From: Pseudomonadales bacterium
GTDB lineage: Bacteria; Pseudomonadota; Gammaproteobacteria; Pseudomonadales; Azotimanducaceae
Length of the DNA: 64,000 nucleotides
Assembly (NCBI GenBank): GCA_007131295.1
Contig: SLQW01000001.1
Coordinates: 1 to 64,000 of the forward strand
Direction of reading: 5' to 3'
The notes beneath the pieces were generated by a model, which was not told where the DNA came from, searched no databases, and saw only the letters and a program-made list of their open reading frames with translations. Below, piece by piece: positions 1 to 64,000 of the stretch. Position numbers and translations under genes: made by a program. The first letter of the stretch is position 1; every line of letters begins with the position of its first letter.

Positions 1-1
1 G

Positions 2-115
2 ATCATCAGCAGCATCGGTGATCAGCGCGATCTGGTCGTAGAAGGGCTCGTGGGCATCGCTCGCGGCGACAATCCGCGCAACATAGAAACCCGCTTGCGC
101 GGCTACCTGGTCTGA
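2..115 (+). CDS. motC: Flagellar motor stator protein, MotA/PomA family (MotC-like), C-terminal fragment
   Basis: Only the last 37 codons are in the window; the start lies upstream. The visible tail reads as a typical MotA/PomA cytoplasmic C-terminus, with a segment of the form EGLVGIARGDNPRNIE followed by a short basic stretch and a TGA stop. MotA-type proteins form the ion-conducting stator ring with a MotB-type partner and push on the rotor. The next gene, 12 bp downstream, is motD, the usual partner of MotC in Pseudomonas-like flagellar clusters, and this supports the MotC assignment over a second MotA. Family identity rests on the short conserved tail plus context. Confidence 0.8.
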   Translation: MISSIGDQRDLVVEGLVGIARGDNPRNIETRLRGYLV

Positions 116-127
116 CGGGTCTCAGGC

Positions 128-1009
128 ATGGCACGACGCAAACGCCATGAAGAACACGTGAACCATGAAGCCTGGGCCATCCCCTACGGTGATCTGGTCA
201 CGCTGCTGCTGGCATTCTTCGTGGTCATGTATGCCCTGTCTTCGGTCAATGAGGGCAAGTACCGGGTGCTATCTGACTCGCTGGTCGCAGCGTTCCGCGG
301 TGCCCCGAAGTCCCTCGAGCCGATTCAGGTCGGAGAGATCTCTCGCTCTCTCCATGAGTTACGCCTCACAGAGCAACGCACCCTCGTGCCGCTCGAGATC
401 GAGGCTTTCGATATCGAGGAGGTCATGGAGCTCATGCAGCGGGAAGCGGGCTGGAGCGTGCGTGGCGACGGCTTCGAAACGGAAGAGGAGCGGGCCAGCG
501 CGGAAAGCCTGATCGATGAGATCAACGCCGCCATCACCTCCGAGCTTGCCGAGCTGATGGCCGAGGATCTGGTAACAGTCCGGCAGAACCGTCATTGGCT
601 CGAAGTCGAGATCAACACCAGCGTGCTCTTTCCAACAGCGAGTGCGGAACTCGAGGCGCCGGCAGAGGATATCGTGGCGCGTCTGTCCCGAATCCTCTCT
701 GGACAGAGCGTGCGCATTCAGGTGGAGGGTCATACCGATGCCCGCCCAATCAATACGCCTACGTTTCCCTCCAACTGGGAGTTATCCACGGCGCGAGCAG
801 CCAGTGTGGTGCGACTTTTCGGAGTTAATGGGGTTGAGCCGCAGCGAATGGCCGCGGTGGGCTTCGGTGAGTATCGACCCGCCGCGGACAACGAGACGGC
901 CGAGGGGCAGGCGCGCAATCGCCGTGTCATCATTGTCGTCATGGCCAGTCGCGACGAGCGCAGCGATTCCTGGCAGCTTGCCGGGATGGAGGGCGCGGGT
1001 GCACCGTGA
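128..1009 (+). CDS. motD: Flagellar motor protein MotD (MotB family)
   Basis: This 293-residue protein is a MotB-type stator subunit. The N-terminus carries the MotD-like signature HVNHEAWAIPYGDLVTLLLA. One transmembrane helix spans about residues 20-40, and Asp22 is the expected ion-binding aspartate. The C-terminal half (about 170-280) is an OmpA-like peptidoglycan-binding domain with the pattern VEGHTDARPI, NWELSTARA and RNRRVII. It anchors the stator to the cell wall while the MotC partner upstream forms the channel. In Pseudomonas-like genomes motCD is followed by parA and cheW genes; those are absent here. The start codon ATG follows the motC stop by 12 bp, consistent with one transcript. 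Confidence 0.93.
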   Translation: MARRKRHEEHVNHEAWAIPYGDLVTLLLAFFVVMYALSSVNEGKYRVLSDSLVAAFRGAPKSLEPIQVGEISRSLHELRLTEQRTLVPLEIEAFDIEEVMELMQREAGWSVRGDGFETEEERASAESLIDEINAAITSELAELMAEDLVTVRQNRHWLEVEINTSVLFPTASAELEAPAEDIVARLSRILSGQSVRIQVEGHTDARPINTPTFPSNWELSTARAASVVRLFGVNGVEPQRMAAVGFGEYRPAADNETAEGQARNRRVIIVVMASRDERSDSWQLAGMEGAGAP

Positions 1010-1063
1010 TGCTCGGATAGCGCAACGTTCCCGCCCCTCGCACGGAGTAACGGGGACTGTTCT

Positions 1064-1249
1064 GTGAGCAGCATCGGGCGCAAGCCGCCTGTGACGCCGG
1101 TGTCTCCGGTGAACCGCGTTCGTCGCCCGTCCGCAGCGGGCGAAGAGCCGGGCGACGACGCCCGAGCATACAGCAAGCGTCCGCAGCCGAAGCGTTCGCG
1201 GCGCCCGCTGAACGATCGTGACGACGGTAGTGTCGATGAACTCGCGTGA
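1064..1249 (+). CDS. Small basic/proline-rich protein of unknown function downstream of motD
   Basis: This is a 61-codon reading frame starting with GTG, with a GGGGA-type Shine-Dalgarno sequence about 9 bases upstream. The N-terminal part has a repeated proline-valine pattern (PPVTPVSPVNRVRRP), the middle is rich in Arg/Lys/Pro, and the end is acidic (GSVDELA). Third codon positions are strongly G/C-biased, which supports real coding. I do not recognise a characterised family. Similar short proteins with a Pro-Val start and an acidic tail occur near flagellar genes in related gammaproteobacteria, as far as I recall. Function is unknown; it sits 54 bp after motD and could be cotranscribed with it. 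Confidence 0.5.
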   Translation: MSSIGRKPPVTPVSPVNRVRRPSAAGEEPGDDARAYSKRPQPKRSRRPLNDRDDGSVDELA

Positions 1250-1309
1250 TGTCCGCCGTAGGCAGTGCTTGCGCGGCAGCATTCTGCGCAGCTTTCGGCG
1301 TCGCAAGCG

Positions 1310-2215
1310 TCATGCGGTCCGGAGGACATTACCGCCGCTGCTTTTCGCCGCATACATGGCGTGATCGGCGCGGTCGAAGAGCGAATCGGTCGTATCCCCT
1401 TCACGCCAGCCCGCAATACCGATACTGGCTGTTATGCGTATTGCACTCCTGTCGTGCCGGATTACTGTGCGCTCGAGCCGATGCCGCAGCCGTTCTCCGA
1501 TTGCCGCCGCCCCCTCCATGCCGGTGTGCTTGAGCAGGATAACGAACTCGTCGCCGCCGAAGCGGAAGCACAAGTCCGCGTTGCGCAGGGTCTTGGCGAG
1601 TACCCGGGCGGCAGTCTGCAGCACGAGGTCGCCAGCGCTGTGGCCATGGTGGTCATTGATGATCTTGAATTTGTCCAGGTCGATAATGGCGAGCGACAGC
1701 GGCTGCCGATAGCGTTGCGCCGCCGCGAGCTCCTGGCTCAGGGTCATCATCAGGGCATTACGATTGCCGATTCGGGTGAGCGGATCCGCCATCGATGCGG
1801 CCAGAGCGCGTCGATACTGCATGGCATTGCGCAGCGGGTTCTGGAGCAGAACCACGCAGCTCTGCATGTCGATGATCTCGGCGCGCGAGAAAGGCCACTC
1901 GCGGTAGAGCGTGAGTTCTCCGGGTGCCTCGTGCAATCCGTGCAGGCAGAACACGTGACTGAATCGGGCGAGCTTGCCGAAGGTTTCGTGGATGCCTTCC
2001 GTCGAGTGCACGAAGCCGACGCCCTCGACCAGATGGGCGCCACTCAGTTCCTCGCGAAAGGTCGCGAGAATCGTCCCCACGTCGAGGCTCTGCTGCAGGC
2101 GGGTCAGCAGTCGATAGCGCAAGGAGGAATTACCGTGCGTCGTAGCACGCGTCAGCGTGCTGATTGCAGAACGTGCGGCCGGTTCGGCGGCACGCGGCAT
2201 CGAAAGCATGTCCAT
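1310..2215 (-). CDS. Diguanylate cyclase (GGDEF domain) with N-terminal GAF-like region
   Basis: The 301-residue product should make cyclic di-GMP from GTP in the cytoplasm. Residues about 135-300 are a GGDEF domain with an intact active-site motif GGDEF at 220-224, the metal-binding segment IIDLDKFKIINDHHGH at about 178-192, and an RxxD inhibitory site (RNAD, 211-214) exactly five residues before GGDEF. That predicts an active, product-inhibited enzyme. The first 125 residues look like a small sensory fold resembling GAF, without transmembrane helices. The ATG at 2215 was chosen because GGAGA lies 6-7 bases upstream; longer upstream starts have no ribosome site. It lies between the two stator pairs, in the opposite direction, which suggests a role in motility control. 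Confidence 0.88.
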   Translation of the reverse strand: MDMLSMPRAAEPAARSAISTLTRATTHGNSSLRYRLLTRLQQSLDVGTILATFREELSGAHLVEGVGFVHSTEGIHETFGKLARFSHVFCLHGLHEAPGELTLYREWPFSRAEIIDMQSCVVLLQNPLRNAMQYRRALAASMADPLTRIGNRNALMMTLSQELAAAQRYRQPLSLAIIDLDKFKIINDHHGHSAGDLVLQTAARVLAKTLRNADLCFRFGGDEFVILLKHTGMEGAAAIGERLRHRLERTVIRHDRSAIRITASIGIAGWREGDTTDSLFDRADHAMYAAKSSGGNVLRTA

Positions 2216-2469
2216 GTTGTCTCCGCAGGCCCGTGTTGTTCCTTTCCAGCGCTGTGTTGCGAAAAACGTGCCAGCTGGCGCCGTGCGTGAAATGCCTTTT
2301 TGCAATGCGGATTTGCTCGTTTTCCTCGATGGCGAGCGTTGCGCGGACGCAGGGCGTTGACAGGAAACGGACGGCAAGCGGCAGAATTCTGACGCATCGT
2401 TGCCGCTCAGGTGGCGAAACGCTGCCGGTATCGACCCGCACATTGCAGAGGCTTCGCGCGCGCTCGTCC

Positions 2470-2497
2470 TAAAGTTTGCCGGTTTACACGCCGATAA
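2470..2497 (+). promoter_or_regulatory. FliA (sigma-28) promoter for motAB
   Basis: TAAAGTTT at 2470-2477 and GCCGATAA at 2490-2497 match both halves of the FliA consensus exactly. The spacer is 12 bases rather than the commonest 11. It points toward motA, whose start is about 115 bp downstream. The rest of the 395-bp divergent region (2216-2610) is GC-rich, and I see nothing else convincing in it; no promoter for the minus-strand cyclase could be recognised. Confidence 0.8.
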
Positions 2498-2610
2498 AGC
2501 TTTAGGAAGGTCGGGACGGGTGTGCACACAGCGCGTCCCGTCTCCGCGTAAGAATGCATTCGCGTTCGCGGATGTGTCGGTTGGTTCAGCGGGCAGTGGC
2601 GTCAAGCACT

Positions 2611-3468
2611 ATGAACATCGTCATCGGTTTCGTCGTTGTGGTCGTCAGTGTTTTCGGGGGCTTCGTTGGTCACGGCGGGCAGTTGCTGGCGATCTGGCAA
2701 CCATGGGAGATCGTCATCATCTGCGGTGCCGCGATCGGTGCCTTCGTTATCGCCAATCCAAAGTCGACCGTGGCGAAGGTCACCAAGGCCATCCCCCGGA
2801 TTTTCTCGCCCGGCCCCTACGGGCGAGAACGGTACGTCGAACTGTTGCAGTTCATGCACGCCCTGTTCGCGAAGATGCGCAAGGAGGGATTGATCGGTAT
2901 TGAAGCCGACATCGATGAGCCTGAGAACAGTCAGCTGTTCCAGGATCATCCCGGCATTCTGAACGACGAGCGCGCCCGGTCCTTCATCCAGGATTACATG
3001 CGCCTGATGGTCGGAGGCGAGATGGACGCCTTCCAGCTTGAGAATCTGATGGATGTAGAGCTCGAAACACACCATCACGATGTCACCGAACCGGGTCACG
3101 CGCTGAATCGGGTGGCCGATGCGTTGCCGGGTTTCGGAATCGTTGCTGCGGTTTTGGGCATCGTGAACACGATGGGGGCGATCGGGGGTCCCGTGGAGGA
3201 AATCGGCAAGCTCGTGGCGGCAGCTCTCGTGGGCAGCTTTCTCGGCATTCTGCTTGCGTATGGCTTCGTCGGTCCGTTCTCCACCGCTCTGAGCAAGCGC
3301 GGGGAGGAGGAAGCCCAGTACTTCGTCACGATTAAGACCTGCCTGCTTGCCAGTTTGCGGGGCTACTCGCCCAAGGTCGCGGTTGAGTTTGGGCGCAAGT
3401 CCATTCCTGCAAAATTACGGCCCGGCTTCGATGACCTCGAGTCCGAACTCAAGGGAGCGCGGGCCTGA
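2611..3468 (+). CDS. motA: Flagellar motor stator protein MotA
   Basis: This 285-residue polytopic membrane protein is the proton-type MotA stator subunit. Hydrophobic helices are visible at the N-terminus (MNIVIGFVVVVVSVFGG and the WEIVIICGAAIGAFVI segment) and a second pair at about residues 165-235, containing the conserved PGFGIVAAVLGIVNTMG and LLAYGFVGP stretches with the key prolines. The large cytoplasmic loop between them contacts the rotor. The ATG at 2611 gives the expected length (E. coli MotA is 295) and starts directly before the first helix. Earlier in-frame starts add residues unlike MotA. It is followed 19 bp later by motB and preceded by a FliA promoter. Confidence 0.95.
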   Translation: MNIVIGFVVVVVSVFGGFVGHGGQLLAIWQPWEIVIICGAAIGAFVIANPKSTVAKVTKAIPRIFSPGPYGRERYVELLQFMHALFAKMRKEGLIGIEADIDEPENSQLFQDHPGILNDERARSFIQDYMRLMVGGEMDAFQLENLMDVELETHHHDVTEPGHALNRVADALPGFGIVAAVLGIVNTMGAIGGPVEEIGKLVAAALVGSFLGILLAYGFVGPFSTALSKRGEEEAQYFVTIKTCLLASLRGYSPKVAVEFGRKSIPAKLRPGFDDLESELKGARA

Positions 3469-3487
3469 GGGCCCGCGAGTATGCTCC

Positions 3488-4336
3488 ATGGCTGATCAGC
3501 CCATCGTCATCAAACGTGTCTATAAAGTGGAAGACCATCACGGTGGATCATGGAAGGTCGCATTCGCCGACTTTGCAACCGCCATGATGGCGTTCTTCCT
3601 GCTCATGTGGATCCTCGGTCAGACTACCGAGGAGGAAAAGGGCGCTATTTCCGAATTCTTCAACAACCCGTCGGCGGTCCCAGGGACGAGCACCGTACCA
3701 CCCCCCGGCGGCGCGATCGGCGAAGGCGGCGGGAGCCATGGGGTGATTGATCTCGGAGGCAGCATGGAGCTGCCCCGGCACCAGGGAGACGATGATGAAG
3801 TTTGGGCCGCGGAGGCGAATCGCGCCATGCTTGCCGATCTGCGCAGGGAGCTGCAGGAGGCCATGGAGCGAAGGGAAGGGCTTGCGGACTACACCGACCA
3901 CATTCTCATCGACATCAGTCCCCAAGGGCTGCAGATTCAGATCGTCGATCAGGAGCGGATGTCCATGTTTCCGCTCGGCAGCTCCGAATTGACCCCTTTC
4001 GCGCGGCGCATGGTCGATGAGCTGGCAGCGATCCTGGACAAAGACGACATTCTCGTCAGCATCTCCGGCCATACCGACGCGCTGCCACTGCAGCGACCCG
4101 GCTACGGCAACTGGGAGCTGTCTACTGATCGTGCCAACGCGGCCAGGCGCGCGCTGGTGGATGCGGGGCTGAGCGAAGATCGCCTCGGCCGTGTCGTTGG
4201 CCTGGGGTCGACGGTGCCACTTCTGGAGGAAGATCCGACTCATCCGGTGAATCGTCGCATCTCGATCATGGTGATGAGCCAGGAAGCGATCGACTCGATG
4301 CGGACGGCGGCACGCGGTCTGGTTACGACGAAGTGA
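3488..4336 (+). CDS. motB: Flagellar motor protein MotB
   Basis: This 282-residue stator subunit pairs with MotA. It has a cytoplasmic N-terminus rich in charged residues, a single helix at about 25-45 (SWKVAFADFATAMMAFFLLM) with the proton-accepting Asp28, a glycine-rich linker (about 60-100), and an OmpA-like peptidoglycan-binding domain in the C-terminal half with SGHTDALPLQ, NWELSTDRA and NRRISIMV. ATG at 3488 is chosen because it starts at the MotB-typical MADQPIVIKR sequence; the longer upstream frame overlaps motA. It is the second gene of a motAB operon. Nothing in the sequence suggests truncation. Confidence 0.95.
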   Translation: MADQPIVIKRVYKVEDHHGGSWKVAFADFATAMMAFFLLMWILGQTTEEEKGAISEFFNNPSAVPGTSTVPPPGGAIGEGGGSHGVIDLGGSMELPRHQGDDDEVWAAEANRAMLADLRRELQEAMERREGLADYTDHILIDISPQGLQIQIVDQERMSMFPLGSSELTPFARRMVDELAAILDKDDILVSISGHTDALPLQRPGYGNWELSTDRANAARRALVDAGLSEDRLGRVVGLGSTVPLLEEDPTHPVNRRISIMVMSQEAIDSMRTAARGLVTTK

Positions 4337-4395
4337 GACGCTGGACGCGGTCAGTCGCAGCAGTTCCGGCTAGGTGTCGACGACTGCCTACTCGG

Positions 4396-5280
4396 CTACT
4401 CGGCCAGAAGCTCGCCGAAGTCTCTCGCTTCCTCTCGAACGCTGGCGAGCATGGTCTCGTTGACGTTCAGGCGCTTCGCCTGCGGTAGCGCGAGTATCGC
4501 TTCTGGCTCCAGTTCGCCGGTCTGCTCCGCGGCTGCGATGGCCACGGCCAAGCCCAGAAGATCGTTCGTGTCGTGGGCGAAATCCTGCTGGTCGTCTGGT
4601 GTGCACTGCTGACCTATGGCCTGAGCGGCCTGCTCCGGAAGGTTCCAGGATTCGGCTATGGCACTGCCTATGATCGGGTGCCACTCATCGAGCACCTCGT
4701 CGTAGTTTCCGGCGCCGATCTCGTCTACGACTCCGTCGCGGCTCAATATGTAGATCCGGCCAATGTTGTGCACCAGACCCAGAGTAAGCATCTCGTCTGG
4801 ATGAGCGCGCCGGGTGTGCCGGGCAAGGGCATGGCATAACCCTGCGACGACATGGCTACGCTCCCACTCCGGATCGAGCAGGTGCTGGATGCAGCGGAAG
4901 TCCTCGGCCTTGCGCAGCTGCTGCAATGCGAACTGAATGCTGACGCTGCGTACGAGCTTCATGCCAAGCCGGGCGACGCTGGTCACCAGGCTCGCGGTTT
5001 CTGCGCCGCTGCGGCGGTAAGTCACGGAGTTGGCGATTTTGAGCAGCGTGCCTGCGAGGATGGGCTCGCTGGCTACCAGATCCGCGATCTGCTCCGAGTC
5101 ACAGTCGTCACGGTCGAGCGCTGCCCGGATGAGGACGACGACTTCAGGCAGCGATGGCAGGTTGAGGTCACCGCTCGAGAGGTCCGCCGCCAAGTCCTTG
5201 ATGATGCGATAGGCTGCGGTGCCGTTGTTCGGATCGACTTCGGAGTTGCGCGTGGCTGTCTCCTTGGATTCAAGGATCAT
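4396..5280 (-). CDS. HDOD-domain signalling protein
   Basis: The 294-residue protein is essentially one HDOD domain (about residues 30-230), a relative of HD phosphohydrolases that lacks their metal site and acts in signalling. The characteristic pattern LPSLPEVVVLIRAAL, EPILAGTLLKIANSVTY and the helix SVARLGMKLVRSVSIQFAL are present. No membrane helix or output domain is seen. The ATG at 5280 follows GGGAG by 6 bases. A FliA-like promoter at 5323-5349 precedes it, placing the gene in the late flagellar regulon. HDOD proteins in xanthomonads and vibrios affect motility, which fits the neighbourhood. It lies 126 bp downstream of the EAL-like/HDOD gene on the same strand and tail-to-tail with motB. 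Confidence 0.85.
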   Translation of the reverse strand: MILESKETATRNSEVDPNNGTAAYRIIKDLAADLSSGDLNLPSLPEVVVLIRAALDRDDCDSEQIADLVASEPILAGTLLKIANSVTYRRSGAETASLVTSVARLGMKLVRSVSIQFALQQLRKAEDFRCIQHLLDPEWERSHVVAGLCHALARHTRRAHPDEMLTLGLVHNIGRIYILSRDGVVDEIGAGNYDEVLDEWHPIIGSAIAESWNLPEQAAQAIGQQCTPDDQQDFAHDTNDLLGLAVAIAAAEQTGELEPEAILALPQAKRLNVNETMLASVREEARDFGELLAE

Positions 5281-5322
5281 CGTTGCTCCCGTCCGACGGT
5301 GAATTGAGGAACCCTGCAACTC

Positions 5323-5349
5323 ATGTCGGCTTCCCTCATGAAAACTTGA
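5323..5349 (-). promoter_or_regulatory. FliA (sigma-28)-like promoter for the HDOD gene
   Basis: On the minus strand TCAAGTTT (5349-5342), an 11-base spacer and GCCGACAT (5330-5323) match 13 of 16 bases of TAAAGTTT-N11-GCCGATAA. The spacing is exactly canonical. It lies 43 bp upstream of the HDOD start codon. Confidence 0.6.
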
Positions 5350-5406
5350 GTCAGGACTGGTCCGCTGTTCGGCCGCTCGACGGCCCGTTTCGCTCTCCGT
5401 CCCGTC

Positions 5407-6654
5407 TCACAGAGCTGCGTACGTAGCGGTCCGGGCCCACTGCACCGCTTCGGTGTAATGTGAAGCCAGGTCATCCGCAGCGATCGACTCGGCGGCCCGG
5501 CAGGCCCTGTCCCACTGGCCACGCTCGTAGGCCAGAACGGTCAGCAGCGCGCGACCATAGCCGCCTTCTCCGCGCAGCAGGGCGGACGTCACCTCCTGCG
5601 CCAGGGGAAGTTGGGCCAGTACCCGGGCCAGCGGCTGATCCATGAATGCATCGAGGGTGGAAAACAGCCCGACAGTGAAACCTGCGCTCGGGTCGTTGCG
5701 GGGGTCGAGAGCACAAACGAGCTCCATCATGCGGGCACGGGTCAGGGTGAGCTGCAATAGCTCCGCGTGCTTGTCTTCCACTCGGCTGAGCGCAGCGAGA
5801 CTCACCCAGCGCTTGACGGCTTCCAGCCCGATGAGGACGACGGCACGGTGAATGGATGTCACCCGCCTCGGTAGGCTTACGGCGGCCGAATTGATGAAGC
5901 GCATGAGCCGATAGCTCAGAGCGGGATCCTGGGAGACCAGATCCGTGATTTGCTCGATGGAGATGGCGGGATCCTGCAGTCGGCTGAGCAGGCGCAGGGT
6001 CGCAAGTCTGTTCCCCGGTGGCCGGGAGCCGGAAACGAGGTTCGGTCGCGCAAAGAAGTAGCCCTGAAAATAGTCGCACCCCGCGGCATGCAGCGCGTCG
6101 AAGTCGGACAGCGACTCGACCTTTTCCGCCAGCAAGCGGACCCCGTACGGAGACAGTGCCGCGACGTGCCGCGCTACTTCGTCCGGGCCGAGCGCAAGAA
6201 CGTCGAGTTTGACGACGCTTGCGATCTCCAGCAGCGGTTCCCAGCAGGGTGCGAGAACGAAGTCGTCGAGCGCCAGGCGGTAGCCCATCAAGGCAAGCTC
6301 GCGTGCGGCGTCGATCAGGGTGGCATCGACTTTCACGTCTTCGAGGATCTCGAGCACCACCCGTTCCGGGGGCAGCGCGAGCGCAGCACGGGAAACGATG
6401 AAGTCGCGGGTAACGTTGATGTATGCCGGATCGCGCTGGACGATGCGATCGAGGCCGATGTCCATCAACGCGGCCGTGACCACGTGCGCTGTTGCTTCGT
6501 CCCCATCGGCGATCACCGCCTCGTTCAGCTGGTCGCCCCCATGCGGGTCGCCCCGATAGAGCAGTTCGTAGCCGTGCACGCGGCGCTGTCGGTCGAAGAT
6601 CGGCTGACGGGCGACCATCACGTGAGTGGCTACGGGGAGGCGCCCGTCTTCCAC
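5407..6654 (-). CDS. EAL-like/HDOD two-domain protein (YuxH/CdgJ type), EAL part degenerate
   Basis: The 415-residue protein joins an EAL-type fold (about 12-205) to an HDOD domain (about 205-395), the architecture of YuxH and Vibrio CdgJ. The EAL signature is replaced by YELLYRG near residues 24-30. Other fold markers remain (VVLEILEDV, LALDDFV, VKLDVLAL, LLAEKVES, CDYFQGYFFARP), so it should bind partners or nucleotide rather than hydrolyse c-di-GMP. The start is a GTG at 6654 with GGAGA 8-9 bases upstream, two bases after the stop of the upstream kinase gene, indicating translational coupling. An alternative start is the ATG at VMVARQP, 12 codons in. CdgJ-type proteins influence motility in Vibrio. 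Confidence 0.88.
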   Translation of the reverse strand: MEDGRLPVATHVMVARQPIFDRQRRVHGYELLYRGDPHGGDQLNEAVIADGDEATAHVVTAALMDIGLDRIVQRDPAYINVTRDFIVSRAALALPPERVVLEILEDVKVDATLIDAARELALMGYRLALDDFVLAPCWEPLLEIASVVKLDVLALGPDEVARHVAALSPYGVRLLAEKVESLSDFDALHAAGCDYFQGYFFARPNLVSGSRPPGNRLATLRLLSRLQDPAISIEQITDLVSQDPALSYRLMRFINSAAVSLPRRVTSIHRAVVLIGLEAVKRWVSLAALSRVEDKHAELLQLTLTRARMMELVCALDPRNDPSAGFTVGLFSTLDAFMDQPLARVLAQLPLAQEVTSALLRGEGGYGRALLTVLAYERGQWDRACRAAESIAADDLASHYTEAVQWARTATYAAL

Positions 6655-6656
6655 GA

Positions 6657-8303
6657 TCAGGTCTCCAGTGCGTCTTCGATGGCCTCGATCAGTGCGCGGA
6701 TCGAGAAAGGTTTGATCAGCACCCTGGCTCCGGCCTCGAGAGATGCCTCCTCCTCGGGCGGGGGCTCCGCGTAGCCGGACGCGAACAGGACCGGAATCCC
6801 GGGGCGCAATGCCCGCAGGCGGTCGGCTAGCTGGGGCCCGGTGATCTTTGGCATCAGTATGTCCGTGAGCAGGAGGTCGATGGGTCCTTCGTGTCCTGCT
6901 ACGAGTTCGAGGGCCTCGGCTCCTGAGTTGGCTGCCAGGACCGAATACTCACTGCGCTCCAGCATCAGACGGGTAACGCGCAGCACATGGGGATCATCGT
7001 CCACGAGGAGTATGGTCTGACGGCCGCCGCTGCGTTCGGGCTCCACTACGGTGATGGCCTTCTCGGCGGGTTGCTCGGCCTGCGGCAGAAGTATGGAGAA
7101 CGTGGATCCATGGCCGGGTGCGCTGTCGCACCAGATGTTGCCGTGATTCTGCCGAATCATCCCTTGTACGGTGGCGAGACCGAGCCCCGTGCCGCTGCCT
7201 ACCGGTTTGGTGGTGAAGAACGGATCGAAGATGCGTTCCTGTGTCGCCCTGTCCATGCCGTGGCCGGTATCGCTAACCGTTACCAGGGCGTGCGGTCCAG
7301 GCGCCATGTTCGGGAGCAACCGCGAATCCGAGGCTGACAGGTGCACCACGGATGTGGCGATCGTCAACGTGCCGCCCCCAGGCATCGCGTCGCGGCTGTT
7401 GCCGCCAAGGTTCAGCAGAATCTGCTCGAGCTGAACCGGGTCGATGCGCACCGACCAGGGCCCGAGGCCGAGCTGCAGCTGTACCTGGACGTGTTCGCCG
7501 ATAAGGCGTCGGAGCATGGGTGCCTGATTCTCGATAGCTCTGTCGAGCTCGATCAGTTGCGGCTCTACCGCGCTGCGGCGAGCGAAGGCCAACAGCATCC
7601 GTGTCAACGTGGCAGCCTGATCGCAGGCTGCACGCAGCGTATCCATATCATCTCGCAGTTCTTCCACGTCAGGCAGTGTGCCTGAAACCAGTTCCATCGT
7701 GCCGCTGATGATCGCGAGGAGATTGTTGAAGTCGTGAGCGACGCCGGTGACCAGCTGCCCGATGGTTTCCATCTTCTGGGCTTGGCGCAGATCGCACTCC
7801 AAGTCCACGCGTTCGCTCACGTCGCGTAACGATGCCAGAACGCAATGGCCGGCATCGATGTTCACGGGACGCAACATGACCTGGACTGGAAACGGCTCGC
7901 CGTCGCGAGGACGCGCCCAGATCGGCTCGCGACCGTCACAGGCCTCCGCTGGCCTGGCGGCTGCCTGGTAGGGATGGCGCAGCGCACGCAAGCGGGTCCG
8001 CAACGGCTCGGGAAGCAGGTTTCCGACCGGTTCGCCGATCAGCTCCTCCCGCTCGAACCCGAACATCTGCTCGGCGCTCCGGTTGAGGAGCAGGATGCGG
8101 CCCCGATTGTCGAGCATAAGCATTGCTTCTGGGGCGTTTTCGAACAGGCACTGGAACAGTTCGCTATGGCCCGGTGCCGGCGATGCACCGCTGCGCTGCG
8201 CACTCCTCTCGGCGCGGACGTACTTTTCGCGCTGCTCCGGGGACGACGGACTGGCTGTGCCGAAGACGGTGGCAGCGGGAGGTGACGGACGTTCGATCGA
8301 CAT
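6657..8303 (-). CDS. Hybrid sensor histidine kinase, PAS-HisKA-HATPase-receiver
   Basis: This 548-residue soluble kinase has a PAS domain at about 46-165, a HisKA dimerisation helix with phospho-accepting His190 (GVAHDFNNL), an ATPase domain at about 285-407 with N-box [11 protein letters not shown]1 box DTGHGM and G2 box GTGLGLAT, and a C-terminal receiver at 428-547 with acidic residues DDD at 435-437, phospho-acceptor Asp481 and Lys531. All catalytic residues are present, so internal phosphorelay is likely. There is no membrane segment, so the PAS domain probably senses a cytoplasmic signal. The ATG at 8303 follows GCAGGAG by 7 bases. It is the first gene of an operon with the EAL-like/HDOD gene and has a FliA-like promoter. 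Confidence 0.92.
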
Positions 8304-8370
8304 GAAGTACTCCTGCCCAGGCGCCTGGAAGGGCGTAATTCGGGGCGCGAAATGCACAGCACTGTTCAGG

Positions 8371-8397
8371 TTATCGGTCGTCCGCCGACAAAGTTGA
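8371..8397 (-). promoter_or_regulatory. FliA (sigma-28)-like promoter for the kinase operon
   Basis: On the minus strand TCAACTTT (8397-8390), an 11-base spacer and ACCGATAA (8378-8371) match 13 of 16 positions of the FliA consensus at canonical spacing. It lies about 70 bp upstream of the kinase start codon. Confidence 0.6.
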
Positions 8398-8724
8398 GCA
8401 GGCGGCAGCTCCGGAGTGTCCGCGCTGGGGTGGTCGCAGCGTCGGCAGAGGTGTGAACGTGGTCTGCACGGACCAGGTGGCGATTCGGAAACCCGGCGCC
8501 GTGGGAAGGTCGGATGCGATGCGGTTGCGTCCGTTTCATGATCCGAGTACGGTCTGCCAGCGTTGGCGAGGGCCGGGCTCCGTACACAGGAGTTACCTGA
8601 AGTCAGTGGTCGAGGACAGGACAGTGCTTCGGTTGGCGTCGCGCGCGTCTGCACACTCCGGGACTCGATCCGGTTGTGCCCGAGCGGGTAGCGGGATCTT
8701 GGTGCAAGCCCGGTCGCTTCCGGT
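8398..8724. other. Intergenic region between divergent kinase and rssB-like genes
   Basis: This GC-rich stretch holds no gene I can support. It should contain the promoter of the plus-strand rssB-like gene, but I could not identify convincing sigma-70, RpoN or FliA boxes in it. Several weak reading frames cross it without ribosome sites. Confidence 0.4.
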
Positions 8725-9888
8725 ATGAGGTGTCCGCGCCTGCTTCTGATCGATGACCTCGGCGGGGAACGGGACGACCTCGAGGCTCAGCTGCTGGAAC
8801 GTGGCTTTGCGGTGGATACGGCCGCCAGCGGCGAAGCAGCCTTGCGGCTGGCCGATGCCGACATCCCTGATCTCATACTCTGCGAGCTGCACATGGTCGA
8901 CGCCCAGGGGTTGTCGATGCTCGAACGCTGCACGCGTGATCTGCCCGATGTTCCGCTCATCGTCATCACCGAAGGCAGCGACATCAGCGATGTCATGCAA
9001 GCATTGCGGCTCGGGGCATCCGACTACCTTTGGAAACCGGTTGGGGACATCGAGGTTCTGATTCATGCCGTCGAGCAGGCGCTCGAGCGCAGTCGTCTGC
9101 GGCAGGAGAACTCGCGTTTCAAGCAGGAGCTGGAGGCGGCCAACCAGCAACTCAAGGAGTATGTCGAAGCTCTTCAGCAGGATCAGCGCGCGGGGCGTGA
9201 GGTGCAGCTCGGTATGCTCCCGCCGACGCCCATGGCCATAGACGGCTTCCGGCTGCAGCACCAGATCCTTCCTTCCTTGTTCCTCTCCGGCGACTTCGTC
9301 GACTACTTCCGCATTACCGATCGGCACTTCGTCTTTTTCATTGCCGACGTCTCCGGCCACGGCGCCTCATCGGCGTTCGTCACGGTCCTGTTGAAGAACT
9401 TTTCCCGGCGCCTGCGCCGTGAGTATCGGCCGCGCATGCTCAGTGCGCCGGGAGAGATTCTGCGCTGGCTCAATCAGGAGCTCCTCGAGAGTCAGCTTGA
9501 TCGCCATGTGACCATGTTTCTCGGGATCATCGACTGCCAGGACGACCGGCTTGCGTATGCCAATGCCGGACACTTCCCGGCGCCTGTTCTGACCGAGGCG
9601 GGTGAGGCCCGCTATCTGGAACTGCCGGGCAAACCGCTGGGGCTGTTTCCGGATGCGCGCTTCGAGTCGGCAAGCCTGGCTCTGCCGGAGCGTTTCCGGC
9701 TCGCTCTGTTCTCCGATGGCGTATTCGAGGTGATGCAGGCGCCGAGCCTGGCCGCCAAGGAGGCGCGCCTGCTGCAGGCGGCCCGCGAGCATGCGGAGCT
9801 TGCGGGGCTCTGCAGGGAACTGGGGCTCGCCCCCGGACTCGAAGCCCCCGATGACGTAGCCTGTCTGCTGCTGTCACGAGGTGAGTGA
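8725..9888 (+). CDS. rssB: RssB-like response regulator with PP2C/SpoIIE phosphatase domain; atypical receiver (Asp to Glu)
   Basis: The 387-residue protein has a receiver (1-115), a coiled-coil linker (about 115-160) and a PP2C/SpoIIE-type serine phosphatase (about 165-387). The receiver keeps the acidic pair Asp10-Asp11, Thr82 and Lys104, but the phospho-acceptor position is Glu54 (ILCELHM instead of the usual CDL). The phosphatase keeps metal-binding aspartates in LSGDFVD (Asp190), ADVSGHG (Asp208), SDGVFEV and the terminal PDDVACL. This layout matches Pseudomonas RssB, which acts with an anti-sigma antagonist. The next gene is a STAS antagonist overlapping by one base, so it is the likely substrate. 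Glu54 may lock the receiver in an active-like state; that is inference. Confidence 0.88.
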   Translation: MRCPRLLLIDDLGGERDDLEAQLLERGFAVDTAASGEAALRLADADIPDLILCELHMVDAQGLSMLERCTRDLPDVPLIVITEGSDISDVMQALRLGASDYLWKPVGDIEVLIHAVEQALERSRLRQENSRFKQELEAANQQLKEYVEALQQDQRAGREVQLGMLPPTPMAIDGFRLQHQILPSLFLSGDFVDYFRITDRHFVFFIADVSGHGASSAFVTVLLKNFSRRLRREYRPRMLSAPGEILRWLNQELLESQLDRHVTMFLGIIDCQDDRLAYANAGHFPAPVLTEAGEARYLELPGKPLGLFPDARFESASLALPERFRLALFSDGVFEVMQAPSLAAKEARLLQAAREHAELAGLCRELGLAPGLEAPDDVACLLLSRGE

Positions 9889-10400
9889 TGGAACCTGGCC
9901 GCATTCTGGTGGGCGACCACAACGGGATCTATGTTCTCAAGTTCACGGGTGACGTGCGCGTGACGCTGTGCGCCACCGTTGATTCCTTTCTGCGGGTCCT
10001 GCTCAACCGGGACGATTTTCGGGCCGTCATCGTCGACTTGAGCGAGACCGAGGGCATCGACAGTACCTCCCTCGGACTGCTCGCACGGCTATCGCTGGAA
10101 ACCAACCGGCGCTTCGGATTCATTCCGACCCTGGTTTCCACCCAGCCGGATATCACTCGCGTGCTGCGGACCATGGGCTTCGACGACGTTTTCCACATCG
10201 TCGAGGAACCGCTCGAGGAAGTGGGCCAGTTGGGTGAACTGCCTCCGCTCGAAACGGACGAGGACGATGTGCGCGAGCGGGTTCTCGATGCACATCGGGT
10301 GCTGATGAGTCTGAATGATCGCAACCGGGAAAACTTTCAGGACCTTGTCACCGCCCTGGAGGCCGAATCGCCGGGCAATGCCACGGGAGCCATGCGCTGA
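9888..10400 (+). CDS. rssC: STAS-domain anti-sigma-factor antagonist (RssC-like)
   Basis: The 170-residue protein has a STAS domain (about 5-110) like SpoIIAA. The phosphorylatable serine motif is visible as GIDSTSLGLL, with Ser59 aligning to the SpoIIAA phosphoserine. The last 60 residues are an acidic/helical extension found in the Pseudomonas RssC type. The ATG at 9888 overlaps the TGA of the phosphatase gene (TGATG), so the pair is translationally coupled. The expected scheme is partner switching: a kinase phosphorylates the serine, the upstream PP2C domain removes the phosphate, and the free form binds a partner. No anti-sigma kinase gene lies in the window. Confidence 0.85.
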   Translation: MEPGRILVGDHNGIYVLKFTGDVRVTLCATVDSFLRVLLNRDDFRAVIVDLSETEGIDSTSLGLLARLSLETNRRFGFIPTLVSTQPDITRVLRTMGFDDVFHIVEEPLEEVGQLGELPPLETDEDDVRERVLDAHRVLMSLNDRNRENFQDLVTALEAESPGNATGAMR

Positions 10401-10425
10401 AGTCGCGTGTGTCGATTGATCGGAG

Positions 10426-10881
10426 TCAGTCCGATGGCCGGGTTTCACGCTTGGCCTGGATAAAGTCGGAGTGGCGCACGTAGAGCAGACCAGCGATGCG
10501 GCGTATCAGCTGCTCCTCGTAGGAGTGCACCGAGCCGTCGGCCCAGGCCACCCGCCACATGTTGCGGATCAGGGCGATGCGACCGGGTTGCTCCCAGCGT
10601 TCCGCGATCAGGCGTGTGAACTGGTAAAGGTCCGTAGCCGTCGCCAGCTCCTGTTCGGCCAACTCGATCAGCTCCTCCACCTCAGAATGTGGCAGGTCGA
10701 ACGTGTCCTCCAGGGCGTGGATCACTCGTTCAGTCGCGGCCGGATCCTGTCTGGAATCTGCCCTCATGACTTCGATCATGAGTGCGGCGGTCGCGAGTGC
10801 GAGCGGATCCGTCTGATTGGGAGCCTCCTCCGGATCCCGATCGAGGCGTTCCTCGAAGAAGCGACGGATGGCCGCAAGCAT
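10426..10881 (-). CDS. TerB-like (DjlA N-terminal family) helical protein
   Basis: This 151-residue all-helical protein resembles the TerB/DjlA N-terminal domain. The family pattern of two related halves is visible: ALATAALMIEVMRADSR near residue 27 and IRNMWRVAWADGSVHSYEEQ near residue 107, each with the acidic segment that in TerB proteins can bind metal. Biochemical function is not established for most members, and tellurite resistance should not be assumed. Its ATG overlaps the stop codon of dusA by one base (TGATG), so it is translationally coupled to dusA and read from the same transcript. It converges with rssC, 25 bp away. Confidence 0.8.
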   Translation of the reverse strand: MLAAIRRFFEERLDRDPEEAPNQTDPLALATAALMIEVMRADSRQDPAATERVIHALEDTFDLPHSEVEELIELAEQELATATDLYQFTRLIAERWEQPGRIALIRNMWRVAWADGSVHSYEEQLIRRIAGLLYVRHSDFIQAKRETRPSD

Positions 10882-11927
10882 CAGGCTGCTGCGCGCGCGA
10901 TAGCGGGATCGACCGCGGCCAGCGCGCGGTCCAGAACATCGATGCCGGCGCCGGCGCGGGGAGCCTGTTCAGACAGGATGCGTCGGAAGCGGCGGGCGCC
11001 GGGGCGACCGCTGAACATCCCGAGCAGGTGCCGGGTCATGGCATGCAGCGGCACGCCCTCGGCTAGCCGCGCGAGCACGTACGGGCGAAACCGAGCAAGC
11101 GCATCGGCAGCGGTCACCGGTGACTGTCCGGGCCGCAACAGGGCCGCATCGAGGGCGGCTAGCACCTCGGGCCGGCCGTAAGCTTCACGTCCGAGCATCA
11201 CGCCATGGGTGTGCTCCAGCTGGCGTTGCGCGTCCGCCACGGACTTCAGCCCACCGTTGATGATGAACTCCAGGTCCGGGCGCCGGGTGACCAGTGCATG
11301 CACACGATGATACTGAAGCGGCGGAATTTCGCGATTCTGGCGCGGCGAAAGCCGGCCGAGGATCGCTTTGCGTGCGTGGACGATGAACAGGCTGCAGCCG
11401 GCAGCGGCGACCTGATCCACGAAGGCTTCGAGATGGGCGGTGCTGTCCCAGTCATCAACGCCCAGGCGACACTTGACGCTGACCGGGATCGTCACGACCG
11501 AGCGCATCGCTGCAACGCATGCCGCGACCCGGTCCGGTTCGCGCATCAGACAGGCGCCGAAGCGGCCCGACTTGACCCGATCGCTCGGGCAGCCGACGTT
11601 GAGGTTGATCTCGTCGTAGCCGGCGGCGGCACCGAACTGCGCCGCGGCCGCCAGTTCTTCCGGATCACTACCGCCCAGCTGCAGGGCCACGGGATGCTCG
11701 GCGACATCGAAGCCGAGCAGACGTTCACGATCGCCATTGAGCACTGCCGCTGCGGTGACCATTTCCGAATAGAGGACGATCTCGGGTCCGAAGCCGCGCA
11801 GGAAACGCCGGGCATGGCGATCCGTGCAGTCCATCATCGGCGCGACGCAGACGCGGTGACGCCCCCACGGGCCCAGCGGTCCCGTGCCGTGCGTCGCAGG
11901 CTGTCGATGTTCGTGCCCCATGCGCAT
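10881..11927 (-). CDS. dusA: tRNA-dihydrouridine(20/20a) synthase DusA
   Basis: This 348-residue FMN enzyme reduces uridines in the tRNA D-loop to dihydrouridine using NADPH. Family signatures are clear: VAPMMDCTDRHARRFLR near residue 28, LQLGGSDPEEL, INLNVGCPSDRV with the catalytic cysteine region, VSVKCRLGVDD, FIVHARKAI and the DusA-specific NREIPPLQY. INGGLKS and VMLGREAYGRP complete the barrel. The start used is the ATG at 11927; a second ATG two codons later is equally possible. It is transcribed away from gltX and followed directly by the terB-like gene. Usual gammaproteobacterial DusA length is about 330-340. Confidence 0.95.
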   Translation of the reverse strand: MRMGHEHRQPATHGTGPLGPWGRHRVCVAPMMDCTDRHARRFLRGFGPEIVLYSEMVTAAAVLNGDRERLLGFDVAEHPVALQLGGSDPEELAAAAQFGAAAGYDEINLNVGCPSDRVKSGRFGACLMREPDRVAACVAAMRSVVTIPVSVKCRLGVDDWDSTAHLEAFVDQVAAAGCSLFIVHARKAILGRLSPRQNREIPPLQYHRVHALVTRRPDLEFIINGGLKSVADAQRQLEHTHGVMLGREAYGRPEVLAALDAALLRPGQSPVTAADALARFRPYVLARLAEGVPLHAMTRHLLGMFSGRPGARRFRRILSEQAPRAGAGIDVLDRALAAVDPAIARAAA

Positions 11928-11997
11928 CCATGAAGGTGGCGGTGAACGCGCGGATCATAGCAAACCGCGCCTGGCGCGTGACGCGCCGGACCGCTCA

Positions 11998-12040
11998 TGG
12001 GCAGCCGCCTGATGAGGTCCGTATAATCGCGGCCCTCATC
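11998..12040 (+). promoter_or_regulatory. Sigma-70 promoter of gltX with inverted repeat around the -10
   Basis: A perfect TATAAT lies at 12022-12027, with a weaker TGGGCA 18 bases upstream (11998-12003). GATGAGG at 12011-12017 and CCTCATC at 12034-12040 form a 7-bp inverted repeat enclosing the -10. The gltX start is 20 bp further on, so the leader is very short. Confidence 0.6.
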
Positions 12041-12059
12041 CCGGGACCGGAGACCACGC

Positions 12060-13583
12060 ATGACCGTGCGCACCCGCGTTGCGCCCTCGCCCACAGGCGA
12101 TCCTCACGTCGGGACGGCCTACGTGGCGCTGTTCAATCTCGCCTTCAGCCGCAGCCAGGGCGGCAGCTTCGTATTGCGTATCGAGGACACGGATCGCGCG
12201 CGTTCCACCGTACGCTCGGAGCGCATGATCCTCGACAGTCTGCGCTGGCTCGGTCTGGAATGGGACGAGGGGCCGGATGTCGGTGGGCCGCATGGTCCGT
12301 ATCGGCAGAGCGAACGCGGCGAAATCTACGCGGACCATGGCGAGAAGCTGCTCGCTGCGGGTCATGCGTTTCGCTGCTTCTGCTCGAGTGAGCGTCTCGA
12401 TGCGGTTCGCCAGGCGCAGCAGCAGGCGGGGGAGACGCCGCGCTATGACGGGCACTGTCTCGGACTTTCTGCTGACGATGTCGAGCGCCGCCTCGCTGCG
12501 GGCGAAGCTTCGGTGGTTCGCATGAAGGTGCCAGAGGAGGGCCTTTGCCGGATCGACGATCTGTTTCGCGGAGTCATCGAGATCGACTATCGGCAAGTGG
12601 ATATGCAGGTGCTGATCAAGTCGGACGGGATGCCTACCTATCACCTGGCGAACGTGGTCGATGACCATCTGATGCAGATCAGTCACGTCATCCGTGGCGA
12701 GGAGTGGATCAACTCGGCGCCCAAGCATCGGTTGCTTTACGACTATTTCGGCTGGAAAGCACCGATTCTCGCCCACCTGCCACTGTTGCGGAATCCGGAC
12801 CGCAGCAAGCTTTCCAAGCGTAAGAATCCTACCAGCATCGAGTTCTACCGACGTATGGGTTACCTGCCGGAGGCGGTGCTGAACTTTCTCGGACTGATGG
12901 GCCATTCCATGGCGGACGGGCGCGAACAGTTCGGGCTTGCGGAATTCGTCGATGCCTTCAGCCTGGAGCGGATTTCACTCGGGGCACCTGTTTTCGACTT
13001 GGAGAAGCTCGATTGGCTCAACGGCACCTGGATCAGGGGGCTGGATGATGATGCCTTCGCCGACAGAGTAGCTGCCTGGGCATTCAATCGTGAAAATCTG
13101 ATGCGCATCGTACCGCTTGTTCGCGAGCGGACCGAACGCTTCGCGGATCTGGTGGCGCTCGCCGGCTACCTCGTAGGCGATGACCGTAAGTTGTCGGCGG
13201 ACTCCTTCGAAGGCCTCGACCTGCAGGCAGATGAGGTCCTCGAGGTGTTGCAGTTCGTGCTCTGGCGCCTTGAGCAGGTTCCGGACTGGGAGCGTGAAAC
13301 CCTGGTTGATGTCTGTACCAGTCTTGCTCGCGCCATGGACATCAAAATCCGCAGCCTGCTCGGACCACTTTTCGTCGCCCTGTCCGGGCGGCCAGTGGCA
13401 TTGCCTCTTTACGACTCCATGGTGATCCTTGGTTCGGAGGTGACGCGGGCGCGACTGCGCGATGCCATGCAGGTGCTCGGAGGCGTTTCTAAGAAGCAGG
13501 CAAAACGCCTGGAAAAGCGCTTCCGTGACCTGGTTGCCGCCTCGGCCGAAACAGGTGGCAAGGAGGAGGAAAAAGGCCGGTAG
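12060..13583 (+). CDS. gltX: Glutamyl-tRNA synthetase
   Basis: The 507-residue class I synthetase charges tRNA-Glu with glutamate. The N-terminal HIGH-type motif is in [16 protein letters not shown], and the KMSKS-type loop is KLSKRK near residues 250-255, the variant also seen in pseudomonads. A cysteine/histidine zinc knuckle is suggested by [10 protein letters not shown] and YDGHCLG around residues 105-140. The C-terminal third is the helical anticodon-binding region. ATG at 12060 begins the conserved [13 protein letters not shown] sequence; the 5' leader is short. A strong promoter and tRNA-Ala gene follow downstream. No second gltX or gluQ-like paralogue is in the window. Confidence 0.97.
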
Positions 13584-13600
13584 TGCAATCGCCGGCTTGG

Positions 13601-13629
13601 TTGACACCCCTGGGGCGGCTCAATAAGAT
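13601..13629 (+). promoter_or_regulatory. Strong sigma-70 promoter for tRNA-Ala
   Basis: TTGACA (13601-13606), a 17-base spacer and TAAGAT (13624-13629) form a near-consensus promoter. The sequence just after the -10 is GC-rich (tcgccgcc), the discriminator type of stable-RNA promoters under stringent control. The tRNA begins about 38 bp after the expected start site. Confidence 0.8.
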
Positions 13630-13673
13630 TCGCCGCCTCGTCGGATGCACGCTTCGTGCAACGCCAGCATGAC

Positions 13674-13749
13674 GGGGCTATAGCTCAGCTGGGAGAGCGC
13701 CTGCATGGCATGCAGGAGGTCGGCGGTTCGATCCCGCCTAGCTCCACCA
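13674..13749 (+). tRNA. tRNA-Ala (anticodon GGC)
   Basis: The 76-nt gene folds as a standard cloverleaf. The acceptor stem pairs GGGGCTA with TAGCTCC and contains the G3-U70 wobble that identifies alanine tRNAs. The anticodon stem CCTGC/GCAGG encloses the loop ATGGCAT with anticodon GGC. The T arm has GGTTCGATCC, and CCA is encoded at 13747-13749. It is a single tRNA unit with its own promoter and terminator. Confidence 0.97.
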
Positions 13750-13781
13750 ACAGCGCGTCACCTCGGTGCGCAAATCAAGAA

Positions 13782-13805
13782 GGGGCCTCGCTGAGGCCCC
13801 TTTTT
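13782..13805 (+). terminator. Rho-independent terminator after tRNA-Ala
   Basis: GGGGCCTC (13782-13789) pairs with GAGGCCCC (13793-13800) over a three-base loop, followed by TTTTT at 13801-13805. It is a classical intrinsic terminator for the tRNA transcript and also lies past the 3' end of the convergent FHA gene. Confidence 0.93.
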
Positions 13806-13827
13806 CGTCGCCCTCTATCTGCTCTGA

Positions 13828-14409
13828 TCAAATCAAGCCAAGGGTCCAGGCACCAGCCCCGATGGCGATGATGGCGCTGGCAGCAATGACGGCCCAGAGC
13901 ACGGGACTGGTCGAGCTCGATCTGCCGCCGGAACGCCCGCGCGCGTCGCCGGATGCGATGGGGCTTTCGCCTTCTTCTGCCTCGAAGATCATTTCCACGC
14001 GTCCGAAGGCGATGACGTCACCGGGCGCCAGATAGCTGACGATGCTGGTGCGGCCGTTTACCGAGGTGCCGTTGGTAGAAATCAGGTTGACGACGCGCCA
14101 GATGCCATCTTCGTTGACGATCTGTGCGTGGCGGGCCGACACGCTACTGTCCTCGATCACGATGTCGTTGCGGCTCTGACGCCCGATCATCGTCTTGGGT
14201 TTGGTCAGCTCTAAGGATCGATTAGCGACTGCGTCGCTGATTCCCACCAGCTTGGGCGTGCCTTTGATCTTACGGGCTTGACCTGCAGCGGCTGACGTCG
14301 CCCCGGACGCCAGTTCGCTGCTGCTGAGGATCACCGTCTCGTTAGGACCCAGAGAGCGCTGGTCGGCTGGAACCGAGCGGAGATCCTCATTGGCGTCCTT
14401 TTCGCTCAT
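13828..14409 (-). CDS. FHA-domain protein with C-terminal membrane anchor
   Basis: From the ATG at 14409 the product has 193 residues: an N-terminal low-complexity region, an FHA domain (about 66-142) and one C-terminal transmembrane helix (about 170-192). The phosphothreonine-binding residues are conserved: GRQSRNDIVI (Gly76-Arg77), SSVSARHAQI and STNGTSVNGR. It therefore binds phosphothreonine partners at the inner membrane face. An alternative GTG start at 14586 adds 59 residues with no recognisable domain and no ribosome site, so I prefer 14409, though its Shine-Dalgarno is also weak. No Ser/Thr kinase gene is adjacent. It shares a divergent region with the tiny acidic-protein gene. Confidence 0.85.
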   Translation of the reverse strand: MSEKDANEDLRSVPADQRSLGPNETVILSSSELASGATSAAAGQARKIKGTPKLVGISDAVANRSLELTKPKTMIGRQSRNDIVIEDSSVSARHAQIVNEDGIWRVVNLISTNGTSVNGRTSIVSYLAPGDVIAFGRVEMIFEAEEGESPIASGDARGRSGGRSSSTSPVLWAVIAASAIIAIGAGAWTLGLI

Positions 14410-14615
14410 CGCTGTATCCGGGCGGACGGGGACGGAAGGTCCATGAGTATAGACGCTTGGTGGGGCGTCACCGTAGTAGCCGCTGATGGCGATCACCGGT
14501 TGCAGATCGGTGCTTTCCGGTGCCGTGGGCAGGGCGCTGAACTGCCTTCCATCGCCCTGCAGGAACCGCCCGTAAGTTGTTGTCACAGCGGGTGAAAAAG
14601 ACAGTGAATTCGTGC

Positions 14616-14653
14616 TTGACAGCGCTCTGGATCGCGGAATACAAGGGCGCTGT
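14616..14653 (+). promoter_or_regulatory. Sigma-70 promoter with overlapping inverted repeat, upstream of small acidic-protein gene
   Basis: TTGACA (14616-14621) and TACAAG (14640-14645) are 18 bases apart. ACAGCGC (14619-14625) and GCGCTGT (14647-14653) form a 7-bp inverted repeat that overlaps the -35 and follows the -10, so a bound repressor would occlude the promoter. The remainder of the 343-bp divergent region (14410-14752) shows nothing else I can name. Confidence 0.6.
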
Positions 14654-14752
14654 CGCAGGTGTTTGGAAGGAAGGCGTTCCTAAGCTTGCGCAACAGCGGC
14701 AGACGCCGAGTCTGCCATGTATCAGCCGATGTCACAGTTGAGGGCATCACTC

Positions 14753-14965
14753 ATGGCCAACGATGACGACGACGTTTTCGATGAACTCCTCGACGAAGAG
14801 TTCGCGGGTGTCGGGCAAGATGAGGAGGAGGGCGACACCGTCACCCGTCTCGCCCTCCCAAGCCAGTCAGTTTCCGTGCGTCGTGCCATTGAGTTGCGCA
14901 TGGAACAGCGCCGAATGGACCAGATGCTGAACTACCTCGAACTCGATTTCGAAGACGAGGAATAG
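14753..14965 (+). CDS. Small acidic protein resembling the PA3496 family
   Basis: The 70-residue product is strongly acidic at the start (ANDDDDVFDELLDEEF) and ends in a charged helix, SVRRAIELRMEQRRMDQMLNYLELDFEDEE. The RRAIE-x-R-x-EQRR-x(6)-YLE pattern resembles the small PA3496-type proteins annotated as putative envelope-integrity factors in pseudomonads; the resemblance is by eye only. ATG at 14753 is preferred over the upstream ATG at 14717, because the extra residues are not acidic and look unrelated. It has its own promoter and a strong terminator, so it is a single-gene unit. Confidence 0.65.
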   Translation: MANDDDDVFDELLDEEFAGVGQDEEEGDTVTRLALPSQSVSVRRAIELRMEQRRMDQMLNYLELDFEDEE

Positions 14966-14976
14966 GTACGGTTCGA

Positions 14977-15009
14977 CTGCCGCCCGATCCCCGGTCGGGC
15001 GGCAGTTTG
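14977..15009 (+). terminator. Terminator hairpin after the small acidic-protein gene
   Basis: CTGCCGCCCGA (14977-14987) pairs perfectly with TCGGGCGGCAG (14995-15005) over a 7-base loop. Only three T residues follow, so the stem is strong but the U-tract is short. Confidence 0.7.
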
Positions 15010-15212
15010 CAGCGTGTGGCCCTCACCTGCGGCCGCCATGGCGTCGATCTTCCCCTGATTCCCGTGCCGGCGCAGTGATGTGGTTGGCAGCATCGACGTG
15101 GCCGCGTAATGTGCCGACGCCGTGTCGTCAGTGAGGCCTGCTTCGTGATCGCCGCGTCCCCCGGCTCCCGCCCCCTGCCCGAACCCCGAGACCTGCATCG
15201 CGGTGCACGCTG

Positions 15213-17471
15213 GTGCTGACGACCCCGGCTGAGCATCATCTCGTCCTGCTCGGAGGTGGACACAGTCATCTCGCGGTGCTGCGCCGCTGGGCCATGCGGC
15301 CGCAGCCTGGGGTGCGCCTGACGGTGGTGGCCCGGGAGCTGCACACTCCTTATTCCGGCATGCTGCCGGGGCTGGTGGCTGGGCACTACGACTTCGACGA
15401 TGTGCACGTGGATCTCGGGCCGCTGGCGGTCGCCGCCGGTGCCAGGTTGATCCATGACGAGGTTGCCGGGCTCGATGCAGCGGGCAAACGCCTGCACTTC
15501 GCAGACAGGCCGTCGCTGCGTTACGACACGCTGTCCGTCAACTCCGGCGCAACACCATCTGTTCGTGGCATTGCCGGTGATGTTGACAGCCTCAGGCTGG
15601 TGAAGCCGATATCACGCTTCCTGCCAGGATTCGATGCGGTATGCACCCGGCTGGCGTCAGCTGCGGCGCCGATCGACATTGTTGTGGTGGGAGGTGGGCC
15701 GGGTGGCGTGGAACTGGTGCTGGCGCTCGCCCATCGCCTTACGCGGACAGGGCTGCGGGATCGGGCGCGCCTGGCTCTCGCAAGCGCTTCGGCGCGCCTG
15801 CTGGCAGGGCACGGGCAGGCTGTGGCGCGGGCCATGCTGAGCGAGTTGCAGCATGCCCGGGTGAGCGTGTTGAGCGGTGCGGAAGTCGTTGCGGTGGAAT
15901 CCGGTGTTCTGGTCTGTGCGGACGGCAGCAGGCTCGCTGCAGACGAGACCTTTTGGGTGACCGGTGTGGAGGCACCGCGATGGACCAGGGAATCGGGGCT
16001 CGCCGTCGATGCAGCCGGCTTCATCGAAGTGGGCCCAACGCTGCAGAGCGTATCGCATGACGATGTCTTCGCTGCAGGCGACGTAGCTGCCCTGGGCTTC
16101 GCGCCGCGCCCGAAGTCCGGAGTCTTCGCGGTGCGCGCGGGTGAGGTGCTCGCACGCAATCTGCCGGCATGGATCCGGGGTGAGCGGTTGCGTCGCTTTC
16201 GGCCCCAGCGTCGCGCGCTCTACCTGATTTCCACCGGTAATCGCCGTGCCATCGTCTCCCGACCCGGAGTTCCATCCCTGCGCGGGTCATGGGTCTGGCG
16301 CTGGAAGGACGCGATCGATCGCCGCTTCATGCGGCGCTATCAGGATCTGCCGCCGATGCATGAAGCGCCACGGCGATCAGTGGTGGCGGCGAGCCGGGGC
16401 GGTCAGCGTCTCGCTCAGGGCATGCGCTGTCGCGGCTGCGGTGGCAAGGTTGCCGTGAGCCCTTTGGCCGCGGCACTCGGGCAGGCCGGGATCGGCGCCG
16501 ACCGGCATTTCGAGGATGCGGCAGAACTGCCGGTTGCAGGTCAAGTGCTGCACCAGACTATCGATGGCTTTCCCTTGCCGGTCAGCGATCCCTACCTGGG
16601 TGGGCGTCTGGCGGCGCTGCACGCGCTGGGTGACCTGTACGCCATGGGCGCCGAGCCAGTTGCCGCGCTGGCCCTCGCAGGGATCCCATACGCCCGGGAA
16701 GCCCTGATGGCGGAAGACCTGGCAGCGCTGATGGCGGGCGCGGAGCGGGAGCTCAGGCAGGCGGGCTGTGCGCTGCTCGGTGGACACTCCTGCGAAAGCG
16801 AGACCATCAGTCTGGGCCTTGCCCTCACCGGCCGGGTTGCCGACGCGGACGCGGGCGCCGATGCGGACACCGATGCCAATCGAGCGTTGCGCAAAGACCG
16901 CTTGCAGCCTGGCCAGGCCCTCGTCCTGACCAAGCCGCTAGGTACCGGGGCATTGCTGGCGGGGTCTGCTTCCGGGCAGATCCCATCGCGCCACGTGGAG
17001 GCCGCGCTGGCTTCCATGCTGCTTTCCAACGGGCCTGCGCTGGCGCAGCTGCGGCGCTTCGAGGCCACGGCCTGCACCGACGTCACCGGCTTCGGGCTCC
17101 TCGGCCACGCTTTGGAGATGGCTGCGGCGTCGGGGTGCGCGCTCGAGTTGCAGACCAGCCGGATCACCGCGCTGCCTGGAGCGCTCGAAGCCATCGCCGC
17201 AGGGGTCGTTTCGAGCCTTCAGGACGCCAACGAGGACAGCCTGGAGCACGCGGAGTTGGCTTTCGGCCTGAATCCTGCCGATCCCGAGCTGCGCCTGCTC
17301 TGCGACCCGCAGACCTGTGGTGGTCTGCTCTTCTCGCTCCCGGACACTGCGGCGGATACCTGCGTTGCAGCGCTCCGTGATGCGGGGTACACGGCGGCTG
17401 CGGTGGTCGGACGGGCGGTGCCCGCCAGACCCGGAACGCGGCCGCTGAGGATCCTGTCCGAGGCTTCCTGA
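15213..17471 (+). CDS. selD: Fusion of NADH-dehydrogenase-like FAD oxidoreductase and selenide, water dikinase (SelD)
   Basis: This 752-residue protein has two parts. Residues 1-395 are a pyridine nucleotide-disulfide-type flavoprotein like Ndh, with FAD motif LVLLGGGHSH, a second Rossmann motif VVVGGGPGGVELVLAL and the FAD-closing VFAAGDVAAL. Residues 400-752 are SelD, which makes selenophosphate from selenide and ATP. Cys409 and Lys412 in CRGCGGK align with the essential Cys17 and Lys20 of E. coli SelD; a cysteine, not selenocysteine, is used. Other SelD marks are DLYAMGAEPVAALAL, GGHSCES and TDVTGFGLLGHALEMA. The fusion is known in many bacteria; the oxidoreductase substrate is not established. 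Start is GTG at 15213 with a weak ribosome site. It converges with the dehydrogenase gene. Confidence 0.93.
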   Translation: MLTTPAEHHLVLLGGGHSHLAVLRRWAMRPQPGVRLTVVARELHTPYSGMLPGLVAGHYDFDDVHVDLGPLAVAAGARLIHDEVAGLDAAGKRLHFADRPSLRYDTLSVNSGATPSVRGIAGDVDSLRLVKPISRFLPGFDAVCTRLASAAAPIDIVVVGGGPGGVELVLALAHRLTRTGLRDRARLALASASARLLAGHGQAVARAMLSELQHARVSVLSGAEVVAVESGVLVCADGSRLAADETFWVTGVEAPRWTRESGLAVDAAGFIEVGPTLQSVSHDDVFAAGDVAALGFAPRPKSGVFAVRAGEVLARNLPAWIRGERLRRFRPQRRALYLISTGNRRAIVSRPGVPSLRGSWVWRWKDAIDRRFMRRYQDLPPMHEAPRRSVVAASRGGQRLAQGMRCRGCGGKVAVSPLAAALGQAGIGADRHFEDAAELPVAGQVLHQTIDGFPLPVSDPYLGGRLAALHALGDLYAMGAEPVAALALAGIPYAREALMAEDLAALMAGAERELRQAGCALLGGHSCESETISLGLALTGRVADADAGADADTDANRALRKDRLQPGQALVLTKPLGTGALLAGSASGQIPSRHVEAALASMLLSNGPALAQLRRFEATACTDVTGFGLLGHALEMAAASGCALELQTSRITALPGALEAIAAGVVSSLQDANEDSLEHAELAFGLNPADPELRLLCDPQTCGGLLFSLPDTAADTCVAALRDAGYTAAAVVGRAVPARPGTRPLRILSEAS

Positions 17472-17472
17472 A

Positions 17473-17510
17473 CCCGATGCGCGAGTGCGTTGCAGCGCAC
17501 TTCAGTCGGG
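17473..17510. terminator. Possible bidirectional terminator between convergent genes
   Basis: AGTGCG (17484-17489) pairs with CGCACT (17496-17501), and CCCGA (17473-17477) can pair outside it with TCGGG (17506-17510). There is no T tract in either direction, so the assignment is weak. The structure overlaps the 3' end of the minus-strand gene. Confidence 0.35.
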
Positions 17511-18383
17511 CTGCATGCGCGGTTGATGCAGCGCCAGTGGCTCGACGCCGCTGAAGTGGTCCGCCAGGTCGTCTGCCGTGAACGGTGTATCCCTGAACGC
17601 CACGTGGCGCTCTTCCGGGTGGGTCCAGAGGGCGGCCTTGCGCCCGTTGAACGTCAGGCACTGGCCGTTCAAGTGAGCGGCCGCGTCGCTGGCAAGCCAG
17701 AGCAGGCCTTCCGCGACTTCCTCTGGCTTGCCGAAGCCCATTGCGACCGGATCAGGTGGCTCACGGCCCTTGTCCGCCGCGTCTGCCTTGGCGCGCTCGA
17801 AGACGACCTGAGTCATGTCGGTTTCGGCAATGGGCCAGACCGCATTGCTGCGGATCCCGAGCCGGGTCAGCTCCAGGACCGAAGTGCGCAGCAACCCCAT
17901 CATCCCGGCTTTCGCTGCCGCATAGTTGGCCTGCCCGAAGCCGCCCGACAGTCCGGAGTTGCTGATGACCTGAATAATGTGGCCGCCGGACTCGCGCATG
18001 GCCCGGGCAGCTTCACGCGTGCAGCCGAACGCGCCCCGGAGGTTGACTGCGATGACGTCGTCCCACTCCTGCATCGACATCTTCATCAGCGTCCGGTCGC
18101 GGACGATGCCGGCGTTGTTGACCATGACGTCGATGCCTCCGAAGGCATCGACGCAGCCCGCAACCAGCGCTTCACAGGTGGATTCCTCGGCAACGGAACC
18201 CGGCACGGCGACGACCGAGCCGCCCGCACTGCGGATCGTGCCTTCGACCTCCGCAAGTGCTTCGAGATTGGTGCCGTTCAACACCACGCTTGCGCCCTCG
18301 CGTGCCATGGCGATCGCGAAGGCGCGCCCCAGGCCACGTGAAGACCCCGTTATCACCACCCGTTTGCCATCAAGCCTTGCCAT
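17502..18383 (-). CDS. Short-chain dehydrogenase/reductase (SDR)
   Basis: The 293-residue NAD(P)-dependent oxidoreductase carries the SDR nucleotide motif TGSSRGLG (near residue 12), NNAG near residue 90, and the catalytic Tyr-x-x-x-Lys as NYAAAKAG near residue 160, with the preceding serine region VISNSGLSGG. The C-terminal 40 residues form an extension beyond the usual SDR core. Substrate cannot be inferred; hydroxyacyl or steroid substrates are possible. ATG at 18383 follows GGGAGAGG. An upstream in-frame extension runs through the tRNA-Sec gene and is not credible. It lies downstream of selC on the same strand and could be read from the sel transcript, but no functional link to selenium is evident. 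Confidence 0.88.
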   Translation of the reverse strand: MARLDGKRVVITGSSRGLGRAFAIAMAREGASVVLNGTNLEALAEVEGTIRSAGGSVVAVPGSVAEESTCEALVAGCVDAFGGIDVMVNNAGIVRDRTLMKMSMQEWDDVIAVNLRGAFGCTREAARAMRESGGHIIQVISNSGLSGGFGQANYAAAKAGMMGLLRTSVLELTRLGIRSNAVWPIAETDMTQVVFERAKADAADKGREPPDPVAMGFGKPEEVAEGLLWLASDAAAHLNGQCLTFNGRKAALWTHPEERHVAFRDTPFTADDLADHFSGVEPLALHQPRMQPD

Positions 18384-18422
18384 CTGCCTCTCCCTCATCG
18401 TCCTGCCGGTGCGGTGCCATCG

Positions 18423-18451
18423 GCGGTTGCGGTTGCGGTTGCGGTTGCGGT
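18423..18451. repeat. Hexamer microsatellite, GCGGTT about 4.8 copies
   Basis: Four complete GCGGTT units and a partial fifth lie between the SDR start codon and selC. No gene uses it. The remaining sequence of 18384-18589 shows nothing further. Such short arrays can vary in copy number by slippage. Confidence 0.9.
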
Positions 18452-18589
18452 CCATGTTGCCATGCCCAGCCTCCTTTGCGGCGATCGCTGGAAGCGAGGT
18501 ACTCGAAACGGCGGGTCCGGTTCCGAAAGACATGCGCGGAAGGAGGGGCGCAGACTGCGATTCGTCACGGCGACGCTCGTCGCTGCAGG

Positions 18590-18683
18590 TGGCGGAAGGC
18601 CGGGGAGTCGAACCCCGCAGGCACGCGTGGCGCGCCTCACCGGGTTTGAAGTCCGGGCGCCCCACCGGGGACGTTGCGCTTCC
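18590..18683 (-). tRNA. selC: tRNA-Sec (selC), anticodon TCA
   Basis: On the minus strand a 94-nt tRNA starts GGAAGCGC and ends CTTCC-G-CCA. The anticodon loop is CTTCAAA (TCA), reading UGA. A long variable arm is formed by AGGCGCG and CGTGCCT (7 bp, loop CCACG). The T arm is CGGGG-TTCGACT-CCCCG, and the discriminator is G as in other tRNA-Sec. The D-arm region GTCCCCGGTGGGGC resembles that of E. coli selC. Two details are odd: the acceptor 5' strand has one extra base, so C6 must bulge to give seven pairs plus five T-stem pairs, and A31-C39 at the base of the anticodon stem is a mismatch. It sits downstream of selAB on the same strand. Confidence 0.95.
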
Positions 18684-18736
18684 GCAGACGAGTCTACCGA
18701 CGACAAACCGGAGCGGCCAGCCGGCTGCGGGCGCTC

Positions 18737-18784
18737 AGTCAGGGACGGTAAGTCAGGGACGGTGAGTCAGGGACCGCTAGTCAG
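18737..18784. repeat. 14-bp tandem repeat overlapping the selB stop codon
   Basis: AGTCAGGGACGGTA (18737-18750), AGTCAGGGACGGTG (18751-18764) and AGTCAGGGACCGCT (18765-18778) are consecutive, and a fourth unit begins with AGTCAG (18779-18784). The array spans the 3' end of selB and the selB-selC spacer. Units differ by one to three bases. Confidence 0.9.
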
Positions 18785-20681
18785 CGGCGCTTGAGCCCTG
18801 GCTTTCGCCGAAGATATCCGTTGGGTCGGCGACCACTCGGCGCAGGTCGCCAGAGCGGCGCGTCAGGCCTATACGATCGAAGTACTCGAGGAGATCGATG
18901 GTGAGGTTGCGGCCGATTCCGGCAGCGTCGCGAAAGCTGCGTGCATCGAAACTGCCTTCGTTGGCTGCCGCCACGATCGTCGTGAGCGCGGCCAGCTCGG
19001 CTACGGCCTCGGGCAGGAGAAAACGGTTCCTCGCGACCCGCACCAGGCCGCCGGTGTGAACGATGCGCCCGAGCAGCGTCGTCAGGTCGTCGGGGTCGAG
19101 GTCCAGCTTGCGCGCGAGATCGTGGACGACGGGAGGCTGCCTGGGCTGCTCGGCGAGATGCGGACGCAGGTCCTGCCATCGCCGGGCATCTGCCGGGTCC
19201 AGGCGCGGCCGGTGATCCGGCAGATGAAAGCGGGTCGCTGTTCGAGCGAGACGCGCGTCGCGGATGAGGTCACGCAGGGCCGCTCGCAGTACGGATGGCG
19301 CCGGTCGTGGTTCGAGCACTGCGAGGACTTCATCGAAGCCCATGCCCGCGAGTTGCGGCTGCCCGGCGTGGAAGCGTGTGAGGGCATCGACGATTCGATC
19401 AGCCAGCGCACGCCAGGCGGCCGCATCGCGCAAAGTCACGCCGCCGGAGCGATCGACCGCGGTCCCGGGTAACGCCGCAATGAGGTCGTCGGGGTTGGCG
19501 TTGAGCTTCCAGGCGAGTGCAGCGACATCCAATGCCAGGGGCCGGCAGACGAGTGCGGCGCGGGCGATGGCTGCATGCTCGCCGGCTTCCAGTGCATCGA
19601 GTTCGGCAAGGCGTGCCGGATGGCTGCGCCCGCGCCGTGGTGGCTCCGGGTCGAGGACGCGGCCACCGGCGAGCGTGTGGCTGCCGCTCCCGTCGCGGAG
19701 GATGAAGCGATCACCGTGCAGGACGCCGAGCGGTTCGCGCACGATGACATGGGCCCTGGGTGCTTCTTGGCCGCCGTCGATGTGCACGATCCGCCCCATG
19801 ACATGGCTGGCGCCGTGGTGCACGTGCAGATCCTGGCCCGAACGCAGGGCGACCCCTGGCAGCAGGCGCAGGCGCGCATCGAATCGGGTTTGGGGGTGTG
19901 CGAGTTCGGGTGCCACCAGCCACTGCCCCCGCTTCACTCGGGAGTGGTGCACACCGGAGAGATTCAGGGCGAGGCGCTCGCCGGCCACGCCCTGGCTGGA
20001 GATCCTGTCCAGGGCTCGCACGCTCTTTGCCCTGACCGCTTCGTTGTCCGGCAGAACCACAAGTGTGTCCTCCGGCTTTACCCGCCCCGCATGAGCGGTG
20101 CCGGTTACGACGAGTCCGGCTCCGCTTACGGTGAAAGCGCGGTCGATGGCGAGGCGAAAGCCTGATTCCGTCCTGATCGATGGGCGCGGCGAAAGCGCGC
20201 TCAGGGCCTGCCGAAGGGTATCGATTCCCGTCCCTTCGGGTGCGCAAACGACCACGATCGGAGCCTGCGCGAGACAGGTTGACGCTAACAGTTCCGTAAT
20301 GGCGTCGCGGCTGCGGGCCAGGGTTCGGTCGTCTGCCAAGTCACTGCGCGTGAGGGCCACGACGGCCGCCTCGACGCCGAGCAGATCGAGAATCTGCAAA
20401 TGCTCGCGGGTCTGCGGCATCGGTCCTTCGTCCGCCGCTACCACCAGCAGCGCCACATCGATGGCGGCGACACCGGCCAGCATGTTGCCGATGAAGCGGT
20501 GATGGCCGGGTACGTCGATGAACCCCCAGCGCTGGCCCAGCCAGTCACTATAGGCGAAACCGAGGTCGATGGTGAGCCCGCGTCGCTGCTCTTCTTCGAG
20601 GCGGTCCGTGTCCACGCCGGTCAAGGCACGGACCAGGGTGGTCTTGCCATGGTCGACGTGACCGGCGGTGGCGATGATCAC
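18777..20681 (-). CDS. selB: Selenocysteine-specific elongation factor SelB
   Basis: The 634-residue GTPase delivers Sec-tRNA to the ribosome at UGA codons marked by a SECIS hairpin. The N-terminal G domain shows GHVDHGKTTL, the switch region RGLTIDLGFAY, DVPGHHRFIGNM (His where Glu is commoner) and TRSD. EF-Tu-like domains II-III follow to about residue 370. The C-terminal 250 residues are winged-helix repeats that read the SECIS element, for example HDLARKLDLDPDDL and the final FDRIGLTRRSGDLR. E. coli SelB has 614 residues, so this is full length. The start ATG overlaps the selA stop by four bases, indicating coupling. A 14-bp repeat array covers its stop codon. Confidence 0.97.
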   Translation of the reverse strand: MIIATAGHVDHGKTTLVRALTGVDTDRLEEEQRRGLTIDLGFAYSDWLGQRWGFIDVPGHHRFIGNMLAGVAAIDVALLVVAADEGPMPQTREHLQILDLLGVEAAVVALTRSDLADDRTLARSRDAITELLASTCLAQAPIVVVCAPEGTGIDTLRQALSALSPRPSIRTESGFRLAIDRAFTVSGAGLVVTGTAHAGRVKPEDTLVVLPDNEAVRAKSVRALDRISSQGVAGERLALNLSGVHHSRVKRGQWLVAPELAHPQTRFDARLRLLPGVALRSGQDLHVHHGASHVMGRIVHIDGGQEAPRAHVIVREPLGVLHGDRFILRDGSGSHTLAGGRVLDPEPPRRGRSHPARLAELDALEAGEHAAIARAALVCRPLALDVAALAWKLNANPDDLIAALPGTAVDRSGGVTLRDAAAWRALADRIVDALTRFHAGQPQLAGMGFDEVLAVLEPRPAPSVLRAALRDLIRDARLARTATRFHLPDHRPRLDPADARRWQDLRPHLAEQPRQPPVVHDLARKLDLDPDDLTTLLGRIVHTGGLVRVARNRFLLPEAVAELAALTTIVAAANEGSFDARSFRDAAGIGRNLTIDLLEYFDRIGLTRRSGDLRRVVADPTDIFGESQGSSAAD

Positions 20682-22084
20682 GCCGCTGCGATCTCCGGAA
20701 GCTGAGCGAGGAAGCCCGGCTCGTCCTCGAGGCAGCGCAGGTCGAGCAGCAGCCGCTCCTGCTGAATGCGTCCGACCACCGGGGTCGGCAGCCGACGCAG
20801 GCGCCGGTGCAGCTGCTCGAGCGCCGCATTGCGGCCGCGTTCGAGCAGCGGTTCGATGGCGAGACCGGCGCTCGCAAGGCTCGCGACCGGCAGCGCGCCG
20901 CTGCCGATCTGGCTGGCCAGGTCGACGACTTCGACCTCCCAGGGTGGCCCAAGAGCTTCAGCAAGGGGTGTTCGGAGACGATACGCCAGGGCTCGGATCT
21001 CGGTCTGCGTCCTGGTCAGCAGGCGCAGCACCGGCAGCTCTTGGCGCAGCGTTTCGTCGCGACCATACAGACGCAGCACGGCGGCGAGGGCAGCCAGGGT
21101 GACCTTGTCCACCCGCAAGGCCCGCTTCAAAGGGTTGCGGCGCAGAGCTTCCACGGCGCTGCGGCTGCCAACGATGATCCCGGCCTGGGGACCGCCAAGC
21201 AGCTTGTCCCCGGAAAAGGTGACCAGGTCGGCGCCCGCCGTCAGGGCCTCTCCAGGGGTCGGCTCCCGTTCCAGACCGAAGCGGGAAAGATCGACGAGAC
21301 TGCCGCTGCCGAGGTCCCATCCGAGCGGCAGGCCGTGAGCATGTGCGATGCCGGCCAGCTCTCCGATCGTCACCTCCTGCTGGAATCCGGTGATGACGTA
21401 ATTGCTGGGGTGCACCTTCAACAGCATGCCGGTCTCCGGACCGATGGACTCGGTGTAGTCGGAAGCGTGCGTCCGGTTGGTGGTGCCGATCTCCACCAGG
21501 CGGGCCCCCGCCCGTCGCATGATGTCGGGCAGACGGAACGAGCCGCCGATCTCCACCAGCTCGCCCCGGGAGACCGGCACCTCGCGACCCTCGGCGAAGG
21601 TGTTGAGAAGCAGCAGGACGGCGGCAGCGTTGTTATTGACGACGGTTGCCGCCTCGGCTCCGGTGAGTTCGCACAGAAGTCGTTCGACGTGGTGGTCGCG
21701 CTCACCGCGGCGGCCACTCGGGAGATCGAATTCCAGGTCGGTTGTGCCCGCCGCGGTAGCCATGGCGGCAATGGCTGCAGCAGGAAGGGGCGCCCGCCCG
21801 AGATTCGTGTGGATCACGGTACCAGTGAGATTGAAGAGGGCGCGAGGGCCCCGTCCGGGTAACGCTTCCAGGCGATGGGTCAGAGTCTGGATCAAAGCAT
21901 CGACGCCTGGGACAGGCGAGCCCGAAGCCAGACCCGCACGGGCATCTGCGAGCACTTGGCGTGCCTCCGTGCGCACGGTGGTGCGCCCCCAGGCTGCTTC
22001 GAGCGCAGCGACGGCAGGCAGCGCCAGCAGCCGGTCCATGGCGGGCAGACCTGCGCGGGGGTCGGGGGCGGGAGATTCGGCCAT
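20678..22084 (-). CDS. selA: L-seryl-tRNA(Sec) selenium transferase SelA
   Basis: The 468-residue pyridoxal-phosphate enzyme converts Ser-tRNA(Sec) to Sec-tRNA(Sec) using selenophosphate. The cofactor lysine lies in TFSGDKLLGGPQAGII (near residue 295, as in E. coli). Other SelA signatures are NLTGTVIHTNLGRAPL near residue 85, VNNNAAAVLLLLNT, VSRGELVEIGGSFRLPDIM and the KVHPSNY segment. The N-terminal helical domain that binds tRNA-Sec is present. ATG at 22084 has GGAAG 6 bases upstream. It is the first gene of a selA-selB-selC run; the NADH-dehydrogenase-like/SelD fusion that supplies selenophosphate is 5 kb away on the other strand. Confidence 0.97.
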   Translation of the reverse strand: MAESPAPDPRAGLPAMDRLLALPAVAALEAAWGRTTVRTEARQVLADARAGLASGSPVPGVDALIQTLTHRLEALPGRGPRALFNLTGTVIHTNLGRAPLPAAAIAAMATAAGTTDLEFDLPSGRRGERDHHVERLLCELTGAEAATVVNNNAAAVLLLLNTFAEGREVPVSRGELVEIGGSFRLPDIMRRAGARLVEIGTTNRTHASDYTESIGPETGMLLKVHPSNYVITGFQQEVTIGELAGIAHAHGLPLGWDLGSGSLVDLSRFGLEREPTPGEALTAGADLVTFSGDKLLGGPQAGIIVGSRSAVEALRRNPLKRALRVDKVTLAALAAVLRLYGRDETLRQELPVLRLLTRTQTEIRALAYRLRTPLAEALGPPWEVEVVDLASQIGSGALPVASLASAGLAIEPLLERGRNAALEQLHRRLRRLPTPVVGRIQQERLLLDLRCLEDEPGFLAQLPEIAAA

Positions 22085-22202
22085 GGTCCGCTTCCTCGTG
22101 GTCGGATCCGCAGGTTACAGCGAGTCTCGGTGCCGATGCCAAGGAGACTTTGAACCACGTCGCAAAGCCTGGATCGAGGCTTTGCGCTGCATGGCGGGTG
22201 TT

Positions 22203-23486
22203 ATGAAGCGTGACTATGCTCTCAATCACCTTTCCCGCCCGGCGTATCACTCGATGCAGCACCCATCCGGTCAGGGCAAGACGGCTGACGCACTTCGGCA
22301 CTCCGAACGCGATGCGCGCCGATTGCGGTTCGCGCCGATTCTCGAACAGCAGTTCAAGCAGGAACGCGTGCGCGAGCTGACGGAAACCTGCTGGCAGATC
22401 ATTCTGCCGGTCTGCGGCATCGTGGTTGGTTTTGCGCTCTTCGATCTGATGAAGCTCGGATACGAAGCGCTGCGGTTCGAGCTCGTGATTCGGTTGGGCG
22501 TTCAGGTTCCGGTACTGATTTGCGCCGGTCTCCTTCTGCGCAGCGCCAGATTCGGCGCGCTCGCTCCGAGCGTTGTGGTCACGGCGGTTTTGGTCCTCGG
22601 CTGCGGCAATATTCTTGTTGGCCTGCTCGATCAGAGCGGTGGGCAACCATTGCCCACCCACGCGGGGCTCATGCTCATCACGGTCGGCATCTACCTGCTG
22701 CTCGGGCTTCGATTGCCGCAGGCGGTGACCACCGCGCTGGTGCTGTCGCTCGTCTGGGTCATGACCATGATCGCGGCAGGGAGGTACGGCTCTGAGCTCG
22801 TCGAGGGTGGCATGTTCCTGGTTGCTGCCAACGTGGTGGGACTCACGGCTGGCTACCGGCAGGAAGTGAGTCAGCGGCTCGGGTTTCTGCGCGAGCGCAT
22901 GCAGGCTTTCGCTGGCGAACATGACGCGCTCACCGGGCTTTACAGTCGCCCCGCGGGTGAGGACCGTCTGCGGACCCTGCTCCGACTGGGGCTGCGGGAA
23001 CGACGCCCGCTTGGCGCGGCGCTGATGGCGATCGACGCGTTGCGCGAACTCGATGCCCAGCGCGGAGCGGAAGCGGTCGATCACGTCGTGAAGGCCGTCG
23101 CCAGGGAGGTCGAGGGCATGGCACGCCGACCGCTGGACTTCGCGGCCGCCATGGGCGGTGGTCGCTTCTTGCTGGTGCTTGCCGATGTCGGCAGAGACGA
23201 GTTCGAGCGTCTGCTCGAGATCGCAAGGCAGCAGGTGGTGGCATTGAGCCTGCCGCATCCAGGATCGCCTGCTGCTACCTACGTCACGGCTACGGCGGCA
23301 GGGCTCTGGGTCGGCCGGGATTGGTCGATGACTGCAGATGAGGTGATCGAGGCCTTGGAGGCCTGCCTCGAACGTGTGCGCAACACCGGGCTGAATCGCA
23401 GTGACGTGCAGGTCTGGCGAGGCAACGACGACACGACGAGCGCTCCAGTTCTGAAGCTGTTCGGCCGGGACGGTAGTTCCGCCTGA
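22203..23486 (+). CDS. Multi-spanning membrane protein with degenerate GGDEF domain
   Basis: The product (427 residues from ATG 22203) has about six transmembrane helices between residues 60 and 215, then a GGDEF-type domain in the last 190 residues. The domain opens with the usual HDALTGLYSR, but the catalytic GGDEF is GGGRF (in AAMGGGRFLLVL) and the metal-binding segment is AIDALRELD. Diguanylate cyclase activity is therefore unlikely; it may bind nucleotide or a partner. The start is uncertain: ATG 22203 has GGCGGG a few bases upstream, while 22191 and 22254 are alternatives. It is divergent from selA with no shared function apparent. Such inactive GGDEF membrane proteins occur as c-di-GMP sensors or scaffolds. 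Confidence 0.8.
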   Translation: MKRDYALNHLSRPAYHSMQHPSGQGKTADALRHSERDARRLRFAPILEQQFKQERVRELTETCWQIILPVCGIVVGFALFDLMKLGYEALRFELVIRLGVQVPVLICAGLLLRSARFGALAPSVVVTAVLVLGCGNILVGLLDQSGGQPLPTHAGLMLITVGIYLLLGLRLPQAVTTALVLSLVWVMTMIAAGRYGSELVEGGMFLVAANVVGLTAGYRQEVSQRLGFLRERMQAFAGEHDALTGLYSRPAGEDRLRTLLRLGLRERRPLGAALMAIDALRELDAQRGAEAVDHVVKAVAREVEGMARRPLDFAAAMGGGRFLLVLADVGRDEFERLLEIARQQVVALSLPHPGSPAATYVTATAAGLWVGRDWSMTADEVIEALEACLERVRNTGLNRSDVQVWRGNDDTTSAPVLKLFGRDGSSA

Positions 23487-23601
23487 CTTTATATGCGGTC
23501 TCTGGTTCAGCTGGCGATTGACCTGCATCATGGTGCGCGGCACGCGGTGCGTGGCTCCATGGCATCATGTGTCTTTTCGCCATCACTCAGAGGACCGTTT
23601 C

Positions 23602-24063
23602 ATGAGCTACAAGAAGGTACTCGTTGCCGTTGATCTCACCGAAGAGAGCGATCAGGTGCTGGCGAAAGCCAAGCACGTGGCCGAACAGGACGGTGCGCAA
23701 GTCTCGCTCGTTCACGTGGTGAAGCCCATCGAGCACGTCTACGGCGGATTCGGTGCAGTGGGCCTCGCAGGTGATTTTTCCGCCCAGATGGCGACGCTCG
23801 AGCAGCAGGCGGTCAGTCATGCACAGGAACAGCTTGCGAAGATGGGCAAGGACATCGGCGCCGCCAGCGACAAGCAGTTCGTTCAGGTCGGATCGGCTTC
23901 CCGCGAGATTCACCGGCTCGCCGAGGAAGAAGATATCGATTTGATCGTTATCGGGAATCATGGGCGTCATGGCCTCGGGCGGTTGCTCGGTTCTACGGCT
24001 AACGGTGTGCTGCATGGTGCAGGCTGCGACGTGCTTACCGTGCGGGTCGCGCTCGAAGACTGA
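23602..24063 (+). CDS. Universal stress protein (UspA family)
   Basis: The 153-residue single-domain Usp has the N-terminal strand KKVLVAVDLTEES and the ATP-binding pattern GNHGRHGLGRLLGSTANGVL near residues 118-137 (G-x2-G-x9-G-S/T), so it belongs to the nucleotide-binding class. It should be cytoplasmic and dimeric and is expected to be induced under stress or stationary phase. The start ATG at 23602 follows AGAGGA. The gene stands 115 bp after the degenerate GGDEF gene and 278 bp before the HTH-receiver regulator/rpoS pair, so a common link to stationary-phase control is plausible but not shown. Confidence 0.93.
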   Translation: MSYKKVLVAVDLTEESDQVLAKAKHVAEQDGAQVSLVHVVKPIEHVYGGFGAVGLAGDFSAQMATLEQQAVSHAQEQLAKMGKDIGAASDKQFVQVGSASREIHRLAEEEDIDLIVIGNHGRHGLGRLLGSTANGVLHGAGCDVLTVRVALED

Positions 24064-24219
24064 CTTTCTCGTTAGTTTCGAGATCATGCCCTTGGCGCCG
24101 GCAGTTCGCCGGCGCATGGCTTCCATCCTGAATCCTCCCCCCAAGTATTTCTGAGTCCGCTGAACTCGATATGCCGCCGTTGGCATAAGCGGCTCTGTAC
24201 TCATTCCAAATCAATATTT

Positions 24220-24253
24220 CCGATTAAACCGATTGAACCGATATATTTATCGG
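24220..24253. promoter_or_regulatory. Three 9-bp direct repeats (CCGAT type) ending in a palindrome
   Basis: CCGATTAAA (24220-24228), CCGATTGAA (24229-24237) and CCGATATAT (24238-24246) are consecutive 9-bp units. The last overlaps the palindrome CCGATA-TATT-TATCGG (24238-24253). The stretch is far more AT-rich than its surroundings and lies 90-120 bp before the HTH-receiver gene. It looks like a protein-binding region; no clear -35/-10 pair was identified. Confidence 0.5.
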
Positions 24254-24289
24254 CATCGGGGAGCGGCTGTGCTCTCGAATCGCTGCATA

Positions 24290-24317
24290 AATCGATTGAT
24301 CTTTCGGGGAATCGATT
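24290..24317. promoter_or_regulatory. Paired AATCGATT palindromes 20 bp apart
   Basis: The perfect 8-bp palindrome AATCGATT occurs at 24290-24297 and 24310-24317, exactly 20 bp (two helical turns) from centre to centre and 25 bp before the start codon of the HTH-receiver gene. Two phased sites suggest cooperative binding of a dimeric regulator, possibly autoregulation. Confidence 0.5.
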
Positions 24318-24341
24318 TCGGGGCGCAAGGGAAGGGGTGCA

Positions 24342-24971
24342 ATGAGCAAAGACTATCTCACTCCCAATGAAGTGGCGCGCATGCTCATGGTCTCGCCGAT
24401 CACCGTGCGCCAGTGGGCCAGCAAGGGCCTGCTCGATGCCACCACCACGGCTGGTGGTCATCGCCGCTTCACGCGGGAGGCCGTCCAGCAGTTCGCGCAG
24501 GAGCGGGGCATCCGCTTGCCACGCGAGGCGGATGGCAGCGTCCGTCGCCTGCTGGTGGTGGATGACGATCGTCAGCTCAATCGCTTTCTCGTGGAACTGC
24601 TGCACGCCTGGAGCCGGCGCATGGGTCGGGAAATCGAGGTTGATTGTGCGTTCGACGGCTTCGAAGCGGGCACCAAGGTCCATACCTTCGACCCGGATGT
24701 CGTTTTGCTCGATCTCATGATGCCCGGCGTCGATGGCTTCGAGGTTTGTCGCCAGCTCAAGTCCGATGCCCGCACCAGTCATATCCGGGTGGTGGCCATG
24801 ACCGGCTACTACTCACCGGACCGGGTCCAGAAGATTCTGGCAGCCGGCGCCGACCGCTTCATACGTAAACCCTTCTCCAACGACGAAGTCATTGATGCTT
24901 GCGGCCTCGCGACGACGAGCCGCCCCGAATCGATGTCGCAGGCTACGAAAAGCGAGGTGTGCCATGGATGA
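24342..24971 (+). CDS. Regulator with MerR/excisionase-type HTH and receiver domain
   Basis: The 209-residue protein begins with a MerR/excisionase-like winged helix-turn-helix (about 5-52: [20 protein letters not shown], then [11 protein letters not shown]) and continues with a CheY-like receiver (about 67-190). The receiver has the acidic pair Asp74-Asp75, phospho-acceptor Asp124 (VLLDLMMPG), Thr154 and Lys176, so it looks fully functional. No kinase is adjacent. DNA-binding domain first and receiver second is the reverse of most response regulators. Its last 8 bp overlap the start of the RpoS-like sigma gene, implying translational coupling and a role in controlling that sigma factor. Paired palindromes lie just upstream. 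Confidence 0.88.
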
Positions 24972-26034
24972 TTTCAGCCACGACGAAGCGCTCGCCGAGC
25001 CCATGATGGAAGCGTTCACGGACTCGTTCAAAGACACGCTGTCCGAGTCCTTCGGGCTGTCGGGTCCGACCTCCTGGGCACGCGAGAGTGAAACCGAAGC
25101 GCCAGCGCGGCGCGGTCGCGCCGGGGGTCGCAAGGCGCGCACCCGCGCAGCCCCGAGTGCAGACGTCGGCAGCGAGCAGGATACGGGTGCTTCCCTGGAC
25201 GCTACCGACATCTACCTGCGGGAGATCAGCGCTGCAGGGCTGCTCGACGCGGAGTCTGAGCGGGATCTTGCTCGCCTCGTGCAGAAGGGCGACGCGGCGG
25301 CGCGAGCGCGCATGATCGAGTGCAACCTGCGGCTGGTGGTGATGTTGGCGCGGCGCTACCTCAACCGGGGCTTGCCTCTTGCGGATCTGATCGAGGAAGG
25401 GAACTTGGGTCTGATCCGTGCCGTTGAGAAGTTCGACCCAGAGCGCGGTTTCCGCTTTTCGACCTACGCGACCTGGTGGATCCGGCAGGCGATCGAACGC
25501 GGCCTGATGAATCAGAGTCGGATGATTCGCCTGCCGGTACACGTTGCCAAAGCTGTGCACGGCTGCCTGCGCGCGGCGCGGGATGCGGAGCAGAACGATA
25601 TAGAAAGCACGGCGGGCGGAGCGCCTTCGGCTGAAGCCATTGCCGAGCGCATGGATCGGGATGCCGGAGAGGTCAGGGACCTGTTGGCGTTGCATCACCA
25701 GACGCGTGCAGCCGATCACGCTGCCGATGCCGGTGACGGCCACATGCTCGAGAACATTACCGACCCGGAGGGCAATGACCCTGAGTCGGAGGTCATGAAG
25801 GAGCAGTTCGGGTCGCAGCTCGACGCCTGGTTGGACGAACTTGCTCCGCGACCGCGGGAGATTCTCTGCCGCCGTTTCGGTCTGCGCGGCTACGAGCCGC
25901 ACACGCTCGAGGAGGTCGGTCGCGAGATCAACCTGGCGCGGGAGCGGGTACGCCAGATCCAGATTCAGGCCATGGCCCAGTTGCGCAAGGCTATGTGCGA
26001 GGCCGGAATCGACCGGCTCGAGCTGGCAGTCTGA
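24964..26034 (+). CDS. rpoS: RNA polymerase sigma factor, RpoS type
   Basis: The 356-residue sigma-70 family protein has region 1.2 ([16 protein letters not shown], from about 79), region 2 with [60 protein letters not shown] broken across 121-180, region 3 and region 4 ([20 protein letters not shown]). The region 2/3 sequence is closest to RpoS among sigma factors I know. It carries a longer N-terminal extension (78 residues) rich in charged residues. Usual RpoS neighbours nlpD, pcm and surE are absent; instead it overlaps a receiver regulator, so it might be a relocated rpoS or a paralogue. The start ATG at 24964 lies within the end of that gene. Confidence 0.85.
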
Positions 26035-26041
26035 GTCGCTG

Positions 26042-26067
26042 CGCCCGGCACCTGCGGGTGCCGGGCG
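26042..26067. terminator. Strong hairpin between convergent rpoS and cyclophilin genes
   Basis: CGCCCGGCACC (26042-26052) pairs perfectly with GGTGCCGGGCG (26057-26067) over a TGCG loop. No T tract follows on either side, but position between convergent genes supports a bidirectional terminator. Confidence 0.6.
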
Positions 26068-26095
26068 TCCACCGAATCAGTTCCAGCGGCGAATC

Positions 26096-26617
26096 TCAGC
26101 CCGCACTTCGATCGAGCGTGCGATTCCATTCCGCGAGACGCTCTTCCTGCCCAGCGAAAGCAGCCTCCTCGTCTCCGGTCAGGGTTGCCTTCTCGATTTT
26201 GTCGCCCTGCTCGATAGCGTTCACGACTTCCTGGTCCTGCGCCGAGACGACTTCACCGAAGATCGTGTGGGCGCCGTCCAGCCAGGGCGTGGCCACGTGA
26301 GTGATGAAGAACTGGCTGCCGTTGGTGCCTGGACCAGCGTTAGCCATGGACAGGCGTCCCGGAGCATCATGGCGCAGTTCCGGCGTACATTCGTCCTCGA
26401 ACCGGTACCCGGGATCACCGGTGCCGGTCCCGCGCGGACAACCACCCTGGATCATGAAGTCGGGAATGACCCGATGAAATCCGAGGCCGTCGTAGAACCC
26501 GCGCTTGACGAGATTCGCAAAGCTGGCCACGGTCACTGGGGCGTGTTGCGGGAACAGGCGCAGACGGATCGTGCCGCGATTGGTTACGAGTTCCACGCCG
26601 ACAGTGGTTCCGCTCAT
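26096..26617 (-). CDS. Peptidyl-prolyl cis-trans isomerase, cyclophilin type
   Basis: The 173-residue protein is a small cyclophilin that speeds proline isomerisation during folding. Signatures include [33 protein letters not shown] (residues about 33-65, with catalytic Arg and Phe in FHRVIPDF), [20 protein letters not shown] and [13 protein letters not shown]. No signal peptide is seen, so it is cytoplasmic like PpiB. The ATG at 26617 is preceded by AAGGAG at good spacing; longer upstream frames are ignored. It converges with rpoS and diverges from the dehydrogenase gene. The 201-bp divergent region holds no promoter I can name. Confidence 0.95.
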
Positions 26618-26818
26618 GCAATTCTCCTTGGCTAGCGGCGAGCGCGGCCTGTGGCGGGCCGCGGAGGGGCGCCAGTTTAGGCGCATCGCTTCCCGAACGC
26701 GATCCCGAGCGCGCTGCAGGTCGGTTTCAGGGCTGGGAGATTCCAGAATATCTCTCTGTTTCAATGGCTTGTGCCTGGTGTACTGGCCGAGTGAACGGTT
26801 CGGGCAAAGGAGGTAGGC

Positions 26819-27718
26819 ATGCGCGTGGGTTTCATCGGGCTAGGAGTAATGGGCTTCCCCATGGCCGGGCATCTTGCTGACGCCGGCTTCGATGTTGGCG
26901 TCTACAATCGAACCGCGGTACGCGCGGAGCGATGGCTGGCCGAGCATGCGGGACGACGAGCTGACACGCCCCGTCAGGCCGCGCTCGGGGCGGAGGTGGT
27001 CTGCTGCTGCGTTGGCAATGACGACGATGTCCGCTCGGTGCTTTATGGCGAGAGCGGGGCGCTCGCCGGGATGGAGCGAGGGGCGGTGCTCATCGACCAC
27101 ACCACTGCGTCCGCCACACTTGCAAGGGAGCTGGCCGCGGCCTGCAAAGAACGGGATATCGGCTTCGTCGATGCGCCGGTTTCCGGCGGAGAGGCGGGAG
27201 CCGTGAACGGTCAGCTCACGGTCATGGCCGGAGGCAGCGAGAAGGATTTCGCGCGTGTCGAGCACGTGTTCGCCTGTTATGCCAAGGCCGCGCGGTTGCT
27301 CGGGTCCTCTGGCAGCGGTCAGCTCGCGAAGATGGTTAATCAGGTATGCATAGCCGGTGTGCTGCAGGGATTGGCGGAGGGGCTGCACCTCGCGCGCAGG
27401 GTCGGCTTGGACGCCGAGGCAGTGGTCGACGTCATTGCCAACGGGGCCGCTCAGTCCTGGCAGATGGACAACCGCAGTTCGACCATGCTGGAGGGTCGTT
27501 TCGACTTCGGCTTCGCCGTTGACTGGATGCGCAAGGATCTCGGCATCGCGCTGGACGAAGCACGACAGTGCGGGGCAAGGTTGCCGCTGACGGCCCTGGT
27601 CGATCAGTTCTATGGTGACGTTCAGGCAGCCGGCGGCGGGCGCATGGACACGTCCAGCCTGATCACCCGCCTCGAAGCAACGCTGATCAATCCTGTCAGC
27701 GACGATCCATCGGTTTGA
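26819..27718 (+). CDS. NAD(P)-dependent oxidoreductase, 3-hydroxyisobutyrate dehydrogenase family
   Basis: This 299-residue beta-hydroxyacid dehydrogenase has the N-terminal dinucleotide motif [16 protein letters not shown], the substrate signature [22 protein letters not shown] near residue 120, and the catalytic lysine in [11 protein letters not shown] near residue 175. The family includes 3-hydroxyisobutyrate, tartronate semialdehyde and succinic semialdehyde reductases; the exact substrate is not determinable here. A perfect AAGGAGGT ribosome site sits 4 bases before the ATG. Its last 23 bp overlap the end of gltA on the opposite strand, an unusually tight convergence. Confidence 0.9.
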
Positions 27719-28979
27719 AATCGCGCTGAACGGCTCCTGTGTAGAGCTGGCGGGGACGGCCGATTTTGTAGCTACCGCTGATCATCTCGTTCCAGTGGGC
27801 GATCCAGCCCGGGGTCCGGCCCGTAGCGAACATGACCGTGAACATGCTCACGGGAATGCCGATAGCCTTGAGGATGATGCCCGAGTAGAAGTCCACGTTC
27901 GGGTAAAGGCGCTTCTCTACGAAGTATTCGTCTTCGAGCGCGATGCGCTCTAGCTCCATGGCGAGTTCGAGCTGTGGATCGTCGGCTGCGCCGAGTTCAG
28001 CCAGGACCTCGTCGCAGGTCTGCTTCATGACTCGGGCACGCGGGTCGTAGTTCTTGTAAACCCGGTGGCCAAAGCCCATGAGTCGGAACGGATCGTTCTT
28101 GTCCTTGGCTCGCTTCACGAACTCATTGACCCGGGAGACGTCGCCGATCTCATCGAGCATGTTGAGCACGGCTTCGTTAGCGCCGCCGTGGGAGGGGCCC
28201 CAAAGTGCCGCAATGCCGGAAGCGATACAGGCGAAGGGATTGGCGCCGGTGGAACCGGCGAGGCGAACAGTCGAGGTCGAGGCATTCTGCTCGTGGTCCG
28301 CATGCAGCATGAAAATGCGGTCCATGGCGCGCGCAATGACCGGATTGACGTCGTAAGTTTCGCAGGGTACGCCGAACATCATGTAGAGGAAATTTTCCGC
28401 GTAGCTCAGGTCGTTGCGCGGGTACATGAACGGCTGACCTAGCGAATATTTGTAGCACATGGCCGCCAGCGTCGGCATCTTGGCGATCAGGCGCATCGCC
28501 GAAATATTGCGATGTCGCTCGTCCGTGATGTCCAGGGAGTCGTGATAGAAGGCTGAAAGGGCACCGACGACTCCGATCATGATTGCCATGGGATGGGCAT
28601 CGCGGCGAAAGCCGTTGAAGAACACTCTGATCTGCTCGTGCACCATGGTGTGCCGGCTGATGGTGTGGTCGAAGTTGGCCTTATCGTCTGCGTTGGGCAG
28701 ATCGCCATTCAGCAGCAGATAGCAGACCTCGAGAAAGTCGGAGTTTTCGGCCAGCTGCTCGATAGGATATCCCCGGTGCAGCAGGGTTCCGGCGTCGCCG
28801 TCGATGTACGTTATCGCCGAGTCGCAGGAGGCGGTCGACACGAAGCCCGGGTCGTAGGTGAAGTAGCCCTGCGCAGTGAGCTTGGATACGTCGACCACGT
28901 CGGGCCCGGTGGAACCGGACAGGATCGGCAGCTCTATGGGGTCACGGCCCTCGATGGTGAGCAGGGCTTTCTTGGCCAT
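27696..28979 (-). CDS. gltA: Citrate synthase (type II)
   Basis: The 427-residue enzyme condenses acetyl-CoA with oxaloacetate, the entry step of the TCA cycle. Its length equals E. coli GltA, and catalytic residues align: His264 ([10 protein letters not shown]), His305 ([14 protein letters not shown]) and Asp363 (NVDFYSGI). The long N-terminal region with YFTYDPGF is typical of the hexameric NADH-regulated type II enzyme. It is divergent from the sdh operon, as in Pseudomonas, with promoters for both in the 312-bp spacer. Its 3' end overlaps the convergent dehydrogenase gene by 23 bp. Confidence 0.98.
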
Positions 28980-29021
28980 GCGTGGCTCCTGGGGATGGGA
29001 ATGGGAGAAAGCGGAGCCGGA

Positions 29022-29050
29022 AAGCTAGCCGTGGGGCAGGGGGTTGTCAA
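29022..29050 (-). promoter_or_regulatory. Sigma-70 promoter candidate for gltA
   Basis: On the minus strand TTGACA (29050-29045), a 17-base spacer and TAGCTT (29027-29022) precede gltA by about 40 bp. The -35 is perfect and the -10 weak, which would fit a promoter helped by an activator. Confidence 0.5.
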
Positions 29051-29084
29051 CGCGATGACCGGTAGGTCGATGCGATGCAATCGT

Positions 29085-29113
29085 TTGTCAACCCAGGGGC
29101 ATACATCTATTAT
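29085..29113 (+). promoter_or_regulatory. Sigma-70 promoter for the sdh operon
   Basis: TTGTCA (29085-29090), a 17-base spacer and TATTAT (29108-29113) match the consensus at 10 of 12 positions. The transcript would have a leader of about 170 bases before sdhC. I see no recognisable riboswitch in that leader, nor anything else in the 28980-29291 spacer. Confidence 0.7.
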
Positions 29114-29291
29114 GCGTGCCCGGCCGCAAGATGTGCCTATTCGACGTCCGCCACGCTCCCCTCGAGCGCTTCGGAGGCGTCCCGGTCCTGCTTAGACGCG
29201 CCGGTCCAGGCTCGGGGCCCCTGATCGCTGAATTTTCGATGAAGCGCGATCGGTGCGTCGGGTCCCACCAACCCAGCCGATAGAGAAACGG

Positions 29292-29669
29292 ATGAAGACA
29301 CGCGAACGCCCCGTCAATCTCGACCTTACCAAGTTCAGTTTTCCGCTTCCGGCGTTGACTTCGATTACCCACCGTATCTCCGGGGTCATTCTATTTGTGG
29401 GGCTGGCATTTTTGCTCTATGCCCTCAATCTTTCCTTGAGTTCGCCCACTGGCTACGCCGACGCCGTGGCCCTGTTTGATGCGCCCCTGGCCAAATTCGT
29501 CACCTGGGGACTTTTGACCGCTCTTGGTTATCACCTGGTGGCGGGCATCAAGCATCTGTTTCTGGATTTCGATTTCGGCGAAACGCTGCAAGGCGCGCGG
29601 CTGGCCTCTCAGATCACGATCGTCGCCGCGGTTATCCTCAGCATCCTGGCTGGAGTCTGGGTATGGTAA
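29292..29669 (+). CDS. sdhC: Succinate dehydrogenase cytochrome b556 subunit SdhC
   Basis: The 125-residue membrane subunit anchors succinate dehydrogenase and helps bind heme b and quinone. It has the family N-terminus RPVNLDLTKFSFPLPALTSITHRISGV and three hydrophobic helices. The heme ligand histidine is in TALGYHLVAGIKHLFLDF near residue 80. ATG 29292 is chosen because it gives the family start MKTRERPVNLDL. It is the first gene of sdhCDAB and overlaps sdhD by 7 bp. Confidence 0.95.
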   Translation: MKTRERPVNLDLTKFSFPLPALTSITHRISGVILFVGLAFLLYALNLSLSSPTGYADAVALFDAPLAKFVTWGLLTALGYHLVAGIKHLFLDFDFGETLQGARLASQITIVAAVILSILAGVWVW

Positions 29670-30031
29670 CTAATGCGACCAGTCTGACCCGCAGCGGTCT
29701 GTCCGATTTCATCATCCAGCGCGTCAGTGCCGTCATCCTGGCGCTCTACACCCTGGTCGTTATCGGCTTTCTGCTGATGACGCCGGAACTCGACTACGGT
29801 ACCTGGGTCGAGTTCCATGCGGGTACCGTAATGCGTCTGTTCAGCACGCTTGCGGTCCTGGCGCTCGCCGCCCATGCCTGGATCGGCATGTGGACGGTAG
29901 GCACCGATTACGTTCGTGAGCATTACTTCGGGCAACGGGCAACAGTCTTCCGTTCCATCTATATGGTGATCTGCGTCGGCGTGCTCTTCGTTTTCGTCGC
30001 CTGGTCGCTGCAAATCTTCTGGAGACTCTAG
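29663..30031 (+). CDS. sdhD: Succinate dehydrogenase membrane anchor SdhD
   Basis: The 122-residue second membrane anchor has three transmembrane helices. The heme ligand histidine and quinone-site tyrosine are in [16 protein letters not shown] near residue 70, matching the E. coli SdhD pattern. It starts inside the last codons of sdhC and ends four bases before sdhA, consistent with stoichiometric translation of the complex. Confidence 0.94.
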
Positions 30032-30035
30032 ACCC

Positions 30036-31808
30036 ATGGCCAAACTTCGAACCATGACCTTCGATGCCGTCATCGTCGGCGGCGGCGGGGCAGGTATGCG
30101 CGCGTCGCTGCAACTGGCACAGAGCGGTCTCAACACCGCGATGCTCTCGAAGGTGTTCCCGACCCGCTCGCACACAGTGTCCGCCCAAGGCGGCATTACT
30201 TGTGCCATCGCCAGTGAGGACCCTAACGACGACTGGCGCTGGCACATGTACGACACGGTCAAGGGGTCGGACTACATCGGTGACCAGGACGCCATCGAGT
30301 ACATGTGCAGCGTCGGGCCGCAGGCAGTGTTCGAACTCGAGCACATGGGCCTGCCTTTCTCCCGGACCGAGACCGGGCGCATCTACCAGCGCCCCTTCGG
30401 CGGCCAGTCCAAGGACTACGGCAAGGGCGGGCAGGCGGCCCGGACCTGTGCTGCTGCGGACCGGACCGGGCACGCGCTGCTTCACACGCTCTATCAGCAG
30501 AATCTGAAGGCCGAGACCACCATTCTCTCCGAGTGGTTCGCAGTCGATCTGGTGACGAACCAGGACGGCGCCGTCACCGGCGTCATTGCCCTGTGCATCG
30601 AAACCGGGGAGACCGTCTACATCAAGACCAAGGCGGTGGTGCTGGCAACCGGCGGCGCCGGTCGGATCTATGCCTCTACCACGAACGCTTTGATGAACAC
30701 CGGCGACGGTGTCGGCATGGCCCTGCGTGCCGGGGTGCCGGTGCAGGACATGGAGATGTGGCAGTTTCACCCAACCGGCATCTATGGTGCAGGTACCCTG
30801 GTGACCGAGGGATGCCGCGGTGAGGGCGGCTACCTGATCAACAAGGACGGCGAGCGTTTCATGGAGCGCTACGCCCCTAACGCCAAGGATCTGGCCGGTC
30901 GTGACGTGGTCGCGCGCTCGATGATCCTGGAGATTCTCGAAGGTCGAGGCTGCGGCCCGGAAGGCGATCATGTGTTGCTCAAGCTCGATCACCTCGGGGA
31001 AAAGATCCTCAATACGCGCCTGCCGGGCATTTGCGAACTGTCCAAGACATTCGCTCACGTGGATCCGGTCAAGGAACCGATTCCGGTGGTGCCGACCTGC
31101 CACTACATGATGGGGGGCATCGCCACGAACGTGCACGGCCAGGCCATCACCACCGACAGCGGCGGCAACGACACCTTTGTACCTGGTCTCTTCGCCTGTG
31201 GTGAAGCGGCCTGTGTTTCAGTGCACGGCGCCAATCGCCTCGGCGGCAATTCGCTTCTCGACCTGGTTGTGTTCGGGCGTGCTGCCGGCATGCACATCGA
31301 GGAGGCGCTGCGCCAGGGTGTGAGCTTGCGGGAGGCCAGCGAAAGCGATTTCGAGCGTGCCATGGCACGCCTCACCGCGCTGGAAGAGTCCAGCTCGGGC
31401 GAAAGCGTGGCTGTTTTGCGCAAGGAGCTGCAGAACTGCATGCAGAACAACTTCGGCGTATTCCGCACCGCGGAATACATGGCAAAAGGCGTGCAGCAGC
31501 TGGAGGATCTGCGTGAGCGGATCGCCAAGGTTCACCTGCCGGATAAGAGTTCCGCCTTCAATACGGCGCGCCTCGAGGCGCTCGAACTCGGCAACCTGCT
31601 CGAGGTCGCTGAAGCGACGGCGATTCCCGCGATGGAACGCAATGAGAGCCGTGGTGCCCACGCACGCGACGACTATCAGGAGCGCGACGACGCGAACTGG
31701 TTGTGCCATTCCATGTACTACCCGACGGATCGACGCGTCGGCAAACGGGCGGTGAATTTTTCTCCCAAAACCGTGGATACCTTCGAACCCAAGGCCCGCT
31801 CCTACTGA
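30036..31808 (+). CDS. sdhA: Succinate dehydrogenase flavoprotein subunit SdhA
   Basis: The 590-residue catalytic subunit oxidises succinate to fumarate. The FAD motif [17 protein letters not shown] starts at residue 13, and His46 in [11 protein letters not shown] is the covalent flavin attachment residue. The substrate-binding [23 protein letters not shown] and the later [13 protein letters not shown] and [13 protein letters not shown] motifs are complete. The length matches the E. coli protein (588). It is followed 26 bp later by sdhB, and all four sdh genes are in one operon. Confidence 0.98.
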
Positions 31809-31834
31809 GTGGCGCCTGAAGGAGAGCTACCGCC

Positions 31835-32542
31835 ATGCAAGTCAGCATCTATCGCTACAACCCTGACACGGACGAAGCCCCCTACATGCAGGATGTCGAT
31901 GTGGACATCCCAGAGGGCCGTGACCTCATGGTTCTCGATGTCCTCGAGATGATGAAAGCTTCCGATCCGAGCATCAGCTATCGGCGTTCCTGCAGGGAAG
32001 GTGTCTGCGGATCGGACGGCGTCAACATGAATGGCCGCAACGGACTCGCCTGCATTACGCCGCTGTCCGAAGTCGTGAAGAAGAAGAAGCGCCTGGTTCT
32101 GCGGCCTCTGCCAGGGCTTCCGGTCATCCGCGATCTGGTCGTGGACATGACCCAGTTCTTCCGCCAGTACGAGAAGATACAGCCCTACCTGCAGAACGAC
32201 ACACCGCCGCCGGCTCAGGAGCGGTTGCAGTCTCCCGAAGATCGGGACAAGTTGGATGGACTATACGAGTGTATTCTGTGCGCATGTTGCTCCACGGCCT
32301 GCCCATCCTTCTGGTGGAATCCGGATAAGTTCATCGGCCCAGCGGGCCTTCTGCAGGCCTATCGCTTCCTGGCCGATTCACGGGATACGGCCACCGCCGA
32401 GCGGCTCGCGGAACTGGACGATCCCTTCAGCGTATTCCGCTGTCGGGGGATCATGAACTGCGTCAGTGTCTGTCCGAAGGGCCTCAACCCGACCCGGGCC
32501 ATTGGGCACATCAAGCACATGCTGCTGCAGCAGGGAACTTGA
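31835..32542 (+). CDS. sdhB: Succinate dehydrogenase iron-sulfur subunit SdhB
   Basis: The 235-residue electron-transfer subunit carries three iron-sulfur clusters. The 2Fe-2S ligands are in SCREGVCGSDGVNMNGRNGLAC (near residues 53-73, given here as the family pattern), the 4Fe-4S ligands in CILCACCSTACP near residue 147, and the 3Fe-4S ligands in CRGIMNCVSVCPKGLNP near residue 204. It passes electrons from SdhA to quinone at SdhCD. A ribosome site GAAGGAG lies 12 bases before the ATG. No sdhE follows; the next gene is sucA after a 171-bp spacer. Confidence 0.98.
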   Translation: MQVSIYRYNPDTDEAPYMQDVDVDIPEGRDLMVLDVLEMMKASDPSISYRRSCREGVCGSDGVNMNGRNGLACITPLSEVVKKKKRLVLRPLPGLPVIRDLVVDMTQFFRQYEKIQPYLQNDTPPPAQERLQSPEDRDKLDGLYECILCACCSTACPSFWWNPDKFIGPAGLLQAYRFLADSRDTATAERLAELDDPFSVFRCRGIMNCVSVCPKGLNPTRAIGHIKHMLLQQGT

Positions 32543-32671
32543 CCGCGGCGCTGTCAGTGCGGCATGCGGTTGCGAGGTCTGGCGGACCCGAGACAAGCTG
32601 GCGCGCCGTTGGTAGTCGCTGATGCCTTGAAGGTATGGCGCCAAGTGCGTGCGTTATGCTGACTGGCGTGG

Positions 32672-32689
32672 CTGAGGTCTTCACCTCAG
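32672..32689 (+). other. Perfect 7-bp hairpin just upstream of sucA
   Basis: CTGAGGT (32672-32678) pairs with ACCTCAG (32683-32689) over a CTTC loop, ending 24 bases before the sucA start codon. There is no T tract, so it is not an intrinsic terminator. It could be an mRNA processing or stability element in the sdhB-sucA spacer. Confidence 0.5.
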
Positions 32690-32713
32690 TGCGTGTGTGA
32701 AGTGGAGAGTGCG

Positions 32714-35548
32714 ATGCAGGACAGCCTGATGGAGATCATGCGGCGGACTTCGCACCTGTCCGGGGGCAACGTCGCTTACATCGAGCAGCTCTACGAGAGC
32801 TATCTCGAAGATGCGAATAGCGTTCCTGAAGAGTGGCGTGCGCATTTCGAAAAGCTGCCGCGCGTCGAGGGCACGATCGCTCCAGACGTGCCGCACGCGC
32901 CGATCCGGACCCACTTCGAGTTGCTCGGGCGGAGCCGTAATCGGGCGCGTCCGGTACCCATGCGGCCCGAGGTCTCGACCGAGCACGAGAAGAAACAGGT
33001 CCGCGTGCTCGAACTGATCAGCGCCTACCGGCACCGTGGGCACAAACGCGCGAAGATCGATCCGCTCGAGCTGATGGAGCGGCCGCCGACACCCGTGCTC
33101 GACCTCGCGTATCACCGGCTCTCCGAGGCAGATCTCGATACGGTCTTTCAGACCGGATCCTTTTTCTACGGGGATCCGGAGGCGCCGCTGAAAGAAATCC
33201 TCAAGGCACTCGAGGCAACCTACTGCGGGACGGTGGGCGCCGAGTTCATGCATATCGTGGATGAGGCGGAAAAGCTCTGGGTACAACAGCGGCTCGAGAG
33301 CGTTCGCTCACATCCGGATTACGCAGAGGACGTTAAGAAGATGATCCTCGAGCGCCTCACCGCGGCTGAGGGGCTCGAGAAGTACTTACACAATCGTTAT
33401 CCCGGCACCAAGCGCTTCGGTCTCGAAGGCGGCGAGGCTCTGATTCCCGCATTGCACGAATGCCTGCAGCGAGCCGGCTCTCACGGCATTGTCGAAACCG
33501 TCATCGGCATGGCCCACCGGGGCCGTCTGAACGTGCTCGTCAATATCCTCGGGAAGCAGCCGGAGGAGCTCTTCGACGAGTTCGAGGGCAAGGTGCGCGC
33601 TGGTGGAGGCTCAGGCGACGTCAAATATCATCAGGGGTTTTCCTGCAACGTGATGTCGCCCGGGGGCGAGATGCACGTGGCGCTTTCGTTCAATCCTTCA
33701 CATTTGGAGATCGTCGGGCCCGTTGTAGAGGGCAGCGTCAGGGCACGTCAGGATCGTCGCCTCGACTATCAGAACAAGAAAGTACTGCCCTTGCTCATCC
33801 ACGGCGACGCCGCAATTGCCGGTCAGGGCGTGGTCATGGAGACGTTCCAGATGTCTCAGACGCGTGGCTTCGGCACCGGCGGTACCATTCACGTGGTCAT
33901 CAACAATCAGGTGGGTTTCACCACCAGCCGCCAGGATGACGCCCGCTCCACCGAGTACTGCACCGAGGTGGCGAAGATGGTGCAGGCGCCGATCCTGCAC
34001 GTAAACGGAGATGACCCCGAGGCTGTGGTATTCGCCATGCAGCTTGCCGTCGACTATCGCATGGAGTTCCGCAAGGATGTGGTCATCGATCTCGTCTGCT
34101 ATCGCCGGCGAGGCCACAACGAGGCCGAAGAACCGGCGAAGTCCCAGCCGTTGATGTACAGCAAAATCCGCAGTCATCCGACCACGCGTACGCTTTACGT
34201 GCGCCAGCTGGTCGAGGCTGGGGTGGTCACGGAGGAGGAAGCGGAGGGGCTGGTCGAGGCCTACCGCGAGGCGCTCGATACCGGCAGGCACGTTGCGCTA
34301 TCGCTGGTCTCGGAGCCGGATTCGAGCCTTTTTGTGGACTGGCGGCCATACCTCGGTCACGAGTGGACGTCGCCCTGTGATACGCGCTTCGATCTAGGCA
34401 CGCTGCAGGATCTCGCCAACAGGTTAATGACGGTGCCCGAGGGCTTCGTGCTGCATCGGCAGGTGGAGAAGCTGCTGGAAGACCGCCGCAAGATGACCGC
34501 AGGAGCCATGCCCATCAACTGGGGTTACGCCGAAACCATGGCGTACGCCACGCTGTTGCATGAGCAGCACCCGGTTCGCTTGACGGGTCAGGACAGTGGT
34601 GTCGGTACTTTCTCGCACCGTCATGCCTCGCTTTACGATCAGAAGACCGGGAAGCGTCACATACCGCTGAATCACCTTTCCGAATATCCGACTTTCGATC
34701 TTTACGATTCACTGCTTTCGGAAGAGGCCGCGCTCGCATTCGAGTACGGTTACGCCACCACGATGCCGAACGCTCTGGTGATCTGGGAGGCGCAGTTCGG
34801 CGATTTCGTCAACGGTGCCCAGGTCGTCATCGATCAATTCATCGTTTCCGGCGAGCACAAGTGGGACCGCCTCTGCGGTCTGACCCTGCTTCTTCCGCAC
34901 GGATACGAGGGTGCTGGTCCGGAGCATTCTTCGGCGCGTCTGGAGCGATTCCTTCAGCTTTCGGCGGAGCACAACATTCAAGTGTGTGTGCCGACAACGC
35001 CTGCCCAGGTGTTCCACATGCTGCGCCGTCAGGTCAAGCGGCCGCTGCGAAAGCCGCTCGTGGTGATGACGCCCAAGAGCCTGCTGCGACACAAGCTGGC
35101 GGTGTCCACTCTGGAGGAACTTTGCGATGGTTCCTTTCACACCGTGATCGGTGAGATCGACGCGCTGGACCCGGAGCAGGTCGAACGCATCGTGATGTGC
35201 TCGGGCAAGGTCTACTACGATCTGCTGCAGCAGCGTCGCAGCGACGAACGCAAGGACATTGCCATCGTGCGCATAGAGCAACTCTATCCGTTTCCGGAAG
35301 AGGAACTCGCATTGGCCATCGCACCTTACAAGAACGCAAAGGACATCATCTGGTGTCAGGAAGAACCGATGAATCAGGGCGCCTGGTATCCCTCCCAGCA
35401 CCACATGCGGCGCGTGGTCGTCGGACACAACAACAGCATCTATCTACGTTACGCTGGTCGCGACGCTTCGGCGGCTCCGGCCGCCGGCTACATGTCGGTG
35501 CATCTCGAACAGCAGGAACGTCTCGTAACGGAAGCGCTTTACGGCTGA
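32714..35548 (+). CDS. sucA: 2-oxoglutarate dehydrogenase E1 component
   Basis: The 944-residue thiamine-diphosphate enzyme decarboxylates 2-oxoglutarate and passes succinyl to the E2 lipoyl arm. The N-terminal peptide ([18 protein letters not shown]) is the E2-binding region. Active-site segments include [32 protein letters not shown], the thiamine-binding [19 protein letters not shown] and [10 protein letters not shown], and the pyrimidine-domain [14 protein letters not shown]. The length matches E. coli SucA (933). ATG 32714 with GGAG 6 bases upstream was chosen over a GTG seven codons earlier. It begins the sucAB-lpd-sucCD run. Confidence 0.97.
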
Positions 35549-35603
35549 TGGGGCGGCGCGTAAGCCGGGCCATGCAGGAACGCGCATCAGCAGGGATTCG
35601 ACC

Positions 35604-38445
<2,842 letters not shown>

Positions 38446-38508
38446 AGTCGACAATGTCGGCGGCGATCCGGATGCTGCGCATCCGGTGATCAACCAACGG
38501 GAATCGTC

Positions 38509-39678
38509 ATGAATCTACACGAGTACCAGGCGAAGAGCCTGTTTCGGGACTACGGCATCCCGGTGTCCACGGGGTTCGCGGTCGACACCGCGGAGGAGGC
38601 AGTGGATGCCGCAACGAAGATAGGTGGTGAGCGCTGGGTCGCCAAGGTGCAGGTCCACGCTGGCGGGCGCGGTAAAGCCGGCGGTGTGAAGCTCTGTGAC
38701 AGCCTCGATGAGGTGCGCGCCTTTGCAGAGCAGTGGATCGGCAAGAATGTCGTGACCTTCCAGACCGACGAGCACGGCCAGCCCGTCAGCAAGATCTTCG
38801 TCGAGTCGCTCACGGATATCGACCGTGAACTCTACCTCGGTGCGGTGGTGGACCGTAGCAGCCGGCGGGTGGTCTTCATGGCGTCGACGGAAGGTGGCGT
38901 CGAGATCGAGAAAGTGGCGGAGGAGACTCCGGAGAAAATCCTGCGGGCCGTCATCGATCCGTATGTGGGTGCTCAACCGTATCAGGGGCGTCAGCTCGCC
39001 TTTGCGCTGGGCCTCAAGGGTGACCAGATAAAGCAGTTCACCGGAGTATTCTTGGCCCTCTCCAAGCTGTTCCACGAGTGCGACTGTTCGCTGCTCGAGA
39101 TCAATCCGCTCGTGGTGACCAAGGAGGGCAACATCCACTGTCTCGACGCCAAGCTTGGTCTCGATGGCAACGCACTGTTCCGCCATCCGAAACTCAAAGC
39201 GATGCACGATCCGTCCCAAGAGGACGAGCGCGAGGCAGAGGCGGCGCGTTTCAACCTCAACTACGTCGCTCTCGATGGCAGCATCGGATGCATGGTCAAC
39301 GGCGCCGGCCTTGCCATGGGGACTATGGATCTGGTGAAGCATCGGGGAGGCAGCCCCGCGAACTTTCTCGACGTTGGGGGCGGCGCCACCAAAGAGGCGG
39401 TGGCCGAGGCGTTCAAGATCATCCTCTCCGATACCAACGTGAAGGCGGTGCTGATCAACATCTTCGGGGGCATCGTCTCCTGCGCGACCATCGCCGACGG
39501 CATCATCGGCGCTGTGGAGGAAGTCGGCGTTAACGTCCCTGTCGTGGTGCGCTTCGAGGGCAACAACGCCGAGAATGGCCGTAAGCGGCTCGCTGAATCC
39601 GGATTGAACATCACCGCAGCCGAGAGTCTCACTGATGCGGCGGACAAAGCGGTGGCCGCGGCAGGAGGCAAGGCATGA
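38509..39678 (+). CDS. sucC: Succinyl-CoA synthetase beta subunit (ADP-forming type)
   Basis: The 389-residue ATP-grasp subunit couples succinyl-CoA cleavage to nucleotide triphosphate formation. It begins with the family signature [20 protein letters not shown] and contains the ATP-grasp segment [16 protein letters not shown], the metal-binding [10 protein letters not shown] and [12 protein letters not shown], and the CoA-domain [10 protein letters not shown]. The length matches E. coli SucC (388). Its last four bases overlap the start of sucD, indicating translational coupling of the two subunits. Confidence 0.98.
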
Positions 39679-40553
39679 GCATTCTCGTCGACAAGAATAC
39701 CAAGGTCATCTGTCAGGGCTTCACTGGCGCGCAGGGCACGCTCCACTCGGAGCAGGCGCTGAAATACGGCACGCAACTGGTAGGCGGCGTCACGCCCGGC
39801 AAGGGAGGCAGCGAGCATCTGGGCCTGCCGGTCTTCGATACGGTTCGTGACGCCGTCGAGAAGACGGGAGCCACGGCCAGCGTTATCTACGTTCCAGCCG
39901 CTTTCTGTCAGGACTCGATCCTCGAGGCCGCGGACGCGGGGATCGAATTGATAGTGTGCATTACGGAGGGCATCCCGGCCCTTGACATGCTCAAGGTTAA
40001 GGCTGCGCTCGATGCCCGTGGCGGCATGCGTCTCGTCGGCCCAAACTGCCCGGGGGTCATCACGCCGGGTGAGTGCAAGATCGGCATCATGCCGGGTGAG
40101 ATTCACCTGCCGGGCAAGGTCGGTATCGTCTCCCGTTCAGGGACGCTGACTTACGAAGCTGTGAAACAGACGACAGATCGGAACTTCGGCCAGTCGAGCT
40201 GTGTCGGTATCGGCGGTGATCCGATTCCAGGCAGCAACTTCATCGACATTCTTGAACTGTTCGAAAAGGATCCTGGCACCGAAGCGATCGTCATGGTCGG
40301 TGAAATCGGCGGCAGTGCTGAGGAGGAGGCAGCCGAGTTCATCAAATCGAACGTGAATAAGCCGGTGGTCGGCTATATCGCCGGGGTGACGGCACCTCCC
40401 GGCAAGCGCATGGGCCATGCCGGTGCGATCATCGCCGGAGGGAAGGGCACGGCCAAGGAGAAGTTTGCCGCGCTGCAGGCTGCCGGAGTGCGCACCGTCG
40501 AGAGCCTCGCCGACATCGGCGACGCCCTCGCGGAGGTCACCGGCTGGAAGTGA
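39675..40553 (+). CDS. sucD: Succinyl-CoA synthetase alpha subunit
   Basis: The 292-residue subunit binds CoA and carries the phospho-histidine intermediate. Conserved segments are [17 protein letters not shown], the CoA-binding [49 protein letters not shown], and the active-site histidine in [12 protein letters not shown] near residue 246. It is the last gene of the TCA block, followed by a strong hairpin. Confidence 0.98.
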
Positions 40554-40562
40554 CTGCCAGAA

Positions 40563-40590
40563 AGCCTCGCGCCAGGGAGGGCGCGAGGCT
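40563..40590 (+). terminator. Terminator hairpin after sucD
   Basis: AGCCTCGCGCC (40563-40573) pairs perfectly with GGCGCGAGGCT (40580-40590) over a 6-base loop. Only a short T/A stretch follows. The last bases of the stem double as the -35 element of the htpG heat-shock promoter. Confidence 0.75.
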
Positions 40591-40616
40591 TGAAATCGAC
40601 TGTTCCCGACCCCACA
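40589..40616 (+). promoter_or_regulatory. Sigma-32 (RpoH) heat-shock promoter for htpG
   Basis: CTTGAAA (40589-40595), a 14-base spacer and CCCCACAC beginning at 40610 match the sigma-32 consensus (CTTGAAA, N13-14, CCCCATNT) almost completely. It is placed 35-60 bp before the htpG start codon, and htpG is a classical heat-shock gene. Confidence 0.82.
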
Positions 40617-40650
40617 CCCCGTGGGTCGTCCGTTTTGGGAGCAGCCATCC

Positions 40651-42606
40651 ATGACCGCAGAATCCTCCGCATCCGCCACGTCCTCGCGGGAGACCCGGGG
40701 TTTCGAGGCCGAAGCGCGTCAGCTGCTGAAGCTGATGATTCACTCCTTGTACTCGAATCGCGAAGTTTTTCTTCGGGAGCTCATCTCGAATGCGTCGGAC
40801 GCGGCGGACAAGCTGCGTTTCCTCGCCCTCGAGCAACCCGAGCTGCTCGAGGAAGACCCCGAGTGTCGAATTCGCATCGAGGTGGATACTCAAACCAATG
40901 AGTTGCGCATCAGCGATAACGGCATCGGCATGAACCGGCTGGAACTGATCGAGAACCTCGGGACGATCGCACGTTCCGGGACTGCGCGTTTCCTCGAGCA
41001 GCTTACCGGCGACCAGGCGAAGGATGCGCAGCTCATCGGACAGTTTGGTGTCGGCTTCTACGCTTCGTTCATCGTCGCCGATCGGGTGACGGTCGAAACC
41101 CGACGGGCCGGGGACGAGGAAGGGCAGGGCTGGCGTTGGAGTTCCAGCGGGGAGGCGGAGTACGACATCGAGCCCTGCGAGCGAACCGAACGAGGGACGA
41201 CGGTCATCCTGCAGATGAAGGATGACGCCAAAGAGTTCCTCGATGCCTTCCGGCTACGCAGCGTCATCAAGAAGTACGCGGATCACATTGCGATTCCCGT
41301 GCAGTTGCTCAAGGAAGCGGTGGAAGGGGAGGACGAATCCCCGGAAGCGCAGTCCGCAGCGCAGTGGGAAACCATCAATGCCGCCAAGGCGCTCTGGACC
41401 CGGCCCCGCAGCGACATCAGCGACGACGAGTATCGCGAGTTCTATCATCATGTTGCCCACGACTTCGAGGATCCGCTCGCCTGGAGCCACAATCGGGTCG
41501 AGGGCAAGTTCGAGTACACCAGCCTCCTCTACGTCCCGCGCCGCGCGCCATTCGATCTCTACGATAGAGAGTCGCCGAGGGGCTTGAAGCTCTACGTGCG
41601 CCGCGTCTTCATTCTCGACAATGCGGAGCAGTTCCTGCCGTTGTATCTGCGCTTCGTTCGCGGTGTGGTGGACTCCGCGGACCTGCCGTTGAACGTCTCC
41701 CGTGAGCTGCTGCAGCAGGATGAGCGCGTCGATAGTATCCGTTCCGGATTGACCAGGCGCGTACTCGATCTACTCGAGAAACTTGCCAAGGAGCAGCCCG
41801 ACGACTACCGCACGGTGTGGAACGAATTCGGCAGAGTGCTCAAGGAAGGCCCTGGGGAAGACTTCGCTAACCGTGAGCGAATTGCCCGACTATTGCGTTT
41901 CGCAACGACTCATGATGATGCGGCAGAGCAGACGCATGGGCTCGGAGATTACTTGGCGCGTATGAAGTCGGACCAGAAACACATCTACTACGTGACCGGT
42001 GAAAGCTTCGCAGCTGCCAAGGGCTCGCCGCATCTGGAGGTGTTCCGCAAGCACGGGGTCGAGGTATTGCTCCTCACAGATCGTATCGATGAGTGGCTCA
42101 TGACCCAGCTGCGCGAGTTCGACGGCAAGCCACTGCGTGATGTCGCTCGGGGCGACCTCGACCTCGAGGCCTTGGGCGTCACCGATGCGGCTGCTGAGAA
42201 GGAAAGCGCTGAACCCGACGCGGAAGTCGATGACGTTGCCATCGAGCGTGTGAAAAAAGCGTTGGCTGAACGGGTCGCGGAGGTGCGGTCGTCGCGTCGG
42301 CTGACCGACTCACCCGCCTGCCTGATCGTACCGGAGCATGATATGGGGACGCAGATGCGTCGCTTGCTTCAGGCTGCTGGCCAGGAAGTCCCCGAAACGC
42401 GGCCGATTCTCGAGATCAATCCGGGCCATCCGCTGGTCCAACGGTTGTCGAGCAGCGACGATGAGGAAATGGCCGCGGATCTTGCGGAGGTACTGTTCGA
42501 CCAGGCCACTCTGGCTGAAGGCGATCCACTCGCCGATCCGGCGGCTTACGTGCGGCGGATCAACAGGCTGCTTGCCGAACTGGGAGCCAATCGGACAGGC
42601 GACTGA
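40651..42606 (+). CDS. htpG: Chaperone HtpG (Hsp90)
   Basis: The 651-residue ATP-dependent dimeric chaperone has the GHKL ATPase domain at the N-terminus: the signature [27 protein letters not shown], and [11 protein letters not shown]. The middle domain has [23 protein letters not shown] and the catalytic-loop [15 protein letters not shown]. The C-terminal dimerisation region is present; length is slightly over E. coli HtpG (624). ATG 40651 has GGGAG 9-10 bases upstream and lies properly downstream of the heat-shock promoter; a GTG at 40621 would lie at the transcription start and is rejected. Confidence 0.97.
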
Positions 42607-42717
42607 GCTACGATCGCGCAAGTCCGACCGGTTCCTGAACTGACGGGCTCGTCTCGAGTGTCTCTCGACGGACGTTCCCAGTACTGTGACCATCCTTGAG
42701 AGTCGCTGGGGAATGCC

Positions 42718-43782
42718 ATGGCGAAGCGCCGGACCGAAGTCGTCGCAGTGCTCGGAGGCGGAAACTTCGGCACCGTGATTGCCAACATCATCGCAGCCCG
42801 CGGTCATCGGGTGCAGTTATGGATGCGCGACCCGGAGCAGGTTGCGGATACCCTTCGCTGGCGTGAGAACAGGCGCTACCTGCCCGGTCACGCGCTCCAC
42901 GGTAGAGTGGAGCCGACTGCCGACCTCGCGGGCTCCGTCGCCAGGGCAGATCTCGTGTTCGTGTGTGTCCCCAGTGCGTCGTTCCGCGTTGTGGTGACGG
43001 AAATGGCCACAGCACTGGCCCCAGGATCACTGGTCATCAGCACCACGAAAGGCATTGAAGGAAGCAAGGGTACGGATGATCACTTCCGCCTGATGAGCGA
43101 GATCGTCGAGGAATGTTGTCCGCAGGCCCGCATCGGGGTGCTGTCAGGCCCCAATCTGGCCGAGGAGATCGCCAGGGGCGACTACACCGGAACGGTCGTT
43201 GCGAGTGAGGACGCTGAGCTTCGCAGCCGTGTCCAGGACAGCCTCCACTCCCGTTCGTTCCGCGTCTATTCCAATCCGGACCGTTACGGAGTGGAGCTTG
43301 CCGGGGCGCTGAAGAACGTTTACGCCATTGCCTCGGGCATGGCGGCGGCGCTGGGTGCCGGGCAGAACACCCGCGCCATGCTTATTACCCGCAGCCTCGG
43401 CGAAATGAGCAGGTTCGCGGTCAGCCAGGGTGCGAACCCGTTGACCTTCCTCGGGCTTGCAGGTGTCGGTGACCTCATGGTGACCTGTTCCTCGCCGCTC
43501 TCGCGCAATCACCAGTTGGGCTATGCGGTGGGGCAGGGGGCAACTCTGGCCCAGGCCCAGGAAGAAGTCGGTAAACTGGCAGAGGGCGTGAATACGATCG
43601 CCGTCGTGCATGCCAGAGCGCAGGCGCTCGGAGTCTCTATGCCCATCGTCCAGGGCCTGCACGAGATCCTTTTCGAGGGCCGAGCCCTCGCGGAGGTGTT
43701 GGTGCGGCTGATGCTTGCGGAACAGCGGGACGATGTGGAATTCGTAGCATCGGTAGCGGGCAGTGACGAGGAAAGTCAGTAA
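42718..43782 (+). CDS. gpsA: Glycerol-3-phosphate dehydrogenase [NAD(P)+]
   Basis: The 354-residue enzyme reduces dihydroxyacetone phosphate to sn-glycerol-3-phosphate for phospholipid synthesis. It shows the dinucleotide motif [37 protein letters not shown] and the catalytic lysine region [22 protein letters not shown] near residue 200, then [19 protein letters not shown]. The ATG has GGGGA upstream. Its stop overlaps the start of the DUF4892 gene (TAATG), so the two are translationally coupled. Confidence 0.96.
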
Positions 43783-44711
43783 TGGTCAGCTTGAAGTACC
43801 CACAGTGCCTGCTCGCTGCCGTGCTGCACGCAGCGGTCATGCTGTCTGCTCCGGGCGTGGTGACAGCGGCGGATGCCTCCGCTGCGGCACGCATCGAACC
43901 GTTCACGGGTGCGGAGGTCGCTTTCGAGTCGGCGATCGAGCGCAGCCGCATACACGCCATTCCGGTGGATCGTTTCGCGCGGGTGGACGGATTCATGCAG
44001 CCACGGATGACGCGTGAGGTCGAGGGCAGAAAGAGCAGCATCACCTGGCGCCATCCGCGCGGAGTCACCTCGGAAGCAGTGTATCGCCACCTCAGGGCGC
44101 AATTGCCCGAGGACGCCTGGTACGAGTGCCGAAGCAGGGATTGTGGTGCGAGTACCCATTGGGCGCATCGGCAATTCGAAGTGTCGGCGCTGCACGGAGC
44201 CGATGACAGCCAGTTCTACGTCGCCGTGCCACGCGCGACACCAGAGGGCCCGGTTCTGACCATGCTCTACGTGGTACAGCGCGGTACCCGGGAGGTCATG
44301 GCGCACTTCGTGGACATTCTTCTCGATCCCAGCGAGCTGGCGCAGACCGATCCGGATGCCCTGGCTAGTGCGCTGCTGGATACTGGAGTCGCGCGGCTGC
44401 CCATCGAGTTCGACGCGTCCGATGAACCGGATGGAGAGTTCGATCGTCTGCTCGAGGCGCTTGCCGAAGCATCAGCGCGGCTTCCCGACGACGCGGAACT
44501 CTGGTTCGTCGTCCATCTGCGCGATGGTGGTCTCGGATCGGACGCCACGCTCGATGTTTCCGAGCGCAGGGCCGCGCAACTCGCCGAGCGTCTGCAGGAA
44601 CGGCTGCCGGAACGAACGGTTTCCGGGCACGGCGTGGGTGCGCTGATTCCAGGGGTGCTGCGCGACGAGGGCGCTCTGGTGCAGCTCGTCGTGCAGCAGC
44701 CGCCGTCCTGA
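43782..44711 (+). CDS. DUF4892-family exported protein with OmpA-like C-terminus
   Basis: This 309-residue protein starts with a probable signal peptide (hydrophobic about 8-29, cleavage after VVTAA). The middle has the DUF4892 pattern EDAWYECRSRDCGASTHWAHRQF with its two conserved cysteines, and YVVQRGTREV after it. The last 80 residues resemble an OmpA-like fold (DVSERRAAQLAERLQERL, then GHGVGALIPGVL). Biochemical role is unknown for the family; periplasmic location is expected. The start codon overlaps the gpsA stop, and prmB follows after two bases, so it is embedded in a gpsA-DUF4892-prmB operon. Confidence 0.82.
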   Translation: MVSLKYPQCLLAAVLHAAVMLSAPGVVTAADASAAARIEPFTGAEVAFESAIERSRIHAIPVDRFARVDGFMQPRMTREVEGRKSSITWRHPRGVTSEAVYRHLRAQLPEDAWYECRSRDCGASTHWAHRQFEVSALHGADDSQFYVAVPRATPEGPVLTMLYVVQRGTREVMAHFVDILLDPSELAQTDPDALASALLDTGVARLPIEFDASDEPDGEFDRLLEALAEASARLPDDAELWFVVHLRDGGLGSDATLDVSERRAAQLAERLQERLPERTVSGHGVGALIPGVLRDEGALVQLVVQQPPS

Positions 44712-44712
44712 C

Positions 44713-45645
44713 GTGGTCGCCAGCGGCGGGAGTGTACCGCCGGAGCTTCAGACGGTGGGCGACTGGCTGCGCTTCGCAGCGACGACGTTCGCAGGCGCCG
44801 ATCTGCACTACGGCCACGGTACCTCTTCTGCCTGGGACGAGGCGGTGGCGCTCGTGCTCGACTGGCTGCGGTTGCCTAACGACCGAGCCGAGGCGGTACT
44901 TGGGGCTCGCCTAACCGCTGCCGAATGCAAGGAACTCGCGTTCGCAATCCAGCGCCGGGTCGGGGAGCGCATTCCGGTTCCCTATCTCACGGGGCTGGCT
45001 CATTTCGGTGGCTTGACGTTCGAAGTCGACCGCAGCGTTCTCATACCCCGTTCGCCGATGGCTGAACTGCTGCTCGACGGGCTGGAACCCTGGCTAGGTG
45101 GTCGCCTGCCCGGGAGGATCCTCGATCTCGGTACCGGCAGCGGCTGCATAGGCATTCTTGCCGCGACGGTCTTCCCCGATGCGGAGGTGATCCTTGCCGA
45201 CGTCTCCGCAGAAGCCCTCGAGGTGGCAGCGCGCAACGTCGGCAGGCATGGCCTCGAGGAGCGGGTCGCAGTGAGGCGGTCGGACCTTTACTACGGGCTT
45301 CCGGGCGATTCCTTCGACCTGATTCTGTGCAATCCGCCCTACGTCGACCGAGGTGACCTTGCGACCATGCCACCGGAGTTCGCACACGAACCGCGCTCGG
45401 CGCTCGCGGGCGGTGGCGAGGATGGCCTGGAACTGGTGGCGCGTCTGCTAGCCGAGACGTCGGACCACCTGGCCGAGAACGGCCTGCTCGTGCTGGAAGT
45501 AGGCAACTCTGCGCCTGCCTTGCTGGCCCGCTGGCCCGAGATCGAGTGGATCTGGCCGGAACTCGCGGCGGGTGGATTCGGGGTGGCGCTCATCGAGCGG
45601 GCCGGACTCGAGGGACTCGGACGCGCAGCGCCGTCTGAAGGCTGA
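44713..45645 (+). CDS. prmB: Ribosomal protein L3 N5-glutamine methyltransferase PrmB
   Basis: The 310-residue SAM-dependent methyltransferase modifies a glutamine in ribosomal protein L3. It has an N-terminal helical domain ([31 protein letters not shown] is PrmB-like), the SAM motif [16 protein letters not shown] near residue 137 and the catalytic NPPY in [10 protein letters not shown] near residue 204, then [17 protein letters not shown]. PrmB is favoured over PrmC by the N-terminus and the neighbouring aroC, a common prmB neighbour. The start is GTG at 44713, immediately after the upstream stop. Confidence 0.94.
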
Positions 45646-45703
45646 TACCGATCCGGCGCTGCGCTATGATCGCGGCCGCATCCGCCCGCCATGGGACCCT
45701 TGC

Positions 45704-46786
45704 ATGTCCGGCAACAGTTTCGGTCGCCTGTTCACGGTGACCACCTTCGGTGAGAGCCATGGCCCGGCACTCGGCTGTATTGTCGACGGGTGTCCGCCGG
45801 GCCTGCCCTTGACCGAGGCCGAAATTCAGCAGGATCTCGATCGGCGACGGCCCGGGACCTCGAAGTACACCACCCAGCGTCGTGAGCCCGACCAGGTGCG
45901 GATTCTGTCCGGGACCTTCGAGGGCCGCACGACCGGGACGCCGATCGCGCTCCTGATCGAGAACACGGACCAGCGGTCGCGGGACTACGGCAGCATTGCT
46001 CGCCAGTATCGGCCGGCGCACGCGGATCTGACCTACGACCGCAAGTATGGGATTCGTGACTATCGTGGGGGTGGCCGGGCATCAGCCCGCGAGACTGCCG
46101 CCCGGGTCGCTGCCGCAGCCATCGCGAGGCGTTACCTGAAGCTGCGCTGCGGGATCGACGTACGTGGATTCCTGGCCCAGATGGGCGAGTTCCGTCCTGC
46201 CGCCCACGACTGGTCCGCCGTGGCGGAGAATCCTTTCTTCTGGCCCGATCCTGCCAGCCTGCCCCAGTTGGAAGCCGCAATCGATTCACTGCGGCGCGAT
46301 GGCGACTCCATCGGTGCGCGGGTGACCGTTGTTGCAAGCGGCGTCCCGGCAGGCTTGGGCGAGCCGGTTTTCGACAAGCTCGATGCCGATCTCGCACATG
46401 CATTGATGGGCATCAACGCCGTGCGCGCCGTGGAAATCGGTGACGGCTTCGCCGTGGTGACGCAGCGCGGTAGCGAGCATCGCGACGAGATGACAGCGGA
46501 TGGATTCCTGTCCAATCATGCCGGTGGAACGCTCGGCGGTATAAGCAGCGGCCAGGACATCGTTGCCAGCATCGCACTCAAGCCCACCTCCAGCATCCGC
46601 ATACCTGGCCGTAGCCTCGATGCGGATGGCAGCGAGGTCGATGTGATCACTACCGGGCGCCACGATCCTTGCGTCGGCATTCGGGCCACGCCCATCGCCG
46701 AGGCCATGGTTCTGCTGGTACTCATGGATCATCTGCTACGGCACCGAGCGCAGAATCCGAATCGGGCCCCGCGCACCGAGGATTGA
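45704..46786 (+). CDS. aroC: Chorismate synthase
   Basis: The 360-residue FMN-dependent enzyme makes chorismate, the last step of the shikimate pathway. Family signatures are at the start ([33 protein letters not shown], residues 1-33), then [54 protein letters not shown] with FMN/substrate-binding residues, and [15 protein letters not shown] near residue 278. ATG at 45704 gives the expected length. A TATGAT at 45665-45670 could serve as a -10, but no good -35 is seen, so cotranscription with prmB is likely. It converges with the LysR gene. Confidence 0.97.
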
Positions 46787-46797
46787 GCGCGCCCCGT

Positions 46798-47679
46798 TCA
46801 CGCAGGGTCGGCGTGAGCTTCTAGCATCTCGAGGAACACACGGGCCGCATTCGATGCGGTGCGCTCCGGATGGCGCACCCAGCCGAGCGTGCGCTCGAGT
46901 TCTGGCGCGTCCACCGGATCGATTCGCAGGAGTCTCTCATCGACCATGGTCGCCGGCAGTACCGTCCAGCCGAGCCCGATCCCGGCCATCATGCGGATTG
47001 TCTCCAGGTAGTTGGTGGACATGGTCGCATCGAGCTCGATACCAGCGCCGGCGAAAAGCCTGGTGACGATCCGCCCCGTATAGGTTCCGCTGCCCGGCAG
47101 TACCGCGCGATGCCCACCGAGTTCTGCGAGGCTCGGCCCGGGCGAAGATGCCAGCGGGTGGTCCGGATTGACGGCAAACACCAGAGGATCCCGCCATACC
47201 CGCCTGCTTGCCAGGGGCGCCGGGGTTTCCGGTGGCAGGGTGACGACGGCGAGCTCTATCTGTGCCTGCAGGAGCAGGTCGTGGGCCGCCTCTGAGTCCA
47301 GGAAGTGGAGCTCGAGCACCACGTCGGGGTGGCGCTCGCTGAAAGCGCGCAGAACATCCGGCAGGCGATGCAACCCGATGTGATGGCTGGTGCCGAGGCG
47401 CAAGCTCCCGCCCACGTCGCCGCGCAGGTTGCTGAGCAAGGTGCGGCTGTCGTCGATCTCCCCGAGAATCCGCCGCGCTCTCGGCAGCAGGGTGGCACCG
47501 GCTTCGGTAAGGGTCACGGAACGGCCGACGCGATCGAACAGCCTTACGCCGAGACCGCGCTCGAGCGCCGCGATGCGTCGACTGACGGCCGACTGCGTCA
47601 GGTGCAGGTTGAGCGCTGCCTCCGAGAAGGATCGATTATCCGCCACCTGCACGAACGCGATCAGGTCTGGTGTATCCAC
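46798..47679 (-). CDS. LysR-family transcriptional regulator divergent from leuCD
   Basis: The 293-residue protein has an N-terminal winged HTH (DLIAFVQVADNRSFSEAALNLHLTQSAVSRRIAALERGLGVRLFDR across residues 5-50) and a periplasmic-binding-like effector domain (about 90-293). Divergent placement from leuC and a palindromic LysR box in the shared spacer indicate control of leucine synthesis genes, though the inducer is unknown; a leucine-pathway intermediate is a reasonable guess. This regulator/leuCD pairing occurs in pseudomonads. The ATG at 47679 gives the canonical LysR N-terminus. Confidence 0.92.
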   Translation of the reverse strand: MDTPDLIAFVQVADNRSFSEAALNLHLTQSAVSRRIAALERGLGVRLFDRVGRSVTLTEAGATLLPRARRILGEIDDSRTLLSNLRGDVGGSLRLGTSHHIGLHRLPDVLRAFSERHPDVVLELHFLDSEAAHDLLLQAQIELAVVTLPPETPAPLASRRVWRDPLVFAVNPDHPLASSPGPSLAELGGHRAVLPGSGTYTGRIVTRLFAGAGIELDATMSTNYLETIRMMAGIGLGWTVLPATMVDERLLRIDPVDAPELERTLGWVRHPERTASNAARVFLEMLEAHADPA

Positions 47680-47711
47680 GGTTCCTGTTATGCGACTTCA
47701 GCATCCACGCA

Positions 47712-47735
47712 ATGAGAATAATGAATTTGTCTCAT
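47712..47735. promoter_or_regulatory. LysR-type operator in the lysR-leuC divergent region
   Basis: ATGAGA (47712-47717) and TCTCAT (47730-47735) form a perfect inverted repeat with a 12-base AT-rich spacer, in the form typical of LysR recognition sites. It overlaps the -35 of the leuC promoter and lies 33 bp from the regulator start codon. Confidence 0.7.
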
Positions 47736-47755
47736 TAGCGACAGGGGCTTAGGAT
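47727..47755 (+). promoter_or_regulatory. Sigma-70 promoter for leuCD
   Basis: TTGTCT (47727-47732), a 17-base spacer and TAGGAT (47750-47755) precede leuC by about 75 bp. The weak -10 and the overlap with the LysR box fit a regulated promoter. Confidence 0.55.
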
Positions 47756-47829
47756 GCTCGCCTCAACAGACCATGACGGTGCGCGCGCTTGCGCTCTGGC
47801 GCCGTTGGCTAGCACCGGGGAGATCGGCC

Positions 47830-49266
47830 ATGTCCGCGAGGACGCTTTACGACAAGCTCTGGGATGCGCATCTCGTCAAGCAGCGCGATGACGGTACCGC
47901 GCTGATCTATATCGATCGGCATCTGCTGCACGAGGTGACTTCGCCGCAGGCCTTCGAAGGCCTGCGGCTGGCGGGCCGCAGCCCATGGCGGATCGACAGC
48001 AACATCGCCACGCCGGACCACAATGTGCCCACCACCCGACGCGCGGACGGCATCGCGGGCATCAGCGATCCGATTGCGCGGATCCAGGTCGAGACGCTGG
48101 ATGACAACTGCCGCGAGTTCGGCATCCTCGAATTCCCGATCCTGGATGCCCGTCAGGGCATCGTGCACGTAGTGGGACCGGAGCAGGGTGTGACCCTGCC
48201 GGGCATGACCGTGGTCTGTGGTGACTCGCACACTTCCACGCATGGTGCGCTGGCAGCCCTCGCCCACGGGATCGGCACATCCGAGGTCGAGCACGTTCTG
48301 GCTACCCAGTGTCTGATTCAGCGCAAGGCCAAGAACATGCGCATCATGACTCTTGGGCATCTTCCTCCGGGCGTTACGGCGAAGGATCTGGCTCTCGCCA
48401 TCATCGGGCGGATCGGAACAGCCGGCGGGACCGGATACACGCTCGAATTCGCAGGTCCCGCCGTGCAGGCGCTGAGCATGGAAGGGCGCATGACCCTGTG
48501 CAACATGTCTATCGAAGCGGGTGCGCGTGCCGGCGTGGTGGCCTGCGACGAGACGACTCTGGACTACGTCCGCGGGCGTCCCTACGCACCCGCAGGGGCA
48601 TTGTGGGAGCAGGCCGTGGCGCAGTGGCGTGAACTCGTGAGTGACGCCGATGCCCGCTTCGATGCCGAGGTCGAGATCGACGCCGCTGCACTCGCGCCCC
48701 AGGTGAGCTGGGGCACGTCTCCGGAAATGGTGGTGGGCATTGATGAGCGGATACCGGAACTGTCCGCAGCCCAGCGGCCGGGACAGCGGGACAATTGGGA
48801 AGCGGCCCTGCGCTACATGGGCCTGGAGCCCGGCATGGCGGTCACGGACATCGGGGTCGATCGCGTCTTCATCGGCTCCTGCACCAATTCGCGGATCGAG
48901 GACCTTCGCCAGGCGGCAGCTGTCGTCAAGGGCCGCAAGGTTGCAGGCAGCGTCCTTCAGGCCATGGTCGTACCGGGCTCGGGCCCAGTTAAACTGCAGG
49001 CAGAGGAGGAGGGGTTGCACGAGATCTTCCTCGCGGCGGGCTTCGAGTGGCGGGATCCCGGGTGCTCGATGTGTCTGGCGATGAATGCGGATCGGCTCGG
49101 TCCCGGTGAGCATTGCGCCTCGACTTCGAACCGGAATTTCGAGGGGCGACAGGGTCACGGTGGCCGAACCCATCTGGTGAGCCCGGCAATGGCTGCGGCT
49201 GCGGCGGTAGCGGGTCATTTCACTGACGTGCGCGAGATGGTCAGCGCAAGTGGAGGTGGGGCATGA
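47830..49266 (+). CDS. leuC: 3-isopropylmalate dehydratase large subunit
   Basis: The 478-residue aconitase-family subunit isomerises 2-isopropylmalate to 3-isopropylmalate with LeuD. Three cysteines that hold the 4Fe-4S cluster are visible in [11 protein letters not shown] and [11 protein letters not shown] near residues 350 and 410. Other marks are [47 protein letters not shown] and [26 protein letters not shown]. The ATG at 47830 has GGGGAG upstream and gives the family start [14 protein letters not shown]. The stop overlaps leuD by four bases. Confidence 0.98.
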
Positions 49267-49910
49267 AGGCATTCGAGACGTTTCGCGGCCGCGTTGCGCC
49301 CCTCGATCGGGCCAACGTGGACACCGATCAGATCATTCCCAAGCAGTTCCTGAAGTCGATCCGCAGAACCGGCTTTGGCGACAATCTGTTCGATGGTTGG
49401 CGCTATCTCGACGAAGGTGATCCTGGGAAGAACCCCAACGAGCGGCAGATCAATCCGGACTTCGTACTCAACGCGCCCCGCTACCAGGGTGCGAGTATTC
49501 TGCTCGCGCGTGCCAACTTCGGCTGTGGCTCCAGCCGGGAGCATGCGGTTTGGGCACTCGAAGAGTATGGCTTCAGAGTGGTCGTGGCGCCCAGCTTCGC
49601 TGACATATTCTTCAGCAACTGCTTTAAGAATGGTGTTTTACCGATTGTTTTGAATGAAAAAAATATCGATGAGCTATTCGATCTCGCGAATGCGGACGAT
49701 GGCCTCGAGCTCACTGTTGATCTGGCGGCCCAGCGCCTTGTCCTGCCCTCCGGGGCGGAGATCCCTTTCGACGTCGATCCTTTTCGCAAGCGCTGTCTAC
49801 TCGAGGGCCTCGATGACATCGGGGTTACCCTGACGGATGCCGACGCGATTCGGGTCTTCGAGGCGCGTCACCGCGAGCGCTGTCCGTGGCTGTTCGATGC
49901 ATTGCGCTGA
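49263..49910 (+). CDS. leuD: 3-isopropylmalate dehydratase small subunit
   Basis: The 215-residue swivel-domain subunit completes isopropylmalate isomerase with LeuC. It has the family signature [43 protein letters not shown] and [18 protein letters not shown] 45-bp patch around 49620-49665, including a run of seven A residues at 49657-49663, is much more AT-rich than the rest, yet the reading frame and protein remain normal. The start overlaps leuC by four bases. A 70-bp spacer separates it from leuB. Confidence 0.97.
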
Positions 49911-49980
49911 GGCACGCTGGCGCCACAGCTTCCCCGGACCGTCACGGCGCGGCACGCGGTGACCACAACGAGGGTTTTTC

Positions 49981-51084
49981 ATGTCCCGCAAGATACTGAT
50001 TCTCCCCGGCGACGGGATCGGTCCCGAGGTCATGGTGCATGCCGTGCGCGTGCTGGAGCTGGCACGCGACCGCTATGGCTTCGACCTCGAGGTCGAGCAT
50101 GCTCTGGTAGGTGGCGCGGCGATCGACGCGCACGGCGAGCCCCTGCCCGAGGCCACCCTGAAGCTGGCCAAGGCTGCCGACGCGGTGCTCCTCGGTGCCG
50201 TCGGAGGGCCGAAGTGGGATGCTCTGCCTACCGCGCAACGGCCCGAGCGAGGACTTCTGGGGCTGCGCTCCGGTCTCGAGCTGTTCGCGAACCTGCGGCC
50301 CGCGATCCTGTTTCCACAACTGGCTCAGGCGTCCTCGCTGAAGCCGGAACTGGTGGCCGGGCTCGACATCCTGATCCTGCGGGAGCTTACCGGTGGCATT
50401 TACTTCGGTGAACCGCGCGGTATCGATGTCGATCCGGGCGGTAACCGTCGCGGCTTCAACACCTATGTCTACAGCGAGCCCGAGATCCGCCGCATCGCCC
50501 GGCTCGGGTTCGAGCTGGCCGGTGCGCGCGGCAAACGACTGTGTTCAGTGGACAAGGCCAACGTGCTCGAAGTCACTGCTCTGTGGCGAGAAATCGTCGA
50601 AGACGAGGGACGGAACTTCCCCGACATCGATCTCAGCCACATGTACGTGGACAACGCCGCCATGCAACTCGTGCGGGCACCAAAGCAGTTCGACGTCATC
50701 GTCACGGGCAACATGTTCGGCGACATTCTCTCCGATGTTGCGGCCATGCTCACCGGTTCCCTGGGCATGCTTCCATCCGCCGCGCTGGACGCGAGCAGCA
50801 AGGGCATGTACGAACCGGTGCACGGCAGCGCTCCGGATATCGCCGGACAGAACCTCGCGAATCCGCTGGCAACGCTGCTGTCGATTGCGATGATGTTCCG
50901 ATACACATTTGCCGAAGCGCACCTCGCCGCGAGCCTGGAAGGTGCGGTCGGCGACGTGCTCGACGCCGGGCTTCGGACCCGCGACATCGCCCAGGGTAGC
51001 GTCGATGGGATCGATGTGGTCGGTACCGATGCCATGGCCGACGCGGTCATCGCCGGCTTTGGTCGGCGCCTGGAAGCTGCTTGA
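49981..51084 (+). CDS. leuB: 3-isopropylmalate dehydrogenase
   Basis: The 367-residue NAD-dependent enzyme oxidatively decarboxylates 3-isopropylmalate to the leucine keto acid precursor. It begins [14 protein letters not shown], contains [27 protein letters not shown], the catalytic Lys/Asp region [64 protein letters not shown] spanning 220-265, and [20 protein letters not shown]. The length is typical (about 360). It follows leuCD and precedes asd by 40 bp, the order found in pseudomonads. Confidence 0.98.
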
Positions 51085-51124
51085 TGGCTTGCGTCCGGAT
51101 GCCGCGAATTGCAAGGAGACAAGC

Positions 51125-52168
51125 ATGAGCAAGACGAACGGAACCATAGACGTCGCCGTAGTTGGCGCCACGGGTGCCGTCGGCGAGGTGATGATCGAAA
51201 TTCTCGAACAGCGCAAATTCCCGGTCGGTGAGCTCTATCCTCTCGCCAGTGCGCGTTCTGCCGGCAAGCAGGTGATGTTCCGGAACCGTCCGGTGCAGGT
51301 CGAGGACCTCGCGACTTTCGATTTCAGTAAGGTGAAGCTGGCCCTGTTCTCGGCGGGCGGCAGCATCTCAGCGGAGCATGCGCCGCGAGCTGCGGCGGCC
51401 GGCTGCATCGTCGTCGACAACACCTCGCATTTCCGCAGAGACGCCGATATCCCGCTCATCGTACCTGAGGTCAACGCTGATGCGCTGGAAGGCTACAAGG
51501 CGCGCAACATCATCGCGAATCCGAACTGTTCGACGATTCAGATGGTGGTGGCTTTGAAGCCGTTGCATGACGCGGCTCGCATCACGCGCATCAACGTGGC
51601 GACTTATCAGGCCGTGTCGGGATCGGGCAAGAAGGGTGTCGAGGAGCTGGCGTCGCAGACAGCGGCGCTGCTCAACGGCAAACCCGCCCCAGGGAAGGTT
51701 TATCCGAAACAGATCGCCTTCAATGCGTTGCCGCACATCGATACGTTTCAGGAAAACGGCTATACGCGTGAAGAGATGAAGATGGTCTGGGAGACCCAGA
51801 AAATCTTCGACGACGAGCGCATCGAAGTGAATCCCACCTGCGTTCGTGTCCCCGTGTTCTATGGCCACTCTGAGGCGGTGCACATCGAAACCGAGCGCAA
51901 ACTGACGTTCGAGGACGCTCGCAGGCTGCTCGCCAATGCGCCGGGCGTGACTCTGCTCGACGAACGCAAGGATGGTGGTTATCCGACGGCGGTGACCGAA
52001 TCGAGCGGGCAGGATCCGGTGTTCGTCGGACGGTTACGGGAGGACATTTCCCACCCTCGGGGGCTGAGCATGTGGGTGGTTTCCGACAACATTCGCAAGG
52101 GTGCGGCGCTCAACAGTGTACAGATTGGGGAACTTCTGCTAGAAAGAGCTTGTTTAATAGCCACTTAG
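51125..52168 (+). CDS. asd: Aspartate-semialdehyde dehydrogenase
   Basis: The 347-residue NADPH enzyme reduces aspartyl phosphate to aspartate semialdehyde, feeding lysine, methionine, threonine and diaminopimelate synthesis. It has the Rossmann motif VAVVGATGAVGEVMIEIL, the active-site cysteine in NPNCSTIQMVVAL near residue 133, VATYQAVSGSGKKGVEEL and the catalytic histidine region. It belongs to the short, non-E. coli subclass typical of leuB-asd-fimV clusters. The ATG at 51125 has AGGAG 6 bases upstream. The C-terminal tail (ERACLIAT) differs from the usual ending, but the stop is clean. Confidence 0.96.
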   Translation: MSKTNGTIDVAVVGATGAVGEVMIEILEQRKFPVGELYPLASARSAGKQVMFRNRPVQVEDLATFDFSKVKLALFSAGGSISAEHAPRAAAAGCIVVDNTSHFRRDADIPLIVPEVNADALEGYKARNIIANPNCSTIQMVVALKPLHDAARITRINVATYQAVSGSGKKGVEELASQTAALLNGKPAPGKVYPKQIAFNALPHIDTFQENGYTREEMKMVWETQKIFDDERIEVNPTCVRVPVFYGHSEAVHIETERKLTFEDARRLLANAPGVTLLDERKDGGYPTAVTESSGQDPVFVGRLREDISHPRGLSMWVVSDNIRKGAALNSVQIGELLLERACLIAT

Positions 52169-52352
52169 TACTGAGAACCAACGTCGTTTCTAGATTACGG
52201 CGGCAACGCCGGATGCGAGAGGGGCGGCGGTGCGTGGAAGGGACTACACTGCAAGCAGTATGCCCCCGGTGCAGGGCCGGAGACGTCGTAACCGCAACAT
52301 TGCGGTGCGCTCGGGGCATCTCTGCCAGCCACAAGAGGGAAGGACGCGCGCT

Positions 52353-55319
52353 ATGATTCGTAAGCTCGCTCTGGTGCTGGGCGCGTGTCTCTGCCTTGCG
52401 CACGGGTCCGCCTGGGCGCTCGGACTCGGGGACATCGAGGTCCGTTCCGCTCTCAACGAACGCTTCTCCGCCGAGATCGAGTTGCGTCGTATCGAGGGCC
52501 TCTCCGAAAACGAGATCATCGCGACCCTCGCCTCTGCGGATGACTTCGCACGTCTGGGCGTGCAGCGGTTCTTCTACCTTTCCGAACTCGAGTTCAGTAC
52601 CGATCTTGCCGATCCCGACAGGCCGCGAATCCGCATCAGCAGCAATCGTCCGATCAACGAGCCCTTCGTGAACTTTGTGGTCGACGTGCGCTGGCCCACC
52701 GGCCGTCTGCTGCGCGAATACACCGTGCTGCTCGATCCGCCTACCTATGCCCGACAGCCTGCGCCAGCGCCGCGGGTAGCGGAACCGGCCCCTCCCGCTG
52801 CGCGTGAACCCACTCGTGAGCCGCCGAGCGAGCCGTCGCGAGTTCGGACCGAACCGCGTCCTGAGGCGCCGACTCCCGCGCGGCAGCAGACCGGGCGCTT
52901 TGACGGTGAGACCTATGGCGTCACCGGACGCAACGACACGCTGTGGGCGATCGCGCTCCAGGTTCGTCCTTCGGAAGCGGTGAGCGTGCAGCAGACGATG
53001 CTTGCGCTGCAGCGGCTGAATCCCGACGCGTTCATCGGCGGCAATATCAACCTGCTCAAGGCCGGCTATGTCCTGCGGGTCCCGGATCGCGGCGAGATCG
53101 AGCGGCTGTCCCGTCAGGATGCGGTCGTCCAGGTTGCGGAGCACAACCAGCGCTGGGAGCGTGGTACCCCGCAGATGCCCATGGATGCGCGGCCCGTCGC
53201 AGAGCCCGCCGAACGTCCGGAGCAGCCGAGCGGCGAGCTGCGCCTGGTCGCAGGAGACGACGACGCGACTCCCGTCGCAGAGCCCACCGCGCCCGCTGCG
53301 GGTGCCGCGCCTAATGGGGCGATGGAGGAATTGCGCGCTGATCTGGCAGCTGCCGAGGAGCGGGCAAGCAATGCCGAGGAAGCGCGTGTCGCTGCGCAGC
53401 GGCGTCTGGACGAGACCACGCAGCAGGTCGAAGAGCTGTCCCGGCAGATCGAGCTGCGCAACGAGGAGCTGGCGCGGTTGCAGCAGCAGTTGGCGGAACA
53501 GGCGGCGCCGACGACGCCGCGTGCAGCTGCGGAAGGTCCTTTCGGATTGTCCTGGCTCGTGTTGGGAGGCGTGCTGGCTGCAGTCGTACTCCTGCTCGTG
53601 GGTCTGCTCGCCATGATGCGCCGTCGCCGCGACGATGACGACTTTGCCGTGGCTGCTGCCAGTACCAGGTCGGACGCGCGTATGGAACGTACGCACCTGA
53701 TCCCTGAGGTTTCCCGGGAAGATGTGGGTAGTGCTGGCGCAGGCGCCGCCGCAACGGCCGCGGTGGTCGGCGCGGTTCAGAGCCAGGCGGCGCCGGTTGA
53801 CGGTGAGGGTGAGAGCGACGTCATTGCCGAGGCTGATGTCTACATGGCCTACGGGCGATTCAGCGAGGCGGCACGGGTTCTGGAGTCGGCGATCGAGCAG
53901 GATGAGCAGCGTGCCGATCTGCGGCTGAAGCTGATGGAAGTTCAGGTCGAGACGCAGGATGTGGACGGCTTCAATGCTCAAGCCGAGGCGCTTTGCAGTT
54001 TCGCCGATGCGGAGACGATTGCGCTCGCCGATGATCTGGCCGAACGTCTTCCTGGCGCCGTGACATCAACCGGGCAGCTTTCGGATGGTGAGTCCGCCGC
54101 GCCGGCGCGAACGGCGGATGCCGGCGAACTGAACCTGGACTTCGATCTCGGTGAGGAGATGGAGGCGGACGCAGACGCCGACGCAGGCGCCGGCGCGGAC
54201 GCCGACCTCGACAGTCTCGATATCGACCTTGATGTGTCGAAGAAGAGCGCAGCGGACACTGCATTCGACGATCTTGCCGATCTCGACCTCGGCGGCGGCG
54301 CTGAAGCTGAAGGTGAGGACCTGGCGGCGGCGCTCGACAACAGAACGGAAGCCGCCGACGACTTCGAATTCCAGCTGGACACCGCGCTCGCCGACACGGA
54401 CGCCGGTGACGTGGATCTCGATCTCGCGCTCGATCTCGAGGGCGACGATGAGGGCGATGCCACGCAAATTCGGACTGAGCCGGCGTCTGCCGACCTTTCC
54501 GGGGCGCTCGAAACGGAAGTGCAAGCGGACGCTGACGCCGAAGCAGACGCAGACCTCGAGTTCGACCTGGAGCTTCCCACGGAGGCGGCCACAGATGCCC
54601 TGCGCTCAGACAGCGCGGATGCAGGCTTCAACATCACGAATTTCAGCGACGAGCCGTTCGAGACCGATCCTGCTCCTGGCGACAAGACCGACTCCGCTCT
54701 CGATCTCGGTGCTGACACGGTCGCTGGCCTGGAGACGGATACCGATTTCGATCTCGACCTTGACGACGCAGGGGGCGGCGTTCGCTCGACGGAAACCGCG
54801 GCGATCGGCGGTGACGACATCGATTTCGCCCTCGATGAAGTGTCGCTGGAAGCTGGCGGTGACACCGAGAATGACCTCGCCGGCACCATCCATCGGGCGC
54901 CTGATGAAGCTGACGCTGAACTGACGAGCGCGGCTCAGAGCGCGCCGAGCGACGATGAAGCCCATGATGCGACCTTGGCCCTGGAGCCAGAGGGGGAACA
55001 GGCTGCGTGGTCCAGCACCTCCGAGCAGACCTCGGGCTCTGTTGGCTTGCAGGCGGAAGGTGTGCCTGACGAATCAGGGGCCGAGCCTGTCGCGGAGGAA
55101 GCCCCAGCTCTTGCGGTTGACCTGGCTGACGACGATCTCGAGCTGGAACTCGATCTGGGTGATGTGGGCGATGAGACGTCGACCAAATTGGAGCTGGCGC
55201 GGGCCTACATCGACATGGGCGATGAAGACGGTGCCAGGGAAATCCTCGGCGAGGTGGTCAGAGACGGTAGCGAGAACCAGCAGCAGGAGGCCGGTGAGTT
55301 GCTCGCCCGTCTGGGCTGA
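52353..55319 (+). CDS. fimV: FimV/HubP family polar peptidoglycan-binding protein
   Basis: The 988-residue protein has a signal peptide (about 1-24), a conserved periplasmic N-terminal domain (LGLGDIEVRSALNERFSAEIELRR; NRPINEPFVNFVVDVRWPTGRLLREYTVLLDPP), a LysM-like segment (TYGVTGRNDTLWAIAL near 190), a coiled coil (about 330-385), one transmembrane helix (about 396-418) and a very acidic cytoplasmic tail with Asp/Ala-rich runs, ending in the FimV C-terminal helix motif TKLELARAYIDMGDEDGAREILGEVV. FimV/HubP organises the cell pole and type IV pilus/twitching machinery. The ATG at 52353 has AGAGGGAAGGA upstream. A CTACACT at 52244-52250 could be a -10, but evidence is weak. Order asd-fimV-truA is typical. 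Confidence 0.95.
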   Translation: MIRKLALVLGACLCLAHGSAWALGLGDIEVRSALNERFSAEIELRRIEGLSENEIIATLASADDFARLGVQRFFYLSELEFSTDLADPDRPRIRISSNRPINEPFVNFVVDVRWPTGRLLREYTVLLDPPTYARQPAPAPRVAEPAPPAAREPTREPPSEPSRVRTEPRPEAPTPARQQTGRFDGETYGVTGRNDTLWAIALQVRPSEAVSVQQTMLALQRLNPDAFIGGNINLLKAGYVLRVPDRGEIERLSRQDAVVQVAEHNQRWERGTPQMPMDARPVAEPAERPEQPSGELRLVAGDDDATPVAEPTAPAAGAAPNGAMEELRADLAAAEERASNAEEARVAAQRRLDETTQQVEELSRQIELRNEELARLQQQLAEQAAPTTPRAAAEGPFGLSWLVLGGVLAAVVLLLVGLLAMMRRRRDDDDFAVAAASTRSDARMERTHLIPEVSREDVGSAGAGAAATAAVVGAVQSQAAPVDGEGESDVIAEADVYMAYGRFSEAARVLESAIEQDEQRADLRLKLMEVQVETQDVDGFNAQAEALCSFADAETIALADDLAERLPGAVTSTGQLSDGESAAPARTADAGELNLDFDLGEEMEADADADAGAGADADLDSLDIDLDVSKKSAADTAFDDLADLDLGGGAEAEGEDLAAALDNRTEAADDFEFQLDTALADTDAGDVDLDLALDLEGDDEGDATQIRTEPASADLSGALETEVQADADAEADADLEFDLELPTEAATDALRSDSADAGFNITNFSDEPFETDPAPGDKTDSALDLGADTVAGLETDTDFDLDLDDAGGGVRSTETAAIGGDDIDFALDEVSLEAGGDTENDLAGTIHRAPDEADAELTSAAQSAPSDDEAHDATLALEPEGEQAAWSSTSEQTSGSVGLQAEGVPDESGAEPVAEEAPALAVDLADDDLELELDLGDVGDETSTKLELARAYIDMGDEDGAREILGEVVRDGSENQQQEAGELLARLG

Positions 55320-55322
55320 GCG

Positions 55323-56129
55323 GTGACTCGCTGGGCTCTGGGCGTCGAGTACGACGGCGCCTGCTTCAATGGTTTTCAGCGGCAGTCAGCTGCCGCGCTG
55401 GCCACGGTCCAGGGCGAGCTCGAGTCCGCCCTGACACGGATAGCGGATCATCCGATTCGCGTTGTCTGTGCAGGGCGCACTGATACAGGCGTTCACGCTA
55501 CGGGCCAGGTCATCCATTTCGACAGCGAGGCCTGCCGCTCGGAACGGGACTGGCTGCGCGGCGGCAACTCGCTTACTCCGTCTGGGATCTGCATACACTG
55601 GGTGCGGGCGGTCGCGCCTGACTTCAGTGCCCGCTTTTCAGCGCGTTGGCGCCGCTATCTCTACCTGCTGACCGACGTTCGCCCGCGCCAGGCATTGCTG
55701 CGGGATCGCATCGCGGGCGTTGCCGGGCCCCTTGATGCCGATGCAATGCAGCGAGCGGCGCAGCATCTGCTGGGCGAGCACGACTTCAGCAGCTTTCGGG
55801 CGGCCCAATGCCAGGCTCGCCATGCCCGTCGAGAGGTTCAGGAAGTTGCAGTACGTCGTGCCGGAGCGCTGCTCGGCATCGAAGTCCAGGCAAATGCCTT
55901 TCTCCAGCACATGGTCCGCAACATCGTCGGCAGCCTGCTGGAAGTCGGTCGGCAGGAGCGCGCGCCTGAGTGGATCGGCGAGGTGCTGGCGGCTCGTGAC
56001 CGTAAGCTGGCGGGTATAGCGGCGCCCCCCGAAGGGCTATACCTGACTGCCGTTGGCTACGACGACAGCTGGAATCTTCCGAGCCCGCGGTTGCTGGCCT
56101 GGCCTGGCAGCTGGGGCGCATCCACCTGA
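55323..56129 (+). CDS. truA: tRNA pseudouridine(38-40) synthase TruA
   Basis: The 268-residue enzyme converts U38, U39 and U40 of tRNAs to pseudouridine. The catalytic aspartate is in CAGRTDTGVHATGQVIHF near residue 52. Other family marks are the N-terminal WALGVEYDGACFNGFQRQ and FLQHMVRNIVGSLLEVGRQ near residue 195. The start is GTG at 55323, three bases after the fimV stop, so it is likely cotranscribed with fimV. A 134-bp spacer follows before trpF; no Trp-rich leader peptide is seen there. Confidence 0.96.
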   Translation: MTRWALGVEYDGACFNGFQRQSAAALATVQGELESALTRIADHPIRVVCAGRTDTGVHATGQVIHFDSEACRSERDWLRGGNSLTPSGICIHWVRAVAPDFSARFSARWRRYLYLLTDVRPRQALLRDRIAGVAGPLDADAMQRAAQHLLGEHDFSSFRAAQCQARHARREVQEVAVRRAGALLGIEVQANAFLQHMVRNIVGSLLEVGRQERAPEWIGEVLAARDRKLAGIAAPPEGLYLTAVGYDDSWNLPSPRLLAWPGSWGAST

Positions 56130-56263
56130 ACGGGTTGGCGCTGCAAGTCCGCGTCGTGGACGACTTTCTGCTACCATCCGGCGCCTCCCAGCCCTCAGGC
56201 CGTCGCTGACGCAGTGCCAGGGCATGTTGCTGGCGGGGAATCGACCCGCGGACATCCGACCTC

Positions 56264-56929
56264 ATGAGCATTAGAGCAACACCATTTTCTCTGGTCAGGA
56301 TCAAGATCTGTGGGCTGCGTAATCCGGAGCAGGCGCTTGCCGCGGTAGCGGCGGGAGCCGATGCCATCGGTCTCAACTTTCACGGTGCGAGTCCGCGTGC
56401 CGTGGATGTCGACACGGCACGCGCGATCTGTGCCGTATTGCCGCCGTTCGTCACCAGCGTCGGATTGTTCGTGAATGCTGAGGAGACACAGATACGGGCC
56501 GTGCTGGAGCGAGTGCCCTTGCAGATGCTGCAGTTTCACGGCGACGAAGAAGAGCATGCATGCAGCCGCTGGCAGCGGCCCTACCTGAAGGCTTTGCGCA
56601 TGCGTCCGGAACTCGAGATCGACCCGGTCCTCGCCAACGGATTTCGATCTGCGTCGGGCATCCTGCTCGACGGTTATCGCCCCGGTGTCCCTGGCGGGAC
56701 CGGCCGTGCTTTCGACTGGTCGCGCATTCCAGCAGAGCATGACCGTCGGCTGGTGCTGGCCGGCGGACTGAACGCGGGCAATGTTGGTGCGGCCATCCGC
56801 CAGGTCAGACCTTGGGCGGTGGACGTTTGCGGAGGCGTGGAGCTGGAGCCCGGCGAAAAGGATCCAGGCGCCATGACCGCATTCGTTCAGGCGGTTCGCA
56901 CTGCCGGTACTGGAGATACAGAGGCATGA
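56264..56929 (+). CDS. trpF: Phosphoribosylanthranilate isomerase
   Basis: The 221-residue TIM-barrel enzyme catalyses the Amadori rearrangement in tryptophan synthesis. Catalytic and binding motifs are visible: [14 protein letters not shown] (Cys near 17), [41 protein letters not shown] (Asp near 134) and [14 protein letters not shown], then [16 protein letters not shown]. It overlaps trpB by four bases (ATGA), forming a trpF-trpB-trpA operon. Confidence 0.97.
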
Positions 56930-58188
56930 GTCAGGATGAGACTGCAGTCATGACAGCCGCACCTTCTAGCGACGGTGCCATGGTTTCATTCATCGATTAC
57001 AACTTTCCCGACGAACGAGGTCATTTTGGCCGTTTCGGTGGGCGTTTCGTGGCCGAGACGCTGACCCATGCGCTGGAAGAGCTCGAACGCGTCTACCGTA
57101 GCCTGCTCGCTGACCCCGACTTCCAGCGTGAGTTCGACCGCGATCTTGCCGAGTACGTCGGCAGGCCATCGCCGCTCTATTTTGCCGAGCGGATGACTCG
57201 TGAGCTCGGCGGCGCACGTGTGTACCTGAAACGCGAAGACCTCAACCACACCGGTGCGCACAAGGTGAACAACACCATCGGTCAAGCGCTCCTGGCCAAG
57301 CACATGGGCAAGCGCAGGATCATTGCCGAGACTGGCGCCGGCCAGCACGGGGTGGCCTCGGCCACCGTCGCCGCCCGACTCGGCATGGAGTGCGTGGTTT
57401 ACATGGGGGCCGAGGACGTCGAGCGCCAAAGCCTCAACGTTTATCGCATGAAGCTTTTGGGTGCCCGCGTAGTCCCGGTGGAGTCTGGTTCACGCACGCT
57501 GAAGGACGCCCTGAACGAGGCGATGCGTGACTGGGTGACGAACGTGGACGACACTCACTACATCATCGGCACGGTGGCCGGACCGCATCCTTACCCGGTA
57601 CTGGTACGGGACTTTCAGTCCGTGATCGGTCGCGAGACCCGCGAGCAGTGTCTTGCTGCAGAGGGTAGGCTGCCGGACGTGCTCGTGGCCTGCGTCGGCG
57701 GTGGCTCGAATGCGCTCGGATTGTTTCATCCGTTCATTCGCGACGAGGGTGTGCGCATGGTCGGCGTCGAAGCCGGGGGCGAGGGCATCGCAACGGGTCG
57801 CCATGCGGCGCCACTATGTGCGGGTGTGCCGGGTGTGTTGCACGGCAATCGTACCTACCTCATGGAGGACGAGGACGGACAGATCGTCGCGACGCACTCG
57901 ATTTCGGCCGGCCTCGACTACCCCGGTGTCGGTCCCGAGCATGCATTCCTGAAGGACATCGGCCGGGCCGAGTACACCGCTGTCACTGACGAGCAGGCCT
58001 TGCGCGCCTTCCATCATCTGACCCGAACCGAGGGCATCATGCCGGCACTCGAGACCAGTCACGCCATCGCCTGGGTCATGGAGCATGCGCCGCAGATGGA
58101 GCGCGATCGCATCATCGTCGTCAATCTGAGTGGCCGCGGTGACAAGGACATCCTCACCGTTGCCCGACATGACGGCATCGACCTGTGA
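56926..58188 (+). CDS. trpB: Tryptophan synthase beta chain
   Basis: The 420-residue PLP enzyme joins indole and serine to make tryptophan. The cofactor lysine is in [17 protein letters not shown] near residue 108, with the preceding KREDLNHTG, the phosphate-binding [13 protein letters not shown] and the terminal [15 protein letters not shown] 56926 overlaps the trpF stop; an internal ATG ten codons later (MTAAPSS) is an alternative because the first 20 residues are not conserved. The trpA start overlaps its stop (GTGA). Confidence 0.97.
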
Positions 58189-58991
58189 GCCGTCTCGCGG
58201 AACGTTTTCGCCAGCGGCGAGCGAGCGGGGGCAGCGCCCTGGTCACCTATCTGATTGCCGGCGATCCCGAACCGTCGGTCACCGTGGATTCCATGCTGGC
58301 CCTGGCCGGTTCCGGTGCGGATGTCATCGAGCTCGGTATTCCGTTTTCGGATCCCGAAGCGGAGGGCCCCGATATCCAGGCCGGATGCGAGAGAGCCCTG
58401 GCCCATCGGGTGCGCCTGCGTGACGTCATCGACATGGTGGCGGAGTTCCGTCGGCACGACAGTTCCACGGCGGTCGTGTTGATGGGTTACCTGAATTCGA
58501 TCGAGGCCATGGGCGCGCAGCAGTTCGCCGATGCGGCTGCAGGGGCAGGGGTCGATGGTCTGATCATGGTGAACCTGCCGCCGGAAGAGGCGGAGGAGCT
58601 GCGTTCAGAGCTTGCCGCGCGCGATATGGATCTGGTTTTTCTGCTCGCTCCCACCACGACGGATGAACGCGCCCGGCGCGTCCTCGAGCAGGCGAGTGGC
58701 TTTGTCTACTATGTGTCCTTGAAAGGCACCACCGGCGCCGGTCATCTCGACCTCGATGCGGTCGAGTCGCGCTTCGGCGAGCTGCGGCAGATGACGGAGC
58801 TTCCTATTGCTGTGGGGTTCGGAATACGCGATGCCGTTGCCGCGCGTCGCGTCGCCGGCTTTGCGGATGGGGTGGTCGTCGGCAGCGCTCTGGTGCGCAA
58901 GATGGGTGAACTCGCAGCGACACCGGAAGCGATCCCTGCTGCCGCTGCGGCGCTGGCGCGTGATCTGCGCGAGGCGATGGACGCCGCTTGA
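58185..58991 (+). CDS. trpA: Tryptophan synthase alpha chain
   Basis: The 268-residue barrel cleaves indole-3-glycerol phosphate to indole for TrpB. The catalytic Glu and Asp are in [19 protein letters not shown] near residues 48-60; other marks are [36 protein letters not shown] and [12 protein letters not shown]. The start is GTG overlapping the trpB stop. In many related genomes accD follows trpA; here folC starts two bases after the trpA stop. Confidence 0.97.
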
Positions 58992-58992
58992 A

Positions 58993-60276
58993 GTGAACGC
59001 GGGCAGCCATCTCGACCATTGGTTGGCTCGGCTCGAGCATCTGCATCCGAAGGAAATGGATCTGGGGCTGGATCGTGTACGGACGGTCTGGAGACGCCTC
59101 GGCGCTCCCAGGCCCGGCCGGAGCGTGGTGACGGTAGCAGGTACCAACGGCAAAGGGTCGGTCGTGGCAGCGCTCGATGCGATCTTGCGCGCGCAAGGAC
59201 TCAGCGTCGGCGTGACCACCTCGCCCCACCTCCATCGCTTCAACGAACGCATCGTGATCGGCGGTAAGCAGGCTCCGGACGACGCCATCGTGGCGGCGTT
59301 CGAGCGCATCGAGTGCGCGCGAGCCGACATCAGTCTCACCTATTTCGAGTTTGCGATTCTTGCCGCGATCGAACTGCTGGCTGCAGCGGATCTCGACGTT
59401 GCTGTGCTGGAGGTGGGGCTCGGGGGGCGGCTGGACGCCGTGAACATAATCGATGCCGACGTTGCGGTCATCAGCAGCATCGATCTTGACCACGAAGCCT
59501 GGCTCGGCAGCGACCGGGAAGCCATCGGGCGCGAAAAGGCCGGGATCCTGCGCCGTGGCCACCCGGTGGTTATTGGTGATCGTGATGTTCCGCGCTCAGT
59601 GCTCGCCAGGGCGGCCGAACTGGATGCTCGCGTGTACCGCATCGGTCAGGATTTCGACTGGATGGAAGGTTCGACGGGCGGGGTCTTCGAGGGCGGCGTG
59701 GATCGTTCGTTCGTTCTCGATTGCCTGCCCGCTGCCCATCTGCTCGCGTCGAATCTGGCCTGTGCACTTCAGGCCGCTTCCCTGCTGTCTCTGGAACTCG
59801 ATCCGGGGCACGTCCATCATGCCCTTAGTGGCCTGCAATTGCCGGGGCGCATGCAGCGTTTGCATGCGGGGGGCGTTGATTGGGTGCTGGACGTGGCGCA
59901 CAACCCCCAGGCGGTGCAGGCGCTGGTGGCGCATCTGGATGAGGATCGGCGCTGGTTGGCTGTGTTCGGCGCCTTTGCGGACAAGCGGGTCGAGGCCATG
60001 GTGCCGCCGTTGGCTGAGCGGGCTGAGGTCCTGTTCCTGGTGCCGACGCCCGGCAGTCGCGGCCAGACCGCCACGGCCCTTGCCGAACGGACCCGCCTTA
60101 AGGAACCTGGGCCGCCAGTGCTCTGTTTTGCTTCCACTGAGGCCGCGCTGCTCACGGCGTTGGATCAGGCGCGGCAGTCCAATCTGGGCATCGTCGTTGC
60201 CGGGTCCTTCACGGTAGTGGCTACCGCTGCAGCTTGGCTTGAGGAAAGCGCTGAACGCGACTTGGAGTCTGCATGA
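58993..60276 (+). CDS. folC: Bifunctional folylpolyglutamate/dihydrofolate synthase
   Basis: The 427-residue ligase adds glutamate to folates and can make dihydrofolate from dihydropteroate. The ATP-binding loop is VTVAGTNGKGSVVAAL near residue 50, followed by TSPHLHRFNERIVI, AVLEVGLGGRLDAVN, SSIDLDHEAWLG, EKAGILRRGHPVV and the C-terminal domain VDWVLDVAHNPQAVQAL. The start is a GTG at 58993 with no strong ribosome site, expected for a coupled gene directly after trpA. Its stop overlaps dedD (ATGA). Confidence 0.95.
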   Translation: MNAGSHLDHWLARLEHLHPKEMDLGLDRVRTVWRRLGAPRPGRSVVTVAGTNGKGSVVAALDAILRAQGLSVGVTTSPHLHRFNERIVIGGKQAPDDAIVAAFERIECARADISLTYFEFAILAAIELLAAADLDVAVLEVGLGGRLDAVNIIDADVAVISSIDLDHEAWLGSDREAIGREKAGILRRGHPVVIGDRDVPRSVLARAAELDARVYRIGQDFDWMEGSTGGVFEGGVDRSFVLDCLPAAHLLASNLACALQAASLLSLELDPGHVHHALSGLQLPGRMQRLHAGGVDWVLDVAHNPQAVQALVAHLDEDRRWLAVFGAFADKRVEAMVPPLAERAEVLFLVPTPGSRGQTATALAERTRLKEPGPPVLCFASTEAALLTALDQARQSNLGIVVAGSFTVVATAAAWLEESAERDLESA

Positions 60277-60872
60277 CAGAACGTGGGCGCAACCGGCTGG
60301 TCGGGGCCATTATCCTGGCGTCGCTGGCGGTGGTCGTTCTGCCGATGCTGTTCGACGGCGCCGGCATCGAGCGCCGCGCCGTTCCCGACGTCGCCACCGA
60401 GCGCGCCACCCGACGCGAAGCGCCGGCGGAACCGGCGGTTGCGGACCCCGACGATGAGGCCTGGGCCTTCCTGGATGACGTGGAGGCGAGGAGACAGGAA
60501 CCCTCGCTCTCGGGTCAGCCACGACATCTGGAGGTGACCGAGCCGGCTGCGGAGCCGGAGCACACGGCACCTGCGCTCAGTACTGATGGGTTACCGCTCG
60601 CGTGGAGCGTGCAGTTGGCCGCGTTTCGAGATTTCGACAATGCCCGCGCGCTGCGTCAGCGCCTGCTCGACGACGGGTTCGACGCTTACCTGGTGGCCGA
60701 GCGTGGCGACGACGCCACCCTGCACCGGGTGGCCGTCGGTCCACGGATCGATCGCGCTGCTGCGGTCCAGCTGCGTTCGGAACTGGCCGAACGCTACGAG
60801 CTCGAGGGGATCGTCGTGCAGTTTGCCATCGACCGCGAAGCGGACGGGAGGCGGCAGTCAGCGGATGAGTGA
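60273..60872 (+). CDS. dedD: DedD-like SPOR-domain protein
   Basis: The 199-residue bitopic membrane protein has a short cytoplasmic start, one helix (about 9-27: LVGAIILASLAVVVLPML), an acidic/proline-rich linker, and a C-terminal SPOR domain (about 110-190: WSVQLAAFRDFDNARALRQRL) that binds denuded septal peptidoglycan. DedD supports cell constriction during division. Position between folC and cvpA is the conserved dedD locus. It overlaps folC by four bases and cvpA by eight. Confidence 0.9.
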   Translation: MTERGRNRLVGAIILASLAVVVLPMLFDGAGIERRAVPDVATERATRREAPAEPAVADPDDEAWAFLDDVEARRQEPSLSGQPRHLEVTEPAAEPEHTAPALSTDGLPLAWSVQLAAFRDFDNARALRQRLLDDGFDAYLVAERGDDATLHRVAVGPRIDRAAAVQLRSELAERYELEGIVVQFAIDREADGRRQSADE

Positions 60873-61377
60873 AGGATTCGGGCTGCTGGTAATGGACTGG
60901 ATCATCGTGGCGGTGGCACTGGTTTCCGTCCTGATTGGCGCCGGGCGTGGCTTTCTGCGTGAGGCCCTGTCGCTTGTCATCTGGTTAGCGGCGCTTATCA
61001 TTGCGACTCTGTTCGCAGACGACGTCGGCCGGAGCATCGCCCGCTGGATCAGCTCTGAATCGCTGCGCTACCCGGTCGCCTTCGCCAGCATTTTCCTCCT
61101 GGTGCTACTCGTCGGCGCCGTCCTGCAGAAGCTGCTGGCGAAACTCATCGAGGTAACCGGTCTCGGCGGACTGGATCGGGTCTTGGGCATGTTGTTCGGG
61201 ATGGCGCGAGCTCTGCTTCTTCTGGTAGTGATCGTCGCTGTCCTCGACCCCATGTTCGAGACAGAGCCGTGGTGGCAGCAATCGAGGCTGCTGCCACACC
61301 TGCTGGCACTTCAGGAACAGGTCATGGGCATCTTGCGCGACCTGGTCTCCGCAGTCGGCGACGCGATGAATCGTTGA
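60865..61377 (+). CDS. cvpA: CvpA family membrane protein
   Basis: The 170-residue protein has four hydrophobic helices ([16 protein letters not shown] near residue 10; [46 protein letters not shown]) and the family marks [14 protein letters not shown] and [14 protein letters not shown]. CvpA is linked to colicin V production and envelope homeostasis in enterobacteria; exact function is unsettled. Start chosen at ATG 60865, overlapping dedD; the ATG at 60892 (MDWIIV) matches the usual family start and may be the real one. purF follows after 40 bp. Confidence 0.92.
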
Positions 61378-61417
61378 ACGAGACAACGCCGTCCCATCTT
61401 CCCAGGAATACGCGCTC

Positions 61418-62950
61418 ATGTGTGGACTCGTAGGTATCGTCGGACGCTATCCCGTGAATCAGCGCCTCTATGACGCGCTGACCGTGTTGCAGCATAGGGG
61501 GCAGGACGCTGCGGGAATCGTCACGAGTCATCATGGTCGGCTCAACATGCGTAAGGCGAACGGCCTGGTCCGGGACGTCTTCCAGCTCAATCACATGCAG
61601 CGCTTGACGGGCAGCCTGGGCATCGGTCACGTCCGCTATCCCACGGCAGGAAGCTCGTCTTCGGCTGAAGCTCAGCCCATGTACGTCAACTCGCCCTACG
61701 GCATCACCCTTGCCCACAATGGCAATCTCACCAATGCGGAGGCGTTGAAGCAGGATCTCTTCAAAGCGGATCTGCGTCACATCAATACCGAGTCGGACTC
61801 GGAAATCCTTCTGAACGTCTTCGCGCACGAACTCGGGCGTCTGCATCGCCACGAACCGACGCCGGAGGACATTTTCGCCGCGGTTGCTGGCGTACATGCG
61901 CGCTGTCGTGGTGCCTACGCGGCAGTGGCATTGCTCGTCGGGCACGGGGTGCTTGCGTTCCGCGATCCCCACGGTATTCGACCGCTGGTGTTCGGCAAGC
62001 GCGAGACGGATCTCGGTACCGAGTACATGATCGCATCCGAGTCCGTTGCGCTCGATGTGCTCGATTTCACCCTGGTGCGCGACCTGCTGCCTGGCGAGGC
62101 GATCTGGATTGACGAGCAGGGCGATCTGCACGCGCGCGTATGTGCGCCCGATACCGAACTCGTGCCCTGCATCTTCGAGCACGTCTATCTGGCGCGTCCC
62201 GACTCGATCATGGATGACATCTCGGTCTACAAAGCCCGACTGCGCATGGGCGAGAAGCTTGCTGAGCGGATTCTGTCCCACTACTCGGCCCGCGACCACG
62301 ACATCGACGTTGTCATTCCGATCCCGGAAACGAGTCGAACTGCGGCGTTGCCGCTGGCGCATCAGCTCGAGGTCAAGTATCGAGAGGGGTTCGTGAAGAA
62401 CCGCTACATCGGTCGAACCTTCATCATGCCGGGCCAGAGTCAGCGGCAGAAATCCGTGCGTCAGAAACTCAATGCCATTGATCTGGAGTTTCGCGGCAAG
62501 AACGTGCTGCTGGTGGATGATTCCATCGTTCGAGGTACGACTTCGCAACAGATCATCGACATGGCTCGGGAAGCTGGAGCACGCAAGGTCTACCTGGCGT
62601 CGGCTGCGCCGCCGGTACGCTTCCCCAATGTTTATGGAATCGACATGCCGGCAGCAAACGAATTCATTGCCCATTCCCGCAGTGACGAGGAAATCGCTGC
62701 GAGCATCGGTGCAGACTGGCTGGTCTATCAGGACCTTGAGGATCTGGTCAGCTGCTCTGCCGAAGGCAACCCCTCGATCCGGCGATTCGAGTGCTCGGTA
62801 TTCGACGGCACCTATGTCACCGGCGATGTCGACGCGGACTATCTACAGCGGATTTCGGATTCCCGTAACGATGCCGCCAAGCGAAGACGCGAGCGCAGCG
62901 AATCCGGCGAAGGCGAACGAGCCCTCTCCGACCTGCATGACCACGTCTGA
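61418..62950 (+). CDS. purF: Amidophosphoribosyltransferase
   Basis: The 510-residue enzyme catalyses the first committed step of purine synthesis, moving the glutamine amide to PRPP. It begins MCGLVGIVG; Cys2 becomes the N-terminal nucleophile after Met removal. The glutaminase half has [15 protein letters not shown] and [12 protein letters not shown], and the transferase half has the PRPP loop [18 protein letters not shown] near residue 370. The length matches E. coli PurF (505). No PurR-type operator is evident in the 40-bp spacer before it, so it is probably read with cvpA. Confidence 0.98.
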
Positions 62951-62967
62951 ATGGAGATGACTCGATC

Positions 62968-63927
62968 ATGACTGCACAGCCGTCACCACGGCCTCCCGGT
63001 GGAGCCGTGCAGGAGTGGATCGAGAAGAGCCTCGCGCAGGTCGACACGGTTCTGGTCGGCAAGCGCCACCAGGTCGAGCAGGCGATGGCCTGTCTGCTCG
63101 CCGGTGGTCATCTGCTGATCGAGGACCTTCCGGGAATGGGGAAGACGGTCCTGTCCCAGGCGCTGGCCCGCACGCTAGGCTTGAGCTTCAACCGGATCCA
63201 GTTTACGAGTGATGTTTTACCCGCCGACATTCTCGGCATTTCCGTGTTCGATCGGGATGGAGGCGCTTTCGAATTCCATCCCGGTCCGGTTTTCGCCCAG
63301 GTTCTTCTTGCCGACGAGATCAATCGCACCTCGCCGAAGACCCAGAGCGCGCTGCTCGAGGCGATGGAGGAAGGGCAGGTGACGGTCGAGGGTGCGACCC
63401 GACCGCTGCCTTCGCCGTTCTTCGTGATTGCGACCCAGAACCCCTCGACTCAGGCCGGGACCTATCCTCTGCCTGAATCTCAGCTCGATCGCTTTCTGAT
63501 GCGGATCGAACTCGGCTACCCGGACCCGGCCGCGGAGCGCGATATCATCCGCGGCATCGACCGACGCGTGCTGCTCGATCAGCTCGAGCCATGTATCGAC
63601 GGTACTCAGCTCGGAGCCATGCAGCAGTTGGCTGCTGAGGTGCGGTTATCCGACGCCCTGTTGGATTACGTTCAGCGGCTGGTTCAGCACTCGCGCAAGG
63701 ATCCGGCCTGCGCATGGGGCCTCTCGCCCCGGGGCGCGCTCGCGCTGGTGAGGGCTGCGCGCGCCTGGGCCTTGATCCGGGGACGTCAGCACGTGGTTCC
63801 CGAGGACGTTCAGGCCGTGCTGCCGGCCGTGGTGGAACATAGGCTGCGCGAGCACGCGGATCACGGTAGCAGCAGCGGTGAGGCGCTCGCCCAGCGTCTG
63901 CTTGCGGTCGTCGATGTCGTGAACTAG
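62968..63927 (+). CDS. MoxR-family AAA+ ATPase
   Basis: The 319-residue ATPase has Walker A in LIEDLPGMGKTVLSQAL near residue 50, Walker B in QVLLADEINRTSPKTQSALLEAMEEGQV near residue 112, sensor 1 in FFVIATQNPSTQAGTYPLPESQLDRF, and a C-terminal helical lid with LSPRGALALVRAARAWAL. MoxR proteins act as chaperones with DUF58 and VWA-domain proteins. In most genomes a DUF58 gene follows with overlapping codons; here the stop codon lies inside a perfect 22-bp inverted repeat, and no partner start is visible before the window ends. Confidence 0.95.
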   Translation: MTAQPSPRPPGGAVQEWIEKSLAQVDTVLVGKRHQVEQAMACLLAGGHLLIEDLPGMGKTVLSQALARTLGLSFNRIQFTSDVLPADILGISVFDRDGGAFEFHPGPVFAQVLLADEINRTSPKTQSALLEAMEEGQVTVEGATRPLPSPFFVIATQNPSTQAGTYPLPESQLDRFLMRIELGYPDPAAERDIIRGIDRRVLLDQLEPCIDGTQLGAMQQLAAEVRLSDALLDYVQRLVQHSRKDPACAWGLSPRGALALVRAARAWALIRGRQHVVPEDVQAVLPAVVEHRLREHADHGSSSGEALAQRLLAVVDVVN

Positions 63928-63983
63928 CCCGCTTCGCTCACCGATGCGCTCGTGGCCGGGAATCGGTGAGCGAAGCGGGCTAG
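63924..63983. repeat. Perfect 22-bp inverted repeat with 16-base loop, covering the moxR stop codon
   Basis: The left arm (63924-63945, starting CTAGCCCGCTTCGC) and right arm (63962-63983, ending GCGGGCTAG) are exact reverse complements, and the left arm includes the TAG stop at 63925-63927. It is longer than normal terminators and lacks a T tract; it may be a dispersed palindromic element or a strong mRNA-stabilising or terminating stem. Confidence 0.9.
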
Positions 63984-64000
63984 GCGGCAGCACTCACCAC

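Follow-up and report, generated by a model that had tools for sequence, protein, structure and literature searches.

Textbook recognition of tRNA-Sec is based on an acceptor-T arm of 13 base pairs. Shorter arms are known from Santesmasses et al. 2017 (PMC5330540), who described 47 bacterial tRNA-Sec, Gammaproteobacteria included, in which the acceptor-T arm has only 12 bp, and who made the case that they function. Most of these bulge at 3a, 4a or 5a, while some instead place the spare base at 7a. A bulge at 43a in the anticodon stem is common, but not universal, among them. Epsilonproteobacterial Sec users also carry 7/5 tRNA-Sec with a 12-pair acceptor-T arm (PMC4607533). An Aeromonas SelA with a 12-pair cognate tRNA-Sec has served in engineering (PMC6267555). 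The selC gene described here is a well-supported new example of this rare, already described variant, not a new kind of tRNA. What the analysis adds is a family on 12 pairs throughout our sample, two registers of the spare base within it, and the candidate selenoproteins served.

The window, meaning the whole 64,000-nt stretch of DNA analysed, contains what is very probably a functional selC encoding a 7/5-type tRNA-Sec with 12 acceptor-T pairs and a bulged nucleotide 5a (C6). This reading of the sequence draws on the tRNA calls, the unconstrained fold, the conserved bulge, covarying D and T stems, the SelA clade, intact Sec machinery, conserved UGA codons and 12 pairs across the family. The gene comprises the following parts, from the 5' end of the tRNA:

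18590..18683, minus strand: selC, tRNA-Sec(UCA), GCCA end encoded (ARAGORN; Rfam RF01852, 62.5 bits)
18676..18683, minus strand: 5' acceptor strand GGAAGCGC, C6 bulged at 18678 (minimum-energy fold; identical in seven genomes)
18658..18673, minus strand: D arm, 6-bp stem and 4-nt loop (4 of 6 pairs altered on both sides between species)
18640..18656, minus strand: anticodon arm, UCA at 18649-18647, closing A-C mismatch (columns 32/40)
18619..18637, minus strand: long variable arm, 8-bp stem (fold and alignment)
18601..18617, minus strand: T arm, 5-bp stem, loop TTCGACT (2 of 5 pairs altered on both sides)
18594..18600, minus strand: 3' acceptor strand GCCTTCC, 7 nt against the usual 8 (fold and seven-genome comparison)
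18593, minus strand: discriminator base G73 (sequence)

Both tRNA searches identified the gene. ARAGORN called tRNA-SeC(tca) at 18591-18684(-), and the covariance-model check proposed in the earlier note returned an RF01852 match at 18683-18594(-) that clears the gathering score (47); the Rfam alignment opens a gap within the 3' acceptor strand. The interval given in that note, 18590-18683, is exact, ending on a gene-encoded CCA at 18592-18590. UCA anticodon, G73, 6-bp D stem and long variable arm are all present. This is the sole tRNA-Sec of the genome; the other above-cut-off match is a tRNA-Ser(tga). A mechanically called short-chain dehydrogenase ORF (17502-18665 of the window, minus strand) adjoins selC and extends back through the tRNA; its true start must be further downstream.

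The bulged cloverleaf is the preferred fold of the molecule. The unconstrained minimum-energy structure (-47.4 kcal/mol) leaves C6 unpaired, and removing the two inner acceptor pairs raises the energy to -43.8 kcal/mol. It reproduces what the earlier note had proposed, 7 acceptor pairs around a bulged C6 plus 5 T-stem pairs (CGGGG/CCCCG); all 12 are Watson-Crick, and the 3' strand runs to 12 nt. An unbulged acceptor register was ruled out, as it sets C against C and G against G. The arm thus departs from the canonical 8/5 form, with its 8-bp acceptor, 5-bp T stem and 13-nt 3' strand, and falls in the class of 12-bp arms with an acceptor bulge, here at 5a (PMC5330540). The unpaired A31-C39 reported in the same note also stands, and this mismatch (alignment columns 32/40) recurs in 7 of 7 genomes. 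At the 43a site, alignment A1 shows T45 unpaired, with a possible C27-G46 pair that would skip it; both are invariant, and covariation there is uninformative.

Among described tRNAs, the closest counterpart is column C (5a bulge) of Santesmasses et al., which shares with selC a 7-bp acceptor with bulge, a 5-bp T stem, G73 and a selABC cluster. The match is to the described structure, and members of the present clade may be on that paper's species list. The earlier note's statement that such forms are rare but reported is borne out. Column D (7a), the form in the rest of the family, agrees in the nucleotide count before the D stem and in the 12-nt 3' strand, as described there, whereas its unpaired base lies in the linker and that of selC inside the acceptor stem. 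The Epsilonproteobacterial tRNAs belong to a distant lineage; the comparison with them covers pair count, in which they are alike. E. coli tRNA-Sec, canonical 8/5, shares the 6-bp D stem, long variable arm, G73 and UCA but has 13 pairs and no bulge. Its pairs C7-G66, G49-U65 and C50-G64 are used for recognition by SelB and for rejection by EF-Tu (PMC6267555); of these, selC matches only in having C-G as its last acceptor pair, the antideterminants G49-U65 and C50-G64 being absent (T-stem pair 1 is C-G or G-C, pair 2 G-C).

The bulge is conserved beyond the source genome. The same 5' strand, the 3' strand GCCTTCC and a 5-bp T stem occur in seven genomes: the source, 5 of 5 sampled congeners (G001-G005) and G015, a member of another genus. 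These seven tRNAs represent five distinct sequences. Paired cells amount to 96.1% across them; shifting the partners 1-3 columns brings this down to 38.7-51.0%. Six pairs are altered on both sides, all within the D and T stems. Conservation across seven genomes, this pairing and the six two-sided changes exclude a chance origin of the fold. The acceptor pairs and C6 are invariant, so acceptor covariation speaks neither for nor against the bulge. The tRNA of G015 shares the 5a bulge and has a very different D stem, with 4 of 6 pairs changed; such strong change in a second genus supports long-term retention of the bulge. SelA of the seven bulge holders forms one clade of exactly these genomes (support 100/99), in a tree that is midpoint-rooted only and has the G056 family, with 13-pair tRNAs, sitting inside it.

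This conservation bears directly on whether C6 is a single wrong base in an otherwise ordinary tRNA-Sec. The source assembly is a draft in 222 contigs (3.87 Mb, 98% complete), which lends some weight to a sequencing or assembly error. Against this, comparison with relatives, which the earlier note had called for, found the extra base identical in six other genomes, in one of them within a tRNA identical to that of the source, and the probability we leave to an error is negligible.

The whole family shares the short arm; what is peculiar to this lineage is the position of the spare base. We found tRNA-Sec in 110 of 151 family genomes and parsed 109, the remaining one being cut by a contig end and giving no ARAGORN call. 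In 102 of the 109, a 12-nt 3' strand forms 7+5 pairs without a bulge, and one extra nucleotide (7a) lies between the acceptor and D stems, typically as GGAAGAG-C/CTCTTCC. A perfect 8-bp acceptor stem in relatives, which the earlier note held would overturn its reading, occurs in none of the 109. G039 (L025), from another family of the order, is also 12-paired and unbulged with its spare base at 7a. Beyond the family, among 56 classifiable tRNA-Sec from samples of the class and phylum, 54 have the usual 13-nt 3' strand. This is a rough measure of rarity, since these loci were found with a general tRNA-Sec model that tends to give 12-pair forms lower scores. The two exceptions are G484, with an unbulged 12-nt strand, and G714, bulged after position 4. 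Two further loci in these samples were unclassifiable by script, and one lacked a tRNA-Sec call.

The machinery for selenocysteine synthesis and delivery is encoded around selC:

18777..20681, minus strand: selB, Sec-specific elongation factor with winged-helix domains (TIGR00475, 428.7 bits; PF09106, PF09107)
20678..22084, minus strand: selA, selenocysteine synthase with N-terminal domain (TIGR00474, 547.7 bits; PF12390, PF03841)
15213..17471, plus strand: pyridine-nucleotide oxidoreductase-SelD fusion, selenophosphate synthetase (TIGR03169, 436.8 bits; TIGR00476, 222.8 bits; both over cut-off)

selA and selB stand immediately upstream of selC on the same strand, with scores over the NCBIfam cut-offs; the selD fusion lies downstream, on the strand opposite selA-selB-selC. 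Loss of the N-terminal domain is reported to mark those SelA homologues that have ceased to make Sec-tRNA (PMC4607533). In the selD fusion the oxidoreductase part is N-terminal, and a match to TIGR04369 (fusion_not_SelD) stays below cut-off (501 versus 700).

Genomic context also separates selC from tRNA-Sec-like suppressors. Allo-tRNAs and selC-star tRNA-Cys likewise have 12-pair acceptor arms (PMC7609411), and a tRNA of that type would no longer accept Sec. Yet selC-star tRNA-Cys has U73 and allo-tRNAs are 8/4 or 9/3 (PMC7609411), while selC combines G73, a UCA anticodon and a 6-bp D stem with a position directly after selB, and is the only tRNA-Sec of a genome with UGA-containing redoxin genes. 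We regard a suppressor as extremely improbable.

The likely clients of selC lie outside the window. Two AhpC/TSA-type (ResA/AhpC-like) paralogues in the genome contain an in-frame UGA:

G000:C174:7040-7978: WAPYUGC gene (L188)
G000:C12:29215-30003, minus strand: WSSWUGC gene (L189)

The genome contains selA, selB, selD and UGA-containing selenoprotein genes together with its tRNA-Sec. The WAPYUGC protein scores 402.1 bits (cut-off 300) with NCBIfam NF041054 (ResA-like WAxxUGC protein). Its orthologues in three congeners are 83-84% identical and keep the in-frame TGA, as do nearly all matches across 49 family genomes; the motif could be located in 27 of 30 orthologue loci, and all 27 have TGA as the codon. 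That a UGA has been retained at a redox motif across a family strongly indicates that it is decoded by the only tRNA-Sec. CMD-family (PF02627) matches had no UGA, and scanning the window by codon usage for genes with an in-frame UGA turned up no convincing candidate. In G023 and G027 the WAPYUGC orthologue with its UGA is present and a tRNA-Sec was not found above the search threshold; their tRNA-Sec may have diverged or be missing from the draft.

These genes also weigh on whether selC is decaying or repurposed in a lineage losing selenocysteine. FdnG-type formate dehydrogenase is the usual Sec user in Gammaproteobacteria, and neither it nor an Rdx/SelW protein was found in the genome; with the unusual acceptor and anticodon stems, this is what decay could look like. 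However, selA, selB and selD are intact, the UGA of the redoxin genes is conserved in relatives, and the tRNA itself carries compensatory changes, all of which makes decay very improbable.

How a functional 12-pair selC might have arisen and work can be sketched. An ordinary tRNA-Sec would have lost one nucleotide of the 3' acceptor strand, leaving one base of the 5' strand unpaired. In most of the family this base would sit at 7a; in the bulge clade the pairing would have shifted, leaving C6 unpaired and bringing the following G and C into pairs. Few substitutions would suffice: C for A at position 6, and GC for CT as the opening two bases of the 3' strand. The direction from 7a to 5a is tentative, because the SelA tree is midpoint-rooted and the 13-pair G056 lineage sits inside it.

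SerRS recognises G73 and the long variable arm (PMC9976931), and most likely charges the selC product through these. SelA reads the D arm, and SelB touches the acceptor and T stems (PMC6267555); here SelA would read the 6-bp D arm and convert Ser to Sec, and SelB would deliver Sec-tRNA to the UGA codons of the ResA-like selenoproteins, as the intact machinery and conserved UGA suggest. Removal of an acceptor pair in E. coli abolishes UGA read-through and Sec insertion (PMC6267555), a result that would count against a working 12-pair tRNA here. Speculatively, stacking of the bulged C6 into the helix could recover some of the length that a 13-layer arm would have. A broader proposal, tentative and on balance unlikely, is that the spare nucleotide moved from 7a to 5a within one family, with the bulge kept as a spacer or EF-Tu antideterminant and the SelA or SelB of the clade adapted. 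The question of recognition by SelA, SelB and EF-Tu is not new, being the known one for 12-pair tRNA-Sec. Close relatives with two registers and UGA-bearing selenoprotein genes form a natural set for testing arm length against spare base for these three proteins.

A scan of contigs for the bulge pattern yielded six true tRNA-Sec, apparently all in genomes already seen, and five further records without a tRNA-Sec call. The six come from public MAGs with differing isolate names, two 'CSSed' isolates labelled Pseudomonadales bacterium and the rest Gammaproteobacteria bacterium. In another family of the class, locus L263 (G714) reads GGAATGAG/CTCTTCC and needs a bulge after position 4, the 4a type, to pair in full.
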